64,000 bases of DNA from an uncultured Spirochaetales bacterium (GTDB lineage: Bacteria > Spirochaetota > Spirochaetia > Sphaerochaetales > Sphaerochaetaceae). The position numbers and the translations under genes are program-made. The notes under the pieces are model-generated. The model saw only the letters and a list, made by a program, of their open reading frames with translations, was not told the origin of the DNA and did no database searches. The stretch spans positions 1-64,000 of the forward strand of contig CASDZV010000025.1 in NCBI GenBank assembly GCA_949285905.1, read 5' to 3'. How positions within the stretch are numbered: the first letter of the stretch is position 1; each line of letters starts with the position of its first letter. Below, piece after piece: positions 1 through 64,000 of the stretch.

Positions 1-999
1 AGGATCAATCTTTCCGACAACCTTTGCCTTGGATGTGGATACATAAACCTGTGTCTCTGATCCGAGAGGCTCAACAACGGATACGTGACCATTGATTGTC
101 TTGCCATCAATCGGAGTATGTGAGAACTCGACATCCTCAGGTCTGATACCGAATGTTACTTCCTTTCCGATATATGGTGCGAGAACCTTTGCCTGCTGCG
201 GTGTGACCTCAAGGCGGAATGTTCCCTCATCTGCATAGACCTTGTCGCCTTCTTTCTTGATGGAGACAACGAGGAAGTTCATCGGTGGTGATCCGATAAA
301 TCCAGCAACAAACTTGTTATCTGGGTTGTTGTAGAGCTCCATTGGTCCACCAATCTGCTGGATGACACCAAGCTTCATGACGACAATCTTGTCAGCCATT
401 GTAAGAGCCTCAACCTGATCGTGTGTAACGTAGATCATTGTTGCCTTGAGTCTGTTGTGAAGGCCGGAAATCTCAGCTCTCATCTGGACTCTGAGCTTAG
501 CGTCGAGGTTGGAAAGCGGCTCGTCGAAGAGGAAGACTTTTGGCTTTCTAACGATAGCACGACCTACAGCAACACGCTGTCTCTGGCCACCGGAAAGTGC
601 CTTTGGCTTTCTGTCGAGAAGCATTTCGATGTCGAGGATCTTTGCAGCTTCCTTAACGCGCTGGTCAATCTGATCCTTTGGGAACTTCCTGATCTTCAGA
701 CCGAATGCCATGTTGTCATATACGGTCATGTGCGGATAGAGAGCATAGTTCTGGAATACCATTGCGATGTCTCTGTCCTTAGGAGGAACGTCGTTCATAA
801 GCTTTCCGTCGATATAGAGCTCGCCAGAGGAGATATCCTCAAGACCAGCAACCATTCTCAGTGTTGTGGACTTACCACAGCCGGAAGGGCCTACGAGAAC
901 AACGAACTCCTGATCCTTGATGTCGATGTTGACGTTGTCTACAGCCTTAACGCCGCCATCATAGATCTTGCAGATATTTTTAAGTAATACTTCTGCCAT
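1..999 (-). CDS. Sugar ABC transporter ATP-binding protein (MalK/UgpC/MsmK type), C-terminus cut by window edge
   Basis: Cytoplasmic ATPase that powers import of a sugar or polyol. Reading the minus strand gives MAEVLLKNICKIYDG at the N-terminus, then Walker A GPSGCGKST, a Q-loop (FQNYALYPHM), signature LSGGQRQRVA, Walker B VFLFDEP, D-loop SNLDAKLR and switch THDQVEALT. The C-terminal part carries the start of the TOBE/OB regulatory domain typical of MalK-like proteins. 333 codons are visible with no stop, so the gene continues beyond base 1. The start at 999 has AAAGGAG about 6 nt upstream. Permease and binding-protein genes are not in view, so this may be the shared ATPase that serves several sugar systems, as MsmK/UgpC do. 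The family call is firm and the substrate is unknown. Confidence 0.93.
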   Translation of the reverse strand, partial: MAEVLLKNICKIYDGGVKAVDNVNIDIKDQEFVVLVGPSGCGKSTTLRMVAGLEDISSGELYIDGKLMNDVPPKDRDIAMVFQNYALYPHMTVYDNMAFGLKIRKFPKDQIDQRVKEAAKILDIEMLLDRKPKALSGGQRQRVAVGRAIVRKPKVFLFDEPLSNLDAKLRVQMRAEISGLHNRLKATMIYVTHDQVEALTMADKIVVMKLGVIQQIGGPMELYNNPDNKFVAGFIGSPPMNFLVVSIKKEGDKVYADEGTFRLEVTPQQAKVLAPYIGKEVTFGIRPEDVEFSHTPIDGKTINGHVSVVEPLGSETQVYVSTSKAKVVGKIDP

Positions 1000-1118
1000 T
1001 CATTGCTCCTTTTCTTTCGATAGCTCTATGTTAAATGGCAGAAAGTCCTGAAGTAAAGGAAATTCTTCATTGCAAAAGCTCATTTTCACCGCTAAAATAG
1101 CCAAAAATAGGGTTTTGC

Positions 1119-1142
1119 TGACTAAATAGACAGAATTAGTCA
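1119..1142. promoter_or_regulatory. Inverted repeat upstream of the TetR gene, candidate operator
   Basis: TGACTAA and TTAGTCA form a perfect 7-bp inverted repeat with a 10-nt spacer, ending 12 nt before the tetR start codon. TetR regulators commonly bind such sites next to their own gene. The site also lies in the divergent region shared with the ABC ATPase gene, so it could regulate both. Assignment as operator is inference from position and symmetry. Confidence 0.45.
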
Positions 1143-1153
1143 ATAAGGATAAT

Positions 1154-1738
1154 ATGCCTAAGATTTATACTTCTGCAGAGAAAAAGAACATCAGAGCGTC
1201 CCTCCTGAGAGAAGGGGGGAAGTGTCTTGCACTCTATGGTGTGAAGAAAACCACTGTCGATGAGCTTGTCAGGCGCGCGGCCATCCCGAAAGGAACGTTC
1301 TACCTCTTTTATCCATCGAAGGAAGCGCTCTTCTTCGATCTTCTCACAACATTTGTCGATGAGGTTGAGAATGACTACCTGCAGATGCTGCAGGAGATTG
1401 ATGAGAATCATATTGTCACAAGTCTGACAGGCATTTTCTACACGCTCCTTATGAAGTTCTACAATGAAGGCCTGTACAGATTCCTGGATGGCGCAGAGCT
1501 TGAACTTGTTCTGAGAAGGCTGCCTGAGAATTCAATGCCCGATCTTACAGGACGGCTTGGGAGCGTTGTGCACAATCTCTTCTCGTATTTCTATATTGAC
1601 GATGAGGAAGACATCAAAGCATTTGATGAAGGGTACGAGGCTCTTATATATCTTCTGCTGTCTGCGGACCGCTTGAAGAACAAGGAAAAAGCCCTCCGGC
1701 TTTTGGTCAGAGGGCTTGTGCTGCAGATGGTGGAGTGA
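1154..1738 (+). CDS. TetR/AcrR-family transcriptional regulator
   Basis: 194 aa. Residues about 8-55 form the TetR helix-turn-helix domain (GVKKTTVDELVRRAAIPKGT followed by FYLFYPSKEALFFDLL, the family hallmark). The remainder is a helical ligand-binding domain with no recognisable ligand signature. The start has AAGGA 4-5 nt upstream. It is divergent from the ABC ATPase gene, and a 7-bp inverted repeat lies between them. It converges on the CorC-like gene, whose terminator is embedded in this gene's 3' end. It probably represses itself and perhaps a neighbour; the target is not deducible from sequence. Confidence 0.88.
   Translation: MPKIYTSAEKKNIRASLLREGGKCLALYGVKKTTVDELVRRAAIPKGTFYLFYPSKEALFFDLLTTFVDEVENDYLQMLQEIDENHIVTSLTGIFYTLLMKFYNEGLYRFLDGAELELVLRRLPENSMPDLTGRLGSVVHNLFSYFYIDDEEDIKAFDEGYEALIYLLLSADRLKNKEKALRLLVRGLVLQMVE
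1682..1717 (-). terminator. Intrinsic terminator for the minus-strand CorC-like gene, inside tetR coding sequence
   Basis: On the minus strand AAGCCCTC and GAGGGC(TT) form an 8-bp stem with a 13-nt loop, followed directly by TTTTTCC. It begins 22 nt after the CorC-like stop codon and lies wholly inside the last 20 codons of the convergent tetR gene. On the plus strand no T-run follows, so it would act only on the minus-strand transcript. Confidence 0.6.
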
Positions 1739-3073
1739 TTACTCCTCCTTCTCTTCAGCTTTTTCTTCTTCGGCAGGCTGCGCTTTTCTTACAATAGCCT
1801 CATCGATTCTCCTGTCCTCGATTTTCGTGACATGGATTTCAAGACCATTGATGGTCACATCGAGCGTTGTTCCGTCCTCCGGAATCTGGGAAAGAGTGGA
1901 AAGAACCATGCCTCCGATAGTGTCATAATCCTCATTTTCCTCGATTTCTATGCCGGTCTCATCTGAGAAGTCGCTGAGGCTGAGCGCACCGCTGACCTTC
2001 CATTCATTGTCGCCGATCTTCTGTATCTCACTTTCTTCCTGTGGATCGAATTCATCATAGATATTGCCTACAATCTCTTCGAGAAGATCTTCCAGTGTTA
2101 CTATACCGACTGTCTGCCCATATTCATCAACAACGATGGCGATATGTGTCTTCTTCTCCTGCATGTCTGAAAAGAGTTTATCGGCATGGATTGAGTCTGG
2201 AATCATGTAAGCAGGGCGCAGAAGCTTATCAATTCTCTTGTGCTCGCCGGAGTTGAGATTGATGAGGAAATCGCGGGCATTGAGGATGCCGAGGATATCA
2301 TTGATGTCTTCACCGTAGACAGGGAAACGCGAAAGTCCTGAATCCTTGATTGTGTCGAGAATCTCATTTTCTGGTGTATCGACCTGGAATGAGACGACAT
2401 CTGGCTCGCGTGTCATTATTTCGCTCACGTTGATGTCATTGAACTCAAAGACATTCTGAATCCATTCCTTTTCATCTTCTTCAATTGATCCTGATTCTCC
2501 GCCGGCATCAACCATCAGCTTGATATCATCTTCGGTGACAGCATCTGACTCTCCGTCATCTTTCATGCGGAACATCCGCAGGATGAGGTTGGTAGTAGCT
2601 GACAGAAGCCAGACAGCCGGTTTCATGATCTTCGCTGTCACAGTGATTACTCCAGAGGAGAATTTCGCTACCTCAAAAGCCTTCTGCTGTGCAATACGCT
2701 TCGGAACAAGTTCGCCGAAGATAAGTGTGAAGAATGAGATGATGAGAGTTATGATGATAACCGAAATCGTACCTGAGACACCTGCGGGGAGACCAAGATT
2801 CACAAAGAATGGTGAGATGTACTGTGCAAGGTTGTCTGCTGCGAATGCTGATCCGAGGAATCCTGCCAGAGTGATTCCAATCTGGATTGTGGAAAGGAAT
2901 CCAGAAGGATTTTCAGCCATCTTCAGAAGCCTTGGAGCGTACTTATCTCCATCATCTGCGAGCTTCTTGAGCTTTGTGGTGTTCAGGGAAATGACTGCAA
3001 TCTCCGTTGCTGCGAAGAATGCATTTATAGCTATAAGTATAATCTGTAGCAGTATCTGCTGCGCTAACGACAT
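1739..3073 (-). CDS. CNNM/CorC-HlyC family membrane protein with CBS pair
   Basis: 444 aa. The order is a DUF21/CNNM transmembrane domain (about residues 1-190, four hydrophobic segments, with the family motif FGELVPKRIA), a paired CBS module (about 205-330, including VSEIMTREPDVV and IAIVVDEYGQTVGIVTLEDL) and a C-terminal CorC_HlyC domain (about 345-430), ending in an acidic tail. Family members are linked to Mg2+/Co2+ efflux or to membrane-damage tolerance; the older hemolysin name is historical. I chose ATG at 3073 because AAGGAG lies 7 nt upstream; a TTG two codons earlier would be too close to it. Single gene with its own terminator in the convergent tetR gene. Confidence 0.9.
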   Translation of the reverse strand: MSLAQQILLQIILIAINAFFAATEIAVISLNTTKLKKLADDGDKYAPRLLKMAENPSGFLSTIQIGITLAGFLGSAFAADNLAQYISPFFVNLGLPAGVSGTISVIIITLIISFFTLIFGELVPKRIAQQKAFEVAKFSSGVITVTAKIMKPAVWLLSATTNLILRMFRMKDDGESDAVTEDDIKLMVDAGGESGSIEEDEKEWIQNVFEFNDINVSEIMTREPDVVSFQVDTPENEILDTIKDSGLSRFPVYGEDINDILGILNARDFLINLNSGEHKRIDKLLRPAYMIPDSIHADKLFSDMQEKKTHIAIVVDEYGQTVGIVTLEDLLEEIVGNIYDEFDPQEESEIQKIGDNEWKVSGALSLSDFSDETGIEIEENEDYDTIGGMVLSTLSQIPEDGTTLDVTINGLEIHVTKIEDRRIDEAIVRKAQPAEEEKAEEKEE

Positions 3074-3306
3074 ATTCAAACTCCTTATTCTCTTTTGATT
3101 TTCAATTGCGGCTCAATCATGCTTCAGAGAAGGAGCTTGATCATTTTCACGGATAAATGCGGAGGCACTTCCGGATCTTCTTTTCTTAAATTACTGCCAG
3201 GGCCATCGTCCACTTGCTGTTTCGTTCCTTTGCACCTTCTGGTGCCAATAAAATTACTCTAATGATATTAAAGCTGTGGCAACATCGTCAACGGCAGAGG
3301 GACTGG

Positions 3307-4665
3307 TTAGGCTATTTTTCTTGTTTTTCGTCCCTCATGCAGCACATAAATGAGTGTATAGAAAGCCATTATACCGGAGACTGCAGGCGCTATCATGCCC
3401 AGAATCCCGAGATCTGAGCCGAAGTGCGAGCCGAAGAAATATACCATAGGTATACGCAGCAGGAGTGCTCCTGCCGTGCAGCTGATCATCGTCCAGAGAG
3501 TCTTCTGCCTGCCGTTGAGGTATCCATTGAGGGTGAATACAAGTGCAGTCATCATGTAGTCATAGCTGGCGGAGCGGAAATAGGGGATGCCTGCTGCTAT
3601 CACTTCGGAATCGGTGGTGAAAACACTTATCATTGTCTCTGGTGAAATCTGTGCCCAGAGCCAGAACAGGAAGGAGACTCCAAGCGCGAATGACAGTGCT
3701 ATCCAGAGCGATATTCTTGCTCTTTCAGGTTTTCCTCTGCCCAGGTTCTGTGCTGTGATGGCTGCAAGTGCGTTTGCCATTGAAGTGGCACTGAGCATTG
3801 CAAATACATCGTATTTCGCGCCCACACCAACAACTGCCGCGCCGTAAAGCCCTGCTTTGTTCATCATCATTGTCAGGTAGAGAAATGATATGCGTACAGC
3901 AAGTTCCTGAAATGATATGGGGATGCCGACAGCTCCAAGTTTCCTGACAATTTCACCTGATGGCTTGAAAGACGAGAAGTTGAAATCAAAGATGAAATTC
4001 TTTCTCCTGAGGTAAATCACAGCGGAGATCATGCTCACAGCCTGGGATATGACAGTGGCAAGAGCCACTCCTTTGACATCCATCCCCATGAGTCCTGTGA
4101 AGAGGAAGTCAAGAATGATGTTGATGATACAGGCTGTACCGATGAAAATCATGGGGCGTGTCGAGTCACCGTAGCCTCTGAGAATTGCAGAGATGGCGTT
4201 ATAGAGACAAATGAAGATATTGCCAAGCGTGCATATCGTCACATACTCCATTGTCTTTGAAAATGATTCTTCAGGAGTATGGAGCCACTTGAGGATTGTA
4301 CTGTTCATAGCAAGCATGAGAAATGTGATGATGAGAGAAACGACTGTGAATACTGTCAGTGTTGTTCCTATTGTTTTCTTCACCTTGTCATAATCTCTCT
4401 CCCCCATGTAGTTGCCGATTATTATTGTTGACCCCAGCGTGAGACCTGTGATCAGGCTTGTGACAATCTGCGTAACCTGGGTCCCCGTGGATACTGCCGC
4501 AACACTCAGCGCAGAGGAGAATTTGCCGACAACAAATAAATCGACTGCACCATAAAGCGACTGCAGAATATTGGCAGCCAGGAAAGGAATGGCGAAGCGG
4601 AAAAGTGTTCTGGGTATCGATCCTTCAGACAAATCAAGAGCTTGCATAATGAATGTGAACCACAA
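3307..4665 (-). CDS. MATE family multidrug/cation exporter
   Basis: About 450 aa with 12 predicted membrane helices and two repeated MATE halves. The N-terminal LDLSEGSIPRTLFRFAIPFL is the classic MATE opening, and SGIMAF lies near the end. It is expected to export drugs or metabolites against a Na+ or H+ gradient; the substrate is unknown. Start choice is uncertain: a TTG at 4665 has AGAGG at good distance, whereas ATG at 4647 fits the family start better but lacks a ribosome site. The 227 bases after the gene (3080-3306) hold no gene that I can support. A second MATE gene starts just beyond the tRNA at 4895, and the two sequences are clearly different subfamilies. Confidence 0.9.
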   Translation of the reverse strand: MWFTFIMQALDLSEGSIPRTLFRFAIPFLAANILQSLYGAVDLFVVGKFSSALSVAAVSTGTQVTQIVTSLITGLTLGSTIIIGNYMGERDYDKVKKTIGTTLTVFTVVSLIITFLMLAMNSTILKWLHTPEESFSKTMEYVTICTLGNIFICLYNAISAILRGYGDSTRPMIFIGTACIINIILDFLFTGLMGMDVKGVALATVISQAVSMISAVIYLRRKNFIFDFNFSSFKPSGEIVRKLGAVGIPISFQELAVRISFLYLTMMMNKAGLYGAAVVGVGAKYDVFAMLSATSMANALAAITAQNLGRGKPERARISLWIALSFALGVSFLFWLWAQISPETMISVFTTDSEVIAAGIPYFRSASYDYMMTALVFTLNGYLNGRQKTLWTMISCTAGALLLRIPMVYFFGSHFGSDLGILGMIAPAVSGIMAFYTLIYVLHEGRKTRKIA

Positions 4666-4734
4666 TACTCCCTCTCGGTCAATAAGAACAGACAGCTTTA
4701 AGTGATTTTTAACAGTAGAAAAATGATGTTACAA

Positions 4735-4761
4735 TAAAAAAGAACGGCTCCCTGAGGAGCC
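4735..4761 (-). terminator. Terminator of tRNA-Gly
   Basis: On the minus strand GGCTCC-TCAG-GGAGCC forms a 6-bp stem, followed by GTTCTTTTTTA, starting a few bases after the tRNA 3' end. This is a typical rho-independent terminator. Confidence 0.75.
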
Positions 4762-4764
4762 TAG

Positions 4765-4836
4765 AGCGACTGAGGGGAATCGGACCCCCTTCTTATGCTT
4801 GGGAAGCATAGGTAATAACCATTATACGACAGTCGC
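4765..4836 (-). tRNA. tRNA-Gly (anticodon CCC)
   Basis: The minus strand folds into a complete cloverleaf. The acceptor GCGACTG pairs with CAGTCGC, and the anticodon stem TATGC/GCATA encloses the loop TTCCCAA, giving anticodon CCC. The T arm contains GGTCCGATTCC. The discriminator is T and no CCA is encoded. A terminator follows immediately. It lies between two MATE genes and is transcribed in the same direction as the first. Confidence 0.93.
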
Positions 4837-4894
4837 ATCGAGCTGTAGCTTATACGCTTTTCAGTATAAGCGCAAGCTGTTTTGCAGGTGAAAT

Positions 4895-6259
4895 ATGGAT
4901 GAAAGGGAAAGACTTGAACACTATAGGAAGATGACAGAGACGCCCGTACCGCGTCTTATCTGGAAGCTTGCTGTTCCGACAATCATCAGTATGATGGTCT
5001 CTTCAATCTACAACACGGCAGATACATTCTTCGTCGCCCAGCTCGGGACAAGCGCTGCAGGAGCTGTCGGTATTGTCTTCTCTATTATGGCAATTATCCA
5101 GGCAATAGGTTTCACAATCGGAATGGGCGCTGGCAACATCCTCTCCCGTCAGCTCGGGGCAAGGAAGGATGAGGAGGCGACAGTGACTGCAAGTTCTGGC
5201 TTTGCGCTTGCTCTGGTTCTGTCGCTGCTTCTCGCGTTTCTCGGCATTGTTTTCCAAGAAGAGATAATGAGACTTCTGGGTGCTACCGATACGATTCTGC
5301 CATATGCAGAGGCATATGCCTCGTATATCTTCCTCGGCTGTCCTGTGATGTGCGCATCTTTTGTCATGAATAATTATCTCAGAGCTGAGGGAAAAGCTGT
5401 TTACGGCATGATCGGGATCACGACAGGCGGTATTCTGAATATAGTGCTGGATCCCATCTTCATTTTCGCATTCGGTTTTGGAACAGCAGGTGCTGCCATG
5501 GCTACTGCTCTCAGCCAGCTTGTTTCTTTCCTCATCCTTCTTTCGTTCTTCTTCAAGGGAAAGAGCAGCGTGAGACTGTCCCTCTCTAAAGTTTCATTAC
5601 GGCCACGCCTTTATCTTGATATTCTGAGAATAGGGTTGCCGACGCTTTTCAGGCAGGGACTTGCAAGCATCGCAAGTGTCGCTCTTAATGTGTCAGCGGC
5701 TGCTTTCGGCGATGCTGCAGTTGCTTCCATGAGCATTTCTGGACGTGTCACGATGTTCGCATTCTCTGCAATGCTTGGCTTCGGACAGGGGTATCAGCCA
5801 GTAGCATCATTCAATTTCGGCGCTAAGCGATATGAAAGAGTCAGGGAAGCGACACGCTATACAGCTGTTGCGGGAACCTTCATTATGCTCCTGATGGCTT
5901 TGCTCTGCTTTGCTTTCGCTTCTCCGATAATCGCAGTATTCAGAGGCTCTGATCCCGATGTGATGCATATCGGTGTCAGGGCGCTTCGCTTCCAGATGCT
6001 CCTGATGCCGCTTACAGGTATTGTGACAGCTACGAATATGGGATTGCAGTCTACAGGAAAAGCCGGACCTGCAGCTCTTCTCGCAATGGCTAGACAGGGT
6101 ATCTTTTTCCTCCCTCTGATTCTCATTCTTCCGCAGGTCTGGGGAGTTGATGGTGTCATTGCTGCCCAGCCTGTGAGCGATGCGCTCTCATTTGTGCTTG
6201 CACTTTTCCTTTTCGTGCGTTTCATCCGCGGCCTCAGAGCACTTGAGAGAGAAAAATGA
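4895..6259 (+). CDS. MATE family efflux protein (NorM/DinF-like)
   Basis: 454 aa with 12 predicted helices in two MATE repeats. It opens with TPVPRLIWKLAVPTIISMMV, followed by the conserved YNTADTFFVAQLGTSAAGAVG. An AGGTG sits 6 nt before the ATG. The upstream 58 nt contain an 8-bp hairpin (GCTTATAC/GTATAAGC, 4852-4875) without a T-run, so it is more likely a leader structure than a terminator. The gene is followed 40 nt later by manA, which appears to have its own promoter, so this is probably monocistronic. Substrate unknown. Confidence 0.9.
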   Translation: MDERERLEHYRKMTETPVPRLIWKLAVPTIISMMVSSIYNTADTFFVAQLGTSAAGAVGIVFSIMAIIQAIGFTIGMGAGNILSRQLGARKDEEATVTASSGFALALVLSLLLAFLGIVFQEEIMRLLGATDTILPYAEAYASYIFLGCPVMCASFVMNNYLRAEGKAVYGMIGITTGGILNIVLDPIFIFAFGFGTAGAAMATALSQLVSFLILLSFFFKGKSSVRLSLSKVSLRPRLYLDILRIGLPTLFRQGLASIASVALNVSAAAFGDAAVASMSISGRVTMFAFSAMLGFGQGYQPVASFNFGAKRYERVREATRYTAVAGTFIMLLMALLCFAFASPIIAVFRGSDPDVMHIGVRALRFQMLLMPLTGIVTATNMGLQSTGKAGPAALLAMARQGIFFLPLILILPQVWGVDGVIAAQPVSDALSFVLALFLFVRFIRGLRALEREK

Positions 6260-6283
6260 TCGCTACTTGATTCTGCTTCCCCG

Positions 6284-6292
6284 TGATATAAT
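6284..6292 (+). promoter_or_regulatory. Extended -10 promoter of manA, predicts a leaderless mRNA
   Basis: TGATATAAT matches the extended -10 consensus TGnTATAAT exactly, and only 6 nt (AGCATT) separate it from the manA ATG at 6299. Transcription would start at or next to the start codon. No Shine-Dalgarno sequence is present. No good -35 box is seen, as is common for extended -10 promoters. Confidence 0.6.
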
Positions 6293-6298
6293 AGCATT

Positions 6299-7462
6299 AT
6301 GGAAGTTAGAAAAATCAAAGGCGTGGTGAAAGACTACGCATGGGGAAACAGCGATTTCATACCGTCTCTTATAGGGGGAGCAACTGGCGGACCGCAGGCA
6401 GAGCTCTGGCTTGGAACACATCCGTCAGGGGACGCAGAAGTGCTCACAGGAGGTCATCTTTCTGCGCTTATTCATGATGATAAGAGATATCTTGGAGAAA
6501 AGGACTGGAAGAAATATGGCGGACGTCTTCCGCTTCTGATGAAAGTGCTTGCTATAGCAAAGCCGCTCTCGTTGCAGTGCCACCCGAATAAAGCTCAGGC
6601 AGAGGCTGGGTGGAAGCGTGAAGAAGAAGACAGGAAGAAAGGAGTTCCCGTTTCCTATCAGGATGACAATGAGAAATGCGAGATGATTCTTGCCCTTTCT
6701 CCAATCACAGCGCTCTGCGGCTTCCGGAGTCTTGAGGTGATTCAGGCGGATCTTGCAGCTGTCGTTCCTTCTGCATACGGGCGCACGCTGAGAGCTCTTT
6801 CGACAGATCTTGAAAATCTCTTCATGTCTCTTTTCGCACTTCCTGAAGGGGAGAAGAGCGCAATACTTGAAGAGCTCCGATCTTCGCTTTCATCTTCTTC
6901 CGACCCTTCATGGGAAGGCCTTTTCCTTACCCGGGCGGGCATTTCAAGAGAGTGTCTTGTCGAATATCCTGATGATATCGGATGTCTGTTTCCGTTCCTG
7001 ATGAATGTCGTACACCTCCAGATAGGGGAAGCTATGCCTATAACTCCGGGAACTCTCCATGCATATGTTTTTGGAAATGGTATTGAGGTAATGAATGATT
7101 CAGATAATGTTCTTCGCGGAGGTCTGACGAAGAAGAGAATGGATCTTCCAGAACTCAGAAGCATTATGAAATTCTCGCCTCTGACAGTCAGTAAGTGTAC
7201 AGAAAACAAGGATGGCTTCGGACGTTCGGTATTCTCATCGCCATCTCCAGCATTCAGACTGCTCTCAGTTTCATCGGGTACGTATGAGATCAAGAATGAT
7301 CCTGTAGCTATCATACTTGTCACAGAGGGTGCTGTCCGTTTCTCATCCAAGGGGGAGAGCCTTCTTCTTGAAAAAGGAGAGGCCGCAATAATCCCGTCAG
7401 GACTGGAATATACGATGACAGTCCGTGGAAATGCCTACATCTCGGAGGTCCCGGATGCTTAA
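6299..7462 (+). CDS. manA: Mannose-6-phosphate isomerase, class I
   Basis: 387 aa, the usual length for class I zinc-dependent phosphomannose isomerase, which interconverts mannose 6-phosphate and fructose 6-phosphate. Visible signatures are YAWG near the N-terminus, AELWLGTHPSG, the zinc site SLQCHPNKAQAE (about residues 92-103) and PGTLHAYVFGNGIEVM, followed by a C-terminal cupin-like part. It links mannose use, or supply of mannose units for glycans, with glycolysis. The start codon lies 6 nt behind an extended -10 box, so the mRNA should be leaderless. The last eight bases overlap the next gene, which carries its own ribosome site. Confidence 0.95.
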   Translation: MEVRKIKGVVKDYAWGNSDFIPSLIGGATGGPQAELWLGTHPSGDAEVLTGGHLSALIHDDKRYLGEKDWKKYGGRLPLLMKVLAIAKPLSLQCHPNKAQAEAGWKREEEDRKKGVPVSYQDDNEKCEMILALSPITALCGFRSLEVIQADLAAVVPSAYGRTLRALSTDLENLFMSLFALPEGEKSAILEELRSSLSSSSDPSWEGLFLTRAGISRECLVEYPDDIGCLFPFLMNVVHLQIGEAMPITPGTLHAYVFGNGIEVMNDSDNVLRGGLTKKRMDLPELRSIMKFSPLTVSKCTENKDGFGRSVFSSPSPAFRLLSVSSGTYEIKNDPVAIILVTEGAVRFSSKGESLLLEKGEAAIIPSGLEYTMTVRGNAYISEVPDA

Positions 7463-8735
7463 TAGACGACGCATTGACCTGATATTCGAGCGTGAGATTA
7501 TCGAGGCAATGGGCTGTACAGAACCGGCAGCTGCGGCACTTGCTGGTGCAAAGGCCGCAGAATTATTTGGTATGAAACCTGAATCAGGGATGGCCGTCGT
7601 ATCTCCAAATATGATGAAGAACGCGATGGGTGTCTCAATACCGAATTCGAATCTGCATGGTATCAGGGCGGCAGTTTCTCTGGGAATCGCCATCAGAAAC
7701 TCCTCTGCAGGGCTTTCGGTTCTATCAACTGTCACAGACAAGGAGAGAGAGGAGGCGATGCGCTTTCCTCTGGATGTGCAGATTGATGAGAGTGCTCCAT
7801 CACTTTATGTGAAGGTCACTGTGCAGGGTAGTGGACACTCTGCTTCGGCTGTGATCTCTGGAGAACATGACAGGTTCACAGAACTTGAACTCGATGGGAT
7901 AATTCTACCTGAAGCCCCGATGTTCTTTCCTGAGTGCCGTTCATTCTCCGAAGATGATTTCCTTGCGACACTGACAATCAATGATGTTCTTGATTATGCT
8001 TCAGCTCTTTCCCCGATGATCAGGGATCTCCTTGAGAAAGCTGTTGAGAAGAATATGACTATAAGCCAGGCTGGGCTGACAGAGGACTGGGGCCTGTCTG
8101 TTGGAAAGGTCATGGCAAAAGATCTTCCGGAACATCCAGGGACACTTCATGAGGCAATGCAGAAAGCTGCTGCAGCCGCTGCTGCTGGATCCGATGCAAG
8201 AATGGCGGGATCTGCTCTTCCTGTGATGATCAACTCCGGATCTGGCAATCAGGGGATAACTGTAACTGTTCCTGTAGCGATTGTCGCGTCATATCTTGGC
8301 AAGAGCCACAGTGAGATGATTTCGGCTGTTGCTGTCAGTGAGCTGATAGGCATTATCCTTACAAGTCATAAAGACAGGCTGTCTGCGCTTTGCGGTGCAT
8401 TCACTGCATCAATCGGCACAGCCTGCGCATATGCTTATCTTCTCGGAGGAAATGCTTCGCTTCTCGATTCGACAATCAATAACATGGTTGGTAACCTTTC
8501 CGGTATTATCTGCGATGGTGCGAAAGATACATGCGCCTTGAAAATCTACTCATCTCTTGTTGCGGCTTCCGTTGCTGTAGAGCTTGCGCTCTCTGGCAAG
8601 AGGGCTGGAGGGGAAGCTGGTATCGTAGGGGATGACTCCTTGTCATCGATTAATCACCTTACCAGGATTTCCCATGAAGGAATGGAGCAGACGAACCGCA
8701 CGATTCTGCAGATTATGCTGGAAAAAGGCAAATGA
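7455..8735 (+). CDS. cyuA: L-cysteine desulfidase family protein (UPF0597, CyuA/YhaM-like)
   Basis: 426 aa. The family is an Fe-S enzyme that breaks L-cysteine into sulfide, ammonia and pyruvate. The N-terminal MGCTEPAAAALA holds the first cluster cysteine; further conserved cysteines lie in LCGAFTASIGTACAY and IICDGAKDTCALK, and the substrate region SGSGNQGITVTVPV is intact. I start at ATG 7455, inside the manA stop region, because GGAGGT lies 4 nt upstream; an earlier in-frame ATG has no ribosome site. It overlaps manA by 8 bases and the following exonuclease gene by 4 (ATGA), so the three are translationally coupled. The role is cysteine detoxification or carbon use. Confidence 0.9.
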   Translation: MLNRRRIDLIFEREIIEAMGCTEPAAAALAGAKAAELFGMKPESGMAVVSPNMMKNAMGVSIPNSNLHGIRAAVSLGIAIRNSSAGLSVLSTVTDKEREEAMRFPLDVQIDESAPSLYVKVTVQGSGHSASAVISGEHDRFTELELDGIILPEAPMFFPECRSFSEDDFLATLTINDVLDYASALSPMIRDLLEKAVEKNMTISQAGLTEDWGLSVGKVMAKDLPEHPGTLHEAMQKAAAAAAAGSDARMAGSALPVMINSGSGNQGITVTVPVAIVASYLGKSHSEMISAVAVSELIGIILTSHKDRLSALCGAFTASIGTACAYAYLLGGNASLLDSTINNMVGNLSGIICDGAKDTCALKIYSSLVAASVAVELALSGKRAGGEAGIVGDDSLSSINHLTRISHEGMEQTNRTILQIMLEKGK

Positions 8736-9301
8736 AGTACGTAGCTATCGATTTCGAGACAGCTTCTGCCTCTTCAGATAGTGCATGTTCAGTGGGACTG
8801 GTCAGAATGAATGAGGAAGGAGAAGTGGAGGATACTTTCTACTCCCTCATTCAGCCCCGGTGCCCAGTTTTTGATCCCCGGTGCTTTGCTGTACATCATC
8901 TTGACCCTCTTTCCATCATGAACGCTCCATCAATTGCCTTGATTTGGCCTGAAATGCATGATTTCATAGGATCTTTTCCTCTTGTTGCACATAATGCGCG
9001 CTTTGATATCTCTGTTCTCAGAGCTTCCCTTGCTTCCTGGAATATTGAGCCCTGCCATAATGAGTATTACTGCACGCTTTCCCTCTCTCGGAGGCTGTGG
9101 AAAGGGAAGCGCTCTTACCGTCTGACAGCGCTTGCGGAGGAAATGGGCTGGGAATATGAAGCGCATAATGCCCTTGCAGACAGCGTCATATGCGGTCGTT
9201 TGTTCTCTCGTCTATGCGGAAGAGCACTTTTTGATGATGAGAGCGCAGCACGGTTCTTCCATCGTGTTTATCGCGATGGAAGTTATCCTAAGCACGTCTG
9301 A
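8732..9301 (+). CDS. DnaQ-like 3'-5' exonuclease (DEDDh)
   Basis: 189 aa, a stand-alone DEDDh exonuclease domain. The catalytic motifs are YVAIDFETAS (DxE), LVAHNARFDISVL and HNALADSVICGRLF (H and D). Proteins of this size act in DNA repair or RNA trimming rather than as full polymerase III epsilon subunits, which carry a C-terminal polymerase-binding tail. It is the last gene of the manA-cyuA-exonuclease run with an ATGA overlap to cyuA. It meets the PAP2 gene tail to tail with no gap and no clear terminator. Confidence 0.87.
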   Translation: MKYVAIDFETASASSDSACSVGLVRMNEEGEVEDTFYSLIQPRCPVFDPRCFAVHHLDPLSIMNAPSIALIWPEMHDFIGSFPLVAHNARFDISVLRASLASWNIEPCHNEYYCTLSLSRRLWKGKRSYRLTALAEEMGWEYEAHNALADSVICGRLFSRLCGRALFDDESAARFFHRVYRDGSYPKHV

Positions 9302-10204
9302 TCATCCTTCTTTTTCCATCATTCCTATCTTTACTGCAATGAGCGGGTAGATGTAGATGCACCATAGTCCAAGCATGAAATAGATTGCAAACGATGTGAA
9401 TGCCTTCGGAGCTGGTATAAGGAAGATTACAACGGCAATCACAGCCGTTGAGATGACTCCAGAAACAAAGCGGAGTATCTTCATCCCGATGCTTCCTTCT
9501 TCTGAGGTTGACCTTACTGTTTTCCTCTCTAGGTAGAACCCCAGCATCGCGGAGCCTGTTATCGCTGCATTGGACATCAGGTCTTCGAATGCTACCGGGT
9601 CTATATCTGTGACAGAGAGCATCACTGCAAGAACAGCAGCTGTTGAAGAAGCTATGATACCATAGGTGAATGTGAAGACCAGGAAGGCATGCTTTGTGTC
9701 ATATAACCGCAGCATCAAAGGTGTGAGTATACATCCGGCAGCAAGTCCTATGAGACTTCCGGCAGTGACGTCAAGTGGCCAGTGTACGCCCAGAACAAGT
9801 CGCGACAGCGGGACTGCTATGATAGGAATAATGCACAGCGCTGTTGCCCACTTCTTCCATGCTACGACAATGATTGAAGAGTAGAATGCGCCTGATGTGG
9901 TGCTGTGCCCTGATGGAAAAGAGTAGCCTGTTGCGGTTTCGATACGATCACCTTCAATCAGTTCCGGGTATGCCTGAAATGGTCTGGGGATGCGGAATAC
10001 AGCTTTCAGAATCTGAGAGACGATAAGCCCTGAAAGCAGCGATGTGATGATCGCAAATGCTTTCTTGCGGCTGCAGCACCAGAGAAGAACCATGATAATA
10101 AGAAGAGGTATTGCGATTTCCCCGAACATTGATACCACGTTGGCAATTGCCTGGATAAGCGGAGTCCGGATGTTCTGGAAGAAGAGCATGATATCAAGCT
10201 GCAT
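9302..10204 (-). CDS. PAP2 (type 2 phosphatidic acid phosphatase) family membrane protein
   Basis: 300 aa, with about eight hydrophobic segments. The three PAP2 catalytic motifs are in order: KAVFRIPRP (about residue 65), SFPSGHSTTS (about 95, catalytic His) and SRLVLGVHWPLDV (about 140). The enzyme would dephosphorylate a lipid phosphate such as phosphatidate, diacylglycerol pyrophosphate or undecaprenyl pyrophosphate at the membrane. The C-terminal half is an extra transmembrane region of unknown role, longer than minimal PAP2 enzymes. It overlaps the DMT transporter gene upstream by 11 bases, so the two form one transcript. Confidence 0.88.
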   Translation of the reverse strand: MQLDIMLFFQNIRTPLIQAIANVVSMFGEIAIPLLIIMVLLWCCSRKKAFAIITSLLSGLIVSQILKAVFRIPRPFQAYPELIEGDRIETATGYSFPSGHSTTSGAFYSSIIVVAWKKWATALCIIPIIAVPLSRLVLGVHWPLDVTAGSLIGLAAGCILTPLMLRLYDTKHAFLVFTFTYGIIASSTAAVLAVMLSVTDIDPVAFEDLMSNAAITGSAMLGFYLERKTVRSTSEEGSIGMKILRFVSGVISTAVIAVVIFLIPAPKAFTSFAIYFMLGLWCIYIYPLIAVKIGMMEKEG

Positions 10205-11063
10205 GAGAATTCTCCTTTTTCCCTAACAGGAACATTGACAGAGCCATTGCGATTATTATCCCGTATCCGATGAAGCTTAGCGCATCTGGAATCTGGGCAA
10301 AGATAATCCAGCCGAAAAGAGCAGAGAATATGACCTGCGAGTAATCATATACTGAAATCTCCCTCGCTGGCGCGAAACTGTACGCTGCCGTGATCGAGAA
10401 CTGGCCGCCAGCGGCTGCAAGACCTGCAAATAGCAGTGAAGCAAGCTGTAGAGCAGAGAGCGGGTGATAGTCGAGAACGATGAACGGGACAGTCACAAGT
10501 GTGGAGAATGCTGAGAAAAACAGCACGATAACAGGTCCTTTCACTCCTTTTTTTCCTAGCGCACGGACACAGGTATAAGCCGCTCCTGCGCCCAAGCCCC
10601 CTATGAAACCTATTATGGAAGCAAAGAGATTAGTGTTCTCAAATGTGGGTTTTATGACAAAAAGCGAACCGATGAACGCTCCTATGACGATGATTGCAGT
10701 CTTCATGGAAAGCTTTTCTCTGAGGAAGATAAACGAGAAAATCAGTGTGAAGAACGGAGACATCTTGTTAAGCATTGTCGCATCTGAGAGTATCAGATGA
10801 TCGACAGCGTAGAAGTTGCCGAGAATACCGAGCGTCCCGAACGCAGACCGCATCAGAAGCAGTGGTATATTTTCTTTCTTTATATGGATATCTTCTCTGT
10901 TTTTCAGGACAAGAACCAATGCCACGATAGCTGCTATGAAGTTCCTGAAAAAACTCTTTTCTATTGATGGAATATCTCCTGCCAGCCTCACGAACATGTT
11001 CATCAGCGCGAAGCAGAAAGCAGAAGAAAGAATGCACATTATTCCTTTTGCTCTTCTGTCCAT
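10194..11063 (-). CDS. EamA/DMT superfamily transporter
   Basis: 289 aa, ten predicted helices made of two EamA repeats, opening RRAKGIMCILSSAFCFALMN, which is typical of RhaT/YdcZ-like drug/metabolite transporters. Probable role is export of a small metabolite or amino acid; the substrate cannot be read from sequence. It is first in a two-gene operon with the PAP2 phosphatase. Its ATG lies 6 nt after a -10 box with a well-spaced -35, so the mRNA is predicted to be leaderless; no ribosome-binding site is present. Confidence 0.87.
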   Translation of the reverse strand: MDRRAKGIMCILSSAFCFALMNMFVRLAGDIPSIEKSFFRNFIAAIVALVLVLKNREDIHIKKENIPLLLMRSAFGTLGILGNFYAVDHLILSDATMLNKMSPFFTLIFSFIFLREKLSMKTAIIVIGAFIGSLFVIKPTFENTNLFASIIGFIGGLGAGAAYTCVRALGKKGVKGPVIVLFFSAFSTLVTVPFIVLDYHPLSALQLASLLFAGLAAAGGQFSITAAYSFAPAREISVYDYSQVIFSALFGWIIFAQIPDALSFIGYGIIIAMALSMFLLGKKENSHAA

Positions 11064-11069
11064 GGCTAG

Positions 11070-11098
11070 AGTTTAGCAATCGACAATGCCCATGTAAA
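11070..11098 (-). promoter_or_regulatory. Promoter of the DMT transporter gene, predicts a leaderless mRNA
   Basis: On the minus strand TTTACA (11098-11093), a 17-nt spacer ending TGC, then TAAACT (11075-11070), then 6 nt (CTAGCC) and the ATG at 11063. Both boxes are one or two changes from consensus, and the TG of an extended -10 is present. Confidence 0.6.
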
Positions 11099-11143
11099 GT
11101 GAACCTGTGTTTCAAAAAAAGCAGCAATGTAATATTTTCTTGC

Positions 11144-11171
11144 TTGAAAACATTGATTTTCCAGATAAAAT
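11144..11171 (+). promoter_or_regulatory. Probable promoter of the TRAP transporter operon
   Basis: TTGAAA (11144-11149), 16-nt spacer, TAAAAT (11166-11171). Transcription would begin near 11178 and leave a leader of about 70 nt before dctP, ending in a strong AGGAGG. No riboswitch fold is recognised in the leader. Confidence 0.45.
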
Positions 11172-11247
11172 CATACTAAATAATTAGGAGCTCTTTCTGT
11201 ATTGATAGGAAGAGACTTTGCTTCTATTTTCCACAAAGGAGGAAATC

Positions 11248-12249
11248 ATGAAGAAGTTTGCAGTACTGCTTCTTGTAGCAGTCGCTATGATGATGCCACT
11301 CTTTGCTAGCGGTAGCAAGGAGGGTGGACAGACAGTTCTCACACTTTCAGAAGTTCACGCTGAAGGATATCCGACAACACTTGCTGACTATGAGTTTGCT
11401 CGCCTTGTTGAGGAAAGAACAGAAGGTAGAATCAAGATTGAAGTCTACTCAGGTGGAACTCTCTATGGTGAAGAGACTGGATCAATTGAAGCTCTTCAGA
11501 TTGGCGACCTTGCTTTCGCTCGTGTTTCTGCTTCCCCTGTCGCTTCCTATGTTCCGGCTCTTAACGTTATCCAGCTTCCTTATCTCTACAGAGATGGTGA
11601 GCACATGTGGCAGGTTCTCAACAGCGAAATCGGACAGAACATGCTTGATGAGATTCAGGCTTCCGGATCTGGTCTCGTAGGTCTTTGCTACTATGACGCT
11701 GGTGCTAGAAACTTCTACACAAAGACTCCTGTTACATGCGTAGAGGACATGGCTGGTCTCAAGATCAGACTCCAGAACAACGCAATGATGGTTGAGATGG
11801 TTCAGCTTCTTGGCGGTAATGGTGTCACAGGTATTGGTCCTAACGATGTTTACTCAGCTATCCAGCAGGGAACAATCGATGGCGCAGAGAACAACTGGCC
11901 TACATACGAGTCAATGGGCGACTATCAGGTAGCTCCATACTTCGTACTTGATGGACACACAAGAGTTCCTGAGATTCTTCTTGCTTCTGAAACAGTTCTC
12001 GAGACACTTGATCCAGCTGACGTTGAGATCATCAAAGAGTGTGCAAAAGAGACACAGGCTTATGAGATTGAGCAGTGGGCACTCCGCGAGCAGTCTTCTG
12101 AGGAGAAGGTTACTTCTGAGGGTGTAACTGTCACAGAGCTTTCTGCTGACGAGCTTGCAAAGTTCCAGGAGAGAATGACTCCGATTTACGAGAAGTATGG
12201 TGCTGGATACGAGGATCTCATCGCTCAGATCCAGAACACAGGACTTTAA
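11248..12249 (+). CDS. dctP: TRAP transporter substrate-binding protein (DctP family)
   Basis: 333 aa with a cleavable leader (MKKFAVLLLVAVAMMMPLFA, then SGSKEGG). It binds a carboxylate or sugar-acid ligand outside the inner membrane and hands it to the DctQ-DctM permease. DctP-family features are the EGRIKIEVY region, KIRLQNNAMMVEMVQLLG with the ligand-contacting Arg, and AIQQGTIDGAENNWPTYES. The start at 11248 sits behind AGGAGGAAATC; an in-frame ATG 30 nt upstream has no such site. Cleavage after FA leaves a soluble N-terminus, since no lipobox cysteine is present. A stable hairpin follows the stop, which may protect this part of the mRNA. Ligand unknown. Confidence 0.93.
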   Translation: MKKFAVLLLVAVAMMMPLFASGSKEGGQTVLTLSEVHAEGYPTTLADYEFARLVEERTEGRIKIEVYSGGTLYGEETGSIEALQIGDLAFARVSASPVASYVPALNVIQLPYLYRDGEHMWQVLNSEIGQNMLDEIQASGSGLVGLCYYDAGARNFYTKTPVTCVEDMAGLKIRLQNNAMMVEMVQLLGGNGVTGIGPNDVYSAIQQGTIDGAENNWPTYESMGDYQVAPYFVLDGHTRVPEILLASETVLETLDPADVEIIKECAKETQAYEIEQWALREQSSEEKVTSEGVTVTELSADELAKFQERMTPIYEKYGAGYEDLIAQIQNTGL

Positions 12250-12261
12250 TTAAAAGCTTAT

Positions 12262-12300
12262 GCCAGAGATTGGGGAGTAACTTATGCTCCCCAATTCGGC
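12262..12300 (+). promoter_or_regulatory. Intercistronic hairpin between dctP and dctQ
   Basis: ATTGGGGAG and CTCCCCAAT form a perfect 9-bp stem with a 9-nt loop (12269-12295); flanking GCC and GGC could extend it. Only CTTTTAT follows, so termination would be partial. Such hairpins after binding-protein genes stabilise the upstream mRNA or let through only part of transcription, giving more binding protein than permease. Confidence 0.65.
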
Positions 12301-12319
12301 TTTTATAGGGAGGCGGACA

Positions 12320-12982
12320 ATGTCCGATTCAAAGATCAGGAGATATCTCCTGGAAAACAAACTGGCAATTGACAAATCCCAGTATAAGGATGGCAAGATT
12401 CCAGCCAGAGCATATGTAATGCTTGTGAATCACTGGTGCCATAAGCTTATTCTGACGATTTCCCAGATTGCTGTAATTGTCATGCTCTGTATTGTTTTCT
12501 TTAACGTCGTTCTGCGTTATTGCTTCAATTCAGGTATTGGTGCGGTGGATGAGGTTGCAAGACTTCTTGTCACACTCTTCACATTTCTCGCTTGTGCTAT
12601 TGGTGTTAGAGACCATATGCATATTTCCGTCACAATTGTTTATAACAAGCTTCAGAAGGGCGGCAAGATGCGTAAGTTCATGGATGTGCTCTCAGACGTT
12701 GCAACACTTCTCTGCGGTATCTTCCTTCTCTACTATGGCACGATGTATATCGTAAGACTTAAGCCGGGCTTCCTGCCTATGACTGGTCTTCCTACATGGA
12801 TTCAGTATATTCCAGCCCCACTTGGTGGATTCGTTGTAACATTTGACTCCATCCTCTTCCTCACAGGTCTTATCAAACCAGATGATCTTCTTTATTCAGA
12901 GCCAGAGGTTGATTACGAGGAACTTGTAAAACAGCAGGCAGCAGAGGCTGCAGCAGCTTCAAATAAGGGAGGTAAGAACTGA
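12320..12982 (+). CDS. dctQ: TRAP transporter small permease subunit (DctQ family)
   Basis: 220 aa. Four hydrophobic segments lie between residues about 35 and 185, with the DctQ pattern FFNVVLRYCFNSGIGAVDEVARLLV and RDHMHISVTIVY. The C-terminal tail is cytoplasmic and rich in Glu and Ala. I start at ATG 12320, which has GGGAGG 8 nt upstream; the longer reading frame starts inside the hairpin. The subunit bridges the binding protein and the large permease. The stop overlaps the dctM start (ATGA). Confidence 0.9.
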   Translation: MSDSKIRRYLLENKLAIDKSQYKDGKIPARAYVMLVNHWCHKLILTISQIAVIVMLCIVFFNVVLRYCFNSGIGAVDEVARLLVTLFTFLACAIGVRDHMHISVTIVYNKLQKGGKMRKFMDVLSDVATLLCGIFLLYYGTMYIVRLKPGFLPMTGLPTWIQYIPAPLGGFVVTFDSILFLTGLIKPDDLLYSEPEVDYEELVKQQAAEAAAASNKGGKN

Positions 12983-14367
12983 TGAACGGTATTGCTACAC
13001 TTGTGCTTATCGGTGGCTTCTTCCTTCTGATGGCATTTAAGATTCCTGTAACATTCTCCATGCTCCTTGCAGCTATTGGATCAATGTTCTTCGTTCCGCT
13101 TGCTAACCCGACCACGATGGTCAGAATGATGATTGATGGTGTCAGCAACTTCACGATGCTCGCAATCCCGTTCTTCATCGTCATGGGTGAGATAATGGCG
13201 GCGGGCCAGATTTCAGATAAGATTGTTGACCTTGCAAACCTTGTTGTCGGTCGTTTCCGCGGTGGTCTTGCATATGTTAACTGTATTGACTCAATGTTCT
13301 TCGGTGGTATCTCTGGTTCAGCTGTTGCTGATGTATCATCACTTGGATCTGTTGTTATTCCAATGATGGTCAAGCAGGGCTATGACAGAGAATTCACAGT
13401 TGGTCTTACTGTTACAACTGCTTGTCAGGGTGTTCTCATCCCGCCATCACACAACATGGTTATCTATGCTCTTGCAGCTGGAACAGGTGTCTCAATCGGA
13501 CAGCTCTTCTATGCAGGTTTCGCTCCTGGAATCTGTCTTGGACTTGGCTTCATGCTCATGTGCTTCCTTCTTGGAAAGAGATATAACTTCCCGAAGGGAG
13601 AGAAGATGTTCAAGGACGACAAGGTCCGCTGGATTGGTTTTGGCGATTCAGCCCAGAGTGGCAAGCTTCCTGAGGGTGAAGGCTGGATCAGCTTCGGCAA
13701 GATCAGACTTGGAAACTGCATGAAGGTTCTTCTCAGCGCTATCCTTCCTATGATGACTCTTGTTATCATTCTTGTTGGAACCGGTGCTGGCGTCTTCACT
13801 GCAACTGAAAGCTCTGCTGTTGCTTGTTTCTACACATTCATTCTCACATACTTCATCTTCCGTGCAGATAAGATCAAGAACTTCTTCAAGGTCATCAAGA
13901 ACTCTCTGAAGACACTTGCTGTTGTTCTTACTCTTATTGCTACAGCTAAAGCATTTGCATACATGATGACACTGCTCAGAATACCTAACGCTATCACAAA
14001 TGCGCTTATCGGCTTCTCTGACAATCCGTATGTGATTTTCCTTATTATCAATATTCTGCTTCTCATCCTTGGATGCTTCATGGATATGGCTCCGCTCATC
14101 ATGATCATGACGCCAATCCTTCTTCCTGTTGTTCAGAAGCTTGGAATGACTGATATCCACTTCGGTATCATGCTTATCTTCAACCTTGCTATCGGACTCT
14201 GTACACCTCCTGTAGGTTCTGCGCTTTTCGTTGGCTGTGCTGTAGGTAAGACGACACTTGAGAGCACTGCTAAGAAGATGCTTCCGCTCTTTGCTACGAT
14301 GGTTGTTCTTCTTCTTGTGTTCACTTATGTGCCGTTTATTTTCAGGATTCCGCTTTTCGGATATTGA
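12982..14367 (+). CDS. dctM: TRAP transporter large permease subunit (DctM family)
   Basis: 461 aa, twelve or more predicted helices. DctM landmarks are FSMLLAAIGS, FFIVMGEIMAAG, FFGGISGSAVADVSSLGSVVIP and PPSHNMVIYALAAG, with a second matching half (DMAPLIMIMTPILLP, TPPVGSALFVGCAV). A loop of about 60 residues in the middle (around 205-245, rich in Lys, Gly and Asp) is longer than in many DctM proteins. It forms the Na+-coupled channel of the transporter. A strong terminator closes the operon 10 nt after the stop. Confidence 0.92.
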   Translation: MNGIATLVLIGGFFLLMAFKIPVTFSMLLAAIGSMFFVPLANPTTMVRMMIDGVSNFTMLAIPFFIVMGEIMAAGQISDKIVDLANLVVGRFRGGLAYVNCIDSMFFGGISGSAVADVSSLGSVVIPMMVKQGYDREFTVGLTVTTACQGVLIPPSHNMVIYALAAGTGVSIGQLFYAGFAPGICLGLGFMLMCFLLGKRYNFPKGEKMFKDDKVRWIGFGDSAQSGKLPEGEGWISFGKIRLGNCMKVLLSAILPMMTLVIILVGTGAGVFTATESSAVACFYTFILTYFIFRADKIKNFFKVIKNSLKTLAVVLTLIATAKAFAYMMTLLRIPNAITNALIGFSDNPYVIFLIINILLLILGCFMDMAPLIMIMTPILLPVVQKLGMTDIHFGIMLIFNLAIGLCTPPVGSALFVGCAVGKTTLESTAKKMLPLFATMVVLLLVFTYVPFIFRIPLFGY

Positions 14368-14376
14368 TGATATCCA

Positions 14377-14402
14377 GCCCGCTTCGGCGGGCACATTTTT
14401 TG
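14377..14402 (+). terminator. Terminator of the TRAP operon
   Basis: GCCCGC-TTCG-GCGGGC, a 6-bp GC stem with a stable UUCG loop, then ACATTTTTTG. The trkA start codon comes only 17 nt later, so trkA must use either readthrough or a promoter hidden inside or before the hairpin. Confidence 0.85.
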
Positions 14403-14418
14403 TTTTCTTTGGAGTACT

Positions 14419-15777
14419 ATGAATGTATTGATTATCGGAGCAGGCAGAAGAGGAGTCCGCATTGGCCGTCATCTTGCGGCAGAAGGCTCTTCAATAACCT
14501 ATCTCGACAGATCCATATCAAAGTGCCGCGATGCAGAAGCGAAAGTAGACTGTCTTGCTGTATGTGGTTCCGGAACGGATCTTGCAAAGCTGAAAGAAGC
14601 TGGAGCTGAGAAAGCAGATACTGTCATTGCAGTAACCGATTCTGATGAAGTCAACATCGTTGCCTGTGGTATTGTTGCTACAGAGTTCCCGAACGTTGTC
14701 AACACAATTGCAGCCATCAGGTCTGCAGGTTATCTAGGAGAAGAGGGGCTTCCTCCTCGTATACTCGGTATAACCCATATCATCAACCCGGATCAGGAAG
14801 GTGCACAGCGCATTCTCGATACCATTCACTATGGCCTTTACCGCGACACTCTCATTTTCCCTGGTACTGATTTCATGATCTTCACTGTTTCGGAAGGACA
14901 GGGCAGTATCAGACGCGGTGAGAAAGTTTTTGAGATACGTAAACGCATTAAAGAGAACTTTGTTGTTGCTGCCGTCTACAGAAGGGGCAAGGTTATAATT
15001 CCGACAGGAGACACGGAAGTGCGGCAGGGCGATATTCTCGTCTTCATCACAGACAGTGACAAGGCATATATCGATCTCAGCGGTACTCCTGAACGAGAGA
15101 TTTACCATGAGCCCGATGATATTGTCATCCTCGGTGCTACCAGGGTCACACGTTTCCTTTTATACGCATTCTCTCCGAAAGAGAGGAAGCATATCAGGCT
15201 TGTTGAGAAGGATGAGACTGCTGCGAAAGAGTTCGCGGCGCTTTTCCCTGAAGCAACTGTCCTCAACGCTTCTATTACTGATGAAAGTATCTGGGAGGAT
15301 GAGGATCTTGCAGGCGCAGATCTCTTCATAAGTCTTACAGATAATGATGAGCTTAATATTGTCACATCTGGTTATGCCAAGCGTATCGGTACAGGGAAAG
15401 CAATAGCACTTGTGAAGTCAAATACGAACTACAGTCAGTTCGCACTCTCCCTTGGCGTTGATGTCGCGCTCTCCATCACGGACGTTACCGTAGATTCTCT
15501 GATCCGCTATCTCCGTGGAGATGGAATTTCAGCAATGCACACGCTCTTTGATGGCGAGTTGGAAGTTTATGAGTACGTCGTTCAGGACACATTCCCATTC
15601 CTTGGGAAAAAACTGAAAGACATACATTTCAAGAGCAGAGTTGTCATCGCAGGCGTTAAAAAAGAGGATGGGACAGCGCTCGTTCCTGATGGTGAATATA
15701 CATTCACAGAAGGGGATAGGGTTATCCTTTCTATCCGCCATGATGACAGTGGCTATCTCAAGGAGCTGTTTCTCTGA
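14419..15777 (+). CDS. trkA: Trk potassium uptake system NAD-binding subunit TrkA
   Basis: 452 aa, the normal full length, with two RCK units, each an N-terminal Rossmann part (first: VLIIGAGRRGVRIGRHLA, second: IVILGATRVTRFLLYAF) and a C-terminal TrkA-C part. The second glycine motif is weaker than the first. It sits on the cytoplasmic face of TrkH and gates K+ uptake in response to nucleotide. TTTGGAG lies before the ATG, and the stop overlaps the trkH start, so the two subunits are made together. Confidence 0.95.
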   Translation: MNVLIIGAGRRGVRIGRHLAAEGSSITYLDRSISKCRDAEAKVDCLAVCGSGTDLAKLKEAGAEKADTVIAVTDSDEVNIVACGIVATEFPNVVNTIAAIRSAGYLGEEGLPPRILGITHIINPDQEGAQRILDTIHYGLYRDTLIFPGTDFMIFTVSEGQGSIRRGEKVFEIRKRIKENFVVAAVYRRGKVIIPTGDTEVRQGDILVFITDSDKAYIDLSGTPEREIYHEPDDIVILGATRVTRFLLYAFSPKERKHIRLVEKDETAAKEFAALFPEATVLNASITDESIWEDEDLAGADLFISLTDNDELNIVTSGYAKRIGTGKAIALVKSNTNYSQFALSLGVDVALSITDVTVDSLIRYLRGDGISAMHTLFDGELEVYEYVVQDTFPFLGKKLKDIHFKSRVVIAGVKKEDGTALVPDGEYTFTEGDRVILSIRHDDSGYLKELFL

Positions 15778-17228
15778 TGCATATTAAGTCTGTCCTTAGA
15801 TTCTTAGCTCTTATTCAGATTCTTGTCGGGATTTGTATGCTTGTGCCGTTCGCGCTTGCTTTCGTATATGACGAGAGTCAGGCAATTGAGGCTTTCACGG
15901 TAACAGAAGTAGCGATTCTTCTCTTTGCAGCAGTTGTTCTCATTGCTACACGAAAGGAGAAGATCACGATAAAGTCCCGTGACAGCTATCTGCTTGTAAC
16001 GCTTGTGTGGGTTGTTGCAACGGCGTTTGGGTCTCTGCCTCTTTATCTAACAGGAACATTTGATACTTATCTCAGCTGTTATTTTGAGATAATGTCAGGT
16101 TTTACAACAACAGGAGCAACTGCGCTCTCGTCGATTGAAGACAAGCTGAAGTCCATTCTCTTCTGGCGTGGTATGACAAACTGGCTTGGTGGTATGGGTA
16201 TTGTTGTTCTCTTTGTCGCATTGATGCCATTCATGGGATTGAAGGGAACCAGTCTTGTCAATGCAGAGTCTGTCGGTCCTACAAAGGACAAGCTGACACC
16301 GAAAATCCAGCACACAGCATTTGCACTCTGGGCGATTTATACAGTTTTCTCTGTTATACAGGTGCTGCTTCTTTGGATTGAGATACCACTTTACGATGCC
16401 GTTACTGTCATGTTCGGTACCATGGGTGCTGCAGGTTTCTCCGCAAAGAACTCCTCGATAGGGAGTTATCATTCAGCATATGTTGATATCATTGTCACGA
16501 TTTTCATGATTATTGCGGGATCTAACTTCGCACTTTATTTCAAAGCTATCCGTGGTCATCTCCGGGATGCTGTGAAAGATAAGGAGCTGAGGCTCTATCT
16601 TGCTATTATCACTCTGTTCTCGGTGATGATTGCTCTCGACGTCGCTGATACCTATGGAAGTTTTCTCACAGCTTTAAGATATGCTGCATTCCATGTTGCT
16701 TCCATCATCACAACAACTGGTTTTGCGACATACGACTACAATTTCTGGCCGCAGTTCTCAAAGACACTTCTGGTTCTTCTTTTCTTTGTCGGAGGCTGTG
16801 CGGGATCTGCCGGTGGTGGTATAAAAGTCGTCAGAGTCGGAGCACTCGCAACCCTTGCGCGTAATGCCATCAAAAAGAGACTGCATCCTAATGCTGTGAT
16901 ACCTCTCAAGCTCGGCGATAGCAATGTTGATCAGAACACGCTTCTGGCAGTTGCTGGATTTGTCGGTGCATACATTGCTACAGGTCTTGTCGGAACAGCG
17001 ATCTATTCATTGTCCGGTTATGATTTCGAGACATGCTTCACTGCAAGTTTCCTGCTTCTGGGGAATATCGGGATTGGAATGGGCGATGTAGGTCCCGCAG
17101 GGAATTTCTCAATTTTCTCAGATGCAATCCTGACTGCAGGTTCCTTCCTGATGCTTGTCGGACGTCTGGAGCTTTTCACTGTCTTTGCACTCTTTACGAG
17201 AGATTTCTGGAAGAAATCACGGGCATAG
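15777..17228 (+). CDS. trkH: Trk potassium uptake system membrane subunit TrkH
   Basis: 483 aa, the usual size for TrkH/KtrB, with four pseudo-repeated M1-P-M2 units. Selectivity-filter segments are visible as SGFTTTGATALSS, GTMGAAGFSAKNSSIG, ITTTGFATYDYN and LGNIGIGMGDVGP. NWLGGMGIVVL matches the conserved helix after the first filter. It forms the K+ pore. The start overlaps the trkA stop (TGATG). The following hydrolase gene has its own ribosome site and a possible promoter (TGTTATACT near 17238-17246). Confidence 0.94.
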   Translation: MHIKSVLRFLALIQILVGICMLVPFALAFVYDESQAIEAFTVTEVAILLFAAVVLIATRKEKITIKSRDSYLLVTLVWVVATAFGSLPLYLTGTFDTYLSCYFEIMSGFTTTGATALSSIEDKLKSILFWRGMTNWLGGMGIVVLFVALMPFMGLKGTSLVNAESVGPTKDKLTPKIQHTAFALWAIYTVFSVIQVLLLWIEIPLYDAVTVMFGTMGAAGFSAKNSSIGSYHSAYVDIIVTIFMIIAGSNFALYFKAIRGHLRDAVKDKELRLYLAIITLFSVMIALDVADTYGSFLTALRYAAFHVASIITTTGFATYDYNFWPQFSKTLLVLLFFVGGCAGSAGGGIKVVRVGALATLARNAIKKRLHPNAVIPLKLGDSNVDQNTLLAVAGFVGAYIATGLVGTAIYSLSGYDFETCFTASFLLLGNIGIGMGDVGPAGNFSIFSDAILTAGSFLMLVGRLELFTVFALFTRDFWKKSRA

Positions 17229-17263
17229 CTGTTTTCGGTGTTATACTGTAAGTGGAGGTTTCT

Positions 17264-18328
17264 ATGAAACGAGCACTTACATTAGTGGCATTTTCGTTGG
17301 CAGCAGCTGCTGCATTCGGTTGCTCAGGCTTTGCCTGGCATACAGAGGATGGATGCCATCTTCTTGGCCGTACATATGATATGTTCGGTGATTTGAGTGG
17401 AAACAAAATCACTGTCATCGCTCCGGGGTATGAGCTTAATACATCTCCATCTGGAAAAGACGGAACAGTAACAATGAAATACGGGTTTGTCGGCAATGCA
17501 ATTCAGGGTGCTGCTGCTCCGATTTTCACAGATGGAATCAATGAGAAGGGATTGATGGGAACTCTTCAGAATTTCCCAGGTTACGGGTTCTACAATACTC
17601 AGGAGAGTGAAGAGAATACAGACCTGCATCCCGCTTTCTTTGTTCCTTACATGCTTGGTACATGCTCTACAGTCGAGGAGGTCGCAGAGGCTGTTAAGCA
17701 TATCAATCTGACGGATGAGCTTATTTTCGGAGCTCATATGTCTGTTCATTACATCTTCTCTGATGAGAGCGGAGAAGCTATCATCATAGAGCCGGATGAG
17801 GGAGGTATTACAGTTCATCGTAATACAATCGGAGTCATGACAAATGCTCCTGGATATGACTGGCAGCATACGAATCTTAAGAATTATGTTGCAGTATCCA
17901 ACGTCCACACACCTCCTAGAGAGCTCCTTGGTGAGACTGTTTCCACATTTGGTAATGGCACAGGTGGCAGCTTCGGACTTCCAGGCAGTTATTCTTCCCC
18001 TGACCGTTTTGTCCGCCTTGCGTTTGCCAAGAATTTCGCACCGCTTGGAAAGAATGAGCTTGATGGCATCACAAGGATGTTCGACACATTCTCCGTAGTC
18101 TATGTTCCTGATGGAATGCTCAAGGAAAGCGCTGAGCATGATGAGTATGAAAGGACACTCTGCACGACAGCAATGTGCTCTGAGAGCCGTACATATTACT
18201 TCTCTCCTGCAGAGAACAGACGCATTAATGCATATAATGTACTGAATGCGCTTGCTGCACTGCCAGATGGAGAGACAATTGGTTTCTATCCTATTCCGAT
18301 TGAAGAGGATGTGAATTACGTTATCTGA
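17264..18328 (+). CDS. Exported choloylglycine hydrolase/penicillin acylase family (Ntn) amidase
   Basis: 354 aa. A signal peptide (MKRALTLVAFSLAAAAAFG) leads straight into Cys20, followed by SGFAWHTEDGCHLLGRTYDM. This matches the start of bile salt hydrolases and penicillin V acylases (MC-T-...-DG...GRNMD), where the first cysteine after processing is the nucleophile. Other family landmarks are EKGLMGTLQNFPGY, the region ending VMTNAPGYDWQ, and NAP/PGSYSSPDRFVRLAF. It should cleave an amide bond outside the cytoplasm: a conjugated bile acid, an acyl-homoserine lactone or a penicillin-like compound. GGAGG lies before ATG 17264, so that start is preferred over a GTG four codons earlier. AFGC could alternatively be read as a lipobox. 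Confidence 0.85.
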   Translation: MKRALTLVAFSLAAAAAFGCSGFAWHTEDGCHLLGRTYDMFGDLSGNKITVIAPGYELNTSPSGKDGTVTMKYGFVGNAIQGAAAPIFTDGINEKGLMGTLQNFPGYGFYNTQESEENTDLHPAFFVPYMLGTCSTVEEVAEAVKHINLTDELIFGAHMSVHYIFSDESGEAIIIEPDEGGITVHRNTIGVMTNAPGYDWQHTNLKNYVAVSNVHTPPRELLGETVSTFGNGTGGSFGLPGSYSSPDRFVRLAFAKNFAPLGKNELDGITRMFDTFSVVYVPDGMLKESAEHDEYERTLCTTAMCSESRTYYFSPAENRRINAYNVLNALAALPDGETIGFYPIPIEEDVNYVI

Positions 18329-18333
18329 TCAAG

Positions 18334-18360
18334 ACGGGGAGGCAGCTCCCCGTTTCTCAT
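18334..18360. terminator. Hairpin terminator between the convergent Ntn hydrolase and M18 peptidase genes
   Basis: ACGGGGAG-GCAG-CTCCCCGT is a perfect 8-bp stem followed by TTCTCATCTTCTC on the plus strand. It lies between two convergent genes. The U-tract is imperfect and on the minus strand weaker still (CTTGATC). Confidence 0.6.
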
Positions 18361-19652
18361 CTTCTCAGGAAGCAGGTGAAAAGCTTTGAGAGTGTTTCTG
18401 TGTCTCTTGCACCTGCCGTCTCATAGGGTGAATGCATTGCAAGCTGGGCCGCTCCGATATCCACTGTCGGGATGCTCAGTTTCTGTGCAGAGAGGTTTCC
18501 CAGCGTGGATCCTCCAGGTATGTCTGAGTGGTTCACGAAGTACTGGTATGCTATTTCATGCTCATCCATCAATGCTCTGAGATAGCTTGCACTTTCAGCA
18601 TCTGTTGTGTATTTCTGTGCTGCACTGAATTTGATGCAGACTCCGCCATTCATTCTTGCCCTGTTTGTCGGATCGCACTTTTCCATGTAATTGGGGTGCA
18701 TCGCATGGCAGTTATCTGCACTGATCATGAATGACGAGGCATTCTTCATAGCTTTTTCTTCTGCATTGAATGAGAGCGAGAAGGCAATACGCTCAATCAC
18801 TGTAGGCAGAAAATCCGAGAGCGCACCCTGTTTTGTACCGCTTCCGGTCTCTTCGTTGTCAAACAGGGTGATAAGCGGCATATAATCTTTGCTTTCTGCT
18901 GCCAGCAGGGCTCTGAATGCAGTGTATGCACACATCAGGTCATCAATCCTTGGTGCAGAGAAGAATTCGTTTCCAAGTCCCCATATTGAGGCTTTTGTAT
19001 ATGGATAGAGAAATAGCTCATACTCCAGCAGCTCGCGCTCAGTGCACCTGGCAAGCTGCTGAATGGCTTTTCCGAACTGTCCTTTATCAAAGCCTTCTGC
19101 TATAAGCGGAAGCATATCTTTCTGTGCTCTGTATCCGTTCTCCTCATTCACTTTCCTGTTCATATGAATAGCGAGATTCGGTATAAGAGCGACAGGACGG
19201 CTGAAATCAATGAGGCGTTCCTCAATTTTGTTTCCTGTCCTGACATATACGCGGCCAGCAATAGAGAGCGGTCTGTCAAACCATGGAGCCATCAGGAGTC
19301 CGCCATAGACTTCTGTGTTAAGCGTTGTGTATAGTCCTGCATCTGATATCTCGGGTTCTGTCTTGATCTTGAATGCCGGGCTGTCTGTATGTGCTGAGAC
19401 AATTGAGTAACCGGCAAAGTCGGCAGGTGGTACTCTGAATGCTATGAGGGCAGAGCTGTTCCTGATGATGAAATAGGAGCCTCCTCTTTCAATAATCCAG
19501 TGTTTTCTTTCATCCAGTTCTTTGAAGCCGTTCTGGATAAGCTCATTCTTCATATTTTCCACAGCATGGAACTGTGTAGGGCTCTTTTCAATGAAATCGC
19601 AGAGCTCAGCTGTTGTTGTATATCGTTCTGTCATGCACTGAAGTGTAGTCAC
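18357..19652 (-). CDS. apeB: M18 family aminopeptidase
   Basis: 431 aa, matching the family length. M18 metal-site segments are visible: SAHTDSPAFKIK, the region around RIDDLMCAYTAFRALL, FDNEETGSG, SADNCHAMHPNY and the last His in AQLAMHSPYETAG. It is a cytoplasmic dodecameric zinc enzyme that removes N-terminal, often acidic, residues from peptides. The start is ambiguous: GTG at 19652 overlaps the upstream stop (GTGA) and has AAAGAG before it; ATG at 19634 lacks a ribosome site. It is the last gene of the DUF1538-PII-MATE-M18 operon. Confidence 0.92.
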   Translation of the reverse strand: MTTLQCMTERYTTTAELCDFIEKSPTQFHAVENMKNELIQNGFKELDERKHWIIERGGSYFIIRNSSALIAFRVPPADFAGYSIVSAHTDSPAFKIKTEPEISDAGLYTTLNTEVYGGLLMAPWFDRPLSIAGRVYVRTGNKIEERLIDFSRPVALIPNLAIHMNRKVNEENGYRAQKDMLPLIAEGFDKGQFGKAIQQLARCTERELLEYELFLYPYTKASIWGLGNEFFSAPRIDDLMCAYTAFRALLAAESKDYMPLITLFDNEETGSGTKQGALSDFLPTVIERIAFSLSFNAEEKAMKNASSFMISADNCHAMHPNYMEKCDPTNRARMNGGVCIKFSAAQKYTTDAESASYLRALMDEHEIAYQYFVNHSDIPGGSTLGNLSAQKLSIPTVDIGAAQLAMHSPYETAGARDTETLSKLFTCFLRR

Positions 19653-21025
19653 TGCTGCTCTTTCTGTACAGCACGGAGTTTTGCAGCTATGCGGAATGAT
19701 ATGACTGTTGTAATCAATGCAATGCCGCAGTTTGATATCATCATCATCAGACCTAGTGCAGTAGGACCATGCGCAATGAACTGCTGCAGGATGAGAAGCA
19801 CAGGGATTCTCAGCAGGAAAATTCTTGTGAAATTCAGTACAAGCGTGATTCTTGTCTTTCCAAGTCCGAGAAGGAAGTCCATGCCCGCACCATTCAGGGA
19901 AAGGCCGAAACTGCTGATGATATCGAAGATGAAGATTCCCTTGATTGTAGCCATGAACTCTGCATTGAATCCTGTACGGCTGGAGGCAAATATGGTAATG
20001 AGAGGATTCTGCACAGCAAGAAGCACCGAGATTGCCAGCAGGCTGGCAAAGAATGTCACTACGATATTCGATTTATAGGCTTTGACAGCTCTGTCATTCT
20101 TTCCAGCTCCATAATTCTGGCTGATGATGGAACTTGAAGCATCTGAGAAACCGTTCTCGAAGTTTGTCACAAGTCCGCTCATATTGTTTGATATCCCCAG
20201 AGCTCCGATCATTTCAGCACCATATGATGCAGCCATTGAATTGACAACAGTCTTTCCCAGAGAGAATGCGCTGTCCTCGATTGCGACGGGGCATGAGATG
20301 GCAATCAGTTTCCTCGCATATCCTTTCCTTCCATGGAAAACAAGTCTTGGCTGTATGCGGAAGATGCTGTTTTTTTCTGTAATATGAGGCAATGCGTAGA
20401 GAGTAAATGCGATGTATGTGATGAGAGTGGCAAGGGCTATGTAGACAATGCCTTTCTCAAGCACGTAGATAAAGAGTGCTGTGAGGATAAGCTTCAGTAT
20501 CATGGATGCGATATTCACAGCCATTATGACCTTTGTCCGGCCCCGTGCTTTCTCGATGTTTATATAGAGCAGATTTATGTAATTGAATATTGTGGCGACA
20601 AGAAGAGTACGGAAGTATGGTGTTCCTTCCTCTATGAACTCCTCCGGGGTGGCAATGGCTCTTAGAATTGAAGGTACGAATGGAATAAGCAGGAGAAACA
20701 GAAACGAAAGAATCGCAAGCAGACGCACGAGAGTGTTCATCAGCAATGCTGCTTCATCATTCCTTCCAGCGCCATAAGCTCTGTTGATGAGGATCATGGA
20801 ACCTGTTATAAGACCGGAACCCAATGCGTTGAGTATCATTCTCAGCTGATTCAGATAGGCAACAGTTGAGACGCTGATTGTTCCCAGCCGGCTTGCCATC
20901 ATCGTATCGAGAATGGAAAAGAGGCAGTTGAAGACTGCAAAGATAGCAAGCGGTGTTCCGACCTGTATAATCAGGTGGAAGAGATTCCCTGATAACGAAT
21001 ATTCCCTGAATTCCGATTCTGTCAT
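19649..21025 (-). CDS. MATE family efflux transporter
   Basis: 458 aa, 12 predicted helices. It opens SGNLFHLIIQVGTPLAIFAVFN and carries the repeat motif FSILDTMMASRLGTISVS; the second half includes ALGISNNMSGLVTNFENGFSD. It differs from the MATE proteins at 3307 and 4895 and resembles the subgroup with a long C-terminal half. It is placed 2 nt after the PII stop and overlaps the aminopeptidase start, so it is part of a four-gene operon. Substrate unknown; cation or peptide-related export could fit the neighbours, but that is speculation. Confidence 0.88.
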   Translation of the reverse strand: MTESEFREYSLSGNLFHLIIQVGTPLAIFAVFNCLFSILDTMMASRLGTISVSTVAYLNQLRMILNALGSGLITGSMILINRAYGAGRNDEAALLMNTLVRLLAILSFLFLLLIPFVPSILRAIATPEEFIEEGTPYFRTLLVATIFNYINLLYINIEKARGRTKVIMAVNIASMILKLILTALFIYVLEKGIVYIALATLITYIAFTLYALPHITEKNSIFRIQPRLVFHGRKGYARKLIAISCPVAIEDSAFSLGKTVVNSMAASYGAEMIGALGISNNMSGLVTNFENGFSDASSSIISQNYGAGKNDRAVKAYKSNIVVTFFASLLAISVLLAVQNPLITIFASSRTGFNAEFMATIKGIFIFDIISSFGLSLNGAGMDFLLGLGKTRITLVLNFTRIFLLRIPVLLILQQFIAHGPTALGLMMMISNCGIALITTVISFRIAAKLRAVQKEQQ

Positions 21026-21027
21026 TT

Positions 21028-21627
21028 TCAGCCAAGATTCACGAATGTACTGACAGGTATGGAGAAGACAATGCCCATGCCTTTCTTCTTGAGGATTTCC
21101 ATGCTGTTTATAGCATTCAGAACAGCTTCTGCCTTCTCCTTTGGTACGACAATCATCAGAATCTCTTTCTCTGGAACGAGTGGTGAACCGAAGAATTTAA
21201 CGTCATCTTCAGTGCTTGTCCCGTGAGCGTTGATGACAGTGCCTCCATTCGCACCTGCTTTTCTTGCAGTCGCCATTATATCTTCACTGTATCCATCTTC
21301 TGAAATGACTTCAATCAATACCCATTTGCTGTCCACTGCTTTCGCCTCCTCGCTGCTGTCCCTTGCTGTGCTGATGACCATCGCTACTCCCTTTGCTTTT
21401 GCATTCTTCATTGCTTCAAGTATTTCAGGAACTTTTGCTGTCTCTATGACACTGGTCAGCACTTCCTGCTTTGTGTCGCCAAGTCCCAATGCGGCAAGAA
21501 TTGTAGAAGGGGCTGTCCCCTTTGCCAGGCAGACTGTTCCTCCTGGAGCACCTGCTGTTCTTGCTGCCGCCATCACGTTGCTGCTCTGTCCCTTGCGGAC
21601 AATCGCAATGATTGTACTCCAGTTCAT
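21028..21627 (-). CDS. Tandem PII-like signalling protein linked to the DUF1538 transporter
   Basis: 199 aa made of two PII/GlnK-like halves. Half one (about residues 1-92) opens IIAIVRKGQSSNVMAAARTA with the signature AGAPGGTV; half two (about 98-199) opens WVLIEVISEDGYSEDIMATA with AGANGGTV. Each half has the beta-alpha-beta layout of PII and ends in a VPKEK-like or VIETAK beta strand. Classical T-loop tyrosine and GlnB uridylylation motifs are missing. PII proteins usually sense ADP/ATP and bind a membrane partner. The stop of the transporter gene overlaps this start (ATGA), which points to that transporter as target. Confidence 0.8.
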   Translation of the reverse strand: MNWSTIIAIVRKGQSSNVMAAARTAGAPGGTVCLAKGTAPSTILAALGLGDTKQEVLTSVIETAKVPEILEAMKNAKAKGVAMVISTARDSSEEAKAVDSKWVLIEVISEDGYSEDIMATARKAGANGGTVINAHGTSTEDDVKFFGSPLVPEKEILMIVVPKEKAEAVLNAINSMEILKKKGMGIVFSIPVSTFVNLG

Positions 21628-23072
21628 TTGTCCCCCTTTCCAGTCTTTCTGAGGCGTGATTGATAGATTATACCGAGAATTTCTATGAGCAATACTGGCA
21701 TCATGGCTATCATGGCTATCATGCCGAATGAGGCTGAAAGCGTTGCAGAGGATGATGCAGAGGCTGCCCCCATTGCCAGCGGCAGAAGGAATGCAGAACT
21801 CATAGGTCCTGTAGCAACACCGCCTGAGTCAAAGCCGATAGCGGAGAAAAGTCCTGGAGTCTTTATCATGAAAAGCATGACTAGGATGTAACCTGGAAGA
21901 ATAAATGTCCATATTGAGAGTGAGTGAACTGTACGGATGAGTGCCAGGACAACTGCGCAGCCGACACCGAGTGCGAGGGTTGCCAGCATGACTTTCTTCG
22001 AGATGCGGCCGCTGCTTGCTTCCTCAACCTGATCTGTCAGAACGATTACAGCAGGTTCCGCAAGCACGACACACAGTCCGAAAACAAATCCTGCACCATA
22101 CAGCAGAAGAGGGTTGATACTGATCAGCGCGCTTCCTAGTTCTTTTGCGACATCTGAGAATGAGTATTCGACTCCAGTGAAGAAAATCACTATGCCAATA
22201 TAAGAATAAATGATACCCGAAAATTCTCTTATGGCTTCTGTTTTTGGTGTTTTCAGAACCAGGATCTGCATGAGTATACACACAGCAACTAATGGGGCAA
22301 GCGAGATTCCGACACTCTGGAATTTCTCGCCAAGAAGAGATAGCAAGGCAGGGTCCGAGGCCTCTTCTGCTATGATGGAACCCAGGCTTTCCTGTCTGAA
22401 TACAAGGCCAAGAATGAGCACTGATAGCACAGGTCCTATGGATGAGAGAGCAACGTAACCGAATTCAGCTTCTTCGTTGTGTTTCCGTATAGCAGCAACA
22501 CCTGTTCCGAGTGCCATGATGAATGGAACTGATAACGGTCCTGTCGTGGCTCCGCCTGAGTCAAAGGCAACTGATACCAGGAAATCATCATTGAAGAATG
22601 CTATGAGGAATATGAACGAATAACTGATTGCGATGATGATCTTCATCGGCCAGTTGAGGACTGTGCGTGCTAATGAGATTGCAAAGAATAATCCGACACC
22701 AGCTGCAATGGCATAGGTAAGTGTTTTTACAGGTATTGATGGATTTACCTGGTTCACCTCTGTTGCCAGTACCTGCACATCGGGCTCAGGAATCGTGATG
22801 ATAACACCAAGAAGCAGAGCCGCTCCAAGCATTATCAGGAGCGATCGGCTTTTTGTGAGAGAGGACCCGATATGTCCTCCGATTGGAGTGATTCCTACCT
22901 CAACACCTGTTAAAAACAGCGTCAGTCCGATGATTACCAGAAGACATGAAAGCATAAAGCGGCAGAATTCGGTACCGTCCATAACGCCGGTTGCTATGGA
23001 GAGCACAGAAGCAACAATGCCGATTGGCAGTACTGAAATAATCACATCCTTCAGCTGTTTTAGAATATCCAC
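21624..23072 (-). CDS. DUF1538 family integral membrane transporter, duplicated form
   Basis: 482 aa, about 12-14 hydrophobic segments. Two homologous halves are evident: GGHIGSSLTKSRSLLIMLG with FDSGGATTGPLSVPFIMALG in half one, and LTDQVEEASSGRISKKVML with FDSGGVATGPMSSAFLLPLA in half two. From memory, split DUF1538 proteins from a halophilic bacterium were reported as a two-component Na+/K+/H+ antiporter (UmpAB), so monovalent cation exchange is the leading guess. The GTG start at 23072 has GGAG 8 nt upstream. It is first in the operon and directly coupled to a tandem PII protein. Confidence 0.8.
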   Translation of the reverse strand: MDILKQLKDVIISVLPIGIVASVLSIATGVMDGTEFCRFMLSCLLVIIGLTLFLTGVEVGITPIGGHIGSSLTKSRSLLIMLGAALLLGVIITIPEPDVQVLATEVNQVNPSIPVKTLTYAIAAGVGLFFAISLARTVLNWPMKIIIAISYSFIFLIAFFNDDFLVSVAFDSGGATTGPLSVPFIMALGTGVAAIRKHNEEAEFGYVALSSIGPVLSVLILGLVFRQESLGSIIAEEASDPALLSLLGEKFQSVGISLAPLVAVCILMQILVLKTPKTEAIREFSGIIYSYIGIVIFFTGVEYSFSDVAKELGSALISINPLLLYGAGFVFGLCVVLAEPAVIVLTDQVEEASSGRISKKVMLATLALGVGCAVVLALIRTVHSLSIWTFILPGYILVMLFMIKTPGLFSAIGFDSGGVATGPMSSAFLLPLAMGAASASSSATLSASFGMIAMIAMMPVLLIEILGIIYQSRLRKTGKGDK

Positions 23073-23126
23073 AGGGCTGTCTCCGAATTACCTATGATAA
23101 TAGCAGAAGGAATATGCTATGCAAAC

Positions 23127-23786
23127 TCACCAGATGATGATTTTCTGCCCGGTGGATCTCAGAAAATCATTGCATGCTTTGAAATGGCCGTTCCCGAAAA
23201 ATCCACGATAAGCACTCAACGGGCTTGGATGCGCGGATTCGAGTATCAGATGTGCTTTGCTTTCTATAAGCACTTTCTTGCTTCGTGCATAGCTTCCCCA
23301 TAGCATGAAGACTTTTGGACGCTCATCTCTTCCCAGCGCCTGAATGGCATTGTCTGTGAAGATTTCCCAGCCTTTGCCTGCATGAGAGGCTGCTTTGTGT
23401 GCCTCGACTGTAAGCGTACTGTTCAGAAGCAGGACGCCTTGTTCAGCCCAGCGTGTCAGATCATGCGACCATGGTCCTTGTTCCACTCCCTCGTTGATAA
23501 TCTCCTGATGGATGTTCTGAAGTGATGGAGGCTCCTGAATGTTTTCATGCACGGAAAATGATAGTCCCATGGCCTGACCCTCCTCATGGTATGGATCCTG
23601 CCCGACAATGATGACCTTTGTGTCGGCAAAGCTTGTAAGACGGAATGCGTTGAAAATCTCATTCATCGGAGGGTAAACAACACGTGTTGCATATTCATTT
23701 TTAAGAAATGCGCGGAGAGCGAGGTAATAGGGTTTCCTCTGCTCCTCATCAAAGAGTGGCTGCCAGTCGTTTCCTACATGTATCAT
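23127..23786 (-). CDS. ung: Uracil-DNA glycosylase, family 1
   Basis: 219 aa, the standard length. Family 1 motifs are complete: VGQDPYHEEGQAMGLSFSV (catalytic Asp), LLLNSTLTVEAHKAASHAG, KVFMLWGSYA and HPSPLSAYRGFFG (catalytic His and minor-groove loop). It removes uracil from DNA to start base excision repair. The -10 box TATTAT lies 10 nt before the ATG, leaving only a few leader bases, although GAGGG also overlaps that leader. A second, unrelated uracil glycosylase (SMUG1 type) lies at 34721. Confidence 0.96.
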   Translation of the reverse strand: MIHVGNDWQPLFDEEQRKPYYLALRAFLKNEYATRVVYPPMNEIFNAFRLTSFADTKVIIVGQDPYHEEGQAMGLSFSVHENIQEPPSLQNIHQEIINEGVEQGPWSHDLTRWAEQGVLLLNSTLTVEAHKAASHAGKGWEIFTDNAIQALGRDERPKVFMLWGSYARSKKVLIESKAHLILESAHPSPLSAYRGFFGNGHFKACNDFLRSTGQKIIIW

Positions 23787-23811
23787 GCCCTCAATGATAA
23801 TACCTCCGTGA

Positions 23812-23840
23812 TTGCATAGGAAGAGTGTGATGGATATTAT
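23812..23840 (+). promoter_or_regulatory. Promoter of the ion permease gene, nearly leaderless
   Basis: TTGCAT (23812-23817), 17-nt spacer, TATTAT (23835-23840), then 11 nt to the ATG at 23852. The leader would be about 4-5 nt, too short for a Shine-Dalgarno site, and none is seen. Confidence 0.5.
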
Positions 23841-23851
23841 CTGTCTTAGCT

Positions 23852-24952
23852 ATGAGGGCTTTTATCAAAAGAGAAATTGTATTCGTGATTGCATTGGCTG
23901 CAGCCGTTATCTCAGCTTTCTTTAATCCTCCTTCTGCCTCATGGGCAGAGGCTATAGATTTCAGGACACTTGCTCTCCTGTTTTCATTGATGGGAGTCTC
24001 AGAAGGCTTAAAAACAACAGGACTTTTTGATGCGGCGGCTTCTGCGATGCTGCACCACTCTGGTAATACACGGCGTTTGTCGCTCCTCATGCTCTCGATT
24101 GTATTCTTCTCGTCGATGTTCTTCACAAATGATGTCGCGCTTCTTATGTTCGTCCCATTCACAATGATGATTCTCGACAGAGAAGGGGCGGATGAGTGGT
24201 ATATCATAAAGCTGGTTGTCCTGGAGACAATTGCTGCAAATCTTGGCTCAATGACCACTCCTGTGGGAAATCCTCAGAATCTATTCATCACATCATATTT
24301 TTCAGTGGATGCTGCTTCTTTCTTCTCTGCCATATTGCCATATTCAGCTGCTTCAGCAATTCTTATCGCTATCTGTTTTGTGATTTTCCTTTCCAGAAAG
24401 GAGCGCGTAGATGATATCGGGGTGGAGAAGAAGGCTGTTGATAAACTTGCTTCCGTTTACATCCTGTTTCTCATCCTAGCGATGCTTTCGGTATTCAGGG
24501 TGCTGAGCTGGCAGCTGTTGTTTGTCCTTGAATTTCTTTACCTGCTTGTCTTTGACAGGAAGATACTTCGCCGTATTGATTATATCCTTCTCCTTACTTT
24601 TGTCTGCTTCTTCATATTCAGTGAGAATATGAGGGCAATTGAAGCTGTCAGAAATCTGATTGCAGTGCCTATGGCAGAGCATCCTGTAGCAACTTCGGCT
24701 CTGGTTTCGCAGATTATAAGCAATGTTCCTGCAGCAATACTTCTTTCTCCGTTCGCATCAGACTTTGAAGGAGTGCTGATAGGCACTGATATCGGAGGTT
24801 TGGGGACACCTGTTGCGTCTCTTGCTTCGCTCATTTCCCTGAAGTTCTATTACCAGAGAGGCCGTGGCGAGAAGGGTAAGTACATGGTATTCTTCCTCGT
24901 TCTTAACGTCGCCCTGCTTCTGATTCTTGCGATATTATCGAAAATCTTCTGA
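23852..24952 (+). CDS. Ion permease of the ArsB/NhaD/CitM superfamily
   Basis: 366 aa, about ten hydrophobic segments. Landmarks are FFTNDVALLMFVPFTMMILD, MTTPVGNPQNLFI and SQIISNVPAAILLSPF, i.e. the two re-entrant motifs of the IT superfamily that includes arsenite exporters, NhaD Na+/H+ antiporters and SLC13-like anion carriers. It is slightly shorter than ArsB (about 430 aa). No ars genes or regulators are nearby, so an anion or Na+ carrier is as likely as arsenite export. Monocistronic, with a nearly leaderless promoter. Confidence 0.8.
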   Translation: MRAFIKREIVFVIALAAAVISAFFNPPSASWAEAIDFRTLALLFSLMGVSEGLKTTGLFDAAASAMLHHSGNTRRLSLLMLSIVFFSSMFFTNDVALLMFVPFTMMILDREGADEWYIIKLVVLETIAANLGSMTTPVGNPQNLFITSYFSVDAASFFSAILPYSAASAILIAICFVIFLSRKERVDDIGVEKKAVDKLASVYILFLILAMLSVFRVLSWQLLFVLEFLYLLVFDRKILRRIDYILLLTFVCFFIFSENMRAIEAVRNLIAVPMAEHPVATSALVSQIISNVPAAILLSPFASDFEGVLIGTDIGGLGTPVASLASLISLKFYYQRGRGEKGKYMVFFLVLNVALLLILAILSKIF

Positions 24953-25132
24953 GCGGAGTATCTTTCACTATTATCTTTTTTCAATTTAATCATTATATTC
25001 AGCTATAGTGCATAAGGTGATGTGCGCGGCTTACGAGTGTAATTTCTGCTCTGGGTTCCTTGCAGGTCTCTTTAGATGGAGGAATGTTTCTAATGTCTAA
25101 GGGGTGGGTGCATGGCGGAAACAGAAAGGGTT

Positions 25133-25336
25133 ATGAAAAAGCGGTTTGTGTGTGTACTGCTTTTCCTTGCAACCTTGTTGTGCCCTTTATGGAGTCAGAA
25201 GGTCCTTGGGACCGCAACTCTGACTATTACCCTGTGTGTGCCAGCTCCTCCTGTGACCTCTGAAACAGAGGCCGGGGAGTATAGCGGGTACGAGGTTGCG
25301 AAGACAGCCGATACCGTGTATGTAACAGCGGTATGA
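25133..25336 (+). CDS. Small exported protein of unknown function
   Basis: 67 aa if started at ATG 25133, giving MKKRFVCVLLFLATLLCPLW, a clean signal peptide with likely cleavage after LWS. A longer start at 25112 adds seven residues and has a GGGGTGG ribosome-like site. The mature part is about 45 aa, rich in Thr, Val, Pro and Glu, with a single Cys, and ends in VYVTAV. I do not recognise the family. A possible promoter (TATAGT, 25004-25009) and a downstream hairpin terminator support it as a real monocistronic gene. The next gene is the Lon-like protease, but no link can be shown. Confidence 0.5.
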   Translation: MKKRFVCVLLFLATLLCPLWSQKVLGTATLTITLCVPAPPVTSETEAGEYSGYEVAKTADTVYVTAV

Positions 25337-25367
25337 GAAAAGTCCAGAGAAATCTGAACGTGCACAT

Positions 25368-25402
25368 GCAGGCTGCTTGGGGGCAGCCTGCTTTGAATTT
25401 TG
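25368..25402 (+). terminator. Terminator of the small exported protein gene
   Basis: GCAGGCTGC and GCAGCCTGC form a perfect 9-bp stem with a 6-nt loop (25368-25391), followed by TTTGAATTTTG. Confidence 0.65.
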
Positions 25403-25832
25403 ACCGATGCAAGTTCCCTCTCAGATATTTTTTCCGTAGTTTTGCAGTATATGTTTCTGCATTTAGGGATTATCTTCGCTGTAAGAAGATCAATTAAGAG
25501 GTATGTTGATTCCTGAATATTGACATTAATATAGAATATTAACAAATTTATACTTGATTGTTATTATTTTAAAACTTATATATTGACAAAAAATATAAAT
25601 TTGTGCAATAAATATATATTACGTTTCTTAAAATCTGGGATATTGTCAATATTCCATGTCGCTTGTCTCTGGAAAAGGAGTGTTTCCATGCAAAGAGAAC
25701 TTAAGCTGACGGCAGCCATTTCAGGCTGGAATATTCTATCATCTATTTCTATTAAGTGATCCTTTTTTCTTAACGGTTTCAGGTTTTGTTTTCTGATTTC
25801 GACCATCGGTTAATGCCAGAGGGGTAAGTCTT
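25403..25832. other. AT-rich intergenic region upstream of the Lon-like gene
   Basis: 430 bases without a supportable gene. The middle part (about 25515-25620) is very AT-rich with ATATAAATTT-like stretches and two TTGACA hexamers (near 25519 and 25584). Neither TTGACA has a perfect -10 at 17 nt, but the second, with AATAAA-type boxes downstream, is a plausible promoter for the Lon-like gene. A minus-strand open frame at 25576-25806 has no ribosome site or family resemblance and I do not call it. Confidence 0.5.
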
Positions 25833-27569
25833 ATGTTCAATGAAAAAGTGCTTGAGGCGCTGATTCTCTCATTCAGGGCAGGAATGAGCGAGGATGAAGT
25901 TTCTGCTCTGAAGGGCAGAATCCTTGATTTGATAACAGCAGATAATGATGAAGAAATTGATGATGATTCTATCGACGACAGAATTCTCCGCCGTCTTGAT
26001 TCCGATGATTGCCCAATGAGTGAGGAGACAAGGAAGCAGATACGTTCATCCTGGGATGGTTCTATGACGGACGGCAGTGATAGCGCAGAGGACAGGATGA
26101 TTGAGAAAAGGAAGGCTGCGCTTCTGAAGCTTCTTTATATGAAAGTCCATCGTTTTAAGGAAGAAGACATTGCACGAGGAAGGAAAGCAATGAATAAAAC
26201 CCATGTGGGAATGGAAAGTCTTAAGGCATTTCTTCTTGATGAGATTGCTTCAAGTGTGACAAATAACAGAAACCCGCGTCCTATTCTTCTTGTCGGGGAA
26301 CCAGGGTGCGGAAAGACAAGTCTTGCAGTGAGCCTTGCTTCAGCTTTCCCTGAAAGGGGGCATGCTGTAATCAGTCTTTCTGGTAAGGATGCGGCTTTCG
26401 AGCTTTCCGGTGTTGACCAGTCATGGAGAGCCTGCACATTCGGTCTTATACTTAAAGCTTTCCTGCAGGCAGGTTCTCTCAGTCCGGTAATCATTTTCGA
26501 TGAGCTTGATAAAATCGGAACGAGCAACACTCATTCCAGAGCTGACAGCGCTTTCCTTGATATGCTGCAGAATGAACGTGCCCGGGTGTTTGTCGATGCT
26601 TTCATGATGGTTCCTGTTGATATCTCGAACGGATGGTTCATCTTCACCGCAAACACATTGGAAGGTATTCCGGAGCCTCTTCTGGACAGACTGACAATCT
26701 TCCAGATGGAACGCTACGACTTCGAGGCAATGATGGGGATTGCTAAGAGGATTATCGATGAGATGAATGAGGATGCGCTCTGTCCGCTCAGGTTCTCACA
26801 GGTTGCCATGAGAACTCTTGTCTATGGCTGTTATGGCATGAGCACATCTGTCCGGCCGCTCAGGCAGGCTGTTGAGGGTGTTTTTGCCAGCAAAGCACAG
26901 CTTCAGCTTGCAAAGCGGAAAGGGGAGATAAGAATAAATGAAGCAGATGTCAGAAAAATACTTTCCAGAGATAGATTGCCAAGTCTTGTTGAGGATTTTT
27001 TATATAGTCCAGGTGTGGTAAGCGGTATCGGGGTTGCAGATGGGAGGGGATACATTCTTCCCGTGGAAGCAAGAAACGTGCATTCTCCACTTCATGAAGT
27101 GAAGGTTACTGGGCTTGTGGAGCAGGTGATGCTTGAGAGCGCGAATATCGCATATGACCTTGCTGCGAGCTATGCTGAGAAGTATCTTGGCAAAGAACTC
27201 GAGGCGGTGACTGTCAATTACACTTACAGTTTCTGCAAGCGTGGTGACTCCGCTTCCCTTGCAACCGCACTTGCCATTCTCTCGGATCTCACTGGTGTGA
27301 TGATTCCAAAGACCGTTGCTATTACAGGGGCTGTGTCGCTGAAAGGCAATATTCTGCCTATAGGCAGTGTGATTGCAAAAATCACAGGAGTGGCAGAGCA
27401 GGGCGCGGAGATGGTCGTGCTCCCGGTGGGGAACAGGAAAGATGTTGAGAGTGTGCCATCATCTATGCTTCCCGCAATCAAACTCAGATATGTCTCGACT
27501 TTCCGGGAGGCTGTGGAGTCTCTGCTTCCTCCTCTGAAGAATTGCAGCAAGGAGAGACTTGGAGCTTAA
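25833..27569 (+). CDS. Lon-like AAA+ protease (S16) with non-canonical N-terminus
   Basis: 578 aa, against about 780 for classical LonA. Residues 1-130 are acidic and helical and do not resemble the LAN substrate-binding domain. The AAA+ domain follows: Walker A GEPGCGKT (155-162), Walker B VIIFDELDKIG (about 220) and sensor-like FIFTANTLEGIPEPLLDR. The C-terminal S16 domain has RGDSAS with Ser473, and Lys516 in GSVIAKITGVAEQG. The Ser-Lys spacing of 43 equals that of E. coli Lon (S679/K722), so the dyad looks intact although GPSAG is changed to GDSAS. No transmembrane segment like that of LonB is seen. GAGGGG precedes the ATG. Likely an ATP-dependent protease with a special substrate set. 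Confidence 0.85.
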   Translation: MFNEKVLEALILSFRAGMSEDEVSALKGRILDLITADNDEEIDDDSIDDRILRRLDSDDCPMSEETRKQIRSSWDGSMTDGSDSAEDRMIEKRKAALLKLLYMKVHRFKEEDIARGRKAMNKTHVGMESLKAFLLDEIASSVTNNRNPRPILLVGEPGCGKTSLAVSLASAFPERGHAVISLSGKDAAFELSGVDQSWRACTFGLILKAFLQAGSLSPVIIFDELDKIGTSNTHSRADSAFLDMLQNERARVFVDAFMMVPVDISNGWFIFTANTLEGIPEPLLDRLTIFQMERYDFEAMMGIAKRIIDEMNEDALCPLRFSQVAMRTLVYGCYGMSTSVRPLRQAVEGVFASKAQLQLAKRKGEIRINEADVRKILSRDRLPSLVEDFLYSPGVVSGIGVADGRGYILPVEARNVHSPLHEVKVTGLVEQVMLESANIAYDLAASYAEKYLGKELEAVTVNYTYSFCKRGDSASLATALAILSDLTGVMIPKTVAITGAVSLKGNILPIGSVIAKITGVAEQGAEMVVLPVGNRKDVESVPSSMLPAIKLRYVSTFREAVESLLPPLKNCSKERLGA

Positions 27570-27909
27570 AGAATCTCCCAGATTCCTCTAGGGCACTGTA
27601 TGGCAAGAACCAACAATCCCTGGAGGGCAGCTTTCGCATTGCCTTCAGTTGCTTTCCAGTAATCGGGATCTCTGTCATCTCCAAGCTTGGTGACAGCTTC
27701 CCGTATTGGCTTGATTGTCTCATCCACTTTTTCCCGTTCAGGCCGGAAATGCCACCGCTGAGTACGCTGTTGATAATTCCGCTATAGTTGTATGTGATGT
27801 TCAAATACGCTTCCTTTGGTCCTGCAATCTGGATAATTCCGCCTGCAGGTGCTGTGTTGACAATGCAAGGCATTCCATTGTTATCAATGATTGTGCAATC
27901 GTAGCTCAT
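27566..27909 (-). pseudogene. Small conserved hypothetical protein gene with a -1 frameshift at an A-run
   Basis: The first frame from ATG 27909 gives MSYDCTIIDNNGMPCI and continues through AYLNITYNYSGI and GGISGLNGKK. After the five-A run (minus strand, 27732-27728) the sensible protein continues one frame back as VDETIKPIREAVTKLGDD, then YWKATEGNAKAALQGLLVLA, and ends at a stop at 27566, 1-4 bases from the Lon-like stop. Restoring one A gives a 114-aa protein. From memory this matches a family of about 110 aa with the pattern LNITYNY...GLNGK...DYWxATEGNAKxAL. Either a sequencing or assembly slip, a real mutation, or -1 frameshifting. Its start overlaps the upstream 415-aa gene (ATGA). Confidence 0.7.
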
Positions 27910-29153
27910 GACTCCTCCTTCTTGAACTTTGGAAACTCCAACGGGTACCAGTCGATGTTTTTTATGAGTTTTCCATTCTGTATATCTTCGGGGCTGAGAT
28001 TTATGGAATGAAGCATATATTCTCCATTTACAGTGCTGTCTCCATGTGGAGGAATGCCATCAGGGGTGATATATATCCTGTCTCTTTCATATAGCGAGTC
28101 GAGAATTCTTTCAGGTTTGTATAAACAGACAGGCAATCCCATTCGGTATACAGCAAGGAAGATGCGTACTATCTCCATCAGACTTGCCACACCATTTACG
28201 GAGAAGTACCAGCCATAATCATCTCTGTGTACGGAGAGCGACACGCTGGAAAAGCTTCCACCCGGGACAATTTCCCAGAGGTGGCCATCGTGCCATTCGT
28301 GGTACCACTTTTCAAAAGCTGCGGGATCGGAGTCATTCAGTGCGACAAGTGATTCGCCATAAGAGAAAGTCATCCTCTTGTAACGTTCTTTAATCGGAAT
28401 GTCTTTGTCGTATTTTCCTCCCAGCTCAGAATAGCTTGCTTCAACTGCGGAAAAGTAAAGGCCGGAAGTCATTTCTGGGATTCTTCCGACTGTGTCTTCG
28501 GTATATAGTCCACTGCTGACAATAGACTCAAATGCTTTGATTTCATCAGCTTTCAGGCCTTTAAGCAGATTCCTTTTTGCTTCTGGATATACTTCATGAA
28601 AGATTTTGCTTGGAATGGCACCGCTTCTGTTGATAAGTGGAAGGTTCTCTTCTATGAATGCTCTGTAAGTCCCGTCTTTGATCAGATGCATACTTCTTTC
28701 CGCCGCCTCCAGCAGGAAAGTGAGCATGTCTTCATCCATGCTTTCTAAGTACCTCTTCCTGTATAATGGTGACGGATTTCCTGAATCATGCTGCAGGATA
28801 CAGCGATAGCGTAACAAGACTCCTCTGAATCCATGGTATTCCATGATTTCAAGAGGGAACCAGTATCTATCGTAGGGATACAATTCATGAAAGAGCTCTT
28901 CGAAATCTTTCCGGGTGTCACATTCGCCTGAAATTCTCCACTCCTCATAATCCCAGTTGTCATCTGCACATCCCCTGTCTGCCCAGATCCAGATGCGTTT
29001 GTTGCTGTCACTCCCCATCGGCAGGACAGGTGCGAGAAGCTTGTAGAGTTCATCCAGCATTCTAAGAGCTTCTCCAGATGAAACATCTGTCCCGGTTAAT
29101 CCGCTGTGTGATGTCAATGCATCAATGAAATGCATTACTTCAGGCGCGTACAT
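27906..29153 (-). CDS. Protein of unknown function, partner of the frameshifted gene
   Basis: 415 aa, soluble, acidic, rich in Trp and Tyr, with no signal peptide and no membrane segment. I do not recognise the family. The middle contains many charged helices (RKRYLESMDEDMLTFLLEAA, LKGLKADEIKAFESIV). The C-terminal third has a beta-rich stretch (SLSVHRDDYGWYFSVNG) and ends in Lys/Glu. AGGAGGG lies before the ATG. It heads a two-gene unit with the frameshifted small gene, and a strongly AT-rich stretch at 29185-29235 probably holds the promoter. This pair and the Lon-like gene converge; nothing proves that they work together. Confidence 0.7.
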   Translation of the reverse strand: MYAPEVMHFIDALTSHSGLTGTDVSSGEALRMLDELYKLLAPVLPMGSDSNKRIWIWADRGCADDNWDYEEWRISGECDTRKDFEELFHELYPYDRYWFPLEIMEYHGFRGVLLRYRCILQHDSGNPSPLYRKRYLESMDEDMLTFLLEAAERSMHLIKDGTYRAFIEENLPLINRSGAIPSKIFHEVYPEAKRNLLKGLKADEIKAFESIVSSGLYTEDTVGRIPEMTSGLYFSAVEASYSELGGKYDKDIPIKERYKRMTFSYGESLVALNDSDPAAFEKWYHEWHDGHLWEIVPGGSFSSVSLSVHRDDYGWYFSVNGVASLMEIVRIFLAVYRMGLPVCLYKPERILDSLYERDRIYITPDGIPPHGDSTVNGEYMLHSINLSPEDIQNGKLIKNIDWYPLEFPKFKKEES

Positions 29154-29232
29154 GCAACCCTCCTGTATAGGCGCATGCTACTGTATATTCTGTTTATAGT
29201 CAAATTAAAATTTATAGTTATCAAACTATAGT

Positions 29233-29775
29233 TTAAGAGATACTGAAAACAGTTTGTATCTCAGCCTTCGCTTCCAGTTTGAGCTCATCCGCTAAGGGCG
29301 AAATAGAAGTCTCCCTTTCTGCAATTGACAGCAGTGCTGTGATGCGTGAGGATGATGCTTCTGCCAGATTCCTGGCTTTTCCCTCCGCAGCTGAGTATGC
29401 CGCCCTGAGCGCTTCTCCAAGATACTCGTCTGATTTTGCAGATGAGAGTTCTGTACTTGCAATCTCGATTCCGCTGATGGATGTCAGCAATGTGAAGACG
29501 CTGCTGAGATCATCCATTTTTGGCACAGTGATATGCATTAGAGCAGTTGCTGTGATTCCTCCATCTGCTTTCATCACAATACCTGATGTGTCGATGTACT
29601 TTGGAGGCAGTGAGTGCTTTTCAAGAAGTGTCTGTACATCTGCAGCCTTTACAGATACACGCTGAAGAGCAGATCCTGACCAGTCTTCTGTGACATCAAT
29701 GCGGATAGTGATGAGTGCGCTTTCAGCAGGGAATACCACCCGTGCCGTCCCCTCAGTTGTGATAGTGGCATTCAT
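29233..29775 (-). CDS. SIMPL (DUF541) domain protein
   Basis: 180 aa. It begins MNATITTEGTARVVFPAES, the typical SIMPL opening (metabolite or signal at start, alternating beta strands). The rest follows the family pattern, including GGITATALMHITV and a C-terminal AAYSAAEGKARNLAEA helix. Most SIMPL proteins are exported; this one has no signal peptide, so a cytoplasmic form is indicated. I start at 29775, where ATGA overlaps the mtnA stop and GGTGAG lies upstream. It is third in the mtaD-mtnA-SIMPL operon; its role in that pathway is unknown. Confidence 0.75.
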   Translation of the reverse strand: MNATITTEGTARVVFPAESALITIRIDVTEDWSGSALQRVSVKAADVQTLLEKHSLPPKYIDTSGIVMKADGGITATALMHITVPKMDDLSSVFTLLTSISGIEIASTELSSAKSDEYLGEALRAAYSAAEGKARNLAEASSSRITALLSIAERETSISPLADELKLEAKAEIQTVFSIS

Positions 29776-30797
29776 ATTGTCTCGCCACACCTTATTCTTT
29801 CGATGTTCTTGTCGAACGGAGGATATATGATACCGCGCTCTGTGATGATTCCTGTTATATTCTCATGAGGAGTGACATCGAATGCTGGATTGTAGACATC
29901 TACACTTTCGGGTGCCATCAGTATGCCACCTGGCCGTCTCACTTCATCTCCATCCCTTTCTTCAATCGGTATATCCTTTCCGGACTTCATTCCAAAGTCG
30001 ATTGTCGATGTGGGGGCAACTGAGTAGAAAGGTACACCATATGTTTTAGCGATGACAGATAGCATGAATGTGCCGAGTTTGTTGGCTACGTCTCCATTTG
30101 CTGTGATTCTGTCAGCACCGAGTATGATTGCATCGATTTTCCCATCTCTGATGAGAGTTGCTGCCGCGCTGTCGGGAATGAGCGTAACGGGAATACCTGC
30201 TCTTACAAGTTCCCATGCAGTCAGCCGAGCGCCCTGCAGAAGAGGTCTTGTCTCATCTGCATAGACTTTGATTCCCATGCCTCTGTAGTGTGCTTCCTTG
30301 ATTACTCCAAGAGCTGTCCCCCAACCGCATGTTGCCAGTGCTCCCGCATTGCAATGAGTGAGAATTGTATCTCCTTTGCGGAGAACATCAGCCCCGATTT
30401 CCCCGATTCTCCTGTTCATTGCCTTGTCTTCAAGGACAATGGAATCTGCTTCCTTCAGCACTTCATTCCTGTCATAGCCTGTCTCTTCAGCTCTCTTTCG
30501 GACTCTGTCCACAGCCCACATCAGATTGACAGCAGTCGGACGGGCGCTCCGGATTGTCTGGCACAGTGCATTGAAACGTTCTGTGCTGTCATCTGCTTCA
30601 AGAAGCGCAAGATAGACACCATAACCCGCAGCTCCGCCGATGGCAGGCGCACCTCTGACAATCATTGTCCTGATAGCATTCGCTACATCTCCAGCACTGC
30701 GGCAGTTTATGTAAACAAGCTTTTCTGGAAGCTGCCTCTGGTCAATCAGCCTGAGTGCACCTCCAACAAATTCCAATGCTCTGAAATCCTCTTCCAT
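29772..30797 (-). CDS. mtnA: S-methyl-5-thioribose-1-phosphate isomerase
   Basis: 341 aa, the usual length. Conserved parts are IRTMIVRGAPAIGGAAGYG, THCNAGALATCGWGTALGV (catalytic Cys), ADETRPLLQGARLTAWEL, and GADRITANGDVANKLGT (catalytic Asp). It converts methylthioribose 1-phosphate to methylthioribulose 1-phosphate in methionine salvage. AGAGGG precedes the ATG, 6 nt after the mtaD stop. mtnB, mtnC and mtnD are not in view, so the fate of the product cannot be read here. Confidence 0.95.
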   Translation of the reverse strand: MEEDFRALEFVGGALRLIDQRQLPEKLVYINCRSAGDVANAIRTMIVRGAPAIGGAAGYGVYLALLEADDSTERFNALCQTIRSARPTAVNLMWAVDRVRKRAEETGYDRNEVLKEADSIVLEDKAMNRRIGEIGADVLRKGDTILTHCNAGALATCGWGTALGVIKEAHYRGMGIKVYADETRPLLQGARLTAWELVRAGIPVTLIPDSAAATLIRDGKIDAIILGADRITANGDVANKLGTFMLSVIAKTYGVPFYSVAPTSTIDFGMKSGKDIPIEERDGDEVRRPGGILMAPESVDVYNPAFDVTPHENITGIITERGIIYPPFDKNIERIRCGETI

Positions 30798-30803
30798 TTC
30801 CCT

Positions 30804-32081
30804 CTATCTCCTGAGTATGTCTTCCCATTGCTCGTTTGTTTTTGCAATTGCTTCTGATTTATCGATAGTCAGCAGATTACCATGCTCAAGCAGTTTCCTG
30901 CCCTGGCAGAATACTGTGTCTACATTCTTCCTGTCTGCAGAGAAGATCAGGGCAGAGAATGGATCGTTTACAGGAGTCATATTCACATCATCTGTGTTTA
31001 TGAGAACAATGTCAGCCTCTTTGCCGCATTCAATTGTTCCTATCCTGTCTTCAAGTCCGAGAGCCCGGGCTCCGTTGATGGTAGCCATTTCCAGTATGTC
31101 ATATGGCTTCACAGCAGATGGTGTCATATTGGCAACTGTATGGAGAAGGGCAGTGATGTTCATCTCCTTCATCATTGACAGGTTATTGTTCGATGAAGCC
31201 CCATCGGTTCCAAGCGCTACATTGATTCCCTTCTTCATGAATTCCCTGACAGGGGCTATACCAGATGCAAGCTTCATGTTCGATGAAGGATTGTGCACTA
31301 CAGAGACATTATTGTCTTTCAGTATTTCCATCTCATCTTCTGTAATGTGGACGCCATGCGCTATGTAGGTTGGTACAGAGAATACGCCGAGACTTTCAAG
31401 GAGCTGTGCCGGTGTCTTTCCGTATGCAGAGAGACAGTCGTCGACCTCTTTCCTCGTCTCCGAAAGATGTGTATGAAGTCTTGCTCCTCGCTCCTTTACC
31501 CATTCAGTGGCCCTTTCATAGCAACCAGGAGTGGATGTATAGATTGCATGCACAGCAGCATCCAGACGGATTCGGCTATCATCTCCGATTTCTTCAAGAA
31601 TGCGAGGTGCAAGTTCGCTGATTCTGTATTCTGCATCATTCTCGTCATTCATGAATGTCTGTCCGATTACAGCACGGACACCGGCTTCCTTGACAGCTTT
31701 TACGGTGTTCCACGCGTGGAAATACATATCTGCAAAGACTGTGCACCCGGATTCAATCAATTCGGCAAGTCCAAGTCTCGAGGCCTGGTAGATATCCTCA
31801 TCATTCAGCTTGTCTTCGATAGGGAAAATCTCTGCAAGCCAGGACTGAAGATTCTCTGATGTATCCTTGTAGTTCCGCATGAGAGTCATCGCCAGGTGTG
31901 TATGCGCATCTGCAAATGATGGCAGAGCAATCATGTTTCCTGCATCGATTATCTCATCCGCTCTTTCCGTTCCTTCGCCAATTCCTTTGATTATCCCATC
32001 CTCGATGAGGATGTTTCCTCTGAAAAACAAGTCCCTTTCCGTCATCGGGATGATGGTTGCGTTTTTAATCAGTGTTGTCAT
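30804..32081 (-). CDS. mtaD: 5'-methylthioadenosine/S-adenosylhomocysteine deaminase
   Basis: 425 aa amidohydrolase. Metal ligands are visible as DAHTHLAMTLMR (HxH), RLHTHLSETRKEV, YIAHGVHI and GTDGASSNNNLSM, matching the MtaD/SsnA group. It deaminates methylthioadenosine or S-adenosylhomocysteine to the inosine derivative. With mtnA directly downstream this suggests methylthioadenosine breakdown through methylthioinosine. I start at ATG 32081, which encodes MTTLIKNATIIPM; the upstream in-frame codons run through the terminator of the previous gene. An extended -10 lies 7 nt before this ATG, so the mRNA should be leaderless. Confidence 0.92.
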   Translation of the reverse strand: MTTLIKNATIIPMTERDLFFRGNILIEDGIIKGIGEGTERADEIIDAGNMIALPSFADAHTHLAMTLMRNYKDTSENLQSWLAEIFPIEDKLNDEDIYQASRLGLAELIESGCTVFADMYFHAWNTVKAVKEAGVRAVIGQTFMNDENDAEYRISELAPRILEEIGDDSRIRLDAAVHAIYTSTPGCYERATEWVKERGARLHTHLSETRKEVDDCLSAYGKTPAQLLESLGVFSVPTYIAHGVHITEDEMEILKDNNVSVVHNPSSNMKLASGIAPVREFMKKGINVALGTDGASSNNNLSMMKEMNITALLHTVANMTPSAVKPYDILEMATINGARALGLEDRIGTIECGKEADIVLINTDDVNMTPVNDPFSALIFSADRKNVDTVFCQGRKLLEHGNLLTIDKSEAIAKTNEQWEDILRR

Positions 32082-32088
32082 TGCTATG

Positions 32089-32097
32089 ATTATATCA
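32089..32097 (-). promoter_or_regulatory. Extended -10 promoter of mtaD, predicts a leaderless mRNA
   Basis: On the minus strand TGATATAAT (32097-32089), then CATAGCA and the ATG at 32081. It lies directly after the terminator of the acyl-CoA ligase gene; the T-run of that terminator forms part of the spacer. Confidence 0.65.
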
Positions 32098-32119
32098 AAA
32101 AAGCCACCCGAAGGTGGCC
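32097..32119 (-). terminator. Terminator of the acyl-CoA ligase gene
   Basis: On the minus strand GCCACC-TTCG-GGTGGC followed by TTTTTT. It starts 4 nt after the stop codon and abuts the mtaD promoter. Confidence 0.88.
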
Positions 32120-32122
32120 AGA

Positions 32123-33835
32123 TCATTTGACAAGATTTCTCTTGATCTTTTTCGTGGTTGTCATCTCCATCGGCTTATCTACAAGCGTTACTTTCTCAAT
32201 CTTCTTGTATCCGACAAGATTTCTATTGACTTCCGAGACAATGGTTTCCATCTCTTTCTGAAGCTCTTCTTTCGAGAGGTTCTTCTCTTTGTAGTACTCC
32301 TCAGATGGATAGATGACAGCTTCGATGCACTCACAAGGCACATCCTTTTTCATCTGGAAACCTCTGATGAGAATCTGATCAACCTGCTGGTAGAGCTGGA
32401 ACATGTCCTCAATCTCCTCAGGGAAGACATTCTTGCCTCCCTCCGTGACTATAATGTTCTTTGCTCTGCCCTTGAGGTAAAGATAGTTCTCGCTATCAAG
32501 GTAACCGAGGTCGCCTGTCTTGAGATAGCCATTTTCGTCAAAGAGCGCTTTTGTGTTCTCCTCATCGTCGAGGTAACCGCGAGTGATGTTCGGTCCTTTT
32601 ACTCTGATTTCACCGATGCCGTCAGCATCCTTGTCTGCGATGATCATATCGACAAAAGACAGGACTTTTCCAACAGAATCAACCTTGAAATGCTCAGGAG
32701 GGTTGAGTGTGAGGATAGGTGCGGTTTCTGTCAGTCCATAGCCCTGAAGGAAGTTGAGTCCCAGCTGCTGGTACTGCTTGAATACCTTCGGGGAAAGAGG
32801 ACCGGCACCGCAGATGAGAATCCTTGAGTTGTCCAGACCGACTTTCGATGTGATGTTCTTGTCGAAGAATGCTTTGAATGGTGTCTTGCCGAAGGATTTC
32901 TTGCACCAGCCGTTTATTGTCATCAGAGTCTTCACAAGTGCATAGGTTAGAGCACCTTTTGATTTGACCTGCTTGAAGATTCCTGCAATGACTTTATTGT
33001 AAAGAAGAGGGATTCCCATGAATATCGTGACCTTTCCCTGCTTCATATCTGCAATCATTCTGGAAACGATGATGCCGTGCCCGAAGATGCAGTCTGCGCC
33101 ATGCTTTACTGTTTCGAGAAGCACCGCAGTGCAGCAGTAGCTGTGATGCAGAGGCAGAAGTGCATAAAGCACATCTTCTTCTGTTACCCCCATGCCATTT
33201 GCGGCCTGATAGACATTTGATGTGATGTTCCTGTGAGAGAGAACGGCGCCTTTCTCATTACCTGTGGTACCAGATGTGAAAAGGATGGCTGCATCATCGT
33301 ATTCACTTACATCAACTTTCTTCTCCAGTGGCTCGATACTGAGATCTGTGAACTTCGGGTATTCCTCGCTCCTGCCTTTCAGCATCGCTTTGCCAAGCAG
33401 CGAATCATACCATTCGCCCCCAATCCCTTTCATCTTCTCAAGCACGTCGAAGTCGCAGATAGCGAATTTCACTTTGGCATATGCGGCAAGTCTCATGCAG
33501 CGATCAGTATGCATCTGGTTGTCAATAGGAACGACAACAGCACCTGCCGCAAGTACTGCAAAATATGCAATTGCCCAATCCGGGCTGTTCTTGCCATTGA
33601 CAAGAATCCTGTCTCCCTTCCTGATTCCGCTCTCCTTGAGGAGTGCGGCTCCCTGCATGATTTTCTTATATGCTTCTTTATAGCTCAGATCCTTCCTGTC
33701 CGGTTCGAATACAGTGAAGCATGGACGCTCTGGAAAGCGGCTAAGTGCTATCTCGAAGAGCTCCGGGATGGTTGGCCATTCGCCTTTTACTATCTTTTTC
33801 TGTCTCAGTTCCTCAAGTTCGTCCCATGAGTGCAT
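32123..33835 (-). CDS. AMP-dependent long-chain acyl-CoA ligase
   Basis: 570 aa adenylate-forming enzyme. The P-loop is AILFTSGTTGNEKGAVLSHR (about residue 170), then QGYGLTETAPILTLNPP, the hinge TGDLGYLDSENYLYLKGRAK and GGKNVFPEEIEDMF; a catalytic Lys lies near the C-terminus (TTTKKIKRNL). It activates fatty acids, using ATP and CoA, for membrane lipid use or turnover. A GGAAGG ribosome site precedes the ATG. Monocistronic, bounded by its own terminator. The exact chain-length preference is not readable. Confidence 0.9.
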   Translation of the reverse strand: MHSWDELEELRQKKIVKGEWPTIPELFEIALSRFPERPCFTVFEPDRKDLSYKEAYKKIMQGAALLKESGIRKGDRILVNGKNSPDWAIAYFAVLAAGAVVVPIDNQMHTDRCMRLAAYAKVKFAICDFDVLEKMKGIGGEWYDSLLGKAMLKGRSEEYPKFTDLSIEPLEKKVDVSEYDDAAILFTSGTTGNEKGAVLSHRNITSNVYQAANGMGVTEEDVLYALLPLHHSYCCTAVLLETVKHGADCIFGHGIIVSRMIADMKQGKVTIFMGIPLLYNKVIAGIFKQVKSKGALTYALVKTLMTINGWCKKSFGKTPFKAFFDKNITSKVGLDNSRILICGAGPLSPKVFKQYQQLGLNFLQGYGLTETAPILTLNPPEHFKVDSVGKVLSFVDMIIADKDADGIGEIRVKGPNITRGYLDDEENTKALFDENGYLKTGDLGYLDSENYLYLKGRAKNIIVTEGGKNVFPEEIEDMFQLYQQVDQILIRGFQMKKDVPCECIEAVIYPSEEYYKEKNLSKEELQKEMETIVSEVNRNLVGYKKIEKVTLVDKPMEMTTTKKIKRNLVK

Positions 33836-33922
33836 AGATTATCCTTCCTTTCGAAAAATTACCCTTACTAGTCAGGATTAACTATACATAGTTGAACGAA
33901 TTTGCGCAAATGGCAAAATGAA

Positions 33923-34675
33923 TCATGGGAATAAAATAGGATCTGAGATGATATCTTTAAGAGATGGATAGACCACATCGGCCTCTTCAGTCAGTCTTTC
34001 CTTGTCTCCGGAACCGGTGAGCACAGCAACCTTGTAACCCACCTTCCCAAGAACTCCGAATTCCATATCGACTACTGTGTCTCCGATTACCGCAACCTCG
34101 CTGCTTTCGAGATTATACTCCTTGCAGAACTCCCTGATAGCTTCCGGATTTGGTTTAGGATGGGTTTCTGAATCCTTTGTGCGGAGAAAGGAGATATACT
34201 CTGCAATCCCCATACGGGAGAGAAAGAGCGAAGTTGAATTCTCAGTATCAGTTGTGACAATGCCGAGGATATAGCCACGCTCAGCAAGGGCTTTTACAGT
34301 TCTGCATACATCCGTGAAGTCCATTCCGGCAAGATGCTCACGTAACCTCAGATCTTCGTGTGTGAGAATTCTTTTTACAATTTTCCACACCATCCATGGA
34401 CTCAGATGATATCGGAATGTGAGGCCGAGTATCCTGAGCGTTGCGCGGAAAAGCTTGTCATGGCTGAAAATTATGCCATCGGGATATGTTCTTCCTTCCC
34501 TGTCAACGCCGACAGTATGGCAGAAATCATCGATGCACTGCTCCCTCTTCTCATCTGGGACTCTCAGCTTCTTCATACCTTTTTCGATAGCTTCAGATAA
34601 TACAGGACCCCACACTTCGCCATAGTCGAAGAGTGTCCCATCTTTATCCAGGATGATTCCCCTGATTGTACCCAT
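33923..34675 (-). CDS. HAD-superfamily phosphatase (phosphoglycolate phosphatase-like)
   Basis: 250 aa. HAD motif I is LDKDGTLFDYGEVW, with a helical cap, motif II is LGIVTTDTE, motif III Lys lies in HPKPNPEAI, and motif IV is AVIGDTVVDMEFG. It dephosphorylates a small phosphorylated metabolite. It is divergent from the SMUG1 gene with only 45 nt between the start codons. A TATTCT box lies exactly 6 nt before the ATG and no ribosome site is seen, consistent with a leaderless mRNA. Confidence 0.87.
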   Translation of the reverse strand: MGTIRGIILDKDGTLFDYGEVWGPVLSEAIEKGMKKLRVPDEKREQCIDDFCHTVGVDREGRTYPDGIIFSHDKLFRATLRILGLTFRYHLSPWMVWKIVKRILTHEDLRLREHLAGMDFTDVCRTVKALAERGYILGIVTTDTENSTSLFLSRMGIAEYISFLRTKDSETHPKPNPEAIREFCKEYNLESSEVAVIGDTVVDMEFGVLGKVGYKVAVLTGSGDKERLTEEADVVYPSLKDIISDPILFP

Positions 34676-34681
34676 GCCTAA

Positions 34682-34687
34682 AGAATA
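34682..34687 (-). promoter_or_regulatory. Probable -10 box of the HAD phosphatase gene
   Basis: TATTCT on the minus strand, 6 nt (TTAGGC) before the ATG. A weak -35 (TAGTCA, 34710-34705) is 17 nt away. It overlaps the opposite promoter region of the SMUG1 gene. Confidence 0.45.
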
Positions 34688-34720
34688 TGCAAAAAGAAGG
34701 CTTTTGACTACACTGGAGGA

Positions 34721-35425
34721 GTGGATAGAATTCTGGAAGTGCTAACATTATCAAAAGAGCTTTCCGGCGAGCTGGAAGCTGTAAGCTGGTCATTTGATGG
34801 CTTTGTGATGAATCCATTGGTTTACGCATGGGAAAATTACAGGAAATTCATCGAACTCTCGCTTCGGTACAGACCACATATTCTTTTTCTTGGCATGAAT
34901 CCAGGACCATACGGAATGATGCAGACTGGTGTGCCATTCGGGGAGGTCGATGCTGTCAGGAATTATCTGGGAATAGATGGTCCTGTTGATGAGCCTCTGG
35001 TAAATCCCGAGGGAAAGAGAGTTGATGGGATGAATGTGAAGCGTCATGAAGTATCCGGACGGAAATTCTGGAAAATGGCAGCTGGGTATGGCAGTCCTGA
35101 CGACTTCTTCTCAAAAGCCACCGTCTTCTCATTCTGTCCGCTTGCTTTCATTGCCGGGAAAAGGAATATCACACCGGACGAGCTTGGGAAAACTGACAGA
35201 AAAGCCATTGACAGCATCTGCTTTAAGTATCTTGAGAGACTTCTTGAGACGATTGAGCCTTCTGTCTGTATCGCACTAGGTCATTACGCAGAGAAGAAGC
35301 TGAGGAATGCTGGAATAGATGCTCTCTATTTCCCGCATCCGTCACCACGGAATTCCTCATCAATGGCATTCTGGGATTCAGGAGAAGCTCTGGAAGCATT
35401 CAGGAGAATCGCAGATGAAACTTAA
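34721..35425 (+). CDS. SMUG1-type single-strand-selective uracil-DNA glycosylase (family 3)
   Basis: 234 aa. FLGMNPGPYGMMQTGVPFGEV is the SMUG1 active-site motif, including its catalytic Asn; RHEVSGRKFWKMAAGYG, SFCPLAFIAGKRNITPDEL and FPHPSPRNSSS (catalytic His loop) follow in the same order as in animal SMUG1. It removes uracil and hydroxymethyluracil from DNA. Bacterial members exist but are uncommon compared with Ung. Start choice is odd: the only upstream candidate is GTG 34721, with GGAGGA touching it, and a TACACT box 6 nt before; the next GTG is 34739. The 3' end overlaps ispE by 11 bases. Confidence 0.85.
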   Translation: MDRILEVLTLSKELSGELEAVSWSFDGFVMNPLVYAWENYRKFIELSLRYRPHILFLGMNPGPYGMMQTGVPFGEVDAVRNYLGIDGPVDEPLVNPEGKRVDGMNVKRHEVSGRKFWKMAAGYGSPDDFFSKATVFSFCPLAFIAGKRNITPDELGKTDRKAIDSICFKYLERLLETIEPSVCIALGHYAEKKLRNAGIDALYFPHPSPRNSSSMAFWDSGEALEAFRRIADET

Positions 35426-36224
35426 TGCGGAGGCCAAGGTTAATATCGGGCTTATCGTAGGAGATAGAAGAGCAGATGGCTATCATGATATCGAGACGAT
35501 AATGGCCCGAATCTCGCTATCGGATACAATTGAGGCGGAAATTGAGCAGAGCAGCTCTTTTTCTGTCTCTATCAAGGGCAATGACAGCTATCTTCCCGCT
35601 TCCGCTACGGACCTGATGGAGAAAGCTGCCAGATTCTTCTATGAGATAACAGGTTTTCCGTTTGCGCTTTCCTTGAGAGTCGAAAAGCATATACCAGTTA
35701 TGGCAGGGCTGGGGGGAGGTTCTTCAGATGCCGCTGCAGTGCTGACGTATCTTAACTGTCAATTTGGCTTTCCGATTGATAAAAAACGCTTAGCTGAGCT
35801 CTCTGTCTCTGTCGGGTCCGATGTCCCGTTTTTTGTCTCTGGTTATTCTGGAGCGCTTGTAAAAGGCAGAGGGGAATCTGTTTCAGAGTGTTATGTCCCA
35901 CATGGAAAACGGATTTACATCCGCATAGGAGAGGAGGGGATAGACACAGCAAAGGCATATGCGGAACTAGATAAAATCCCCAGAAAACAAAGACATTTGA
36001 GTGAAATCCGGGCATTTCCGACAAGAGAATTATTTCCTAATGATTTCGAGCTTGTCTCATTGCTTACGCACAAGGATGTTTTCCCGTCAGTGTTTACAGC
36101 TGATGGTGCATATGTATCATTGACAGGATCTGGTTCTGCCTGGTTCTCAATCTTTCCAGATGACGAAGCTCACAAGTTTGACAATCTGGAAAAATGTGCT
36201 ATTGTTTCGGCGTATATCATATAA
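35415..36224 (+). CDS. ispE: 4-diphosphocytidyl-2-C-methyl-D-erythritol kinase
   Basis: 269 aa GHMP kinase. AKVNIGLIVGDRRADGYHDI carries the substrate-binding Lys, IPVMAGLGGGSSDAAAVL the ATP loop with the catalytic Asp region, and SLTGSGSAWFSIF the third GHMP motif. It phosphorylates CDP-methylerythritol in the MEP isoprenoid pathway. I start at ATG 35415 (MKLNAEAKVNIG), where GGAG lies 8 nt upstream inside the SMUG1 gene. A TATAAT overlaps its stop and could serve spoVG. Confidence 0.94.
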   Translation: MKLNAEAKVNIGLIVGDRRADGYHDIETIMARISLSDTIEAEIEQSSSFSVSIKGNDSYLPASATDLMEKAARFFYEITGFPFALSLRVEKHIPVMAGLGGGSSDAAAVLTYLNCQFGFPIDKKRLAELSVSVGSDVPFFVSGYSGALVKGRGESVSECYVPHGKRIYIRIGEEGIDTAKAYAELDKIPRKQRHLSEIRAFPTRELFPNDFELVSLLTHKDVFPSVFTADGAYVSLTGSGSAWFSIFPDDEAHKFDNLEKCAIVSAYII

Positions 36225-36263
36225 TGAAGGCATAAAAGGCTATATGCCGGGGATTGAGGTAGA

Positions 36264-36524
36264 ATGGAAATTACTGATATCAGAATCAGGAAAGTAGAAG
36301 GGAATGACAAGCTTCGTGCTTATGTCACTGTAGCATTTGATGATGAATTTGCTGTACATAATATCAAAGTGATTGAATCGCAGAACGGACTTTTTATCGC
36401 TATGCCGTCAAAATCATCTCCAGATGGAACGTACAAGGATATAGCGCACCCGATTAATACAGCATTCAGGGAAAAGCTCCAGAAGGCTATTCTCGACCGC
36501 TATAACAATCCGGACTTGCAGTGA
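36264..36524 (+). CDS. spoVG: SpoVG family regulator
   Basis: 86 aa, full-length Spo[22 protein letters not shown] is the hallmark start, with [20 protein letters not shown] following and [11 protein letters not shown] near the end. In spirochaetes and Gram-positives it is a small nucleic-acid-binding protein that affects envelope, division or virulence genes. GAGG lies 4 nt before the ATG. A short hairpin (GGCATA/TATGCC) lies in its leader. Confidence 0.95.
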
Positions 36525-36557
36525 TACTCTCTTTCTGCTAGTTTACTTCACAGTCAT

Positions 36558-36630
36558 TGGGAAGTAGCCAAGCGGTTAAGGCACTGGTTTTTGATACCGG
36601 CATTCGAAGGTTCGAGTCCTTCCTTCCCAG
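36558..36630 (+). tRNA. tRNA-Gln (anticodon UUG)
   Basis: Full cloverleaf. The acceptor TGGGAAG pairs with CTTCCCA, the D arm contains AGCCAAGCGGTTAAGGC, and the anticodon stem CTGGT/ACCGG encloses TTTTGAT, giving anticodon TTG. The T arm is GGTTCGAGTCC. Discriminator G; CCA not encoded. Confidence 0.95.
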
Positions 36631-36648
36631 TATATGAAATCTTAGGCC

Positions 36649-36722
36649 TTGCAGAAAATATTCCGCTTAATATATAGTCTATGAGCGTGCTTCGGCACTT
36701 TATGGTAATCGGTATAACCGAT
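36649..36722 (+). promoter_or_regulatory. Promoter and structured leader of rplY
   Basis: TTGCAG (36649-36654), 18-nt spacer, TATAGT (36673-36678). The short leader then holds two small hairpins: GTGC-TTCG-GCAC (36687-36698) and ATCGGT-ATA-ACCGAT (36708-36722), before AAGGAG and the ATG. These may be a translational control element for the L25 gene, or only stabilise the mRNA. Confidence 0.5.
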
Positions 36723-36742
36723 GAGAGTATAAGGAGAAGAAT

Positions 36743-37384
36743 ATGAGCGAAGAGAAGAAAGCACTCAGTGCTAAGCTCAGAACCTCTGATTTCGGTTCAG
36801 CAGGTTCAAGAAGACTTCTGAGGAATGGAGAGATTCCTGCAGTCGTTTATGGTAAGTCAGCTCCGCTTCACGTCATCGTGAATGCACATGAGTTTGAGAT
36901 GAAGAAGTCAGGTTTCAGCGAATCGACGCTTATCACACTCAATGTTGAGGGTGAAGGGAACCACAATGTATTCGTGAAGACCTATCAGGAGGATCTCCTC
37001 CGCCGCTGTATCCATCACATTGATTTCTTTGAGATCACAGCAGGCCATACAGTCCGCACACATGTTCGTATTGAACTCGAGGGTAATCCAGTCGGATGCC
37101 GCCAGGGTGGTGTTCTTGACCAGGTTATCCATGAAGTTGAAATCGAGTGTCTTCCAAAGGATCTCCCAGAGGTTATCAAGGCAGATGTCTCTGCTCTTGA
37201 AATCAATGAGACATTCCGCATCGAGAATCTGCAGCTTCCAGAGGGAGTCAGAATCTTCGAAGAGAAGGATGCGACAATCGCTTCTGTCAGAATGGTCAAG
37301 GAAGAGGCTCCTGCTGCAGACGAGACAGCTGCAGATGATGCTGCAACTGCAGATGCAGCCCCTGCTGCAACAGAGAACAAATAA
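36743..37384 (+). CDS. rplY: 50S ribosomal protein L25/general stress protein Ctc
   Basis: 213 aa, the long Ctc form. Residues 1-95 are the 5S rRNA-binding L25 domain (SAGSRRLLRNGEIPAVVYGK), and 96-185 the TL5 beta domain ending IFEEKDATIASV. The last 30 residues are a low-complexity Ala/Asp/Glu/Thr tail. AAGGAG precedes the ATG. The stop overlaps the pth start (TAATG), an order found in many bacteria. Confidence 0.95.
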   Translation: MSEEKKALSAKLRTSDFGSAGSRRLLRNGEIPAVVYGKSAPLHVIVNAHEFEMKKSGFSESTLITLNVEGEGNHNVFVKTYQEDLLRRCIHHIDFFEITAGHTVRTHVRIELEGNPVGCRQGGVLDQVIHEVEIECLPKDLPEVIKADVSALEINETFRIENLQLPEGVRIFEEKDATIASVRMVKEEAPAADETAADDAATADAAPAATENK

Positions 37385-37920
37385 TGATTGTATTCGGTCT
37401 GGGCAATCCCGGGGCGAAGTACAAGGGGACACGGCATAATGCCGGGTTCGAGACAGTCGAGAAGATAGCAGCGCAGATGGACATAAAGCTCCGGAAGCGC
37501 TGCTTCTGTCTTTATAAGAAAGCTGTTTCAGGTTCACTTGTGCTGATTGAGCCTCTGACATATATGAATGCTTCCGGTGATGTTGCCGCTGCGTGCATTC
37601 AGCAGGATAGTCCTATTGTCGTCATTGTCGACCAGATGGATCTGCCTCCTGGTAAAATACGTATCAGGCGAGGTGGAGGCAGCGCAGGACACAATGGGCT
37701 GAAATCCATGATTGCTGCTATCGGTCCCGATTTCATCAGAGTCTATATCGGAACCGGCAGGCCTGAAGAAGGAGTCAGTGTCATTGACCATGTTCTCAGC
37801 CGTTACAGTGATGAGGACAGAAAACTTGTTGATGAGGCTGAAGAGAAGGCTGCAGAAGCGGTTCTCAGTTTATACAGAGGGGAAAGCTTTGAACGAGTCG
37901 TGCAGAGCGCTAATTCCTGA
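37384..37920 (+). CDS. pth: Peptidyl-tRNA hydrolase
   Basis: 178 aa. FGLGNPGAKYKGTRHNAGFE carries the catalytic His, LTYMNASGD the substrate Asn, and VDQMDLPPGKIRIRRGGGSA with GHNGLKSM the second active-site part. It recycles peptidyl-tRNAs that drop off the ribosome. It overlaps rplY by one base, and tilS begins inside its 3' end. Confidence 0.96.
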   Translation: MIVFGLGNPGAKYKGTRHNAGFETVEKIAAQMDIKLRKRCFCLYKKAVSGSLVLIEPLTYMNASGDVAAACIQQDSPIVVIVDQMDLPPGKIRIRRGGGSAGHNGLKSMIAAIGPDFIRVYIGTGRPEEGVSVIDHVLSRYSDEDRKLVDEAEEKAAEAVLSLYRGESFERVVQSANS

Positions 37921-39163
37921 TTCTGTCCATATCCCCGAAGGCAAGCTCCTCCTTGCTTTCTCCGGTGGTTCTGATTCGCTTTTCCTGCTGGCTGTCCTTT
38001 CATTGATTGCAAAGGACCGTACAGAGGCCGTGTATGTCAATCATGCATTGCGTCCTCGTGCCGAGCTTGAGAAGGAGATGGAGCTTAACAGTAAAAATGC
38101 CAGGGCACTTGGTATTCCATTATCTGTTGTGAATCTTTCTGAAGGAGAAGTAAGCTCTCTTGCCAGGGCAAGGAATATTGGGGTAGAGGCTGCAGCGCGT
38201 CAGCTTAGGTATGATTCTCTCCTGGCAGCTGCCAGAGAAAAAGGCGCTGACTATATCCTTACAGCTCATCACAGAGAAGACCAGGTTGAGACTGTACTGA
38301 TGAGGATTATCTCATCTTCTCCATTCTATGCATATCAAGCAATCGCTGTGTGCGATGGGTTGGTGTATAGACCCATGTTGAAAGTATCGAAGAAAGAGAT
38401 TATGCATTTCCTTTCAGCATCGGGGCTTGAATACTCTGTGGATTCCACAAATAGCGATACAAGTTATCTCAGGAATAACATCAGGCAGCATCTTCTTCCT
38501 CTTCTGTCAGAGGAAGAGCGTGCACGCATTTCCCGTATAGCGGAGAACGTCTTCATGTTCCGCAAACGTTTTCAGGATATTCCATATCGTGCAGGATTTT
38601 TTACCAGCGTGGATACTGAGGCCTTCCTTTCTGCTCTTCCTTTCCAGCGGGAGAGCTGCCTGTATCGTATATTCAATTTCTATGATGTTCCGGAACGTGT
38701 CTCAAGAAAGACGCTGGATGAGATATACACAAAAGCAAAGGAAGGAAAAGGACAGCTTGAATGCCATGGACTGTACTTTTATTTCAGTGCTGGGAGAATA
38801 AATATCTATCCTCCCCAGGAGGACTTCGCAGTTGTTTTCAATACACTGCCTCTGAATGCTGGGCGTATTGTCTTGAAGAAAGTAATACCTGATGATCTTA
38901 CGCTCACTGTTGATTTATCACTTCTCTCCCGTCCAGCTGTTCTGAGGAGTGTAAGGGAAGGGGACCGGATCGAGCTCAGAGACGGAGAGAGGAAGGTTTC
39001 CAATCTCCTGAAGGCAATGCGTCTTCCATATGCAGCTGTCCTTGAGGACAGAGACGGAATCGTGGCGCTTTTTGCACGCTTCCTCGGAGGGAGAGACCGC
39101 CTGTCTGCACGCTTCCTTTCCCCATCCTGCAACGGCACTGCCCTTGCTATTGAAATGGAATAA
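37889..39163 (+). CDS. tilS: tRNA(Ile)-lysidine synthase
   Basis: 424 aa. PP-loop LLAFSGGSDSLFLLAVL near residue 25, then YVNHALRPRAELEKE and TAHHREDQVETVLMRI, the TilS N-type ATP-pyrophosphatase core, and a C-terminal TilS domain (RPAVLRSVREGDRIEL). It modifies the wobble C of tRNA-Ile(CAU) to lysidine. I place the start at TTG 37889 because AGAGGGG lies 6 nt upstream; the open frame continues further 5' inside pth but without plausible homology. It overlaps pth by 32 bases. Confidence 0.92.
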   Translation: MNESCRALIPDSVHIPEGKLLLAFSGGSDSLFLLAVLSLIAKDRTEAVYVNHALRPRAELEKEMELNSKNARALGIPLSVVNLSEGEVSSLARARNIGVEAAARQLRYDSLLAAAREKGADYILTAHHREDQVETVLMRIISSSPFYAYQAIAVCDGLVYRPMLKVSKKEIMHFLSASGLEYSVDSTNSDTSYLRNNIRQHLLPLLSEEERARISRIAENVFMFRKRFQDIPYRAGFFTSVDTEAFLSALPFQRESCLYRIFNFYDVPERVSRKTLDEIYTKAKEGKGQLECHGLYFYFSAGRINIYPPQEDFAVVFNTLPLNAGRIVLKKVIPDDLTLTVDLSLLSRPAVLRSVREGDRIELRDGERKVSNLLKAMRLPYAAVLEDRDGIVALFARFLGGRDRLSARFLSPSCNGTALAIEME

Positions 39164-39179
39164 AGTTATATTCAGAAAG

Positions 39180-41207
39180 ATGAATCCTATGGACGATAAA
39201 GATAACAAGGAGAATGAGAGCATAAGGCCGGAAAATGGTCCTGAGACACCTCATTCCAATGAACCGGATGATAAAGGCGGCAAGCCCCAGGAGGATAAGA
39301 AAACTGGGGATAAACCGAAGAAGAACATATACGATCAGTACAAATACTGGGGTAGTGACAACAATGGCGGGAAGCATGACCTGAAAGGAAGTGCCAAACG
39401 CAGCCGTATTGCTTTGTTTGCCCTTATTCTGCTGATTATCTCATTTGCATATGTTTTCATGAGCGATGCCTCAAGCGTCCAGCGTACTGAGACATCATAT
39501 TCAGCATTCCTCTCATATGCCGAGAATGGCAGTGTGCGGTCTGCTGCCATAGTGGAGCAGAGCGTCATCAATTATACGCTCGTCAATGGCGCAGAAGCTA
39601 CCTGCAGAATTCCGTACTATGACGACGCGCTAATGCAGACACTGAAAGAGAACGGCATCGAAGTTTCCGGAGCTGTGCAGCCTACGCCATTCTGGTACAT
39701 TCTCATCCAGCTGCTTCCGTGGGTCATATTCATTGTCATGATAGTCATGATCATGAGGCAGACTGGTGCTGCTGGTGGAAACAGAATGATGTCCAATTTC
39801 GGCAAGAGCCATGCACAGATGTATGGCAAGAACGATAAAAAAGTCACATTTGCCGATGTAGCAGGTCAGAAAGAGGCTAAGAACGAACTTCAGGAAGTTG
39901 TTGACTTCCTTCGCCATCCAGACCGTTTCGTGAAAATCGGAGCACGTATTCCGCGCGGTGTTCTTCTGGTAGGCCCTCCTGGAACTGGTAAGACGCTCCT
40001 TGCAAGAGCCGTTGCCGGAGAGGCTGGTGTTTCCTTCCTCCATACATCAGGTTCAGATTTTGTAGAGATGTTTGTCGGTATGGGCGCTGCTCGTGTGCGC
40101 GATCTTTTCTCAGAAGCAAGGAAGAATGCGCCATGTATCATATTCATTGATGAGCTTGATGCAGTAGGCCGTTCCAGAGGTTCAGGCCTTGGTGGCGGAC
40201 ACGATGAGAGAGAACAGACTCTTAACCAGATGCTCGTGGAAATGGATGGTTTCTCATCAGACCCTGGTGTTATTGTCATGGCTGCTACAAACAGACCTGA
40301 TGTTCTTGATCCAGCGCTTCTTCGTCCCGGGCGTTTTGACAGACAGGTTGTAGTGTCGCTTCCAGATGTTCAGGAGCGTTTGGATATTCTCCGTATACAT
40401 GTCAGGAAAGTACAGGTATCTCCTGAAGTGGATCTTCCGCGTATTGCACGTGCAACACCAGGTTCATCTGGTGCAGATCTTGCGAACCTTGTGAATGAAG
40501 CTGCACTCTTTGCCGCAAGAGAGAACCGTACAACAGTAGGAATGGATGACTTCGAAAAAGCCAGGGATAAGATACTCCTTGGCGTTGCAAGGGAATCTGT
40601 GTATATGACTGATGAGGAGAAGAAAGCCACGGCTTACCACGAAGCTGGACATACGCTTCTTCACTATTACCTCAAAAGTGTTGATCCGCTTCATAAGGTC
40701 ACTATCATTCCGCACGGAAGGGCACTTGGGCTCACGATGAGTCTCCCGGAGAAGGATTCCTATACAAAGAACAGATCCTATCTTGAGGACCGCATCAAAA
40801 TCTGCATGGGTGGCTATGTCGCTGAAGATATCATTTACGGAGAGACTACAACAGGAACTTCCAACGATATTAAGCAGGCAACAGAGATGGCCAGACGGAT
40901 GGTTACAGAGTGGGGTATGTCAGACCTGGGATTCATTTCACTTGCAAATGATGATGAGCCGCTCTTCCTTGGTCGTGAGATCACGCAGCACAAGGATTAT
41001 TCTGAAGAGACTGCAAGGCGCATCGATCAGGAGCTTCACAAGATTCTTGACAGGTGCATGGATGAGACACGTACGATTCTGACAGAGCATAAGGACCAGC
41101 TTGACAAGCTGACGGAAGCATTGGTGGAGAAAGAGACTCTCGATGATAAGGAAATCAGGGAGATGTTCGGTTTCCCACCTGCAGAACATACAACGGATCT
41201 TGTATGA
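39180..41207 (+). CDS. ftsH: ATP-dependent zinc metalloprotease FtsH
   Basis: 675 aa membrane-bound AAA+ protease. The N-terminal 60 residues are highly charged (Lys, Asp, Glu, Pro) and longer than usual. A first transmembrane segment follows at about 67-87, a periplasmic domain, and a second segment at about 178-198. Walker A GPPGTGKT, Walker [15 protein letters not shown] region [16 protein letters not shown], zinc site HEAGH and distal ligand region TTTGTSNDI are all present. It degrades membrane and short-lived proteins. ATG 39180 is the likely start; another ATG is three codons later. It overlaps lepA (ATGA). Confidence 0.96.
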
Positions 41208-43015
41208 CAGATACGAAACATAAGAGAAACTTCTGTATTATCGCACACATTGATCATGGTAAATCAACACTGGCGGACCGTTTTATAGAGCGTGCCCGCC
41301 TTGTCACGTCCCGCGGTCCCCAGCAGACGCAGATTCTTGACAATATGGATATTGAGCGGGAAAGAGGGATTACTATAAAAAGCCAGGCCGTTACAGTGCC
41401 ATATACTGCCAAGAACGGCGAGGAGTATGAACTTAATCTTGTAGATACTCCGGGCCATGTTGATTTCACATATGAGGTATCTCGGGCCATCTCCTCATGT
41501 GAGGGTGCTTTGCTGTTAATTGATGCATCCCAGGGTGTTGAAGCTCAGACTCTTGCAAATCTTTATCTCGCGATGGAGCACAATCTGGAGATTATCCCAG
41601 TTATAAATAAGATTGATCTTCCTTCTGCAGATATTCCTGCATGCCTTCATCAGATTGATCATGACCTTGGTCTGGATCCAGATACGACATGTTTTGTTTC
41701 TGCGAAGACTGGAGAGGGTGTTGATACACTCTATGAAGCAATTGTCAATCTTATCCCTCCTCCGGAAGGAAAGCCAGAGGATCCGCTGAAAGCGCTTATC
41801 TTCGATTCCCATTATGATCCATACAGGGGTGTCATCGTCCATTGCAGGCTTTTCACAGGCACGCTCAGGCCGGGAGATATGATCCGTTTCATGCACTCAG
41901 GCGCGGAGTATAAAACTGAGGATACTGGTATCTTCCAGCTGCAGCTTGTCTCAAAACAGCAGCTCTCAGCAGGGGATGTGGGTTATTTCATTGCTGGAAT
42001 CAAGACAATTTCTGATATCCGCGTCGGCGATACAGTCACTCTTGTGGATAATCCGGCAGATGAGCCTATGGCCGGTTTCAAGGAAGTAAAGCCTGTTGTA
42101 TTCTCTTCAATCTATCCGGTTGATAGCAATGACTATGAAGAACTACAGGAAGCCATAGACCGTCTCAAGCTTAATGACGCCTCCCTTGTCTACGAAAAGG
42201 ACAATTCTGCGGCGCTCGGGTTTGGTTTCCGCTGTGGCTTCCTTGGTATGCTGCATCTTGAGGTCGTACAGGAGAGAATTGAGCGCGAATTTGATCTTTC
42301 AATTGTCTTCACATCTCCATCTGTACGGTACATTGTCCATATGAAAAATGGTGAAACTGAGGAAATTGACAATCCTCTTGAGTATCCTGACGTTACACGC
42401 ATTGATTTTGCTGAAGAGCCATATATTGCGGCAGATATCATCACGCCAACACAGTATGTCGGACCTATCATCACGCTTTGTCTGGAAAAGAGAGGGGTGC
42501 AGACAGGTATGAACTATCTCGATGAGAAGCGCGTGGAGCTCATTTATGAGATGCCTCTTGCAGAAGTTCTTTTTGATTTCTATGACAGACTCAAATCCAT
42601 ATCCCGCGGATATGCTTCGTTTGATTATTCCGTCATAGGTTACAAGCAGACAGAGCTTGTCCGTCTCGATATTCTTGTCAATGGTGATAGTGTCGACGCG
42701 CTTTCTCAGCTTGTATACAAAGGCAATGCGCAATCCCGTGGACGGGTTGTCTGTGAGCGTCTGAAGAAAGAGATACCCAGGCAGCAGTTCAAGATTGCTA
42801 TCCAGGCTGCAATTGGCGGGCAGATTATTTCGCGTGAGACAGTCTCTGCATATCGTAAGGATGTAACAGCCAAGTGTTATGGTGGCGATATATCACGTAA
42901 GCGCAAGCTGCTTGAGAAGCAGAAGGAAGGCAAGAAACGTATGAAGATGGTCGGCAATGTCGAGATACCACAGAGTGCGTTCCTTGCGGTTCTGAAGACA
43001 GATGAGGATGAATGA
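41204..43015 (+). CDS. lepA: Translation elongation factor 4
   Basis: 603 aa, normal length. G1 AHIDHGKSTL, switch RGITIKSQAV, G3 DTPGHVDF, G4 NKIDLPSADI and the LepA-specific C-terminal domain (RKRKLLEKQKEGKKRMKMVG) are intact. The GTPase acts on stalled or mispositioned ribosomes. Coupled to ftsH upstream and udk downstream by ATGA overlaps. Confidence 0.97.
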   Translation: MTDTKHKRNFCIIAHIDHGKSTLADRFIERARLVTSRGPQQTQILDNMDIERERGITIKSQAVTVPYTAKNGEEYELNLVDTPGHVDFTYEVSRAISSCEGALLLIDASQGVEAQTLANLYLAMEHNLEIIPVINKIDLPSADIPACLHQIDHDLGLDPDTTCFVSAKTGEGVDTLYEAIVNLIPPPEGKPEDPLKALIFDSHYDPYRGVIVHCRLFTGTLRPGDMIRFMHSGAEYKTEDTGIFQLQLVSKQQLSAGDVGYFIAGIKTISDIRVGDTVTLVDNPADEPMAGFKEVKPVVFSSIYPVDSNDYEELQEAIDRLKLNDASLVYEKDNSAALGFGFRCGFLGMLHLEVVQERIEREFDLSIVFTSPSVRYIVHMKNGETEEIDNPLEYPDVTRIDFAEEPYIAADIITPTQYVGPIITLCLEKRGVQTGMNYLDEKRVELIYEMPLAEVLFDFYDRLKSISRGYASFDYSVIGYKQTELVRLDILVNGDSVDALSQLVYKGNAQSRGRVVCERLKKEIPRQQFKIAIQAAIGGQIISRETVSAYRKDVTAKCYGGDISRKRKLLEKQKEGKKRMKMVGNVEIPQSAFLAVLKTDEDE

Positions 43016-43623
43016 TGGACGTCAGGCTGATTGGAATAACAGGTGGTTCAGGTTCGGGAAAGAGCACTGTTGTCAGGAGAATCAAGGAGGCTCACACAGA
43101 GTCTATCGTGCTATCTCAGGATAATTACTATAAGAGTGCGCCTTTCATCAATAATGAGAATATCACTGCCTACAATTTCGATCATCCCGATGCCTTTGAT
43201 ATGGATCTGATGCTTGAGAATCTCACTGATCTGAAGAATGGCAGAGCATGCATGATGCCCCAGTATGATTTTGTTCATCACAGACGGAAAGATGAATTTG
43301 TCCGTGTCGAGCCCAAGAAGCTCATCATCATTGATGGTCTTATGATTTTCTATGACGAGCGTATACGGAACATTCTGGATCTCAAGCTCTATGTAGATAC
43401 GCCTGCAGATATCCGTTTCATCCGTCGTCTGCAGCGTGATATCAAGGAGCGGGGCAGAACTGTGGAGAGCGTCATTGAGCAGTACACCAAGGTCGTACGT
43501 CCAGGGCATTTCAATTTCATTGAACCTATGAAGGAGTATGCTGATCTGATCATCCCTGAGGGGGGATACAATGAGCAGGCTATGCAGGTGCTGTTCTCTT
43601 TTGTCCACTCAATCTGCGACTGA
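43012..43623 (+). CDS. udk: Uridine kinase
   Basis: 203 aa. Walker A GITGGSGSGKST, uridine-binding LSQDNYYKSAP and NFDHPDAFD, and VDTPADIRFIRRLQRD. It phosphorylates uridine and cytidine to the monophosphates in pyrimidine salvage. It starts ATGATG, the first overlapping the lepA stop. Its 3' end overlaps the convergent yidD gene by 15 bases. Confidence 0.92.
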   Translation: MMDVRLIGITGGSGSGKSTVVRRIKEAHTESIVLSQDNYYKSAPFINNENITAYNFDHPDAFDMDLMLENLTDLKNGRACMMPQYDFVHHRRKDEFVRVEPKKLIIIDGLMIFYDERIRNILDLKLYVDTPADIRFIRRLQRDIKERGRTVESVIEQYTKVVRPGHFNFIEPMKEYADLIIPEGGYNEQAMQVLFSFVHSICD

Positions 43624-43899
43624 TTTAGGTTTTCTGTAAGCTTTCCAGTCAGATTTTATTCTTTCCCATGACCAGATGTCCGGAACAGGATCTGGTCCTC
43701 CCATAAAACTTGGCCTGCACCGCAGAAGCCGTGCTGTTCCCATAATAGTGCCTTTGATGATTCCATGTTTCTTCACTGCTTGCATCATGTAAATTGAACA
43801 TGAGGGTGTATAACGGCAGCAAGGTCCTGTGAATGGACTGATAAGTGCTTTGTACAGATAAACTGGAATCAGGTATAGCTCTCTTAATATTTCCTTCAC
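43609..43899 (-). CDS. yidD: Membrane protein insertion efficiency factor YidD
   Basis: 96 aa. The family core is LYKALISPFTGPCCRYTPSC with the conserved double cysteine, then SIYMMQAVKKHGIIKGTIMG, LRCRPSFMGGPDPVP and a basic tail. It helps membrane protein insertion near YidC and SecYEG. The start is GTG at 43899, and a well-formed promoter ends 6 nt before it, so the mRNA should be leaderless. It is not next to rpmH-rnpA-yidC, its usual place. Confidence 0.92.
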   Translation of the reverse strand: MKEILRELYLIPVYLYKALISPFTGPCCRYTPSCSIYMMQAVKKHGIIKGTIMGTARLLRCRPSFMGGPDPVPDIWSWERIKSDWKAYRKPKSVAD

Positions 43900-43905
43900 A
43901 GAACA

Positions 43906-43934
43906 AAGATACTTAATATGATTTGTTCAATCAA
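43906..43934 (-). promoter_or_regulatory. Promoter of yidD, predicts a leaderless mRNA with GTG start
   Basis: On the minus strand TTGATT (43934-43929), a 17-nt spacer, TATCTT (43911-43906), then TGTTCT and the GTG at 43899. Spacing is ideal and no Shine-Dalgarno sequence is present. The -35 box touches the terminator of the upstream operon. Confidence 0.65.
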
Positions 43935-43960
43935 TAAGAAAGGAGGCATTGCTGCCTCCT
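43930..43960 (-). terminator. Terminator of the infC operon
   Basis: On the minus strand AGGAGGCA-GCAA-TGCCTCCT, an 8-bp stem, followed by TTCTTATTG. It lies about 19 nt after the stop of the coiled-coil gene. Confidence 0.75.
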
Positions 43961-43978
43961 CGTAAGGAATGAAGACTA

Positions 43979-44323
43979 TCAGAGGTCTTCGTCTTCGAAT
44001 GTCTCGATATCCTCTGTTTCGAGTCCTGCAGAGAAGTCTTCTGCTTCTGAAAGCTCCTCTGAGTCGAGCGTTCCGAAATCCTCGAAACCGCCAAGCTCGC
44101 CAAGGGATGTATCGAGCTCTTCGAGAGCTGAGGCAATGGCCTCGTCGATAGCAGCCTGGTCTGTGCTGAGCTTGTCGTAAAGATCCTGAAGCTCCTTGTT
44201 GTGGTTCTCAACAAGTGTGAACCTTGCCTGGAGTTCCTTGTTCTCATCGCGAAGGTGCCTGATAAGCCCGACAGCCTTCTGTACTCTCATTAGCAATAAC
44301 CTGCTGCTTTCGATCGTGGTCAT
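43979..44323 (-). CDS. Small coiled-coil protein (ZapB-like) in the infC operon
   Basis: 114 aa. Residues about 5-75 form a continuous heptad coiled coil (LMRVQKAVGLIRHLRDENKE, then LQDLYDKLST); the C-terminal 40 residues are strongly acidic (Glu/Asp/Ser). Similar short coiled-coil genes follow rplT in spirochaetes and are annotated as ZapB-like or hypothetical. A role in division is possible but not shown by sequence. Nine nt separate it from rplT, with GGAGG before its ATG. Confidence 0.75.
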   Translation of the reverse strand: MTTIESSRLLLMRVQKAVGLIRHLRDENKELQARFTLVENHNKELQDLYDKLSTDQAAIDEAIASALEELDTSLGELGGFEDFGTLDSEELSEAEDFSAGLETEDIETFEDEDL

Positions 44324-44332
44324 ATAACCTCC

Positions 44333-44689
44333 TTAGGCGAGTGCCTTCTTCACCTCTGCCACGAGTGCTGCAAATGCAGCCTTGTCCTCAATAGCCATAT
44401 TGGAAAGAGCTTTTCTGTTAAGAGTGCTGTTCATCAGCTTGAGGCCGTGCATGAACTGCGAATAGTTAAGGCCTTCAGCCTGTACAGCTGCAGAAATTCT
44501 GGCAATCCAGAGCTTTCTGAAATCTCTCTTCTTTTCCTTTCTTCCGCGGTATGCATACTGTCCAGCTTTTGCAACAGCATCTTTAGCAATGCGGTGATTG
44601 GTGCTTCTTCTTCCCCAATAGCCTTTGGCCTGATTGAGAATCTTCTTCCTTCTATCCGAACGCCTGGTTCCATCAACTGCTCTTGGCAT
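44333..44689 (-). CDS. rplT: 50S ribosomal protein L20
   Basis: 118 aa, full length. N-terminal KKILNQAKGYWGRRSTNHRI and AYRGRKEKKRDFRKLWIARI are the L20 signature; it is very basic. It binds 23S rRNA early in assembly and in several bacteria also represses its own operon by binding the mRNA leader. Third gene of infC-rpmI-rplT. Confidence 0.97.
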   Translation of the reverse strand: MPRAVDGTRRSDRRKKILNQAKGYWGRRSTNHRIAKDAVAKAGQYAYRGRKEKKRDFRKLWIARISAAVQAEGLNYSQFMHGLKLMNSTLNRKALSNMAIEDKAAFAALVAEVKKALA

Positions 44690-44701
44690 TTCTCACACTC
44701 C

Positions 44702-44902
44702 TTAGTTTGCATAAGGGAGCATAGACTTTGCTCTCTTCTGTTCGACATCAGAAAGAACTCCTGGATGGCGGAGATTCATCTTTCTCTTAGAGCTCTTCTT
44801 TGTGAGAATATGGCGGAGTCCCATCTTCTTGTAGACCACCTTGCCAGATCCTGTCACCTTGTAGCGTTTGGACGCTGACTTTCTTGTTTTCATCTTAGGC
44901 AT
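44702..44902 (-). CDS. rpmI: 50S ribosomal protein L35
   Basis: 66 aa. [20 protein letters not shown] is the family signature, followed by [20 protein letters not shown]. Second gene of the infC operon, 83 nt after infC and 12 nt before rplT. Confidence 0.97.
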
Positions 44903-44985
44903 TTTATTTACCTACCTCACTTATGCGCGCCGCAGGGAACAAGAACCCCTGAAGCTGCGATATATCATCTCCATACGGAGATTGT

Positions 44986-45513
44986 TTACTTTCCTTTGGA
45001 AGGAGAGACTGTCATACTCATCATCTTGCCTTCCATGAGAGCGCCTTTGTCAAGATTATACTGCACTCCGAGCTCTGTGAGAGCATCGAGAATTTTATCC
45101 AGCACAACCTTCCCCAGTTCTGGGTGTGCAAGCTCTCTTCCGCGGAAGCGGATAGAGACTTTCACCTTGTTTCCCTGCTGCAGGAATTCTGCAATGGCTT
45201 TGCTCTTTGTCTCCAGATCATGCTTTTCAATCTTTGGCTGCATTCTGATTTCTTTAATCTTCACAACAGTCTGATTTTTCTTTGCTTCTCTGGACTTCTT
45301 CTCCATTTCATAGCGGTATCTGCCGAAGTCGAGTATCTTACATACCGGAGGATTTGCATTCGGGGAGACCTCTACAAGATCCATCCCTGCTTCATCTGCT
45401 AAGCGACATGCTTCTGGGACGCTCATCACACCCCTCTGTACGCCGTTCTCATCGATAACAAGCACCTGATGTGCTCTTATCTGGCGATTAATTCTAAGCT
45501 CCCTGGTAGCCAA
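44986..45513 (-). CDS. infC: Translation initiation factor IF-3
   Basis: 175 aa. The N-domain has RINRQIRAHQVLVIDENGVQ, the linker is Lys/Glu-rich, and the C-domain has KIKEIRMQPKIEKHDLETK and VKVSIRFRGRELAHPELG. It prevents subunit joining and proofreads the start codon. The only fitting start is TTG at 45513 with AAGGAG 5 nt upstream. Non-ATG starts are a known self-control device of infC (AUU in E. coli), since IF-3 discriminates against weak start codons. Confidence 0.96.
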   Translation of the reverse strand: MATRELRINRQIRAHQVLVIDENGVQRGVMSVPEACRLADEAGMDLVEVSPNANPPVCKILDFGRYRYEMEKKSREAKKNQTVVKIKEIRMQPKIEKHDLETKSKAIAEFLQQGNKVKVSIRFRGRELAHPELGKVVLDKILDALTELGVQYNLDKGALMEGKMMSMTVSPSKGK

Positions 45514-45558
45514 CTGAACTCCTTATAGTACAGATATCTGACCTATTCTCATGAAGAA

Positions 45559-45616
45559 ATGGCGTGACACATGGTCACACCATATTTTTATATCATATTA
45601 TGATGCCCTCTGTCGA
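45559..45616 (-). promoter_or_regulatory. infC operon promoter and 5'-terminal hairpin
   Basis: On the minus strand TCGACA (45616-45611), an 18-nt spacer, TATAAA (45592-45587). Right at the predicted transcript start lies ATGGTGTGAC-CATGT-GTCACGCCAT (45583-45559), a 10-bp stem with one G-U pair. No T-run follows. It may protect the mRNA or take part in L20-type autoregulation. Confidence 0.5.
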
Positions 45617-45621
45617 GAGGG

Positions 45622-45652
45622 GAAAGAAATGAGGCAGAGAAATATCTGCCCC
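45622..45652 (-). terminator. Terminator of the aldolase gene
   Basis: On the minus strand GGGGCAGA-TATTTC-TCTGCCTC, an 8-bp stem with one G-U pair, followed by ATTTCTTT, starting 8 nt after the fba stop. Confidence 0.65.
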
Positions 45653-45659
45653 AATTGTT

Positions 45660-46658
45660 TCAGTCAAGTGCATGTCCTGCGCTGCCAAGAACATCAATGT
45701 TCTTATGCATATACATCTTCTTGAGCTCTTCGCGAGCTGGTCCGAGGTATTTTCTCGGATCGAATTCTGCAGGCTTCTCATCGAAGATTTTCCTGATCAT
45801 AGCTGTCATAGCAAGACGGCCATCTGAATCGATGTTGATCTTGCAGACTGCTGACTTTGCAGCTTCCCTGAGCTGTTCCTCTGGAATGCCGACGCTGTCA
45901 GCAAGCTTTCCGCCATGCTCGTTGATGATCTTCACGTATTCCTGTGGAACGGATGAAGAACCATGGAGAACAATCGGGAAACCTGGAAGCTCCTTCTCGA
46001 TTTCCGCAAGGATGTCGAATCTTAGCGGAGGAGGAATGAGTATACCATCTGCATTCCTTGTGCACTGTTCCGGCGTGAACTTGTATGCGCCATGGCTTGT
46101 TCCGATGGAGATTGCAAGGGAGTCAACGCCTGTACGTGTTGAGAAGTCTACAACTTCCTCTGGTCTTGTGTAATGTGAGACTGCAGAAGAGACTTCATCT
46201 TCGATACCTGCAAGTACTCCAAGCTCTCCTTCTACAGTAACATCATGCTCATGAGCGTAGTCGACGACTTTCTTTGTAAGAGCGACATTTTCCTCATATG
46301 GAAGATGGGATCCATCAATCATGACAGATGAGAAACCATTGTCGATGCAGTCTTTTGCTGTCTGGAATGAATCGCCATGGTCAAGGTGGAGAACAATTGG
46401 GATATCACAGCCGAGCTCGTGTGCATATTCAACGCCACCACGTGCCATATTGCGGAGAATATTGATGTTGGCATAATCTCTGGCACCTTTTGATACCTGG
46501 AGAATAACTGGTGCTTTTGTCTCTACACAGGCTGCGATGATTGCCTGCATCTGTTCCATATTATTGAAGTTATAGGCTCCGACAGCATAGTGCCCCTTCA
46601 TTGCCTTTGCGAACATGTCGCGTGAATTGACAAGTCCTACTTCCTTGTAGCTGATCAT
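45660..46658 (-). CDS. fba: Fructose-bisphosphate aldolase, class II
   Basis: 332 aa. Zinc-site segments are VLHLDHGDSFQTAKDCID (His-x-x-Asp-like pair), TVEGELGVLAGIED and SIGTSHGAYKF, with HGSSSVPQEYV near the C-terminus. It splits fructose 1,6-bisphosphate in glycolysis. The insert and the length fit the class IIB type that makes longer aldolases. AAGGAGG lies 7 nt before the ATG. Monocistronic, with a terminator. Confidence 0.95.
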   Translation of the reverse strand: MISYKEVGLVNSRDMFAKAMKGHYAVGAYNFNNMEQMQAIIAACVETKAPVILQVSKGARDYANINILRNMARGGVEYAHELGCDIPIVLHLDHGDSFQTAKDCIDNGFSSVMIDGSHLPYEENVALTKKVVDYAHEHDVTVEGELGVLAGIEDEVSSAVSHYTRPEEVVDFSTRTGVDSLAISIGTSHGAYKFTPEQCTRNADGILIPPPLRFDILAEIEKELPGFPIVLHGSSSVPQEYVKIINEHGGKLADSVGIPEEQLREAAKSAVCKINIDSDGRLAMTAMIRKIFDEKPAEFDPRKYLGPAREELKKMYMHKNIDVLGSAGHALD

Positions 46659-46730
46659 TGATCTGCCTCCTTAGCTAGAATAAGACTATCGCATAGCGCC
46701 GAATGCGGTCAACAGCGAAAAGCTGTATTG

Positions 46731-46759
46731 TTGATTCACAGTCCATTGCTGGGTATCCT
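46731..46759 (+). promoter_or_regulatory. Promoter of the tethered protein gene, predicts a leaderless mRNA
   Basis: TTGATT (46731-46736), 17-nt spacer, TATCCT (46754-46759), then TGCAGT and the ATG at 46766. It has the same -35 and spacing as the yidD promoter. No ribosome-binding site is present. Confidence 0.6.
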
Positions 46760-46765
46760 TGCAGT

Positions 46766-47455
46766 ATGACCAAGAAAAAGAGCATCGTCCTTTTGATAAT
46801 CCTTGCCTCCCTCATTGTTGCGGGTGCGTTGCTCTTTTATTTTCTGAGACCTTCTGTTGCTTTCATCAGATCGGATCTTTTCCCTTCTGGGTATGAACTC
46901 CCGGGGCCATCAGCACTGAGGTACAGACTTACAGGGAATCCCATAGGTGCGGATCTTGTCATTGTCTCGCCAGATGCCGCAGTTCCGCCTGGTGTTCCTG
47001 CGTATCTCTTCGGAAGAGAAGCTGAGGATGGAGAGACAGTTGAGGCTGTGCTTGCAATAGACAATGGACGGATGTGGGAACAGGCTCTCCGCGATACAGA
47101 GATTGCGCTGCTTTATGAAGAGTCATCTGTCTATGGACGTGAAGTAGCTGATTACCTTTCCTCAATTGATGGCAATGTGAGGAGTGTCACATATACAGGA
47201 CGCATTTCCGGAGCTAATATCGAGACAGTCAGGAAGGAGATTGCTGGAGCCGGGATAGTTTTCGCTCTCACTCCATCTTCCTCTGTTGAGATCCTCAGAT
47301 CTGCGCACAGCTGGCCTGTGGTGATGGACATCCGGGATGCAGCAGCGATGGAGACTACTGCAGTGGATGAGGCTGTTTCCATTGACTGGAATAAGACAGT
47401 GGAGAATCTTTTAGCCGGAAGGGCTGAGCTTTCGTACTGTCTTGTCGCGATGTAA
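46766..47455 (+). CDS. Membrane-tethered protein of unknown function, possibly with a periplasmic-binding fold
   Basis: 229 aa. After MTKKK comes one hydrophobic segment (about residues 6-27, IVLLIILASLIVAGALLFYF), then an extracytoplasmic domain. The stretch IALLYEESSVYGREVADYLS with an alpha/beta rhythm, followed by FALTPSSSVEIL and WPVVMDIRDAA, looks like the second lobe of a LacI- or Leu-binding-like sensor domain; this is a pattern impression only. There are no kinase or channel domains. The promoter predicts translation from a 5' ATG. Its 3' end overlaps the convergent tatD gene by 45 bases, so one of the two C-termini is unusual. Confidence 0.65.
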   Translation: MTKKKSIVLLIILASLIVAGALLFYFLRPSVAFIRSDLFPSGYELPGPSALRYRLTGNPIGADLVIVSPDAAVPPGVPAYLFGREAEDGETVEAVLAIDNGRMWEQALRDTEIALLYEESSVYGREVADYLSSIDGNVRSVTYTGRISGANIETVRKEIAGAGIVFALTPSSSVEILRSAHSWPVVMDIRDAAAMETTAVDEAVSIDWNKTVENLLAGRAELSYCLVAM

Positions 47456-48196
47456 AAGCGAGAATAAGTTCTCTTTCACCTTCTCCTTAAGCATTTCCCT
47501 GTCTTCATTTCTCAGCGCTGCGATGAAATCCAGAGTATACTCTGTGTGAAGAGGATCAGATGGCTTTCCTCTGAACGGGACAGGGGCAAGGTATGGTGCA
47601 TCTGTTTCGTAGAGAATCCGGTCCTGCGGAACTGTCCTTGCTGCTTCCTGTATTGACGTATTTGCCTTGTATGTGACATTGCCCGCAAATGAAATAAATA
47701 GTCCTTTATCCAGTGCCTTTTTCATCAGAGTGATATCCGACGAGAAGCAGTGCATGACGCCGCTGCACCTGAAAGATGAGGACATCATCGCTTCAGATAT
47801 TTCCCTGTCTGCATCGCGTGTATGGATGATTATAGGTCTGTCAAGGTCAGAAGCCAGTTCCACTTGCATCATAAACAGTTCTCTTTGCATGTCTTTTGTG
47901 CCATATCCCCAGTGGTTATCAAAACCGCATTCTCCAATGGCATCGCAGCCAAATAGACTTATGTCTTTCAGAAGTTTTTCTCTCTCGTTTTCTGGTGATA
48001 TGTATTCATTGTTATTGAGTACCCATGGCCCTGATCCTACCGAGAAGAAGATTGTCTGTGACAGAGGCAGGAGGGAGAGGCGTTCTTCTGTGTCACCTGC
48101 ATCAGTTGCAACATCTATGCCAACAAGATCCTCTGGAAGAGTGGCAGCGCCACGCCGTGCCATGGAGAGGATGTGAAAGTGGCTGTCCAGTATCAT
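47411..48196 (-). CDS. TatD family metal-dependent DNase/hydrolase
   Basis: 261 aa TIM-barrel hydrolase. Metal ligands are DSHFHI (HxH), Glu in AIGECGFDNHWG, His in IIHTRDADREI, His in VMHCFSSD and Asp in ILYETDAPYLAPVP. It probably has 3'-5' exonuclease activity on DNA or acts in nucleic-acid turnover. It is last of a three-gene minus-strand operon with ATGA overlap to the GNAT gene. The last 45 bases overlap the convergent gene, and the C-terminal 15 residues extend past the usual family end. Confidence 0.9.
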   Translation of the reverse strand: MILDSHFHILSMARRGAATLPEDLVGIDVATDAGDTEERLSLLPLSQTIFFSVGSGPWVLNNNEYISPENEREKLLKDISLFGCDAIGECGFDNHWGYGTKDMQRELFMMQVELASDLDRPIIIHTRDADREISEAMMSSSFRCSGVMHCFSSDITLMKKALDKGLFISFAGNVTYKANTSIQEAARTVPQDRILYETDAPYLAPVPFRGKPSDPLHTEYTLDFIAALRNEDREMLKEKVKENLFSLLHRDKTVRKLSPSG

Positions 48197-48681
48197 ATGA
48201 TTTTCTCCATATAGACGACGGACCAGAGTCTCCCGAATTTCTCTCCACAGTCTGTGAGTTTTCCAACTATTTTATAGCCATTCTTTTCGTGAAAATTCAC
48301 ACTGCCGTATCCTGGATACATGATTATGGCATATAAATTCGTGATACCTCTATCCTTCAGTCGTTTTTCCAGTTCTCTGTAAAGCTGTGTCCCATATCCT
48401 TTCCCTGTCGAGTGCCTGTCGAGATATACTGTTATTTCCGCACTTCTGTAATAAGCGGCGCGGTATGAGAATGGGTGGGCATATGCATATCCTTTCACTG
48501 TGCCCCCCTCTTCAATTACAAGGAATGGATAGCGTCCAGAGTATTCTTTCAGCCTGCTTCTCATCTCATTTTCATCCGGAGCCTCATATTCGAATGAGAT
48601 GGCAGTCTCTTTCACATAATATCTGTAGATTCCGGTTATTGCTTTGATGTCATCTTCTGTCGCTTCGCGTACGATGTTCAT
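48193..48681 (-). CDS. GNAT N-acetyltransferase (phosphinothricin acetyltransferase-like)
   Basis: 162 aa. It opens VREATEDDIKAITGIYRYYV, has PFSYRAAYYRSAEITVYLDR, the acetyl-CoA loop GKGYGTQLYRELEKRL and FHEKNGYKIVGKLTDCGEK. This is the Pat/Bar-like layout. It would acetylate a small amine such as an amino-acid analogue; the substrate is not proven. Middle gene of the DUF362-GNAT-TatD operon with four-base overlaps at both ends. Confidence 0.87.
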   Translation of the reverse strand: MNIVREATEDDIKAITGIYRYYVKETAISFEYEAPDENEMRSRLKEYSGRYPFLVIEEGGTVKGYAYAHPFSYRAAYYRSAEITVYLDRHSTGKGYGTQLYRELEKRLKDRGITNLYAIIMYPGYGSVNFHEKNGYKIVGKLTDCGEKFGRLWSVVYMEKII

Positions 48682-49766
48682 TTCAGTTTCCTTATCATTT
48701 CGTAAATTGCATCAGATGATGGTGGACAGCCTGGTGCATGGAGTCTTGCCTTGCTGCAGCATGCCCCAACGCCCAAATCCGTCTCTTTTCCTCTGTATCC
48801 TTGTCCAATTGCGATTTTTCCTTTCAGAGTATTCAAGGAACCTTCTTCCTCAAGGCGTTTCAGAGCGCGGATGAGGGAAGCATAGCAGGCTGAGCATGCA
48901 TCGGCAGGTGCTGTATGCTCAGAGAGACGCCTTACAGCCCCTGTTGGTTTCGAAGTCGAGACAACTGGCTTTGACAGCTCTTTTATTTCCATGTCGAAAG
49001 AATCCAGCAATCCGATATCTATGGCCTCTTTTATGTATCCGATATCTTCTGGCCTGTATCCCATCAGCCTGGCTGAATAGCAATCGAGGAGGAATGGGTT
49101 CTCAGCAGCCATCATCCTGTCTGTTTCAACAGGATTGCCACCTTCTTCAAAATCGAGATCGCCACAGATGCTGTCGGATATTGTAAGGTCTGTATGAAGT
49201 ACGGCATTCAGCGCAGCAATAGGCCTGTCCAGTCCCATGCGGTGGAAGTCCCTCTTTGATTTGTCAGAAAGACAGCCTTTGAGATTTTTCATGGCATGTG
49301 TCATTACTGTCTGGCAGTGGCCTTTGAGGACTGGAAGGTTGATGAAGTATTCTGCCTCAAGGCATGTTTCTGAAATTTCCATTTCAATACCGTGGGATAT
49401 GACTTTCCTGAACTTGTCTTTCTTTGTATCCAGAACTCTGATGCCGTATTTGTCACGAAGGCGGTAATACCCCAGTGCATTGAAGCAGGTTTCTGTCGAA
49501 GCTCCGACCCAAGAACCTTCTGCAACTGTTATATTCCTGAAGCTATGCGACCGAAGATAGCAAATCACTGCTTCGACAATCTCTGTGTGTGTTGTCGCTC
49601 CATGATCTGGATCAGAAAGTGTAACCAGATTTGGTTTTATGACAATGCTTGCATCTTCTGAGGATATTTTCCTTGAAACGGAATATGCTTCCAGCAATGC
49701 CGTTGTCATTTTTGTTATATCGCGGCCATAAATGACGCTGATTGTTTTATCCATGCTGTAATTCAA
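48678..49766 (-). CDS. DUF362 domain protein with C-terminal cysteine cluster
   Basis: 362 aa. The N-terminal two thirds match DUF362 (IVIKPNLVTLSDPDHGATTH, VLKGHCQTVMTHAMKNLKG, and the region starting ISDSICGDLDFEEGGNP). Unlike ferredoxin-fused members it has no CxxCxxC ferredoxin, but the C-terminus holds DACSACYASL and GACCSKARLHAPGCPP, which could bind a metal or Fe-S cluster. The function of the family is unclear. The start is either TTG 49766 or ATG 49754; neither has a clear ribosome site. It is first in the operon and divergent from a MATE gene. Confidence 0.82.
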   Translation of the reverse strand: MNYSMDKTISVIYGRDITKMTTALLEAYSVSRKISSEDASIVIKPNLVTLSDPDHGATTHTEIVEAVICYLRSHSFRNITVAEGSWVGASTETCFNALGYYRLRDKYGIRVLDTKKDKFRKVISHGIEMEISETCLEAEYFINLPVLKGHCQTVMTHAMKNLKGCLSDKSKRDFHRMGLDRPIAALNAVLHTDLTISDSICGDLDFEEGGNPVETDRMMAAENPFLLDCYSARLMGYRPEDIGYIKEAIDIGLLDSFDMEIKELSKPVVSTSKPTGAVRRLSEHTAPADACSACYASLIRALKRLEEEGSLNTLKGKIAIGQGYRGKETDLGVGACCSKARLHAPGCPPSSDAIYEMIRKLK

Positions 49767-49775
49767 TGCTATAAT
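49767..49775 (+). promoter_or_regulatory. Extended -10 promoter of the MATE gene, predicts a leaderless mRNA
   Basis: TGCTATAAT, then TCACATC and the ATG at 49783. No Shine-Dalgarno site. It lies directly against the TTG start option of the divergent DUF362 gene. Confidence 0.6.
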
Positions 49776-49782
49776 TCACATC

Positions 49783-51117
49783 ATGGCAAGTACGGATATG
49801 ACAAAAGGCAGCATAATGAAGGAGCTTGTGAATTATGCTGTTCCTCTTGTTCTTGGAAGCCTATTCCAGCTTGCATACAATGCTGTGGATTCGATAATAG
49901 CAGGTCGGTTCATTGGTCCTGAGGCACTGGCAGCTACTGGTATGGCAGGGCCTGTGATGAATATCCTTATTCTCGGCATCTCGGGACTTGCTATCGGAGC
50001 AGGCGTCATCATGAGTTCTTTCTTCGGAGCGAAGGACTACAAGATGCTTTCAAAAGAATTATCGACACTGCTTGGATCAGGTCTTGTGTTCTCTGTTTCT
50101 GCGGCTTTGCTCGGTATCTTTTTCGCTCAACCTCTGCTACGTGTCCTGAATGTGCCATCTGAGGTGCTGGATATGACAGTGCAGTACCTTCGGATCATCT
50201 TCATCGGATTGCCGTTCACCTGTTTTTACAATGCGCTCTCGCAAGCTATGAAAAGCGTTGGTGATTCCAAGACTCCACTGAAATTCCTTGCGGCTTCTTC
50301 TGTGCTTAACTGTGTGCTTGACCTTGTTCTCATAGGACTTCTTGGCTTCGGTATAATATGTTCAGCTGTGACGACAATTGTAGCACAGGCTGTATCAGCG
50401 CTGCTTTGTTTCGTTTATATTGAGAAAAGGATTCCTCTTTTATCATTCAATGGTTTTTCAATTGATCGTTCTCTTCTGAAGACCACATTATCTTATGGTT
50501 CGGTCACTGCACTTCAACAGGCGTGCCAGCCTGTTGGAAAACTGCTGATCCAGAGTTCTGTCAATACGCTTGGGGTTGCAGTAATAGCAGCATATAATGC
50601 AGTTACACGTGTTGATGATTTTGCTTTTACTCCAGAACAGTCCATCAGTCATGCAATGACGACGTTCTGCGCGCAGAACAGAGGCGCGAAGAACATGAAT
50701 AGGGTGAGGGATGGTTTTCGCAAAGGGCTTTTGCTGGAGTTCTTCTATTTCATTGTCATTGGCACTGTTGTCTTCATCTTCAATAAACTAATCATGTCTC
50801 TTTTCGTCAGTGGTGATGAGGCCGTTACAGTCATCACGGAAGGTCATAAATATCTTTCCACAATGGCATTCTTCTACATCTTTCCTGCTTTTACCAATGG
50901 AATACAAGGCTTTTTCAGGGGAATGGGGAATATGAAGGTGACGCTTCTTTGTACATTCATACAGACATCGTTCAGAGTCATCTTCACTTTCATTCTCGTG
51001 CCTCTTTATGGTATCCATGGAATCGCATATGCCTGTGCAATAGGGTGGAGCATGATGCTTTTGTTTGAAGTGCCTTACTATTTCCATTCAAGAAAGCGTA
51101 TGGGACTGTGCCCTTGA
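49783..51117 (+). CDS. MATE family efflux transporter
   Basis: 444 aa, 12 predicted helices. It opens MTKGSIMKELVNYAVPLVLG with YNAVDSIIAGRFIGPEALAA, and the second half has AAYNAVTRVDDFAFTPEQSI. It is closest in style to the Bacteroides/Clostridium MATE group with many paralogs. The fourth MATE gene of this window, and the last chromosomal gene before the prophage. Its promoter gives no room for a leader. Confidence 0.9.
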   Translation: MASTDMTKGSIMKELVNYAVPLVLGSLFQLAYNAVDSIIAGRFIGPEALAATGMAGPVMNILILGISGLAIGAGVIMSSFFGAKDYKMLSKELSTLLGSGLVFSVSAALLGIFFAQPLLRVLNVPSEVLDMTVQYLRIIFIGLPFTCFYNALSQAMKSVGDSKTPLKFLAASSVLNCVLDLVLIGLLGFGIICSAVTTIVAQAVSALLCFVYIEKRIPLLSFNGFSIDRSLLKTTLSYGSVTALQQACQPVGKLLIQSSVNTLGVAVIAAYNAVTRVDDFAFTPEQSISHAMTTFCAQNRGAKNMNRVRDGFRKGLLLEFFYFIVIGTVVFIFNKLIMSLFVSGDEAVTVITEGHKYLSTMAFFYIFPAFTNGIQGFFRGMGNMKVTLLCTFIQTSFRVIFTFILVPLYGIHGIAYACAIGWSMMLLFEVPYYFHSRKRMGLCP

Positions 51118-51447
51118 AAGCTGAGGATTTCACTCTGGGTGGGGGCTTATAAAAGATGAGAATATACTACGGGGCTCTGCCGTCAGTATTTATTGTGAGG
51201 AAACAAAAACACCAAGAATTTTGTGACATTCCTGGTGGCATTCTCCTGTTGTGGCTTCTTTAAATTGCCAAGCAGTTGGACCAACTATTTATTCGATAAT
51301 CATTTAGTAGTAATCCCCAGAGCGGCGATTTCCATACACGCTATAAATCAAAAAACCTGATTTCCTTTGTAAATATTGCATGGACTTTCATCCTCTGCAA
51401 TGCCTATGTATTTATGATTCGGTAACAATTTGGTAACAGTGTTGCTT
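51118..51447. other. Intergenic boundary region between chromosome and prophage
   Basis: 330 bases without a gene. It contains a 10-bp stem with one mismatch (CACCAAGAAT/ATTCCTGGTG, 51210-51237) without a T-run, a short palindrome AGTTGGACCAACT near 51278, and an AT-rich part toward the phage gene. No tRNA or integrase gene is present. The left attachment site could lie here, but with the other prophage end outside the window no direct repeat can be matched. Confidence 0.4.
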
Positions 51448-52194
51448 CTAATAGGTAGTATTAGCTACGAGCAGTAAAAAATCTGACATCCTCTCTCCTG
51501 TAATTTTTCTTATTGCTTGAAGAACTGTGTATTTAAGTACCAAATCAATGCAGATAGGTTGAACGTTATTACCAGAGATTGAACTTGGGACATAATGTGA
51601 TGGCTTGTGTTCTGAAATCATCCATGAAATTAATTCCATAAGATATTTTTCAGAGTCAGCCAAAAATTTCTCAGAGAACCCTGGTTTTTCTCTTGCATAA
51701 GTGGTAAAGACTTTTTGCCGTTCATCAAAATAGCTTCCAGCTTCTTCTACGGAAAAACCAAAGGCATCATTGAAGCTTTTCCAGTACACAGCAAACAGTA
51801 TATTTAAATTGCTTTTTCTTCTTTCATATTGGACACCAATTGCTGCTTGATATGCATCTTGCAGTACATAAAACATCATTGAAACTTCAGATGCTATCGC
51901 TTTCTGCAATGACATATCCTCTGTCAATTGATTGGCAATTGCCAATCCTGCCCTTCTGCCATATTCAAGTAGTTTAACATCAGATGCAGAGGTAGTATCC
52001 TGTTGTGTATTCATCTGAAATGGTTTTTGATGAGAAGGCTTTTCATCCTCAGGATTTATTGGAATATCCCTTGTTGTATTAATCGATTGTTCCTCGTTTT
52101 TCTTTCTTTTTTCTATATAGGCTTCTGATATTTCATGAAGAGCAAATGCCATGCCAAGAATAACAATAGCTATAATAACAAAATTTCCCATCAT
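51448..52194 (-). CDS. Membrane-anchored protein in the lysogeny region, unknown function
   Basis: 248 aa. One N-terminal transmembrane segment (MMGNFVIIAIVILGMAFALH), a polar linker of about 50 residues rich in Glu, Asn, Gln and Thr, then a helical cytoplasmic or external domain. No family is recognised. The gene is markedly more AT-rich than its neighbours and lies beside the repressor gene, facing the same way, where lysogens express extra genes (morons). Superinfection exclusion or anti-phage activity would fit, but that is inference from place and topology only. Confidence 0.6.
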   Translation of the reverse strand: MMGNFVIIAIVILGMAFALHEISEAYIEKRKKNEEQSINTTRDIPINPEDEKPSHQKPFQMNTQQDTTSASDVKLLEYGRRAGLAIANQLTEDMSLQKAIASEVSMMFYVLQDAYQAAIGVQYERRKSNLNILFAVYWKSFNDAFGFSVEEAGSYFDERQKVFTTYAREKPGFSEKFLADSEKYLMELISWMISEHKPSHYVPSSISGNNVQPICIDLVLKYTVLQAIRKITGERMSDFLLLVANTTY

Positions 52195-52218
52195 CTCCCT
52201 ACGTACAGCATCACGCCA

Positions 52219-52587
52219 TTAGGCAATACTGCCACTGGCTCTTCTCTCGTTTCCTTTTTTCGTAACTACATATTCAGTCGGAAGACCAAGTATCTGTTCC
52301 ACCATGAATAGCTGTGTCTCGGTAGCAGTGTATTCACATCTATTGGCAATTTTCTCTGTTCTTTCTGAGTAAAAAGCTTTCTCAGATATCCCGGTAAGAA
52401 GAGACTCGATAGTCTTTCTGGTAGCCTTGGAAAGACGAAGCAGATCCTCAGGTTTTGGCATGAACCCTCTTGATCTCTGCTGTGTGAGCCTGTGGTAATC
52501 TATGCCGCTAGCCTTAGCTAACTCACCTAGAGACCTGTAAGGATTGATCTGATCAATATTGTTCCAGAATTCCTGTACCGTAAACAT
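52219..52587 (-). CDS. Phage repressor-like helix-turn-helix protein
   Basis: 122 aa starting MFTVQEFW. Residues about 15-65 form a lambda-repressor-type HTH (YRSLGELAKASGIDYHRLTQ, KPEDLLRLSKATRKTIESLL); the C-terminal part is short and no LexA-type protease domain is present. It probably binds between itself and the divergent early gene to keep the phage silent. A TATACT box lies exactly 6 nt before the ATG at 52587, so the mRNA should be leaderless, as known for lambda cI from PRM. Confidence 0.8.
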   Translation of the reverse strand: MFTVQEFWNNIDQINPYRSLGELAKASGIDYHRLTQQRSRGFMPKPEDLLRLSKATRKTIESLLTGISEKAFYSERTEKIANRCEYTATETQLFMVEQILGLPTEYVVTKKGNERRASGSIA

Positions 52588-52593
52588 GAGCAA

Positions 52594-52599
52594 AGTATA
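52594..52599 (-). promoter_or_regulatory. -10 box of the repressor gene, leaderless arrangement
   Basis: TATACT on the minus strand, then TTGCTC and the ATG at 52587. The -35 is weak (TACTAT at 17 nt), as in maintenance promoters that need activation. A small palindrome AGTA-CAAA-TACT (52619-52630) just upstream is a candidate operator. Confidence 0.5.
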
Positions 52600-52641
52600 A
52601 CTGCATTTAGAAAATGATAGTACAAATACTTAAAAAATACC

Positions 52642-52670
52642 TTGACTTTTACTACTACTACTACTACTAT
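52642..52670 (+). promoter_or_regulatory. Early lytic promoter with repeat-built spacer and -10
   Basis: TTGACT (52642-52647), 17-nt spacer, TACTAT (52665-52670). The spacer from 52651 and most of the -10 are made of ACT repeats. It drives the plus-strand early genes starting at 52720 and faces away from the repressor gene. Confidence 0.65.
52651..52668 (+). repeat. ACT trinucleotide repeat, six units, in the early promoter
   Basis: Six perfect ACT units followed by AT. Because they lie between the -35 and -10 boxes and form part of the -10, loss or gain of a unit would change the spacing by 3 nt. A complementary TTTAGTAGT sits just downstream (52680-52688). Confidence 0.85.
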
Positions 52671-52719
52671 CAGGCTATCGTTTAGTAGTTCTACATAAAA
52701 GCGAGGTATTTGAATAACC

Positions 52720-52938
52720 ATGAAGGATGCATTGATGCTTGCTGTTCAGATCACACCTGAAGAAAGAGCTTCATCTAAGGAGATAGCCAGAAAGATGGGT
52801 ATGACTTATGCAGGTTGGCTAGGATTACTCGTTAAACGCGAACTAAGGAATTCAGATTCCGCCTCCAAGGAATCCGTATCTTCCGGCACCCAGTTTGGCC
52901 ACTGTGCCGGCGATATCAGGGACAGCGCACTGCTCTGA
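52720..52938 (+). CDS. Small early phage protein, unknown function
   Basis: 72 aa (67 if the second ATG at 52735 is used, which has AAGGA 7 nt upstream). ITPEERASSKEIARKMGMTY then AGWLGLLVKREL looks like a ribbon-helix-helix or small HTH, so it may be a Cro-like or early regulatory protein; this is a weak guess. First gene after the early promoter. The 3' end holds a 7-bp inverted repeat CCGGCAC/GTGCCGG around 52883-52910. Confidence 0.55.
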   Translation: MKDALMLAVQITPEERASSKEIARKMGMTYAGWLGLLVKRELRNSDSASKESVSSGTQFGHCAGDIRDSALL

Positions 52939-53002
52939 TCAGCGCTCTTCTGGAGGCTGGCCACCTCTGTCCCGAAACGGCCGCTTTTTAGGAGGAACAG
53001 AC

Positions 53003-53341
53003 ATGCAGATAGAAGTACATGACGAAGAACTGATGAAAGAAATCCAGCTGATTAAGGATTCTTTCCGTCTGCTTGTTATCACCGAAGGCAAGCCTGTCGC
53101 CACTATCAAGCATATTGCGAAGATGGAAGGCTGTGCCGAATCCCAGCTCAGGCGCGGTGGCCGCGAGCGGTATCTCCTACCCCGGTTCGGTGAATCAGGA
53201 TATCCGACAGGTACATGCAGATGGGATATGAACGAGTATCTCGAATGGCGGGCTATACCGAAGGAAGAGAGATACAGGATGTGGCAGGAGCATCTCAGAA
53301 ATGAAGCCAGACGCTGTATAGGAAAACAGCGCAGGCAATAG
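53003..53341 (+). CDS. Phage helix-turn-helix DNA-binding protein (excisionase-like)
   Basis: 112 aa. The middle, ATIKHIAKMEGCAESQLRRG followed by YPTGTCRWDMNEYLEWRAIP, resembles a winged-helix excisionase or MerR-type first helix pair plus wing. GGAGG lies 7 nt before the ATG at 53003; the longer frame upstream has no ribosome site. It may be an excisionase or early regulator. No integrase is seen nearby to settle it. Confidence 0.6.
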   Translation: MQIEVHDEELMKEIQLIKDSFRLLVITEGKPVATIKHIAKMEGCAESQLRRGGRERYLLPRFGESGYPTGTCRWDMNEYLEWRAIPKEERYRMWQEHLRNEARRCIGKQRRQ

Positions 53342-53344
53342 AGG

Positions 53345-53455
53345 ATGTCGAGCCGGACTGAAAGGCTAGAGCAGGAAATAGCACAGCTCCTGCTGGAAAC
53401 AGGAGCTGTCTACTTGGAGGGTGCTATACCCCTCATCAAAACGATTTTCAACTGA
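53345..53455 (+). CDS. Tiny early phage protein
   Basis: 36 aa: MSSRTERLEQEIAQLLLETG at the start, an amphipathic helix, ending LIKTIFN. It starts 4 nt after the previous stop with AGG-rich sequence upstream. No family recognised. It is listed because it fills the gap in the tightly packed early operon and has a sensible start and stop. Confidence 0.4.
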   Translation: MSSRTERLEQEIAQLLLETGAVYLEGAIPLIKTIFN

Positions 53456-53475
53456 AGTATAGCAAAGGAGAAAAG

Positions 53476-53646
53476 ATGGAGGCAAGGATACCAGAGCTTA
53501 TTTCATTCATGCTTATTGCATTGTCACTCTCCGCTGCAATGTTCGTTCTACCACGCATTGAGAGAAAGCTTGAAAAGGAGAGGCTGCGGAACTGGACGAT
53601 TATTGACCGGGAGTTTATCGATTTTCAGGAGGACTGCAATGGCTGA
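53476..53646 (+). CDS. Small single-pass membrane protein of the early operon
   Basis: 56 aa. One transmembrane segment (about residues 7-25, ELISFMLIALSLSAAMFVLP) followed by a charged cytoplasmic tail (RIERKLEKERLRNW). AAAGGAG lies 7 nt before the ATG, and the stop overlaps the YqaJ gene by 8 bases. Unknown function. Confidence 0.6.
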   Translation: MEARIPELISFMLIALSLSAAMFVLPRIERKLEKERLRNWTIIDREFIDFQEDCNG

Positions 53647-54355
53647 GGCATTTGTACGTATGTCCTTCGATAGCCGTGAGGACTGGCTTCTGGAAAGAAA
53701 CAGGCATCTTCAGGCAAGCGACAGTGCTTCTGTCGATGGATCATCTCCATGGAAGAGTGCAGCAGAGCTCTATGATGAGAAGACTGGAATATTCCCGGCT
53801 GAGGATATCTCAGGAAAGCCATATGTCCAGTACGGGATAAAGATGGAACCGGTAGCCCGTGAGGCGTTCATGCTGGATGTCCCTTATTTCTCCATTGAGT
53901 ACCATCAGTATGACATTCTTGTCTCAAAGGCTCGTCCCTTTATGGGAGCAACGCTTGATGGCGAGCTTACTGTCACAAGCTCTATGAATCCCTGGGGATT
54001 CCCTGTCGCTGCCAGAGGTATATATGAGGGTAAGACCGGAGGCTGGACTAAGCAGCAGCATCTTTATTCATGGGATGGCACCGAGAATTATATTCCTCCT
54101 CATTATTACGTCCAGGGACTTCACCAGCTATCTGTTACAGGCTGGGATTTCGTCATATTCGCCGCGCGGCTCAAAAGAGAGCCATTCAGGGATGAAGACC
54201 AGGGCTTCCCGGAAATAAGGACTTTCTACCGGATAGTCGACCGCAGATCCAGAGCAGTCCAGGAAGATATCAGGCTTCTCGAAGAGGAAGAGGAGACGTT
54301 CTGGAATAAATGCATTCTCGCAAGAAAAAGGCCACCAAGGAGGGTTGCTATATGA
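53639..54355 (+). CDS. YqaJ/lambda exonuclease-family recombination nuclease
   Basis: 238 aa. Motifs in order are LQASDSASVDGSSPWKSAAE (substrate and phosphate contacts), YGIKMEPVAREAF (Glu), FMGATLDGELT (Asp), RGIYEGKTGG (Glu-x-Lys) and HYYVQGLHQLSVTGWDFVIF. This is the PD-(D/E)XK fold of viral recombinases. It resects double-stranded DNA ends 5'-3' to give single strands for annealing. ATG 53639 is the start; upstream frame is noise. It overlaps the DUF1351 gene (ATGA), and the likely annealing protein follows two genes later. Confidence 0.88.
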   Translation: MAEAFVRMSFDSREDWLLERNRHLQASDSASVDGSSPWKSAAELYDEKTGIFPAEDISGKPYVQYGIKMEPVAREAFMLDVPYFSIEYHQYDILVSKARPFMGATLDGELTVTSSMNPWGFPVAARGIYEGKTGGWTKQQHLYSWDGTENYIPPHYYVQGLHQLSVTGWDFVIFAARLKREPFRDEDQGFPEIRTFYRIVDRRSRAVQEDIRLLEEEEETFWNKCILARKRPPRRVAI

Positions 54356-55281
54356 GTGATCAGTTTGATTTAGTCGTAAAGCCTGCAGCAGGCAGCATAG
54401 CTTCGAATATCGCAGATCTTGAAGCATGGGTGAATGCAGTAACCGAGCCATATATCGGACAGGTTGTCACAGATGACCAGGTGAAGTTCGCAAAGAAGGA
54501 CCTTGCTTCTCTCAGAAAGCTCAAGTCTGCACTGGAGGATGAGAGAAAGAAAGCCAAGGCTATCATCATGGAGCCGTACACTCAGTTCGAGTCAATGTAC
54601 AAGACAGCAGTTGCTTCTCTTGATGAAGCCATAGCGGGCATCGATAGACAAATCAAGGAAATCGAAGCTGCAGCCAAGCAGAAGCGCGAGGAAGAAATTA
54701 TTTCATTCATCAAGCAGTCTGCCCAGGATATCGGTGGGAACAAGATGGGGAAGGTCTTCTGGCGCGATGATGTTATGGCATGGTTCGTGAAGCCGGCATG
54801 GTTCCTCGTTTCTACAAGCCGTGTGAAGACAGAGCAGGAGATAAGAGAAGGTATCGTGGCAGTGTCACGCGATATAGGGGCAATCGAAACAGCTGCAGGA
54901 GATGATATTGCACCATGCCTTGACGAGTATTATTGCACTGGCTCTCTTGCCTCCGCTCTTCAGAAGAAGAAGGCTCTCGAGGATATCAGAGCCCAGAAGG
55001 CAAAGGAAGCAGAAGAAGCAGCGAGGATTGAGGCTGCACCTTCTGATAGTCCTACTGCTCCGGAACCAGAGTATCATAAACCGTCAGATATTCCGTATGT
55101 GATGCCTGTGGCTGAACGTATTTTCTTTGATATCCCGATTGAGCCGGAAGACAAGGCACAGAAAGAGCTTATGCACATTCCTGCAGTCCTGGTATTCCCT
55201 AGGTACAAGATGCATTTACTGAAAGAAATAATGTCCAAACTTGGAATAAAGATTATGAAACCGTCAAAGGAGGCATGCTGA
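54352..55281 (+). CDS. DUF1351 phage protein
   Basis: 309 aa. A helical N-terminal part with FAKKDLASLRKLKSALEDER, then KAKAIIMEPYTQFESMYKTA, is the DUF1351 signature, followed by coiled coil (about 95-130) and a C-terminal extension of about 60 residues with a Pro/Glu-rich linker. DUF1351 genes lie next to recombination nucleases in many phages of Firmicutes and spirochaetes; the biochemical role is not known. Coupled to YqaJ by overlap. Confidence 0.8.
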   Translation: MSDQFDLVVKPAAGSIASNIADLEAWVNAVTEPYIGQVVTDDQVKFAKKDLASLRKLKSALEDERKKAKAIIMEPYTQFESMYKTAVASLDEAIAGIDRQIKEIEAAAKQKREEEIISFIKQSAQDIGGNKMGKVFWRDDVMAWFVKPAWFLVSTSRVKTEQEIREGIVAVSRDIGAIETAAGDDIAPCLDEYYCTGSLASALQKKKALEDIRAQKAKEAEEAARIEAAPSDSPTAPEPEYHKPSDIPYVMPVAERIFFDIPIEPEDKAQKELMHIPAVLVFPRYKMHLLKEIMSKLGIKIMKPSKEAC

Positions 55282-55282
55282 G

Positions 55283-55618
55283 ATGTTCAGGATTGGCAAT
55301 ATGTTCGAGGCAGGGAAGAGTGATATCCCAAAAGGATGCTTGTATGCAGTCGATATCGGCGGAGCGATAAGGCTCGAAGCCAACTGCAAGAATGCAATGA
55401 TGATTGCTGCGGCGATAGCTATCCTCTCAAGGCTGGATGACGACGATTTCCAAGACTTCTTGGAAGGCTGGAATGACTTTGTTGAGAGCAATCGCATTGA
55501 CTGTAGATGTCTCGCACAAGAGGACGGGGAAGCCCTTCGCAAAGAGAACAAAGCGTTAAGAACCGAGAATGCAAATCTTCGTTTTGCACTTTCGGAAATC
55601 AAAAAGGAGGAGAAATAG
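55283..55618 (+). CDS. Hypothetical phage protein with C-terminal coiled coil
   Basis: 111 aa. N-terminal IGNMFEAGKSDIPKGCLYAV, an alanine-rich helix (MMIAAAIAILSRLDDDDFQD), and a heptad region at the end (ALRKENKALRTENANLRFAL). No family recognised. One nucleotide from the previous stop, with GGAGG upstream. Its 3' end supplies the ribosome site of the next gene. Confidence 0.65.
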   Translation: MFRIGNMFEAGKSDIPKGCLYAVDIGGAIRLEANCKNAMMIAAAIAILSRLDDDDFQDFLEGWNDFVESNRIDCRCLAQEDGEALRKENKALRTENANLRFALSEIKKEEK

Positions 55619-55619
55619 A

Positions 55620-56705
55620 ATGGCATACGATCCAGATTCAAGACCGGTATCAAAGCTCAATAATGGAGTAGCTGTTCAGCAGCCAGAGCCGGCACAGATT
55701 ATTCCTGGTTTCGGAGGTATGTCTCCTGCCGTAGCCAGGGAAGTAGCTACGATACAGGGCCAGATCATGCTTGCAAAGATGTTCCCCCGTGATATGGCTG
55801 AGGTGACGAGGAAGGTGGAGGCGGCATGCTCCCGGAAGCAGCTTGCAACCCACGCACTCTATCAGTATGCCCGCGGCGGCACGGATATCTCAGGTCCGTC
55901 CATCAGGCTTGCAGAGGCGCTCATCAATTCATACGGCAACGCAAAGTCGGGATTCGAGGTCATCGATTCGAATTCTGACTTCTCCCGCGTCAGGGCATAT
56001 GCGTATGACATGGAGACAAACACAATTCAGGAACGCACATTTGATGTAGAGCATGTGAGGCAGACGAAGACCGGCAGGACAAGACTCACAGATCCAAGGG
56101 ATATCTATGAGACCATTGCCAACAACGCTTCCCGTCGTGAGAGAGCGTGCATCCTTGCGCTCATCCCTGGTGATCTTGTTGAGTTCGCTGTTAAGACCTG
56201 CAGAGAGACTCTTGAGAAGAACGTGAATATCACGCCGAAGAGAATAGAGGAACTTGTGCAGTCATTCTCGAAGTATGGCGTGAGCAGGGTAATGATAGAA
56301 GCCAGGATACAGCGTCATATGAATGCCATCACAGCGACGCAGTTCATTGATCTCATGAATATAGGTACATCTCTGAGAGATGGTATTGCTAAGGTTGAGG
56401 ACTTCTTCGACCGTGATGCAAAGCCTATCGGGGAGAATGCTGTAGCTGAGAAACCTGTAGTGGAAGTCAACAAGAAGACTGCAGCAAAGAAGAGCGCTGC
56501 GGAAGTGCAGCAGGCTAAGAAACCTGAAGAAGCTCAGGTACCAGAGAAGAAAGAAGCAGAGATAGCAGTCCCGGATGTTCCAGACAGCGTATGGGACGGA
56601 GAGCCGAACGTGAACGATGAGGGGGAAATAATCGAGAGCTCTCAGCGTGGTCCTGAATCGTTCTCTGACGATGATGATATGGAGGATTTCTTTGACCATG
56701 ACTAG
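55620..56705 (+). CDS. Probable phage single-strand annealing recombinase
   Basis: 361 aa. Residues about 30-230 form the conserved core: VEAACSRKQLATHALYQYAR, then GGTDISGPSIRLAEALINSY, RVRAYAYDMETNTIQERTF and IANNASRRERACILALIPGD. The C-terminal 100 residues are a low-complexity Lys/Glu/Ala/Val tail ending in an acidic patch (DDDDMEDFFDHD), as in single-strand binding partners. Its place behind YqaJ and before RusA is where RecT, Erf or Sak-type proteins sit; I cannot assign it to one of those with certainty. GGAGGAG lies upstream of the ATG. Confidence 0.65.
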   Translation: MAYDPDSRPVSKLNNGVAVQQPEPAQIIPGFGGMSPAVAREVATIQGQIMLAKMFPRDMAEVTRKVEAACSRKQLATHALYQYARGGTDISGPSIRLAEALINSYGNAKSGFEVIDSNSDFSRVRAYAYDMETNTIQERTFDVEHVRQTKTGRTRLTDPRDIYETIANNASRRERACILALIPGDLVEFAVKTCRETLEKNVNITPKRIEELVQSFSKYGVSRVMIEARIQRHMNAITATQFIDLMNIGTSLRDGIAKVEDFFDRDAKPIGENAVAEKPVVEVNKKTAAKKSAAEVQQAKKPEEAQVPEKKEAEIAVPDVPDSVWDGEPNVNDEGEIIESSQRGPESFSDDDDMEDFFDHD

Positions 56706-57153
56706 AAGTTTTTCTTTCATTGTCCCCGGCGAGGTCCGAGGACAGGGACGACCAAGGACAACGATAAGAGGGGGATATGCTTCCATTTACGACAGCCCTG
56801 AGGACAAGGCAAACAAGCATAACATACAGCTCTATGCTTCAGAAGCAATGAGAGCTGCAATGGATGATTCTCTTATTGATTCTTCTCTTAAAGGAATATC
56901 GGTTGCTATTGATTGCTATGTAAAAGTACCGGAATCGATGTCTAAGAAGAAAAAAGAGATGGCCTACAGAGGAGAGATTCTTCCTCTCCGCAAGCCTGAC
57001 CTAGATAACGTCATGAAAGCTGTTCTCGACGCATGCAATGGCGTTGTGTGGAGAGATGACAAGGAAGTGACCAAAGCACAGATCTGCCGCTATTACAGCG
57101 ATATGCCGAAGCTTGTAGTGAGAGTCTCATGGGAAGAGGAGGCAGGGCAATGA
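56698..57153 (+). CDS. RusA family Holliday junction resolvase
   Basis: 151 aa. FIVPGEVRGQGRPRTTIRGG opens the RusA fold; PLRKPDLDNVMKAVLDACNG holds the catalytic aspartates (KPDxDN), and VVWRDDKEVTKAQICRYY the third. It cleaves four-way DNA junctions made by phage recombination. It overlaps the previous gene by 8 bases and the next by 4 (ATGA). Confidence 0.9.
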   Translation: MTRSFSFIVPGEVRGQGRPRTTIRGGYASIYDSPEDKANKHNIQLYASEAMRAAMDDSLIDSSLKGISVAIDCYVKVPESMSKKKKEMAYRGEILPLRKPDLDNVMKAVLDACNGVVWRDDKEVTKAQICRYYSDMPKLVVRVSWEEEAGQ

Positions 57154-57782
57154 TCCTATTCGCTGGCAATAAAGCATGGAAACCAGTCACAGCTGACGCA
57201 TATCCGGGGAAAAAGAAAGCAGAGCAGTACAGGGAAGATATCCGGAAGCTCTTCGGTTTTGACGGTGTGTATATCCTGGATACTGAGACGACAGGACTCC
57301 AGGGAGATGTGAGAGTGATTGAGCTCTCTATCATAGACCTTGATGGGAATATCGTATTCCATTCCCTTTTCAATCCGGGAATGCCTCTTCCAGAGAAGAT
57401 ACCAGAACTCACAGGGATAACAGACGAGATGCTTGAGACTGCTCCTTTCTTCTTTCAGAAGGTGACAGAGATAGTAAATATCCTCAGCGGGAAGCAGGTC
57501 ATCGCATGGAATGCTCCGTTTGACCGCCAGTGGCTCACTAACGAGCTTCTGATGGCAAGCCAGGGTCCTGCAGCGGCAAGCATATGCTGGTTCGATGCCA
57601 TGGAGCTCTCGGCTTTTGCTTCCGGGAGATTCAGGAAATGGTACAAGCTCATCGAGGCAAAGAAGGACCATGGGATAGGGGACAGCCAGGAGCATAGATC
57701 TACTGCTGACTGCCTCGACACTCTTGCGGTGCTCAGGAGAATTGCAGGAATTGATGATCAGCAGGTATCAGAGGAGACATGA
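57150..57782 (+). CDS. Phage DnaQ-like 3'-5' exonuclease (DEDDh)
   Basis: 210 aa. Motifs are YILDTETTGL (DxE), PELTGITDEML, AWNAPFDRQWL and HRSTADCLDTLAVL (H, D). It is a proofreading-like nuclease in the recombination/replication block and may trim recombination ends. It is unrelated in detail to the chromosomal DnaQ-like gene at 8732. It overlaps both neighbours by four bases. Confidence 0.87.
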   Translation: MILFAGNKAWKPVTADAYPGKKKAEQYREDIRKLFGFDGVYILDTETTGLQGDVRVIELSIIDLDGNIVFHSLFNPGMPLPEKIPELTGITDEMLETAPFFFQKVTEIVNILSGKQVIAWNAPFDRQWLTNELLMASQGPAAASICWFDAMELSAFASGRFRKWYKLIEAKKDHGIGDSQEHRSTADCLDTLAVLRRIAGIDDQQVSEET

Positions 57783-58030
57783 TCCGTATGACAACTGATG
57801 GTCGCTTCTGCCTTGCTTCGTATGATGACTTTACTGATTCAAGGCACTTTGCGAAAGCTGCGATGAAGAAGGCAAAAACGACAGAGCCACCAGCTGATAT
57901 CTATCTGGCAGATGTGACAATCAGCCCGATGGGAGCCGTGAGATTCTACAGTACGGTCTACCATCCGGAGAAGCCAGAAGGATGTGAGCGGATGTGGATT
58001 GCTGATTTCGGAGAAGGAGAAACATGCTGA
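57779..58030 (+). CDS. Hypothetical early phage protein
   Basis: 83 aa, soluble. It starts MIRMTTDGRFCLASYDDFTD and ends in an acidic patch (DFGEGETC). No family recognised. ATGA overlap with the exonuclease gene and a 7-base overlap with the next gene support it as real. Confidence 0.6.
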   Translation: MIRMTTDGRFCLASYDDFTDSRHFAKAAMKKAKTTEPPADIYLADVTISPMGAVRFYSTVYHPEKPEGCERMWIADFGEGETC

Positions 58031-58332
58031 AGATTAAATTCTCGCATAACTATGAGAAGCTCCGCGAAGCAGGTCGCAGAGCAATCCTGATAGCGGCTAT
58101 CCCGTATCGCATAGACGACTCCACGCCGAAGGAGTTTCTCAGGTATGACACCCAGTATGCGATAGGATACTACCAGCTCAACCCTGGGGATTATGTCCTG
58201 CTGCTCTTTTTAGGAGATTTTGGATTGTTTACCACCATCCGTCCACGCAAAGGCAGATACGGCGACAAGCTGGAGTATTACACGGCCCATATCGGGGAAG
58301 AATTTGAGATTGTTATCAAGGAGGAAGAATGA
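58024..58332 (+). CDS. Hypothetical early phage protein
   Basis: 102 aa. A beta-rich middle (YQLNPGDYVLLLFLGDFGLF) and an acidic end (FEIVIKEEE). It has GGAGAAG before the ATG. It ends 3 bases before the convergent higA gene. No family recognised. Confidence 0.6.
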   Translation: MLKIKFSHNYEKLREAGRRAILIAAIPYRIDDSTPKEFLRYDTQYAIGYYQLNPGDYVLLLFLGDFGLFTTIRPRKGRYGDKLEYYTAHIGEEFEIVIKEEE

Positions 58333-58334
58333 CC

Positions 58335-58637
58335 CTATACCCATTTGTAAACAGGCAGGTTCTTGGTCTCAGAGATAAACTGTTCTTCCTTGTTGCGTCT
58401 GGAGAAATCAGCCTGGACTCTGACAAAGAAGTTCGGGCTCATGCCGAAATATCTTGCGAGTCTCCAGCATACGTCGTCGCTCATCTTGTTCTTGCCCTGG
58501 AGGATCTTGCTGAGAGCGGTAGCGGATATGCCGAGGTCCTTGGCAAGCCTGTAAGCAGAGAGATTGAGAGGTTCAATCCATTCCTCGTTGAGGTAATCAC
58601 CGAATGTCCCGAGATCTATCTTGTAAGTATCGTTCAT
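58335..58637 (-). CDS. higA: HigA-type antitoxin
   Basis: 100 aa. Residues about 25-80 are an XRE helix-turn-helix with YRLAKDLGISATALSKILQG and LARYFGMSPNFFVRVQADF, the HigA/VapI pattern. It neutralises the HigB toxin and represses the pair. It follows higB by 12 nt, the normal higBA order (toxin first). Antisense to the phage early operon. Confidence 0.88.
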   Translation of the reverse strand: MNDTYKIDLGTFGDYLNEEWIEPLNLSAYRLAKDLGISATALSKILQGKNKMSDDVCWRLARYFGMSPNFFVRVQADFSRRNKEEQFISETKNLPVYKWV

Positions 58638-58649
58638 ATGTTCACCTCC

Positions 58650-58931
58650 TCAATGGTAGTCAACGATTTCGACATCGTAGGCATTGCCGTCCTTCCAGGA
58701 GAAACAGATACGGAACTGATCGTTGATTCTTATCGAGAATTGTCCATTCCTGTTTCCCTTCAGCTGTTCAAGCCTGTTGCTTGGCGGGATTCTCAGGTCA
58801 GAAAGCGTTTCTGCCTCGTTGATGGCAATGAGCTTGTGCAAAGCTCTTCTTGCTATGTCAGAAGGCAACCGTCGAGGGGCATACCCCTGATAAACCAACT
58901 CGCTTTCCTTGTCTTTGAACGTTCGTATCAT
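58650..58931 (-). CDS. higB: HigB-type mRNA interferase toxin
   Basis: 93 aa RelE-superfamily toxin: MIRTFKDKESELVYQGYAPR, then RALHKLIAINEAETLSDLRI, PPSNRLEQLKGNRNGQFSIR and INDQFRICFSWKDGNAYDVE. This is the full-length HigB pattern. It cuts ribosome-bound mRNA when HigA is lost. Together with higA it may stabilise the prophage or act in abortive infection. It has its own promoter with an internal palindrome. Confidence 0.9.
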   Translation of the reverse strand: MIRTFKDKESELVYQGYAPRRLPSDIARRALHKLIAINEAETLSDLRIPPSNRLEQLKGNRNGQFSIRINDQFRICFSWKDGNAYDVEIVDYH

Positions 58932-58946
58932 TTTCTACCTAACAGG

Positions 58947-58975
58947 ATATTAAACCATTGGTTGAATATCGTCAA
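58947..58975 (-). promoter_or_regulatory. higBA promoter with operator palindrome in the spacer
   Basis: On the minus strand TTGACG (58975-58970), a 17-nt spacer, TAATAT (58952-58947). The spacer holds AACCA-A-TGGTT (58963-58953), a perfect inverted repeat around one base, a likely HigA binding site. Confidence 0.65.
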
Positions 58976-58999
58976 TGAATCTTTCAAGGAGGCATCGTG

Positions 59000-59185
59000 A
59001 TGGTGTTTGAATTCAAAGAACCGACGCGTTGCACAAGTTGTCGTCATGTAATCTCATCGGTTCTCTACAAGGATGTACACAGAATCACCTGTGCATTCAG
59101 GGAAGAGCAGATAGGACATGCGCGTGTCCCATCATGGTGCCCGAAGTATGCGTATCTCCACGACGGGAAGAAGGATGGCGATTGA
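59000..59185 (+). CDS. Small cysteine-rich phage protein
   Basis: 61 aa. CTSCRHVISS, ITCAFREEQIG and PSWCPKYAYL place four cysteines (CxxC, C, C) that could form a zinc site. GGAGG lies 7 nt before ATG 59000. The stop overlaps the next start (TGATG). Unknown function. Confidence 0.6.
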   Translation: MVFEFKEPTRCTSCRHVISSVLYKDVHRITCAFREEQIGHARVPSWCPKYAYLHDGKKDGD

Positions 59186-60063
59186 TGGCTGAGAGAAGAA
59201 TGGTATCTATAAGCCTTATAGATGATGACCGCTTCCTGGATATGAGCCAGGGAGCGCAGTTCCTGTACTTCCATCTAACTATGAGGGCAGACGATGACGG
59301 CTTCATAACACCGAAGAAGGTCATGAGGCTGGTCGGTGCATCACAGAAGGATCTCGACGCCCTTATCAATGCAGGCTTTCTCATTTCCTTTGAAAGCGGA
59401 GTAGTCGTTATAACCCACTGGAGAGTGAACAATACAATCCGCAAGGATAGATACACTCCCACAAGCTTCCAGAAGGAATTCAATGAACTGACTGTAATTA
59501 ACGGTATGTACGCGAGATGCGCACGGCAACCAATGGTTACAGAAGATCATGAGGAAGGCAGAGAGATTGACAACCAACTGACTACCAATGGAGAACCGTC
59601 TGACAACCAGTTGGCAACCAAGTGTCAACCGGACGACAACCAAGTGGTAGACACAATGGCAACCGAACGGCAACCATCTGACAACCAACGGTTGCCACAG
59701 GTTAGGTTAGGTAAGGATAGGGAAAGAGAAAAGACTCGCTCTCTTATAGAGAGCTCGTCTAAAAGAGAAACCCCCTCGCCTGGCAACCAGATGGCAACCA
59801 GCATATCACCGCCAGTTCTCGATGAAGTGAAAGCATATTTCAGGGGAAATCTCCTTTCAGGAGATCCCGAGAGATTCTTCTATACATACCAGTCCAGGGG
59901 ATGGATTGATGCTGCAGGTATCCCTGTGAGGGATTGGCATGCAAAGGCCATGAACTGGTCCATCGATGAGAAGAGCAGGAAAGACAGCGGAGGCTCAAGA
60001 GACAAGCCCCGCGACTACGATGGCTCGTATGACAGCCATTCGATGAAGGAGGTCTCGCTATGA
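59185..60063 (+). CDS. Phage replisome organizer (DnaD-like N-terminal domain)
   Basis: 292 aa. The N-terminal SISLIDDDRFLDMSQGAQFL with FHLTMRADDDGFITPKKVMR is the phage replisome-organizer winged-helix domain. A long polar linker (about 115-195) follows, made of Asn, Gln, Thr and Pro, then a C-terminal DnaD-like end (AYFRGNLLSGDPERFFYTYQ, AAGIPVRDWHAKAMNWSIDE). It binds the phage origin and recruits helicase with the loader encoded next. The linker is encoded by 11-bp DNA iterons, so the origin probably lies inside this gene, as in lambda O. Confidence 0.82.
   Translation: MAERRMVSISLIDDDRFLDMSQGAQFLYFHLTMRADDDGFITPKKVMRLVGASQKDLDALINAGFLISFESGVVVITHWRVNNTIRKDRYTPTSFQKEFNELTVINGMYARCARQPMVTEDHEEGREIDNQLTTNGEPSDNQLATKCQPDDNQVVDTMATERQPSDNQRLPQVRLGKDREREKTRSLIESSSKRETPSPGNQMATSISPPVLDEVKAYFRGNLLSGDPERFFYTYQSRGWIDAAGIPVRDWHAKAMNWSIDEKSRKDSGGSRDKPRDYDGSYDSHSMKEVSL
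59527..59799 (+). repeat. 11-bp iterons inside the replisome organizer gene, putative phage replication origin
   Basis: CAACC boxes begin at 59527, 59571, 59604, 59615, 59626, 59637, 59660, 59671, 59682, 59784 and 59795, and one-mismatch boxes at 59582 and 59593. Within 59571-59647 the step is exactly 11 bp; 59527 is 44 bp before 59571. Consensus CAACCRNNYGR. Since 11 is not a multiple of 3, the repeat is read in all frames and cannot come from a protein repeat. A purine-rich tract and a palindrome (GCTCTC/GAGAGC, 59738-59754) follow. Confidence 0.75.
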
Positions 60064-60803
60064 TCAGGCAGTTCTACAGCACGCTATCGCCATTCTGGCA
60101 GACGATGGTGGCAAGGGAATGCAAGGCAAAGGGAATCTCCCTGGATGATTTCTCCATCTCGGATTTCGAGAAGCTCAAGACAGGCGCTGAGCGCGTTGCC
60201 TCCCTTCTCGGACGGAATGTCGAGGAGCTGAAGGTGGAGGAGGTCGACAGGAAGAATGACGAGCTCCGGATCAAGCTGAAGCTGTTTGAGGAGTCTGTTC
60301 CTTTCAGGTACAAGGACGCAGACCTCCAGAAGGACTTCCACGCTCCGTTCATTGAAAGCCTGAAGAACGGTCAGAGCGGGGTTGTCGTCGGCGGAAACGG
60401 AATCGGAAAGACCAGGCTTGCATGGGCTTTGGCAAGGTACTGGAAGCAGCAGAACCCATCATGCTCGGTCCAGATCATCAAGGGTGCAGAGCTCTTGTCC
60501 GAGGTCAAGGCAATAGATGGTGACTGGTATCGCTATATCCGCGAGGTGTATGGGAAATCCGAGCACCTCTTCATCGATGAAATCGACAAGATCAAGGGCA
60601 CAGAGGCTGACTGGATGCTTCTCACGTACCTCATCGACTACCGCTATGAGTGGTGCTGGCAGACAATCGTTCTCGGGAACTGCGGAAAGGATGAGGCAAT
60701 GAGGCTTCTGGGGCAGTCATCATACTCCAGGCTGTCAGGGGATGGCGCAGAGGCTTACCACCTGGTAGGAACCGATAAGAGAAAGGAGGGAATGAAAACA
60801 TGA
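60060..60803 (+). CDS. DnaC-like helicase loader ATPase
   Basis: 247 aa AAA+ ATPase. A helical N-terminal part, then Walker A VVGGNGIGKTRLAWALA (about residue 112), Walker B HLFIDEIDKIKG, and sensor-like TIVLGNCGKDEAMRLLG. It loads the replicative helicase at the phage origin together with the replisome organizer. It overlaps both neighbours by four bases (ATGA). Confidence 0.86.
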   Translation: MIRQFYSTLSPFWQTMVARECKAKGISLDDFSISDFEKLKTGAERVASLLGRNVEELKVEEVDRKNDELRIKLKLFEESVPFRYKDADLQKDFHAPFIESLKNGQSGVVVGGNGIGKTRLAWALARYWKQQNPSCSVQIIKGAELLSEVKAIDGDWYRYIREVYGKSEHLFIDEIDKIKGTEADWMLLTYLIDYRYEWCWQTIVLGNCGKDEAMRLLGQSSYSRLSGDGAEAYHLVGTDKRKEGMKT

Positions 60804-61027
60804 GGTGGAATAAGGGAAGCTCTACGAACTTCACGCTGAGAATCCCGGGAGAACTCCCGGTCAGAGCGATGATTGTAGCTCATTCAGAGACGATAGTCAT
60901 ATCGCTCATGATCGGAGGCGAGACCATCAGGAAATGGGGAATACCGGTTTCTATGGGTATCGAAGAGGCAAAGGCACAAGTCGAGAAAATGCTGAATGGC
61001 CTTGCCCAGGGGATATGGGAGAGCTAG
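60800..61027 (+). CDS. Hypothetical phage protein at the end of the replication block
   Basis: 75 aa, beta-rich start (TNFTLRIPGELPVRAMIVAH) and a C-terminal helix (IEEAKAQVEKMLNGLAQGIW). No family recognised. ATGA overlap with the loader gene. Confidence 0.6.
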   Translation: MRWNKGSSTNFTLRIPGELPVRAMIVAHSETIVISLMIGGETIRKWGIPVSMGIEEAKAQVEKMLNGLAQGIWES

Positions 61028-61059
61028 CTCGCTCTCGCGCGCGTTAAGAGAGATTTCAT

Positions 61060-61114
61060 ATTACCAGAATCAGGGGGAATATATAATAAATATTATTCTC
61101 CAGATACTGGTAAT
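61060..61114. promoter_or_regulatory. Long imperfect hairpin between replication and packaging blocks
   Basis: ATTACCAG and CTGGTAAT form a perfect outer 8-bp stem; after a 5-nt internal loop GGGGGAATATAT and ATATTATTCTCC form an imperfect inner stem around an AT-rich apex. TATAAT-like boxes lie in the apex. It could be a terminator, a late promoter with a regulatory cruciform, or a binding site. The 149-base gap 61028-61176 has nothing else. Confidence 0.5.
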
Positions 61115-61176
61115 TCGTAAGTAAGAAAAAAACACATCTTCAGCGAAGGGAAAAAGAAGGAAGAAGGGATAAGAGA

Positions 61177-61482
61177 ATGGCAGTGATAAAAGCACCTAGG
61201 CAGATGATAGCTCCGCAGGTTCCTGTAGACCTTTACAGGGATGGAAGGCTCGTAAGGAGCTATGACTCGGTTTCAGAATGCGCAAAGGATCTTCACATCT
61301 CATACCAGACAGTGAAGTACCTGATAGCTTCCGGAAAGGAACTCTATACGACTCCGGAATCCGTGACTCTGGATATCCCGTCTTACTGCCCGTACTCATA
61401 TGTGCTTTCCTTTGATGAGGAGAGCAAGAGGTATCTTCCTGAAGTGCAAGATGACAGAACAGGGGAAATGCTTGGCGTGTGA
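61177..61482 (+). CDS. Small phage protein with a NUMOD1-like DNA-binding segment
   Basis: 101 aa. VDLYRDGRLVRSYDSVSECA then KDLHISYQTVKYLIASGKEL matches the NUMOD1 helix-turn-helix pattern, usually found attached to homing endonucleases; here it stands alone with a C-terminal beta part (YSYVLSFDEESKRYLPEV). Probably a DNA-binding regulator of the late genes or a remnant of a homing enzyme. No nuclease motif is seen. AGGGATAAGAG lies upstream. Confidence 0.65.
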   Translation: MAVIKAPRQMIAPQVPVDLYRDGRLVRSYDSVSECAKDLHISYQTVKYLIASGKELYTTPESVTLDIPSYCPYSYVLSFDEESKRYLPEVQDDRTGEMLGV

Positions 61483-61494
61483 ATAGCGCGCTGT

Positions 61495-61806
61495 ATGGCA
61501 TTTCCTCTTTTTCGTGACCATTGGTATACCAGGAGGCATTACGCGTACATGGAACGGAACATCTACGAGACACCAGTAAGGGCTGCAGAGGAAGCCAACA
61601 CTCATGCAGCCATAAGCGTTGACAGCTATTCATGGACCTGCAGGGGGAAGCAGGTCAAGGTAAGGATTGTTTACAGGCGAGGCGACTATGAGCTGAGATT
61701 CGCTGGAGCGCTTGGGACCAGAGTACCGGATAGCACAGCTGACAGAAGAGCGCTCAATGAGCTCATTTCACGCTGCAGGAAGTGGCAGGGAGTCAACTGG
61801 CTATGA
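61495..61806 (+). CDS. Hypothetical phage protein
   Basis: 103 aa, basic. FPLFRDHWYTRRHYAYMERN at the start and RRALNELISRCRKWQGVNWL at the end. No family recognised. ATGA overlap with the small terminase gene. Its place before the terminase genes suggests a role in packaging or regulation. Confidence 0.55.
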   Translation: MAFPLFRDHWYTRRHYAYMERNIYETPVRAAEEANTHAAISVDSYSWTCRGKQVKVRIVYRRGDYELRFAGALGTRVPDSTADRRALNELISRCRKWQGVNWL

Positions 61807-62504
61807 GCAGATACACAATCGACCATCATCCGAACAAGCAGCTGATAATCCGCGACATTGCCTCTGGCATGTACTCTGACGAGAAGATAGCTGAGCGCTA
61901 CGGACTCAGAGATCGTAAAGCTGTCGAAAGATATCGCAAGCAGGTACTGCCAGAGATTATGAGACTCACAGCCTTCAGGGACACAGATGGGCTTCTTGCA
62001 GCAATAACCCAGAACATTGTCAGAGTCGACAAGATGCTTGAGGGACTCGAGAAATGGGCTGTGGACCCCGAGGACCAGAATGTATTCGCCATGGACCCGA
62101 GAGCTGACGAGATAAACGTCATATACACAGTCACCAGCATCACCGACAGGGGAAAGATGCTCCGTTCCAGGGTTAAGCGTAATCTGCAGGACGTCATAGA
62201 CGAGCATTTCGTAGGCACGGAGAAGATTGGCATACGTCTTGAGACCCATAAAGCCGACCAGCGTGTTGTCCTCCTGAAGGCAATGGAAGTCATGGGAAAG
62301 AATCTCCAGCTTCTCATCGATGCCAGGGACACCCTCATCCAGAAGGACGCTGACGATTCATACAGGGCAGGACTTGAGGAGCTCATGCAGACGATACAGG
62401 TAGCGCTGAGACCATATCCCGATGCAATGGAGGCGCTTATCAGGGCACTGTCACAGGAAGAAGAGAATGCGCTTCCTCATGCTGCTATCCCTGAGGAGGA
62501 TTAA
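61803..62504 (+). CDS. Probable terminase small subunit
   Basis: 233 aa. The N-terminal 50 residues form a helix-turn-helix (IRDIASGMYSDEKIAERYGL, RDRKAVERYRKQVLPEIM); the rest is helical, with a possible oligomerisation part (VVLLKAMEVMGKNLQLLIDA). Small terminases bind the packaging site through such an N-terminal HTH. The call rests mainly on its place directly upstream of the large terminase ATPase gene; sequence similarity is not strong. Confidence 0.6.
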   Translation: MSRYTIDHHPNKQLIIRDIASGMYSDEKIAERYGLRDRKAVERYRKQVLPEIMRLTAFRDTDGLLAAITQNIVRVDKMLEGLEKWAVDPEDQNVFAMDPRADEINVIYTVTSITDRGKMLRSRVKRNLQDVIDEHFVGTEKIGIRLETHKADQRVVLLKAMEVMGKNLQLLIDARDTLIQKDADDSYRAGLEELMQTIQVALRPYPDAMEALIRALSQEEENALPHAAIPEED

Positions 62505-62513
62505 GGAATCGCC

Positions 62514-63470
62514 ATGGCTGTACCTCCTGGACTGCTGTTTTCATTCAGAGATCTGCAAAGAGGGCTCTCTCGCTCATCTTATGCCATCTCATGCGGCTTC
62601 TATCCGTATGCATGGCAGACTGCAGTCCTGGAATCACATGCGAAGTTCAAGATCATCGATGGTGCACGCCAGTCCGGGAAATCGACAATCGTCTCTGTTA
62701 TCCCTGCTCACAAGGCTAAGTACAAATCGAAGTCTCTTTCCCTGGTCATTGCCCCGACCAGAGCACAGGCAAACGAGGACATGCTGAAGATAAAGGAGCT
62801 CATGTCAAAGGATCCTTCATATCCGACGCTTGTGAAGAACAGCGCATTCGAAGTGACACTCTCGAACAAGTCAAGAATCGTTGTCGTCACAGCAACGGAC
62901 AAGGCCGCACGTGGATACTCGGCACCTGACATAATCCTCGTAGATGAGGCAAGCCGTGTACCTGATACGGTCTACTCATCCGCAGTCCTTCCTATGCAGA
63001 CAGCTTCACCAGAGGATTTCGAACTGATACTCATCTCGACTCCGTTCGGCAAGCAGGGGTTCTTCTATGACTGCTGGGCAAACAGTGGGGTTTACGAGAA
63101 GTTCGAGATAAGAGCGCCGTGGAGCGTTGATGAGAGATTCCCGACAAAGCTTTTTGAAGCGATACCTGAGGAGCGGTTTGCGAAGCTACGTGCAGAGCAG
63201 GGGATTTACGGAGGATACAGCCCTCAGCACAAGAGCTATGAGCAGCAGGTTGAGATACTAAGGCAGCAGGGCACTCTCATCTACCAGCAGGAGTTCCTGG
63301 GGGAGTTTGTGGACCGCAATGATGCTGTCTTCAGACGCGCGGATCTCGACAGGGCATTCTTCCCTGATGTCTATCCTGCAGAGCTTGATCTTGCAGGAGA
63401 TTCTTCAACCATCATGCCAGCACCTGAGGCCATCAGGCTGAAGAAGGTAGTTGGCGGAAAGTATTTCTGA
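62514..63470 (+). CDS. Terminase large subunit, ATPase protein (split form)
   Basis: 318 aa. Adenine motif FYPYAWQTAVL, Walker A DGARQSGKSTIV (about residue 50), Walker B IILVDEASRVPD (about 140), and coupling motif LILISTPFGKQGFFYD. It ends with EFVDRNDAVFRRADLDRAFF and then a short tail, with no nuclease domain. Large terminases normally run 400-600 aa with a fused nuclease. AAGGA lies 6 nt before the ATG. The nuclease is encoded by the next gene. It powers DNA translocation into the capsid. Confidence 0.88.
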   Translation: MAVPPGLLFSFRDLQRGLSRSSYAISCGFYPYAWQTAVLESHAKFKIIDGARQSGKSTIVSVIPAHKAKYKSKSLSLVIAPTRAQANEDMLKIKELMSKDPSYPTLVKNSAFEVTLSNKSRIVVVTATDKAARGYSAPDIILVDEASRVPDTVYSSAVLPMQTASPEDFELILISTPFGKQGFFYDCWANSGVYEKFEIRAPWSVDERFPTKLFEAIPEERFAKLRAEQGIYGGYSPQHKSYEQQVEILRQQGTLIYQQEFLGEFVDRNDAVFRRADLDRAFFPDVYPAELDLAGDSSTIMPAPEAIRLKKVVGGKYF

Positions 63471-63481
63471 GGAGAACGCAT

Positions 63482-64000
63482 ATGGCAGACCAGATATACA
63501 CACCATTCACAAGACATATCCTTTCGCAGGATATCGGTAAGAAGCAGGACGCTACGACATCGGGCGCTTTTACAATCGCTCCGGAGTATTTCGACAGCGG
63601 AGATGGAAGGAGACGCGTGACGACATTCCTGGATGTGGGCTTCCTGGACAAGCGGAGACTCTCGTATATGGAGCTCGGGGAATACACAAAGGAGATGATG
63701 GAGTCTCTCTCATTCGGCGATAACTGCTCTCTTCTGATTGATGGCACAGGAATAGGCGAGGCTGTGTATGACATCTACACATCCCTCGGCCTTGAGCCGG
63801 TGAAGATCATATTCACATCAGGGGAGACTGCATCTGTTGAGCAGAACCGCGCGCAGTTCTCTCAGAAATTCGGAGCAGTATCCGGATACAAGGTGCCGAA
63901 GGTCGATATGATCTCAGCCGCGCAGGTCATCTTCCAGCAGGGCAGAATCCGCTTTGCCGAGAATATCGACTTCCGCGATGAGTGCTTTCAGCAGCTTCAG
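63482..64000 (+). CDS. Terminase large subunit, nuclease protein (split form, cut by window edge)
   Basis: 173 codons are visible from ATG 63482 to the window end with no stop. LSQDIGKKQDATTSGAFTIA gives the first metal-binding aspartates of the RNase H-like terminase nuclease, and SLLIDGTGIGEAVYD the second (usual pattern vDxtGvG). GAGGAG lies 6-7 nt upstream, so it has its own start; it is not a frameshift remnant, as the ATPase gene ends in a stop 11 nt before. It would cut the concatemer during packaging, working with the separate ATPase. Confidence 0.85.
   Translation, partial: MADQIYTPFTRHILSQDIGKKQDATTSGAFTIAPEYFDSGDGRRRVTTFLDVGFLDKRRLSYMELGEYTKEMMESLSFGDNCSLLIDGTGIGEAVYDIYTSLGLEPVKIIFTSGETASVEQNRAQFSQKFGAVSGYKVPKVDMISAAQVIFQQGRIRFAENIDFRDECFQQLQ

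Follow-up and report, generated by a model that had tools for sequence, protein, structure and literature searches.

A conserved TAC triplet tract forms the spacer of a predicted early promoter in a prophage immunity region

Between the promoter boxes of hifA and hifB in Haemophilus influenzae lies a (TA)n repeat that sets their spacing, and the tract of Neisseria meningitidis nadA, which varies at high frequency, lies upstream of the core promoter. In the case of nadA, operators for the repressor NadR flank the simple repeat, whose unit number alters output via spacing (PMC2791445); the vlhA promoters of Mycoplasma gallisepticum carry (GAA)12, one repeat number being considered active (PMC6258824), and the hif TA tract is mentioned in PMC2651432. 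The triplet tract described here shares with nadA the (candidate) operators flanking a repeat, but it is short, nearly fixed in number and placed inside the -35/-10 spacer. Like that of vlhA, it is a trinucleotide repeat in a promoter; however, the GAA tract sits some 40 nt upstream of the start and differs between genes and strains, whereas the tract described here makes up the spacer and is conserved. The hif repeat, in turn, is a hypervariable dinucleotide at a surface-antigen gene, in contrast to a stable triplet at a phage early promoter.

Among temperate phages, P22 encodes Arc, a ribbon-helix-helix (RHH) repressor whose operator lies in the spacer region of the Pant promoter, and RHH dimers can bind several operator sites cooperatively. 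The Arc operator spans 21 bp and holds no triplet repeats, and RHH binding to the array studied here is putative. The RHH-type virus regulator F55 of SSV1 is reported to bind tandem repeat sequences (PMC5569661). It belongs to an archaeal virus and its units are ATAGATAGAGT; the likeness lies in an RHH factor combined with tandem repeats, and binding at our locus is again putative.

Prophage setting and regulator genes

The stretch of DNA analyzed here, 64 kb in length and referred to as the window, comes from a Candidatus Ornithospirochaeta-like MAG, a gut commensal whose family we take to be Sphaerochaetaceae. From about 51.2 kb it holds a temperate-type prophage with a RecE-like exonuclease, a DnaC-like loader and a terminase, which extends past the window in the direction of the contig end (76.9 kb). 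The repressor (Table 1), whose form we call type A, matches PHROG repressor families (E=0.002-0.005) and, by profile, P22 C2 repressor structures (E=2e-4), while some members of its family match Phage_CI_repr (E=7e-5). In the model of the first early protein generated with AlphaFold2, the core has a pLDDT >90 and two helices are predicted with high confidence; the RHH strand, which forms in the dimer only, is not visible in this monomer. A VIA comparison placed almost exclusively RHH proteins in its top rows (Z 4-6), among them TacA, AtaR, PutA, Arc, AmrZ and CopG, Pfam gave NikA-like matches (E=0.003), and Foldseek alone was weak (E ~1). Judged by these matches to the RHH plan of a strand and two helices, the protein models as a member of the Arc/CopG superfamily.

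The region resembles the lambdoid cI-OR-cro arrangement in that a CI-like repressor gene and an early regulator gene diverge, each with its promoter, in the several operator-like repeats between them, and in a repressor -10 close to the start codon. It differs in that the early regulator has an RHH-like fold, with no HTH Cro protein, in the triplet array within the PR spacer, and in the shortness of the repressor, which at 122 aa shows no cleavable C-terminal domain. Elsewhere in the prophage, a set of about eleven direct repeats of 11 bp, degenerate in sequence (TGACAACCAAC), lies at 59568-59801, within a gene of the replication region that precedes the DnaC-like gene, and could represent iterons of a phage origin. 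At 58335-58931, within the rightward early region, two leftward genes encode an HTH protein and a RelE/HigB-looking protein, a pair that by eye looks like a HigBA-type toxin-antitoxin system.

Table 1. Features of the immunity region, with positions in the window
Feature	Position	Strand	Basis
CI/P22-c2-like repressor, 122 aa, HTH	52219..52587	-	PHROG and profile matches; Phage_CI_repr matches in its family
Repressor promoter -10, TATACT	52594..52599	-	Sequence; TATAAT/TATACT at equal distance in type-A relatives
O1, inverted repeat TAGTA-CAAA-TACTTA (TAGTACAAATACTTA), probable repressor operator	52618..52632	+	Pattern scan, type-A conservation
-35 hexamer TTGACT, early (PR-like) promoter	52642..52647	+	Sequence, promoter scan; TTGAC(A/T) kept in nearly all orthologous promoters with differing spacers
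Spacer, 17 nt	52648-52664	+	Sequence
(TAC)6TA array	52650..52669	+	TRF, shuffles, genome scan, conservation in relatives
-10 hexamer TACTAT, final TAC unit + TAT	52665..52670	+	Promoter scan; TANNNT in same register in relatives
O3, inverted repeat TAGTA-GTTC-TACATA (TAGTAGTTCTACATA), just past expected early start	52683..52697	+	Pattern scan, type-A conservation
First early gene, 72-aa RHH protein, Cro/Arc position	52720..52938	+	AlphaFold2, VIA, Pfam
Second early gene of operon, excisionase-like HTH regulator (weak)	53003..53341	+	PHROG 66, E=0.02

The early promoter and its flanking repeats

An earlier note on this DNA had placed TTGACT and TACTAT 17 nt apart, with a six-unit repeat forming the spacer and the -10, and sequence and coordinates bear this out. 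TRF reports a perfect tract of six TAC units plus TA, laid out so that TT and five units make up the spacer and the sixth unit opens the -10. The hexamer pair is recovered by a promoter scan with 9/12 matches, yet hexamers alone do not exceed chance (5 pairs found in the region, 5.2 expected). The repeat itself lies well beyond chance expectation, as 0 of 100 shuffles match it, even allowing 3 mismatches. No other run of four or more TAC units exists in the 2.35-Mb genome, and in 293 kb of that genome's DNA the tract is the sole perfect trinucleotide run of at least 5 units; a 5.9-Mb order-2 Markov simulation produced no trinucleotide run longer than 4 units. The promoter assignment is independently supported because TTGAC(A/T)-17-TANNNT recurs at this place in orthologous promoters whose spacers are unrelated; the note's view of an early promoter in a lysis-lysogeny region is supported as well. 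The early transcript is predicted to start at about 52677, 7 nt past the -10, which puts the array upstream of it, so that the proposed pairing of the array with a downstream AGTAGT is impossible in that transcript; AGTAGT instead forms part of O3. An Rfam search gave no match.

The pattern TAGTANNNNTACWTA matches the window at two places only, O1 and O3. Both are kept in type-A relatives, and the distance between their starts, 65 bp, comes near to 6 helical turns. The -35 zone of the repressor promoter is overlapped by O1, whose half-site TACTATCA has exactly two copies in the window, at O1 and at the array end over the -10, a count that is not rare, being reached by 41 of 100 shuffles. Within the type-A array there is no full inverted operator; by our own reading, AGTA-N4-TACT is present also at the start of the type-B array described below. 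Exactly 6 nt separate the end of the repressor -10 from the ATG, and a -35 is lacking; a leaderless, possibly self-activated repressor mRNA is predicted from this arrangement.

Orthologous promoters in related prophages

A DNA search of 100 related genomes, together with RHH- and repressor-family profile searches over genus and family, yielded about 20 orthologous divergent promoters. In nearly all of them TTGAC(A/T), or a variant close to it, is followed after 17 nt by TANNNT. Five species carry the type-A repressor, with a unit number (n) of 6 in the window, G038, G044 and G004 and of 5 in G006. Type B, which has a different repressor HTH, comprises G029 (n=6) and G047 (n=5); in a second genus, G101 has TTGACA-CC(TAC)5-TATTAT (n=5), and in G023 (TTGAAA-GT(TTA)5-TACATT) the unit TTA replaces TAC. 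The spacer consists of 2 nt and 5 triplets, giving 17 nt, in 7 of the 9 intact array promoters. This holds for total TAC counts of 6 (types A and B) and 5 (G101) as well as for TTA units, and the dinucleotide varies (TT, AG or CC before (TAC)5, GT before (TTA)5). Since G101, with n=5 and a different junction, still has 17 nt, what is preserved is the spacing and not the length of the repeat. Two observations concern the surroundings of such promoters: the (TTA)5 spacer (L128/L194, G023:C2, about 40.9 kb) is flanked by TTTGAG-N6-CTCAAA-type inverted repeats, and two tandem CI-like repressor genes lie upstream of the G101 triplet promoter (L148 1339-2135, G101:C67).

The relatives' spacers form two groups, one with a triplet array and one whose slot often holds an inverted repeat: GTACGTTTTAACGTAC (G003), GGTGAATATATGTACC (G011), AAGGTACAAAAATACCTT (G122) and TACAA-N8-TTGTA (G127). 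Similar copies lie on one or both flanks, and the slot therefore looks like an operator in several relatives. The flanking copies are strongest in G122 (0/100 shuffles) and G127; in several relatives the palindromes are individually weak, and the statistic, a simple letter shuffle on short spacers, is itself weak for several loci. Similarity between spacer and flanking sites, considered as a guide to operator identity, is convincing for some palindromic relatives and not for the arrays, which fall within the shuffle range in type A, G101 and G023, type B alone being suggestive (4/100).

Across 395 genomes of the class, the pattern TTGA-(TAY)4 has 14 matches, 8 of which are the early promoter; of the other 6, which fall outside the family, at least 4 lie in reading frames, and L180 and L181 are ambiguous. 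Searches of IMG/VR by the repressor and by the excisionase-like early protein, and of phage GenBank entries by protein and by DNA, returned no relatives. A scan of IMG/VR for TTGAC-N2-6-(TAC)4 gave 66 stretches whose contexts look unrelated, none with the downstream sequence of the early promoter.

Conservation of the promoter can be set against that of its neighbors, using percentages that are our own division of alignment counts with gaps handled approximately. The 112-nt promoter stretch of the window is 99, 95 and 95% identical to that of G038, G044 and G006, respectively, compared with 81, 81 and 70% for the repressor gene and 78, 67 and 65% for the RHH gene; for G004, the promoter stretch stands at 82% and the flanking genes at 68-70% and 52-58%. 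Only 1 of the 112 positions between the repressor ATG and the RHH gene differs from G038, and G029 and G047 differ by 4 substitutions and one 3-nt gap in about 130 nt. Intact alleles show zero substitutions inside the array, the sole change being the loss of one unit. It is striking for a phage immunity region that the intergenic switch (52588-52700) is far more conserved than the adjoining genes. The array is thus real and selected: orthologous promoters in other species retain it, and in three relatives the promoter stretch reaches 95-99% identity against 65-81% in flanking genes. The tract is a conserved, non-random and somewhat unusual variant of a known promoter/operator architecture. Judged by sequence comparison, it may serve as a selected cis-element, at once spacer and -10 of a PR-like early promoter in a temperate-phage family, made of 2 nt and 5 triplets with a further TA-starting triplet at the head of the -10; jointly with the operator function considered below, our confidence in this is evenly poised.

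Candidate roles of the array

We suggest that the tract is a length-constrained promoter/operator array, belonging to a promoter that is likely regulated and to a region where phage proteins would bind, and consider this interpretation about equally apt to prove right or wrong. RNA polymerase would use TTGACT-17-TACTAT, and phage-encoded DNA-binding proteins would shut the early promoter by occupying the region: the repressor would bind O1, on the side of its own promoter, and O3, downstream of the early start, while the array would offer closely spaced, half-site-like steps (TACTA) to the repressor, to the RHH protein that the first early gene encodes, or to both. Its role would parallel that of the palindromic operator apparently working in the same slot of related prophages. 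Units would be gained or lost occasionally, over evolutionary time, resetting both the strength of the promoter and the distance from O1 to O3. Both the promoter activity and the binding of a regulator to the array are inferred. Conservation, the 17-nt constraint, the alleles one unit shorter, the flanking inverted repeats and the presence of RHH and CI-like genes are all observed and consistent with such a function. Moreover, in G018 (L009/L124, G018:C104), a broken RHH gene beside an intact repressor coincides with an array decayed to GC(TAC)3; this is a single case, from a prophage remnant adjoining a host-type gene.

What speaks against an operator function is that TAC units are common to types A and B, whereas the recognition helix of the repressor and the predicted strand residues of the RHH protein are not. 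For the same reason, the strand residues are unsupported as an explanation of the unit sequence, and a passive spacer stays a strong rival: the triplets would stem from old slippage, selection would maintain the 17-nt length and the -10, and nothing would bind the units. The 17 nt are indeed kept while unit number and flanking dinucleotide differ, and the units match neither regulator consistently. Predicted strength agrees as well, on a sigma70 score that is crude and whose base frequencies are approximate E. coli values: it peaks at the observed number in type A (n=6) and G101 (n=5), and in type B n=6 ties with n=4 for best. However, a free spacer should gather point changes, and no intact array holds a substitution although the flanking genes diverge by 19-45%; the slot, moreover, holds an operator-like palindrome in several relatives. 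On balance, we regard a merely passive spacer as somewhat unlikely. Alternatively, the array could act through DNA mechanics or a host factor, a TpA step every 3 bp making the spacer flexible or bent and aiding repressor dimers at O1 and O3, or a host protein reading the array. While this step is common to the TAC and TTA arrays and the O1/O3 distance is near a whole number of turns, a property shared by two unit types only is weak evidence, and the array is seen only at the early phage promoter, so we hold this to be very improbable.

The remaining alternative is the one raised in the earlier note, a phase-variable lysis switch in which slipped-strand mispairing toggles the early promoter among lysogens. 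As at contingency loci, the repeat is placed inside the promoter spacer, where its length sets the spacing; it recurs in G023 with another unit, and NadA/NadR offers a precedent of operators flanking a variable tract (PMC2791445). G006, and G047 relative to G029, are exactly one unit shorter in promoters otherwise 95-97% identical and are predicted to be weaker. The note's proposal that a one-unit change alters the promoter holds to this extent, the predicted effect being partial: on the same crude score, n=5 lowers type A from 10.2 to 8.6 and type B from 10.1 to 7.2, so these alleles are predicted to be weaker and not clearly off. In type A, unit loss is predicted to weaken rather than abolish the promoter because TATCAG enters the 17-nt register. 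High-frequency variation fares worse. Close relatives, sampled at one genome per species, have mostly n=6, and the comparison of related prophages that the note had called for gives n=6 in 4 of 5 type-A species with flanking genes differing by about 19-45%; the host encodes a full-length MutS-type protein (868-aa open frame), and no tract comparable to (TAC)6 was found in the 293 kb sampled. A near-constant n, the shortness of a six-unit tract, the presence of MutS and the lack of a similar tract in the sampled DNA together leave rapid phase variation unsupported. Across four H. influenzae genomes, identified promoters and regulatory regions held no trinucleotide SSR (PMC2651432). The note drew its parallel from pathogens; the MAG is that of a gut commensal, with no pathogen link found. 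A switch that flips fast and at random is not supported, and a phase-variable lysis switch seems unlikely to us; the natural alleles with one unit fewer may keep a slow, evolvable switch open. It is likewise improbable, in our estimate, that the tract is an evolvable lysogeny dial, with the phage family keeping a microsatellite spacer so that single-unit slippage grades or blocks lytic entry and n=5 alleles are locked or dampened.

The locus is a phage immunity region whose core promoter is built of a selection-preserved microsatellite, with a different unit in one relative. The alleles form a natural series (n=5 and 6, TAC and TTA, palindrome) in which to ask whether promoter repeats are switches, operators or spacers. 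If unit number sets lytic entry, slippage would provide a heritable tuning of lysogeny in gut phages.

Follow-up and report, generated by a model that had tools for sequence, protein, structure and literature searches.

Replication origins situated inside the gene of their own initiator have been described for phages as well as for plasmids. According to a 2022 paper that cites the primary work, ORF13 of phage TP901-1 and Rep2009, the orf16 product of the Lactococcus phage Tuc2009, bind to repeats that are located in the respective gene and act as origin, and for the Tuc2009 repeats origin function and resistance in trans have been reported (PMC8965321). Equally, the database record of Tuc2009 Rep carries the remark 'contains origin of replication'. 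Among plasmids, the RepA_N initiator of pSK41, which combines an N-terminal DNA-binding domain with DnaD-like folds, has its origin within the rep gene in linker-coding DNA; four Rep boxes are reported for it, and the portions of the article consulted mention no 5-bp tract (PMC5703833). At oriC, on the other hand, initiator boxes are found beside a repeated strand-specific opening element, as realized in the DnaA-trios and the DnaD Recognition Element (PMC10201434).

The stretch of DNA analysed here, called the window, consists of 64,000 nucleotides of an uncultured Spirochaetales bacterium and contains a gene for a DnaD-like replisome organizer. Positions 59568-59754 within this gene are considered, with a probability of about 0.88, to be a prophage replication origin inside its own organizer gene, of the kind found in Tuc2009 and r1t. 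Tuc2009 Rep is homologous to the window organizer (34% over 174 aa, E 3e-28 in blastp), and its gene possesses 8-bp boxes of the sequences TGGCAACC and TGACAACC with the same step and in the same place, followed by a tract, AGGATAGGATAGGAGAGGTTAGG, of the AGGTT type that is also seen in the window. The window differs from Tuc2009 in its larger number of boxes, 12 of them in the main array, of which the last is inverted, in the additional boxes behind the tract, in its C-terminal sequence and in its spirochaete host. The gene for ORF11 of the Lactococcus phage r1t, whose N-domain is homologous to that of the window organizer (36% over 91 aa, E 1e-15), equally shows 11-bp boxes and then a 5-bp-period tract, although the boxes are TGGAACCG/CGGAACCA (GGAACC type) and residue 81 is Lys. 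A helicase loader is encoded nearby in both cases, as reported for ORF12 in r1t. Thus, a homologous organizer, direct repeats in its own gene and a nearby loader are all found in the window, and the homology to Tuc2009 together with the shared motif makes it a further case of a known origin kind, this time in a spirochaete prophage. The likely phage origin proposed in the first-pass annotation is hereby supported, and the repeat unit CAACCRNNYGR, which had not been recognised there, is the same as the unit of Tuc2009.

Other described systems resemble the window in part. For TP901-1 Rep an intragenic origin is reported too (PMC8965321), yet sequence comparison shows no homology of this protein to the window organizer, so that it was dismissed as a homolog. 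With pSK41, the window shares the position of the repeats in linker-coding DNA and the combination of a putative N-terminal DNA-binding domain with a DnaD-like protein, while a RepA_N domain is not among the Pfam matches of the organizer, as 0 families are found at E 0.1. In the same search at the level of Pfam families, no match to a lambda O-type initiator was obtained (0 families). The arrangement of boxes beside a repeated element is comparable to that at oriC, with a period of 5 bp in the window tract as opposed to 3 in the DnaA-trios; TnnT, regular spacing of which would mark such an element, is absent from the + strand of the window tract and occurs four times on the − strand, a count given without chance estimate.

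The organizer gene and its neighbourhood

The features of the locus are collected in Table 1. Against the PHROG collection, the organizer protein gives phrog_8489 (E 2e-52) and phrog_5708 (E 1e-48), both described as 'DnaD-like helicase loader', and the product of the following gene matches phrog_50 (E 2e-18) as well as PF00004, PF01695 and PF00308 above their cut-offs, which bears out the initial assignment of a DnaD-like organizer gene followed by a loader gene. No match was obtained when the viral contig collection was queried with the window organizer protein itself, nor in a profile search of PDB sequences. In the AlphaFold2 model, a confident N-domain (approximately residues 1-108, with pLDDT mostly >90 in residues 11-70) and a helical C-domain (pLDDT 88-97 in residues 201-260) are connected by a low-confidence linker (mostly <50). 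The array and the tract map to this linker, at approximately residues 123-176, where pLDDT is low and disorder is predicted. The best Foldseek matches of the model are 5kbj, a Rep-DNA complex, and 4pta; with a Foldseek E of 0.0095 and 73 residues aligned by VIA-align (Z 5.8), the likeness to 5kbj is weak and one among many to winged helices.

Genes for RusA, an exonuclease and DUF1351 upstream of the organizer fit a replication and recombination region of a prophage, and a terminase gene is located downstream. Just upstream of the organizer gene, a HigBA-type toxin-antitoxin pair is present on the − strand (58335-58931), consisting of an HTH_3 protein (58335-58637) and a HigB-like toxin (58650-58931; PF05015, E 2e-20). 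On the + strand, a small open reading frame (61177-61479) matches NUMOD1 (PF07453, E 6e-5), which is found in proteins associated with homing endonucleases. The open reading frame of the terminase large subunit (region 62514-64000, + strand) stops at 63470, after which an apparent C-terminal half runs on in a different frame, so that the gene seems split.

Table 1. Features of the organizer locus (positions in the window).
Feature	Position	Strand	Remark
DnaD-like replisome organizer gene	59200..60063	+	287 aa from ATG 59200; PHROG matches
N-terminal winged-helix-like domain, putative box binder	59200..59514	+	AlphaFold2 model; weak likeness to 5kbj
Codons 79-84 (T-I-R-K-D-R)	59434..59451	+	residues 79, 81 and 84 go with box sequence in relatives
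Isolated upstream box CGGCAACC (59524-59531) and degenerate TGGTTACA (59534-59541)	59524..59541	+	
Main iteron array, 12 boxes of 8 bp, 11-bp step	59568..59697	+	one 12-bp step at 59634/59646; last box inverted
5-bp-period purine-rich tract	59698..59728	+	C AGGTT AGGTT AGGTA AGGAT AGGGA AAGAG
Hairpin GCTCTCT-TAT-AGAGAGC, after tract	59738..59754	+	
Two more boxes TGGCAACC, 11 bp apart, behind tract	59781..59799	+	starts 59781, 59792
Helical C-terminal domain (residues 201-264), putative loader recruiter	59800..59991	+	AlphaFold2 model
DnaC-like AAA+ helicase loader gene	60060..60803	+	overlaps organizer stop

The box array

The box array in the organizer gene is real. Its natural unit is an 8-bp box, KGNNNNCM, with a 3-bp spacer, and the boxes of the window are mostly TGGCAACC or TGACAACC. 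Within the main array, boxes start at 59568, 59579 (TGACTACC), 59590 (GGAGAACC), 59601, 59612, 59623 and 59634 and, after the single 12-bp step, at 59646 (GGTAGACA), 59657, 59668, 59679 and 59690, with three members (59579, 59590, 59646) being degenerate and the last one (59690-59697, GGTTGCCA) an inverted copy of TGGCAACC. The motif CAACC, for which the first-pass annotation had listed an exact 11-bp step, was found at every listed place (59527, 59571, 59604, 59615, 59626, 59637, 59660, 59671, 59682, 59784, 59795); of the unit CAACCRNNYGR proposed there, the CAACC step holds, while the 'YGR' end is the start of the next box.

The repeat is confined to this locus. CAACC-N6-CAACC pairs occur six times on both strands of the 64-kb window, all inside the array gene, and GRCAACCN4GRCAACC is found four times in the whole assembly, all at the array, with 0 occurrences of the reversed control. 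Compared to 5000 synonymous-codon shuffles of the gene as null model, 11-bp self-matches amount to 16 versus 3.4 ± 2.6 (16 being reached in 1/5000), the CAACC count to 11 versus a mean of 3.9 and a maximum of 10, and CAACC pairs 11 bp apart to 6 versus a mean of 0.6 and a maximum of 5. As the 11-bp period goes beyond the synonymous shuffles, it is not explained by the protein and is kept at the DNA level, as had been presumed from the step length.

Conservation of the periods in the organizer family

The family survey was based on 162 non-redundant organizer relatives from genome and viral collections, or 163 with r1t added; a tblastn search against phages gave 125 records, mainly Streptococcus and Lactococcus phages. 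Pooled 5-mer self-matches in 159 genes, compared with synonymous shuffles, are enriched at a lag of 11 bp (1266 versus 243, observed/expected 5.2) and equally at a lag of 5 bp (609 versus 115, observed/expected 5.3). These two, with their multiples, are the only strong frame-breaking periods in the 159 genes (z 47 and 35), other lags not divisible by three being mostly near 1 save a few multiples or combinations of 11 and 5. On the level of single genes, 60 pass p 0.01 at lag 11 as opposed to 0 to 3 at lags 7, 8, 13, 14, 16, 17 and 19, and 26 and 20 genes pass at lags 10 and 20, which are multiples of 5.

The closest relatives demonstrate how the geometry persists while the sequence changes. 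In each of the five same-genus relatives (L003-L007) the 11-bp period is retained (0 or 1 of 1000 shuffles), also in those with changed boxes: CAACC boxes are kept in L003, L004-L006 possess GGAAAC/GTATCC boxes and Gln81, and L007 GGAACC boxes and Lys81. A relative with the protein kept and the 11-bp period lost, which the first-pass annotation had named as evidence against its reading, is thus not seen among these five, all from the same host genus. The window and L004 share the 36-nt tract without any difference, as opposed to 61-69% identity of the N-domain, the boxes and the C-part. Variations of the gene layout are also observed. In four spirochaete relatives (L012, L013, L261, L263) the N-domain is a short open reading frame with the 11-bp repeats 3' of the stop codon, and in two organizers (L086, L238) long linkers between the N-domain and the boxes resemble, by eye, an HNH-type zinc/nuclease domain.

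The 5-bp-period tract and the hairpin

Directly behind the array lies an (AGGTT)n tract that had been overlooked in the earlier annotation. Matches to the tract are found in 141/163 relatives including r1t, partly by construction as the tract model was fitted on the same 163 genes, versus 15 for the reversed sequence and 0 for the reverse complement; 22/163 relatives are without a match. Its sense strand is rich in purines in every relative. Upon alignment on the tract, the conserved box C appears at −2, −13, −24 and −35 and G at −7, −18 and −29, and these fixed offsets indicate that the array is phase-locked to the tract, a phase common to the 141/163 relatives. Codon choice inside the tract is strongly skewed compared to the remaining parts of these genes (Leu TTA 0.98 versus 0.24, Ser AGT 0.91 versus 0.20, Ile ATA 0.90 versus 0.30), which identifies the tract as a DNA-level feature as well. 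The reading frames of the tract (0, 2 and 1 in 107, 30 and 4 genes) were discarded as DNA-level evidence and the codon test preferred, because the frame counts partly reflect a 5-bp slip of the anchor. Among 80 viral contigs retrieved with the tract as sole query, 77 carry a family gene nearby, and the remaining three are truncated there by the end of the contig.

The hairpin of the window is present in L003 and L004 with altered, but still paired bases. Perfect stems of at least 7 bp between +25 and +130 of the tract start occur in 34/141 genes, about a quarter, and such stems are overrepresented in the range of 25 to 100 bp past the tract start and few elsewhere in the genes except for the boxes themselves, the control being other positions of the same genes only. 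The hairpin is treated as an optional part of the origin.

Organizer residues that go with the box sequence

While step and tract are constant, boxes vary among relatives (TGGCAACC, GGTATACC, TGGATACA, TGGAACCA, TGGAAACA). The box class is associated most strongly with alignment columns 81 and 79, just past the predicted wing; the canonical recognition helix (approximately residues 49-58) was rejected as the specificity element, as none of its columns is among the 16 most associated. Across the relatives, a G:C outer pair is typical of Arg81, T..A of Gln81 and an ATA core of Tyr79. In the training set, G-/-C outer ends are present by majority in 88/92 genes with Arg81 and 0/34 with Gln81; Tyr79 accompanies the ATA core in 54 genes versus 4, and other residues at 79 accompany CAA in 60 versus 5. 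A held-out set comprised 91 additional genes, from which those similar in DNA to the training set had been filtered out. In it, the G:C outer pair is present in 0/45 genes with Gln81 and 27/41 with Arg81, and Tyr79 occurs with ATA in 72 genes versus CAA in 4, there being 11 ties and just 4 genes without Tyr79. The first rule, by which Arg81 specifies a GG- or -CC outer end, is incomplete, as 14/41 held-out Arg81 genes failed. Of these exceptions, 13/14 have Thr or Met at residue 84 and boxes that were grouped as another kind, mostly CGTCGACG or CGAGTCCG; this is a post hoc grouping, with the residue-84 rule formed after the exceptions had been seen.

Matched Arg81/Gln81 pairs, at least 70% identical outside residues 77-86 (a threshold set once) and chosen greedily by identity, switch boxes as expected in 53 of 59 cases, with 1 opposite and 5 ties, although the pairs are partly related by descent and not fully independent; in same-residue control pairs boxes differ in 5/79. 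The best tree contains 32 changes at residue 81. Independent Arg/Gln pairs on well-supported branches are reduced to 4 to 6, of which 4 to 5 are concordant, so that the tree test alone is not significant. The window organizer, with T79, R81 and R84 and TGGCAACC boxes, is as the rule expects. Altogether, residues 79, 81 and 84 are associated with the sequence of the boxes; this correlation suggests that they take part in reading the boxes and indirectly supports organizer binding to the repeats.

Alternative explanations

The repeats might be kept for the protein, as an 11-residue linker repeat and xRLGK tract repeats. Indeed, repeats can be read in the linker (DNQLTTNGEPS, DNQLATKCQPD), and in most relatives the tract codes for repeats of the VRLGK type, but neither 11 nor 5 bp is divisible by three and both periods exceed synonymous shuffles by the z values given above, the tract codons are skewed and the linker is predicted to be disordered, which leaves this explanation hardly credible. 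Initiators often autoregulate through binding their own iterons. The boxes might also be conceived as an operator array by which the organizer or another phage regulator represses its own gene or late transcription, with replication starting elsewhere, and the association of residues 79, 81 and 84 with the boxes equally shows recognition, not replication. However, the array is located deep in the coding region and not at a promoter, a constant 5-bp tract at fixed phase is unexpected for a simple operator and the in-gene repeats of Tuc2009 are reported to be the origin (PMC8965321), so that an operator role in place of an origin is very improbable. A GC-skew switch, suggested earlier as a check, is absent at the array, where the skew follows gene direction; for a temperate phage this is weak evidence.

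Within the origin interpretation, certainty is lowest for the function of the tract. Instead of being read out by organizer or loader, the tract might act via transcription, with the G-clustered non-template strand favouring an RNA-DNA hybrid that opens the origin or provides a primer. The location of the origin in a transcribed gene and the invariably purine-rich sense strand, without any reverse-complement match in 163 genes, are consistent with such a hybrid. On the other hand, the phase between tract and boxes, fixed to the base, and the near confinement of the tract to the organizer N-domain family fit a protein readout better; readout by a protein is favoured for these reasons and the hybrid considered an unlikely alternative.

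Proposed mechanism and significance

Organizer binding and origin function are known from the homolog Tuc2009, and by analogy binding, opening and loading can be inferred for the window phage. The organizer N-domain would bind the 8-bp boxes, one per helical turn of 11 bp, with residues 79, 81 and 84 helping to choose the box sequence, such that about twelve organizer copies might line up on one face of the DNA. This row of protomers would end at a fixed distance from the 5-bp-period tract, at which the duplex may be opened and one strand held. The C-terminal domain, on its disordered linker, would then bring the DnaC-like loader, the product of the following gene, and this loader in turn would load the host helicase. 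Tentatively, and with the odds rather against it, the origin might be viewed as having two separately evolving readers, with the boxes recognized via organizer residues 79-84 and the almost constant, phase-locked tract of 5-nt period constituting a new strand-specific opening or loading element distinct from the DnaA-trios and the DnaD Recognition Element.

The kind of origin is already known; of interest could be the comparison of hundreds of related phage origins with constant geometry, in which box switches accompany changes at one to three residues. If this is true, the sequence would suffice to predict initiator specificity across a widespread phage family, single substitutions in laboratory phages could test it, and origins of the organizer family could be annotated by rule. 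Equally, the constant 5-bp tract would represent a defined candidate for the DNA-opening step. Furthermore, the intragenic-origin architecture would be extended to prophages of spirochaetes, here of a gut spirochaete.
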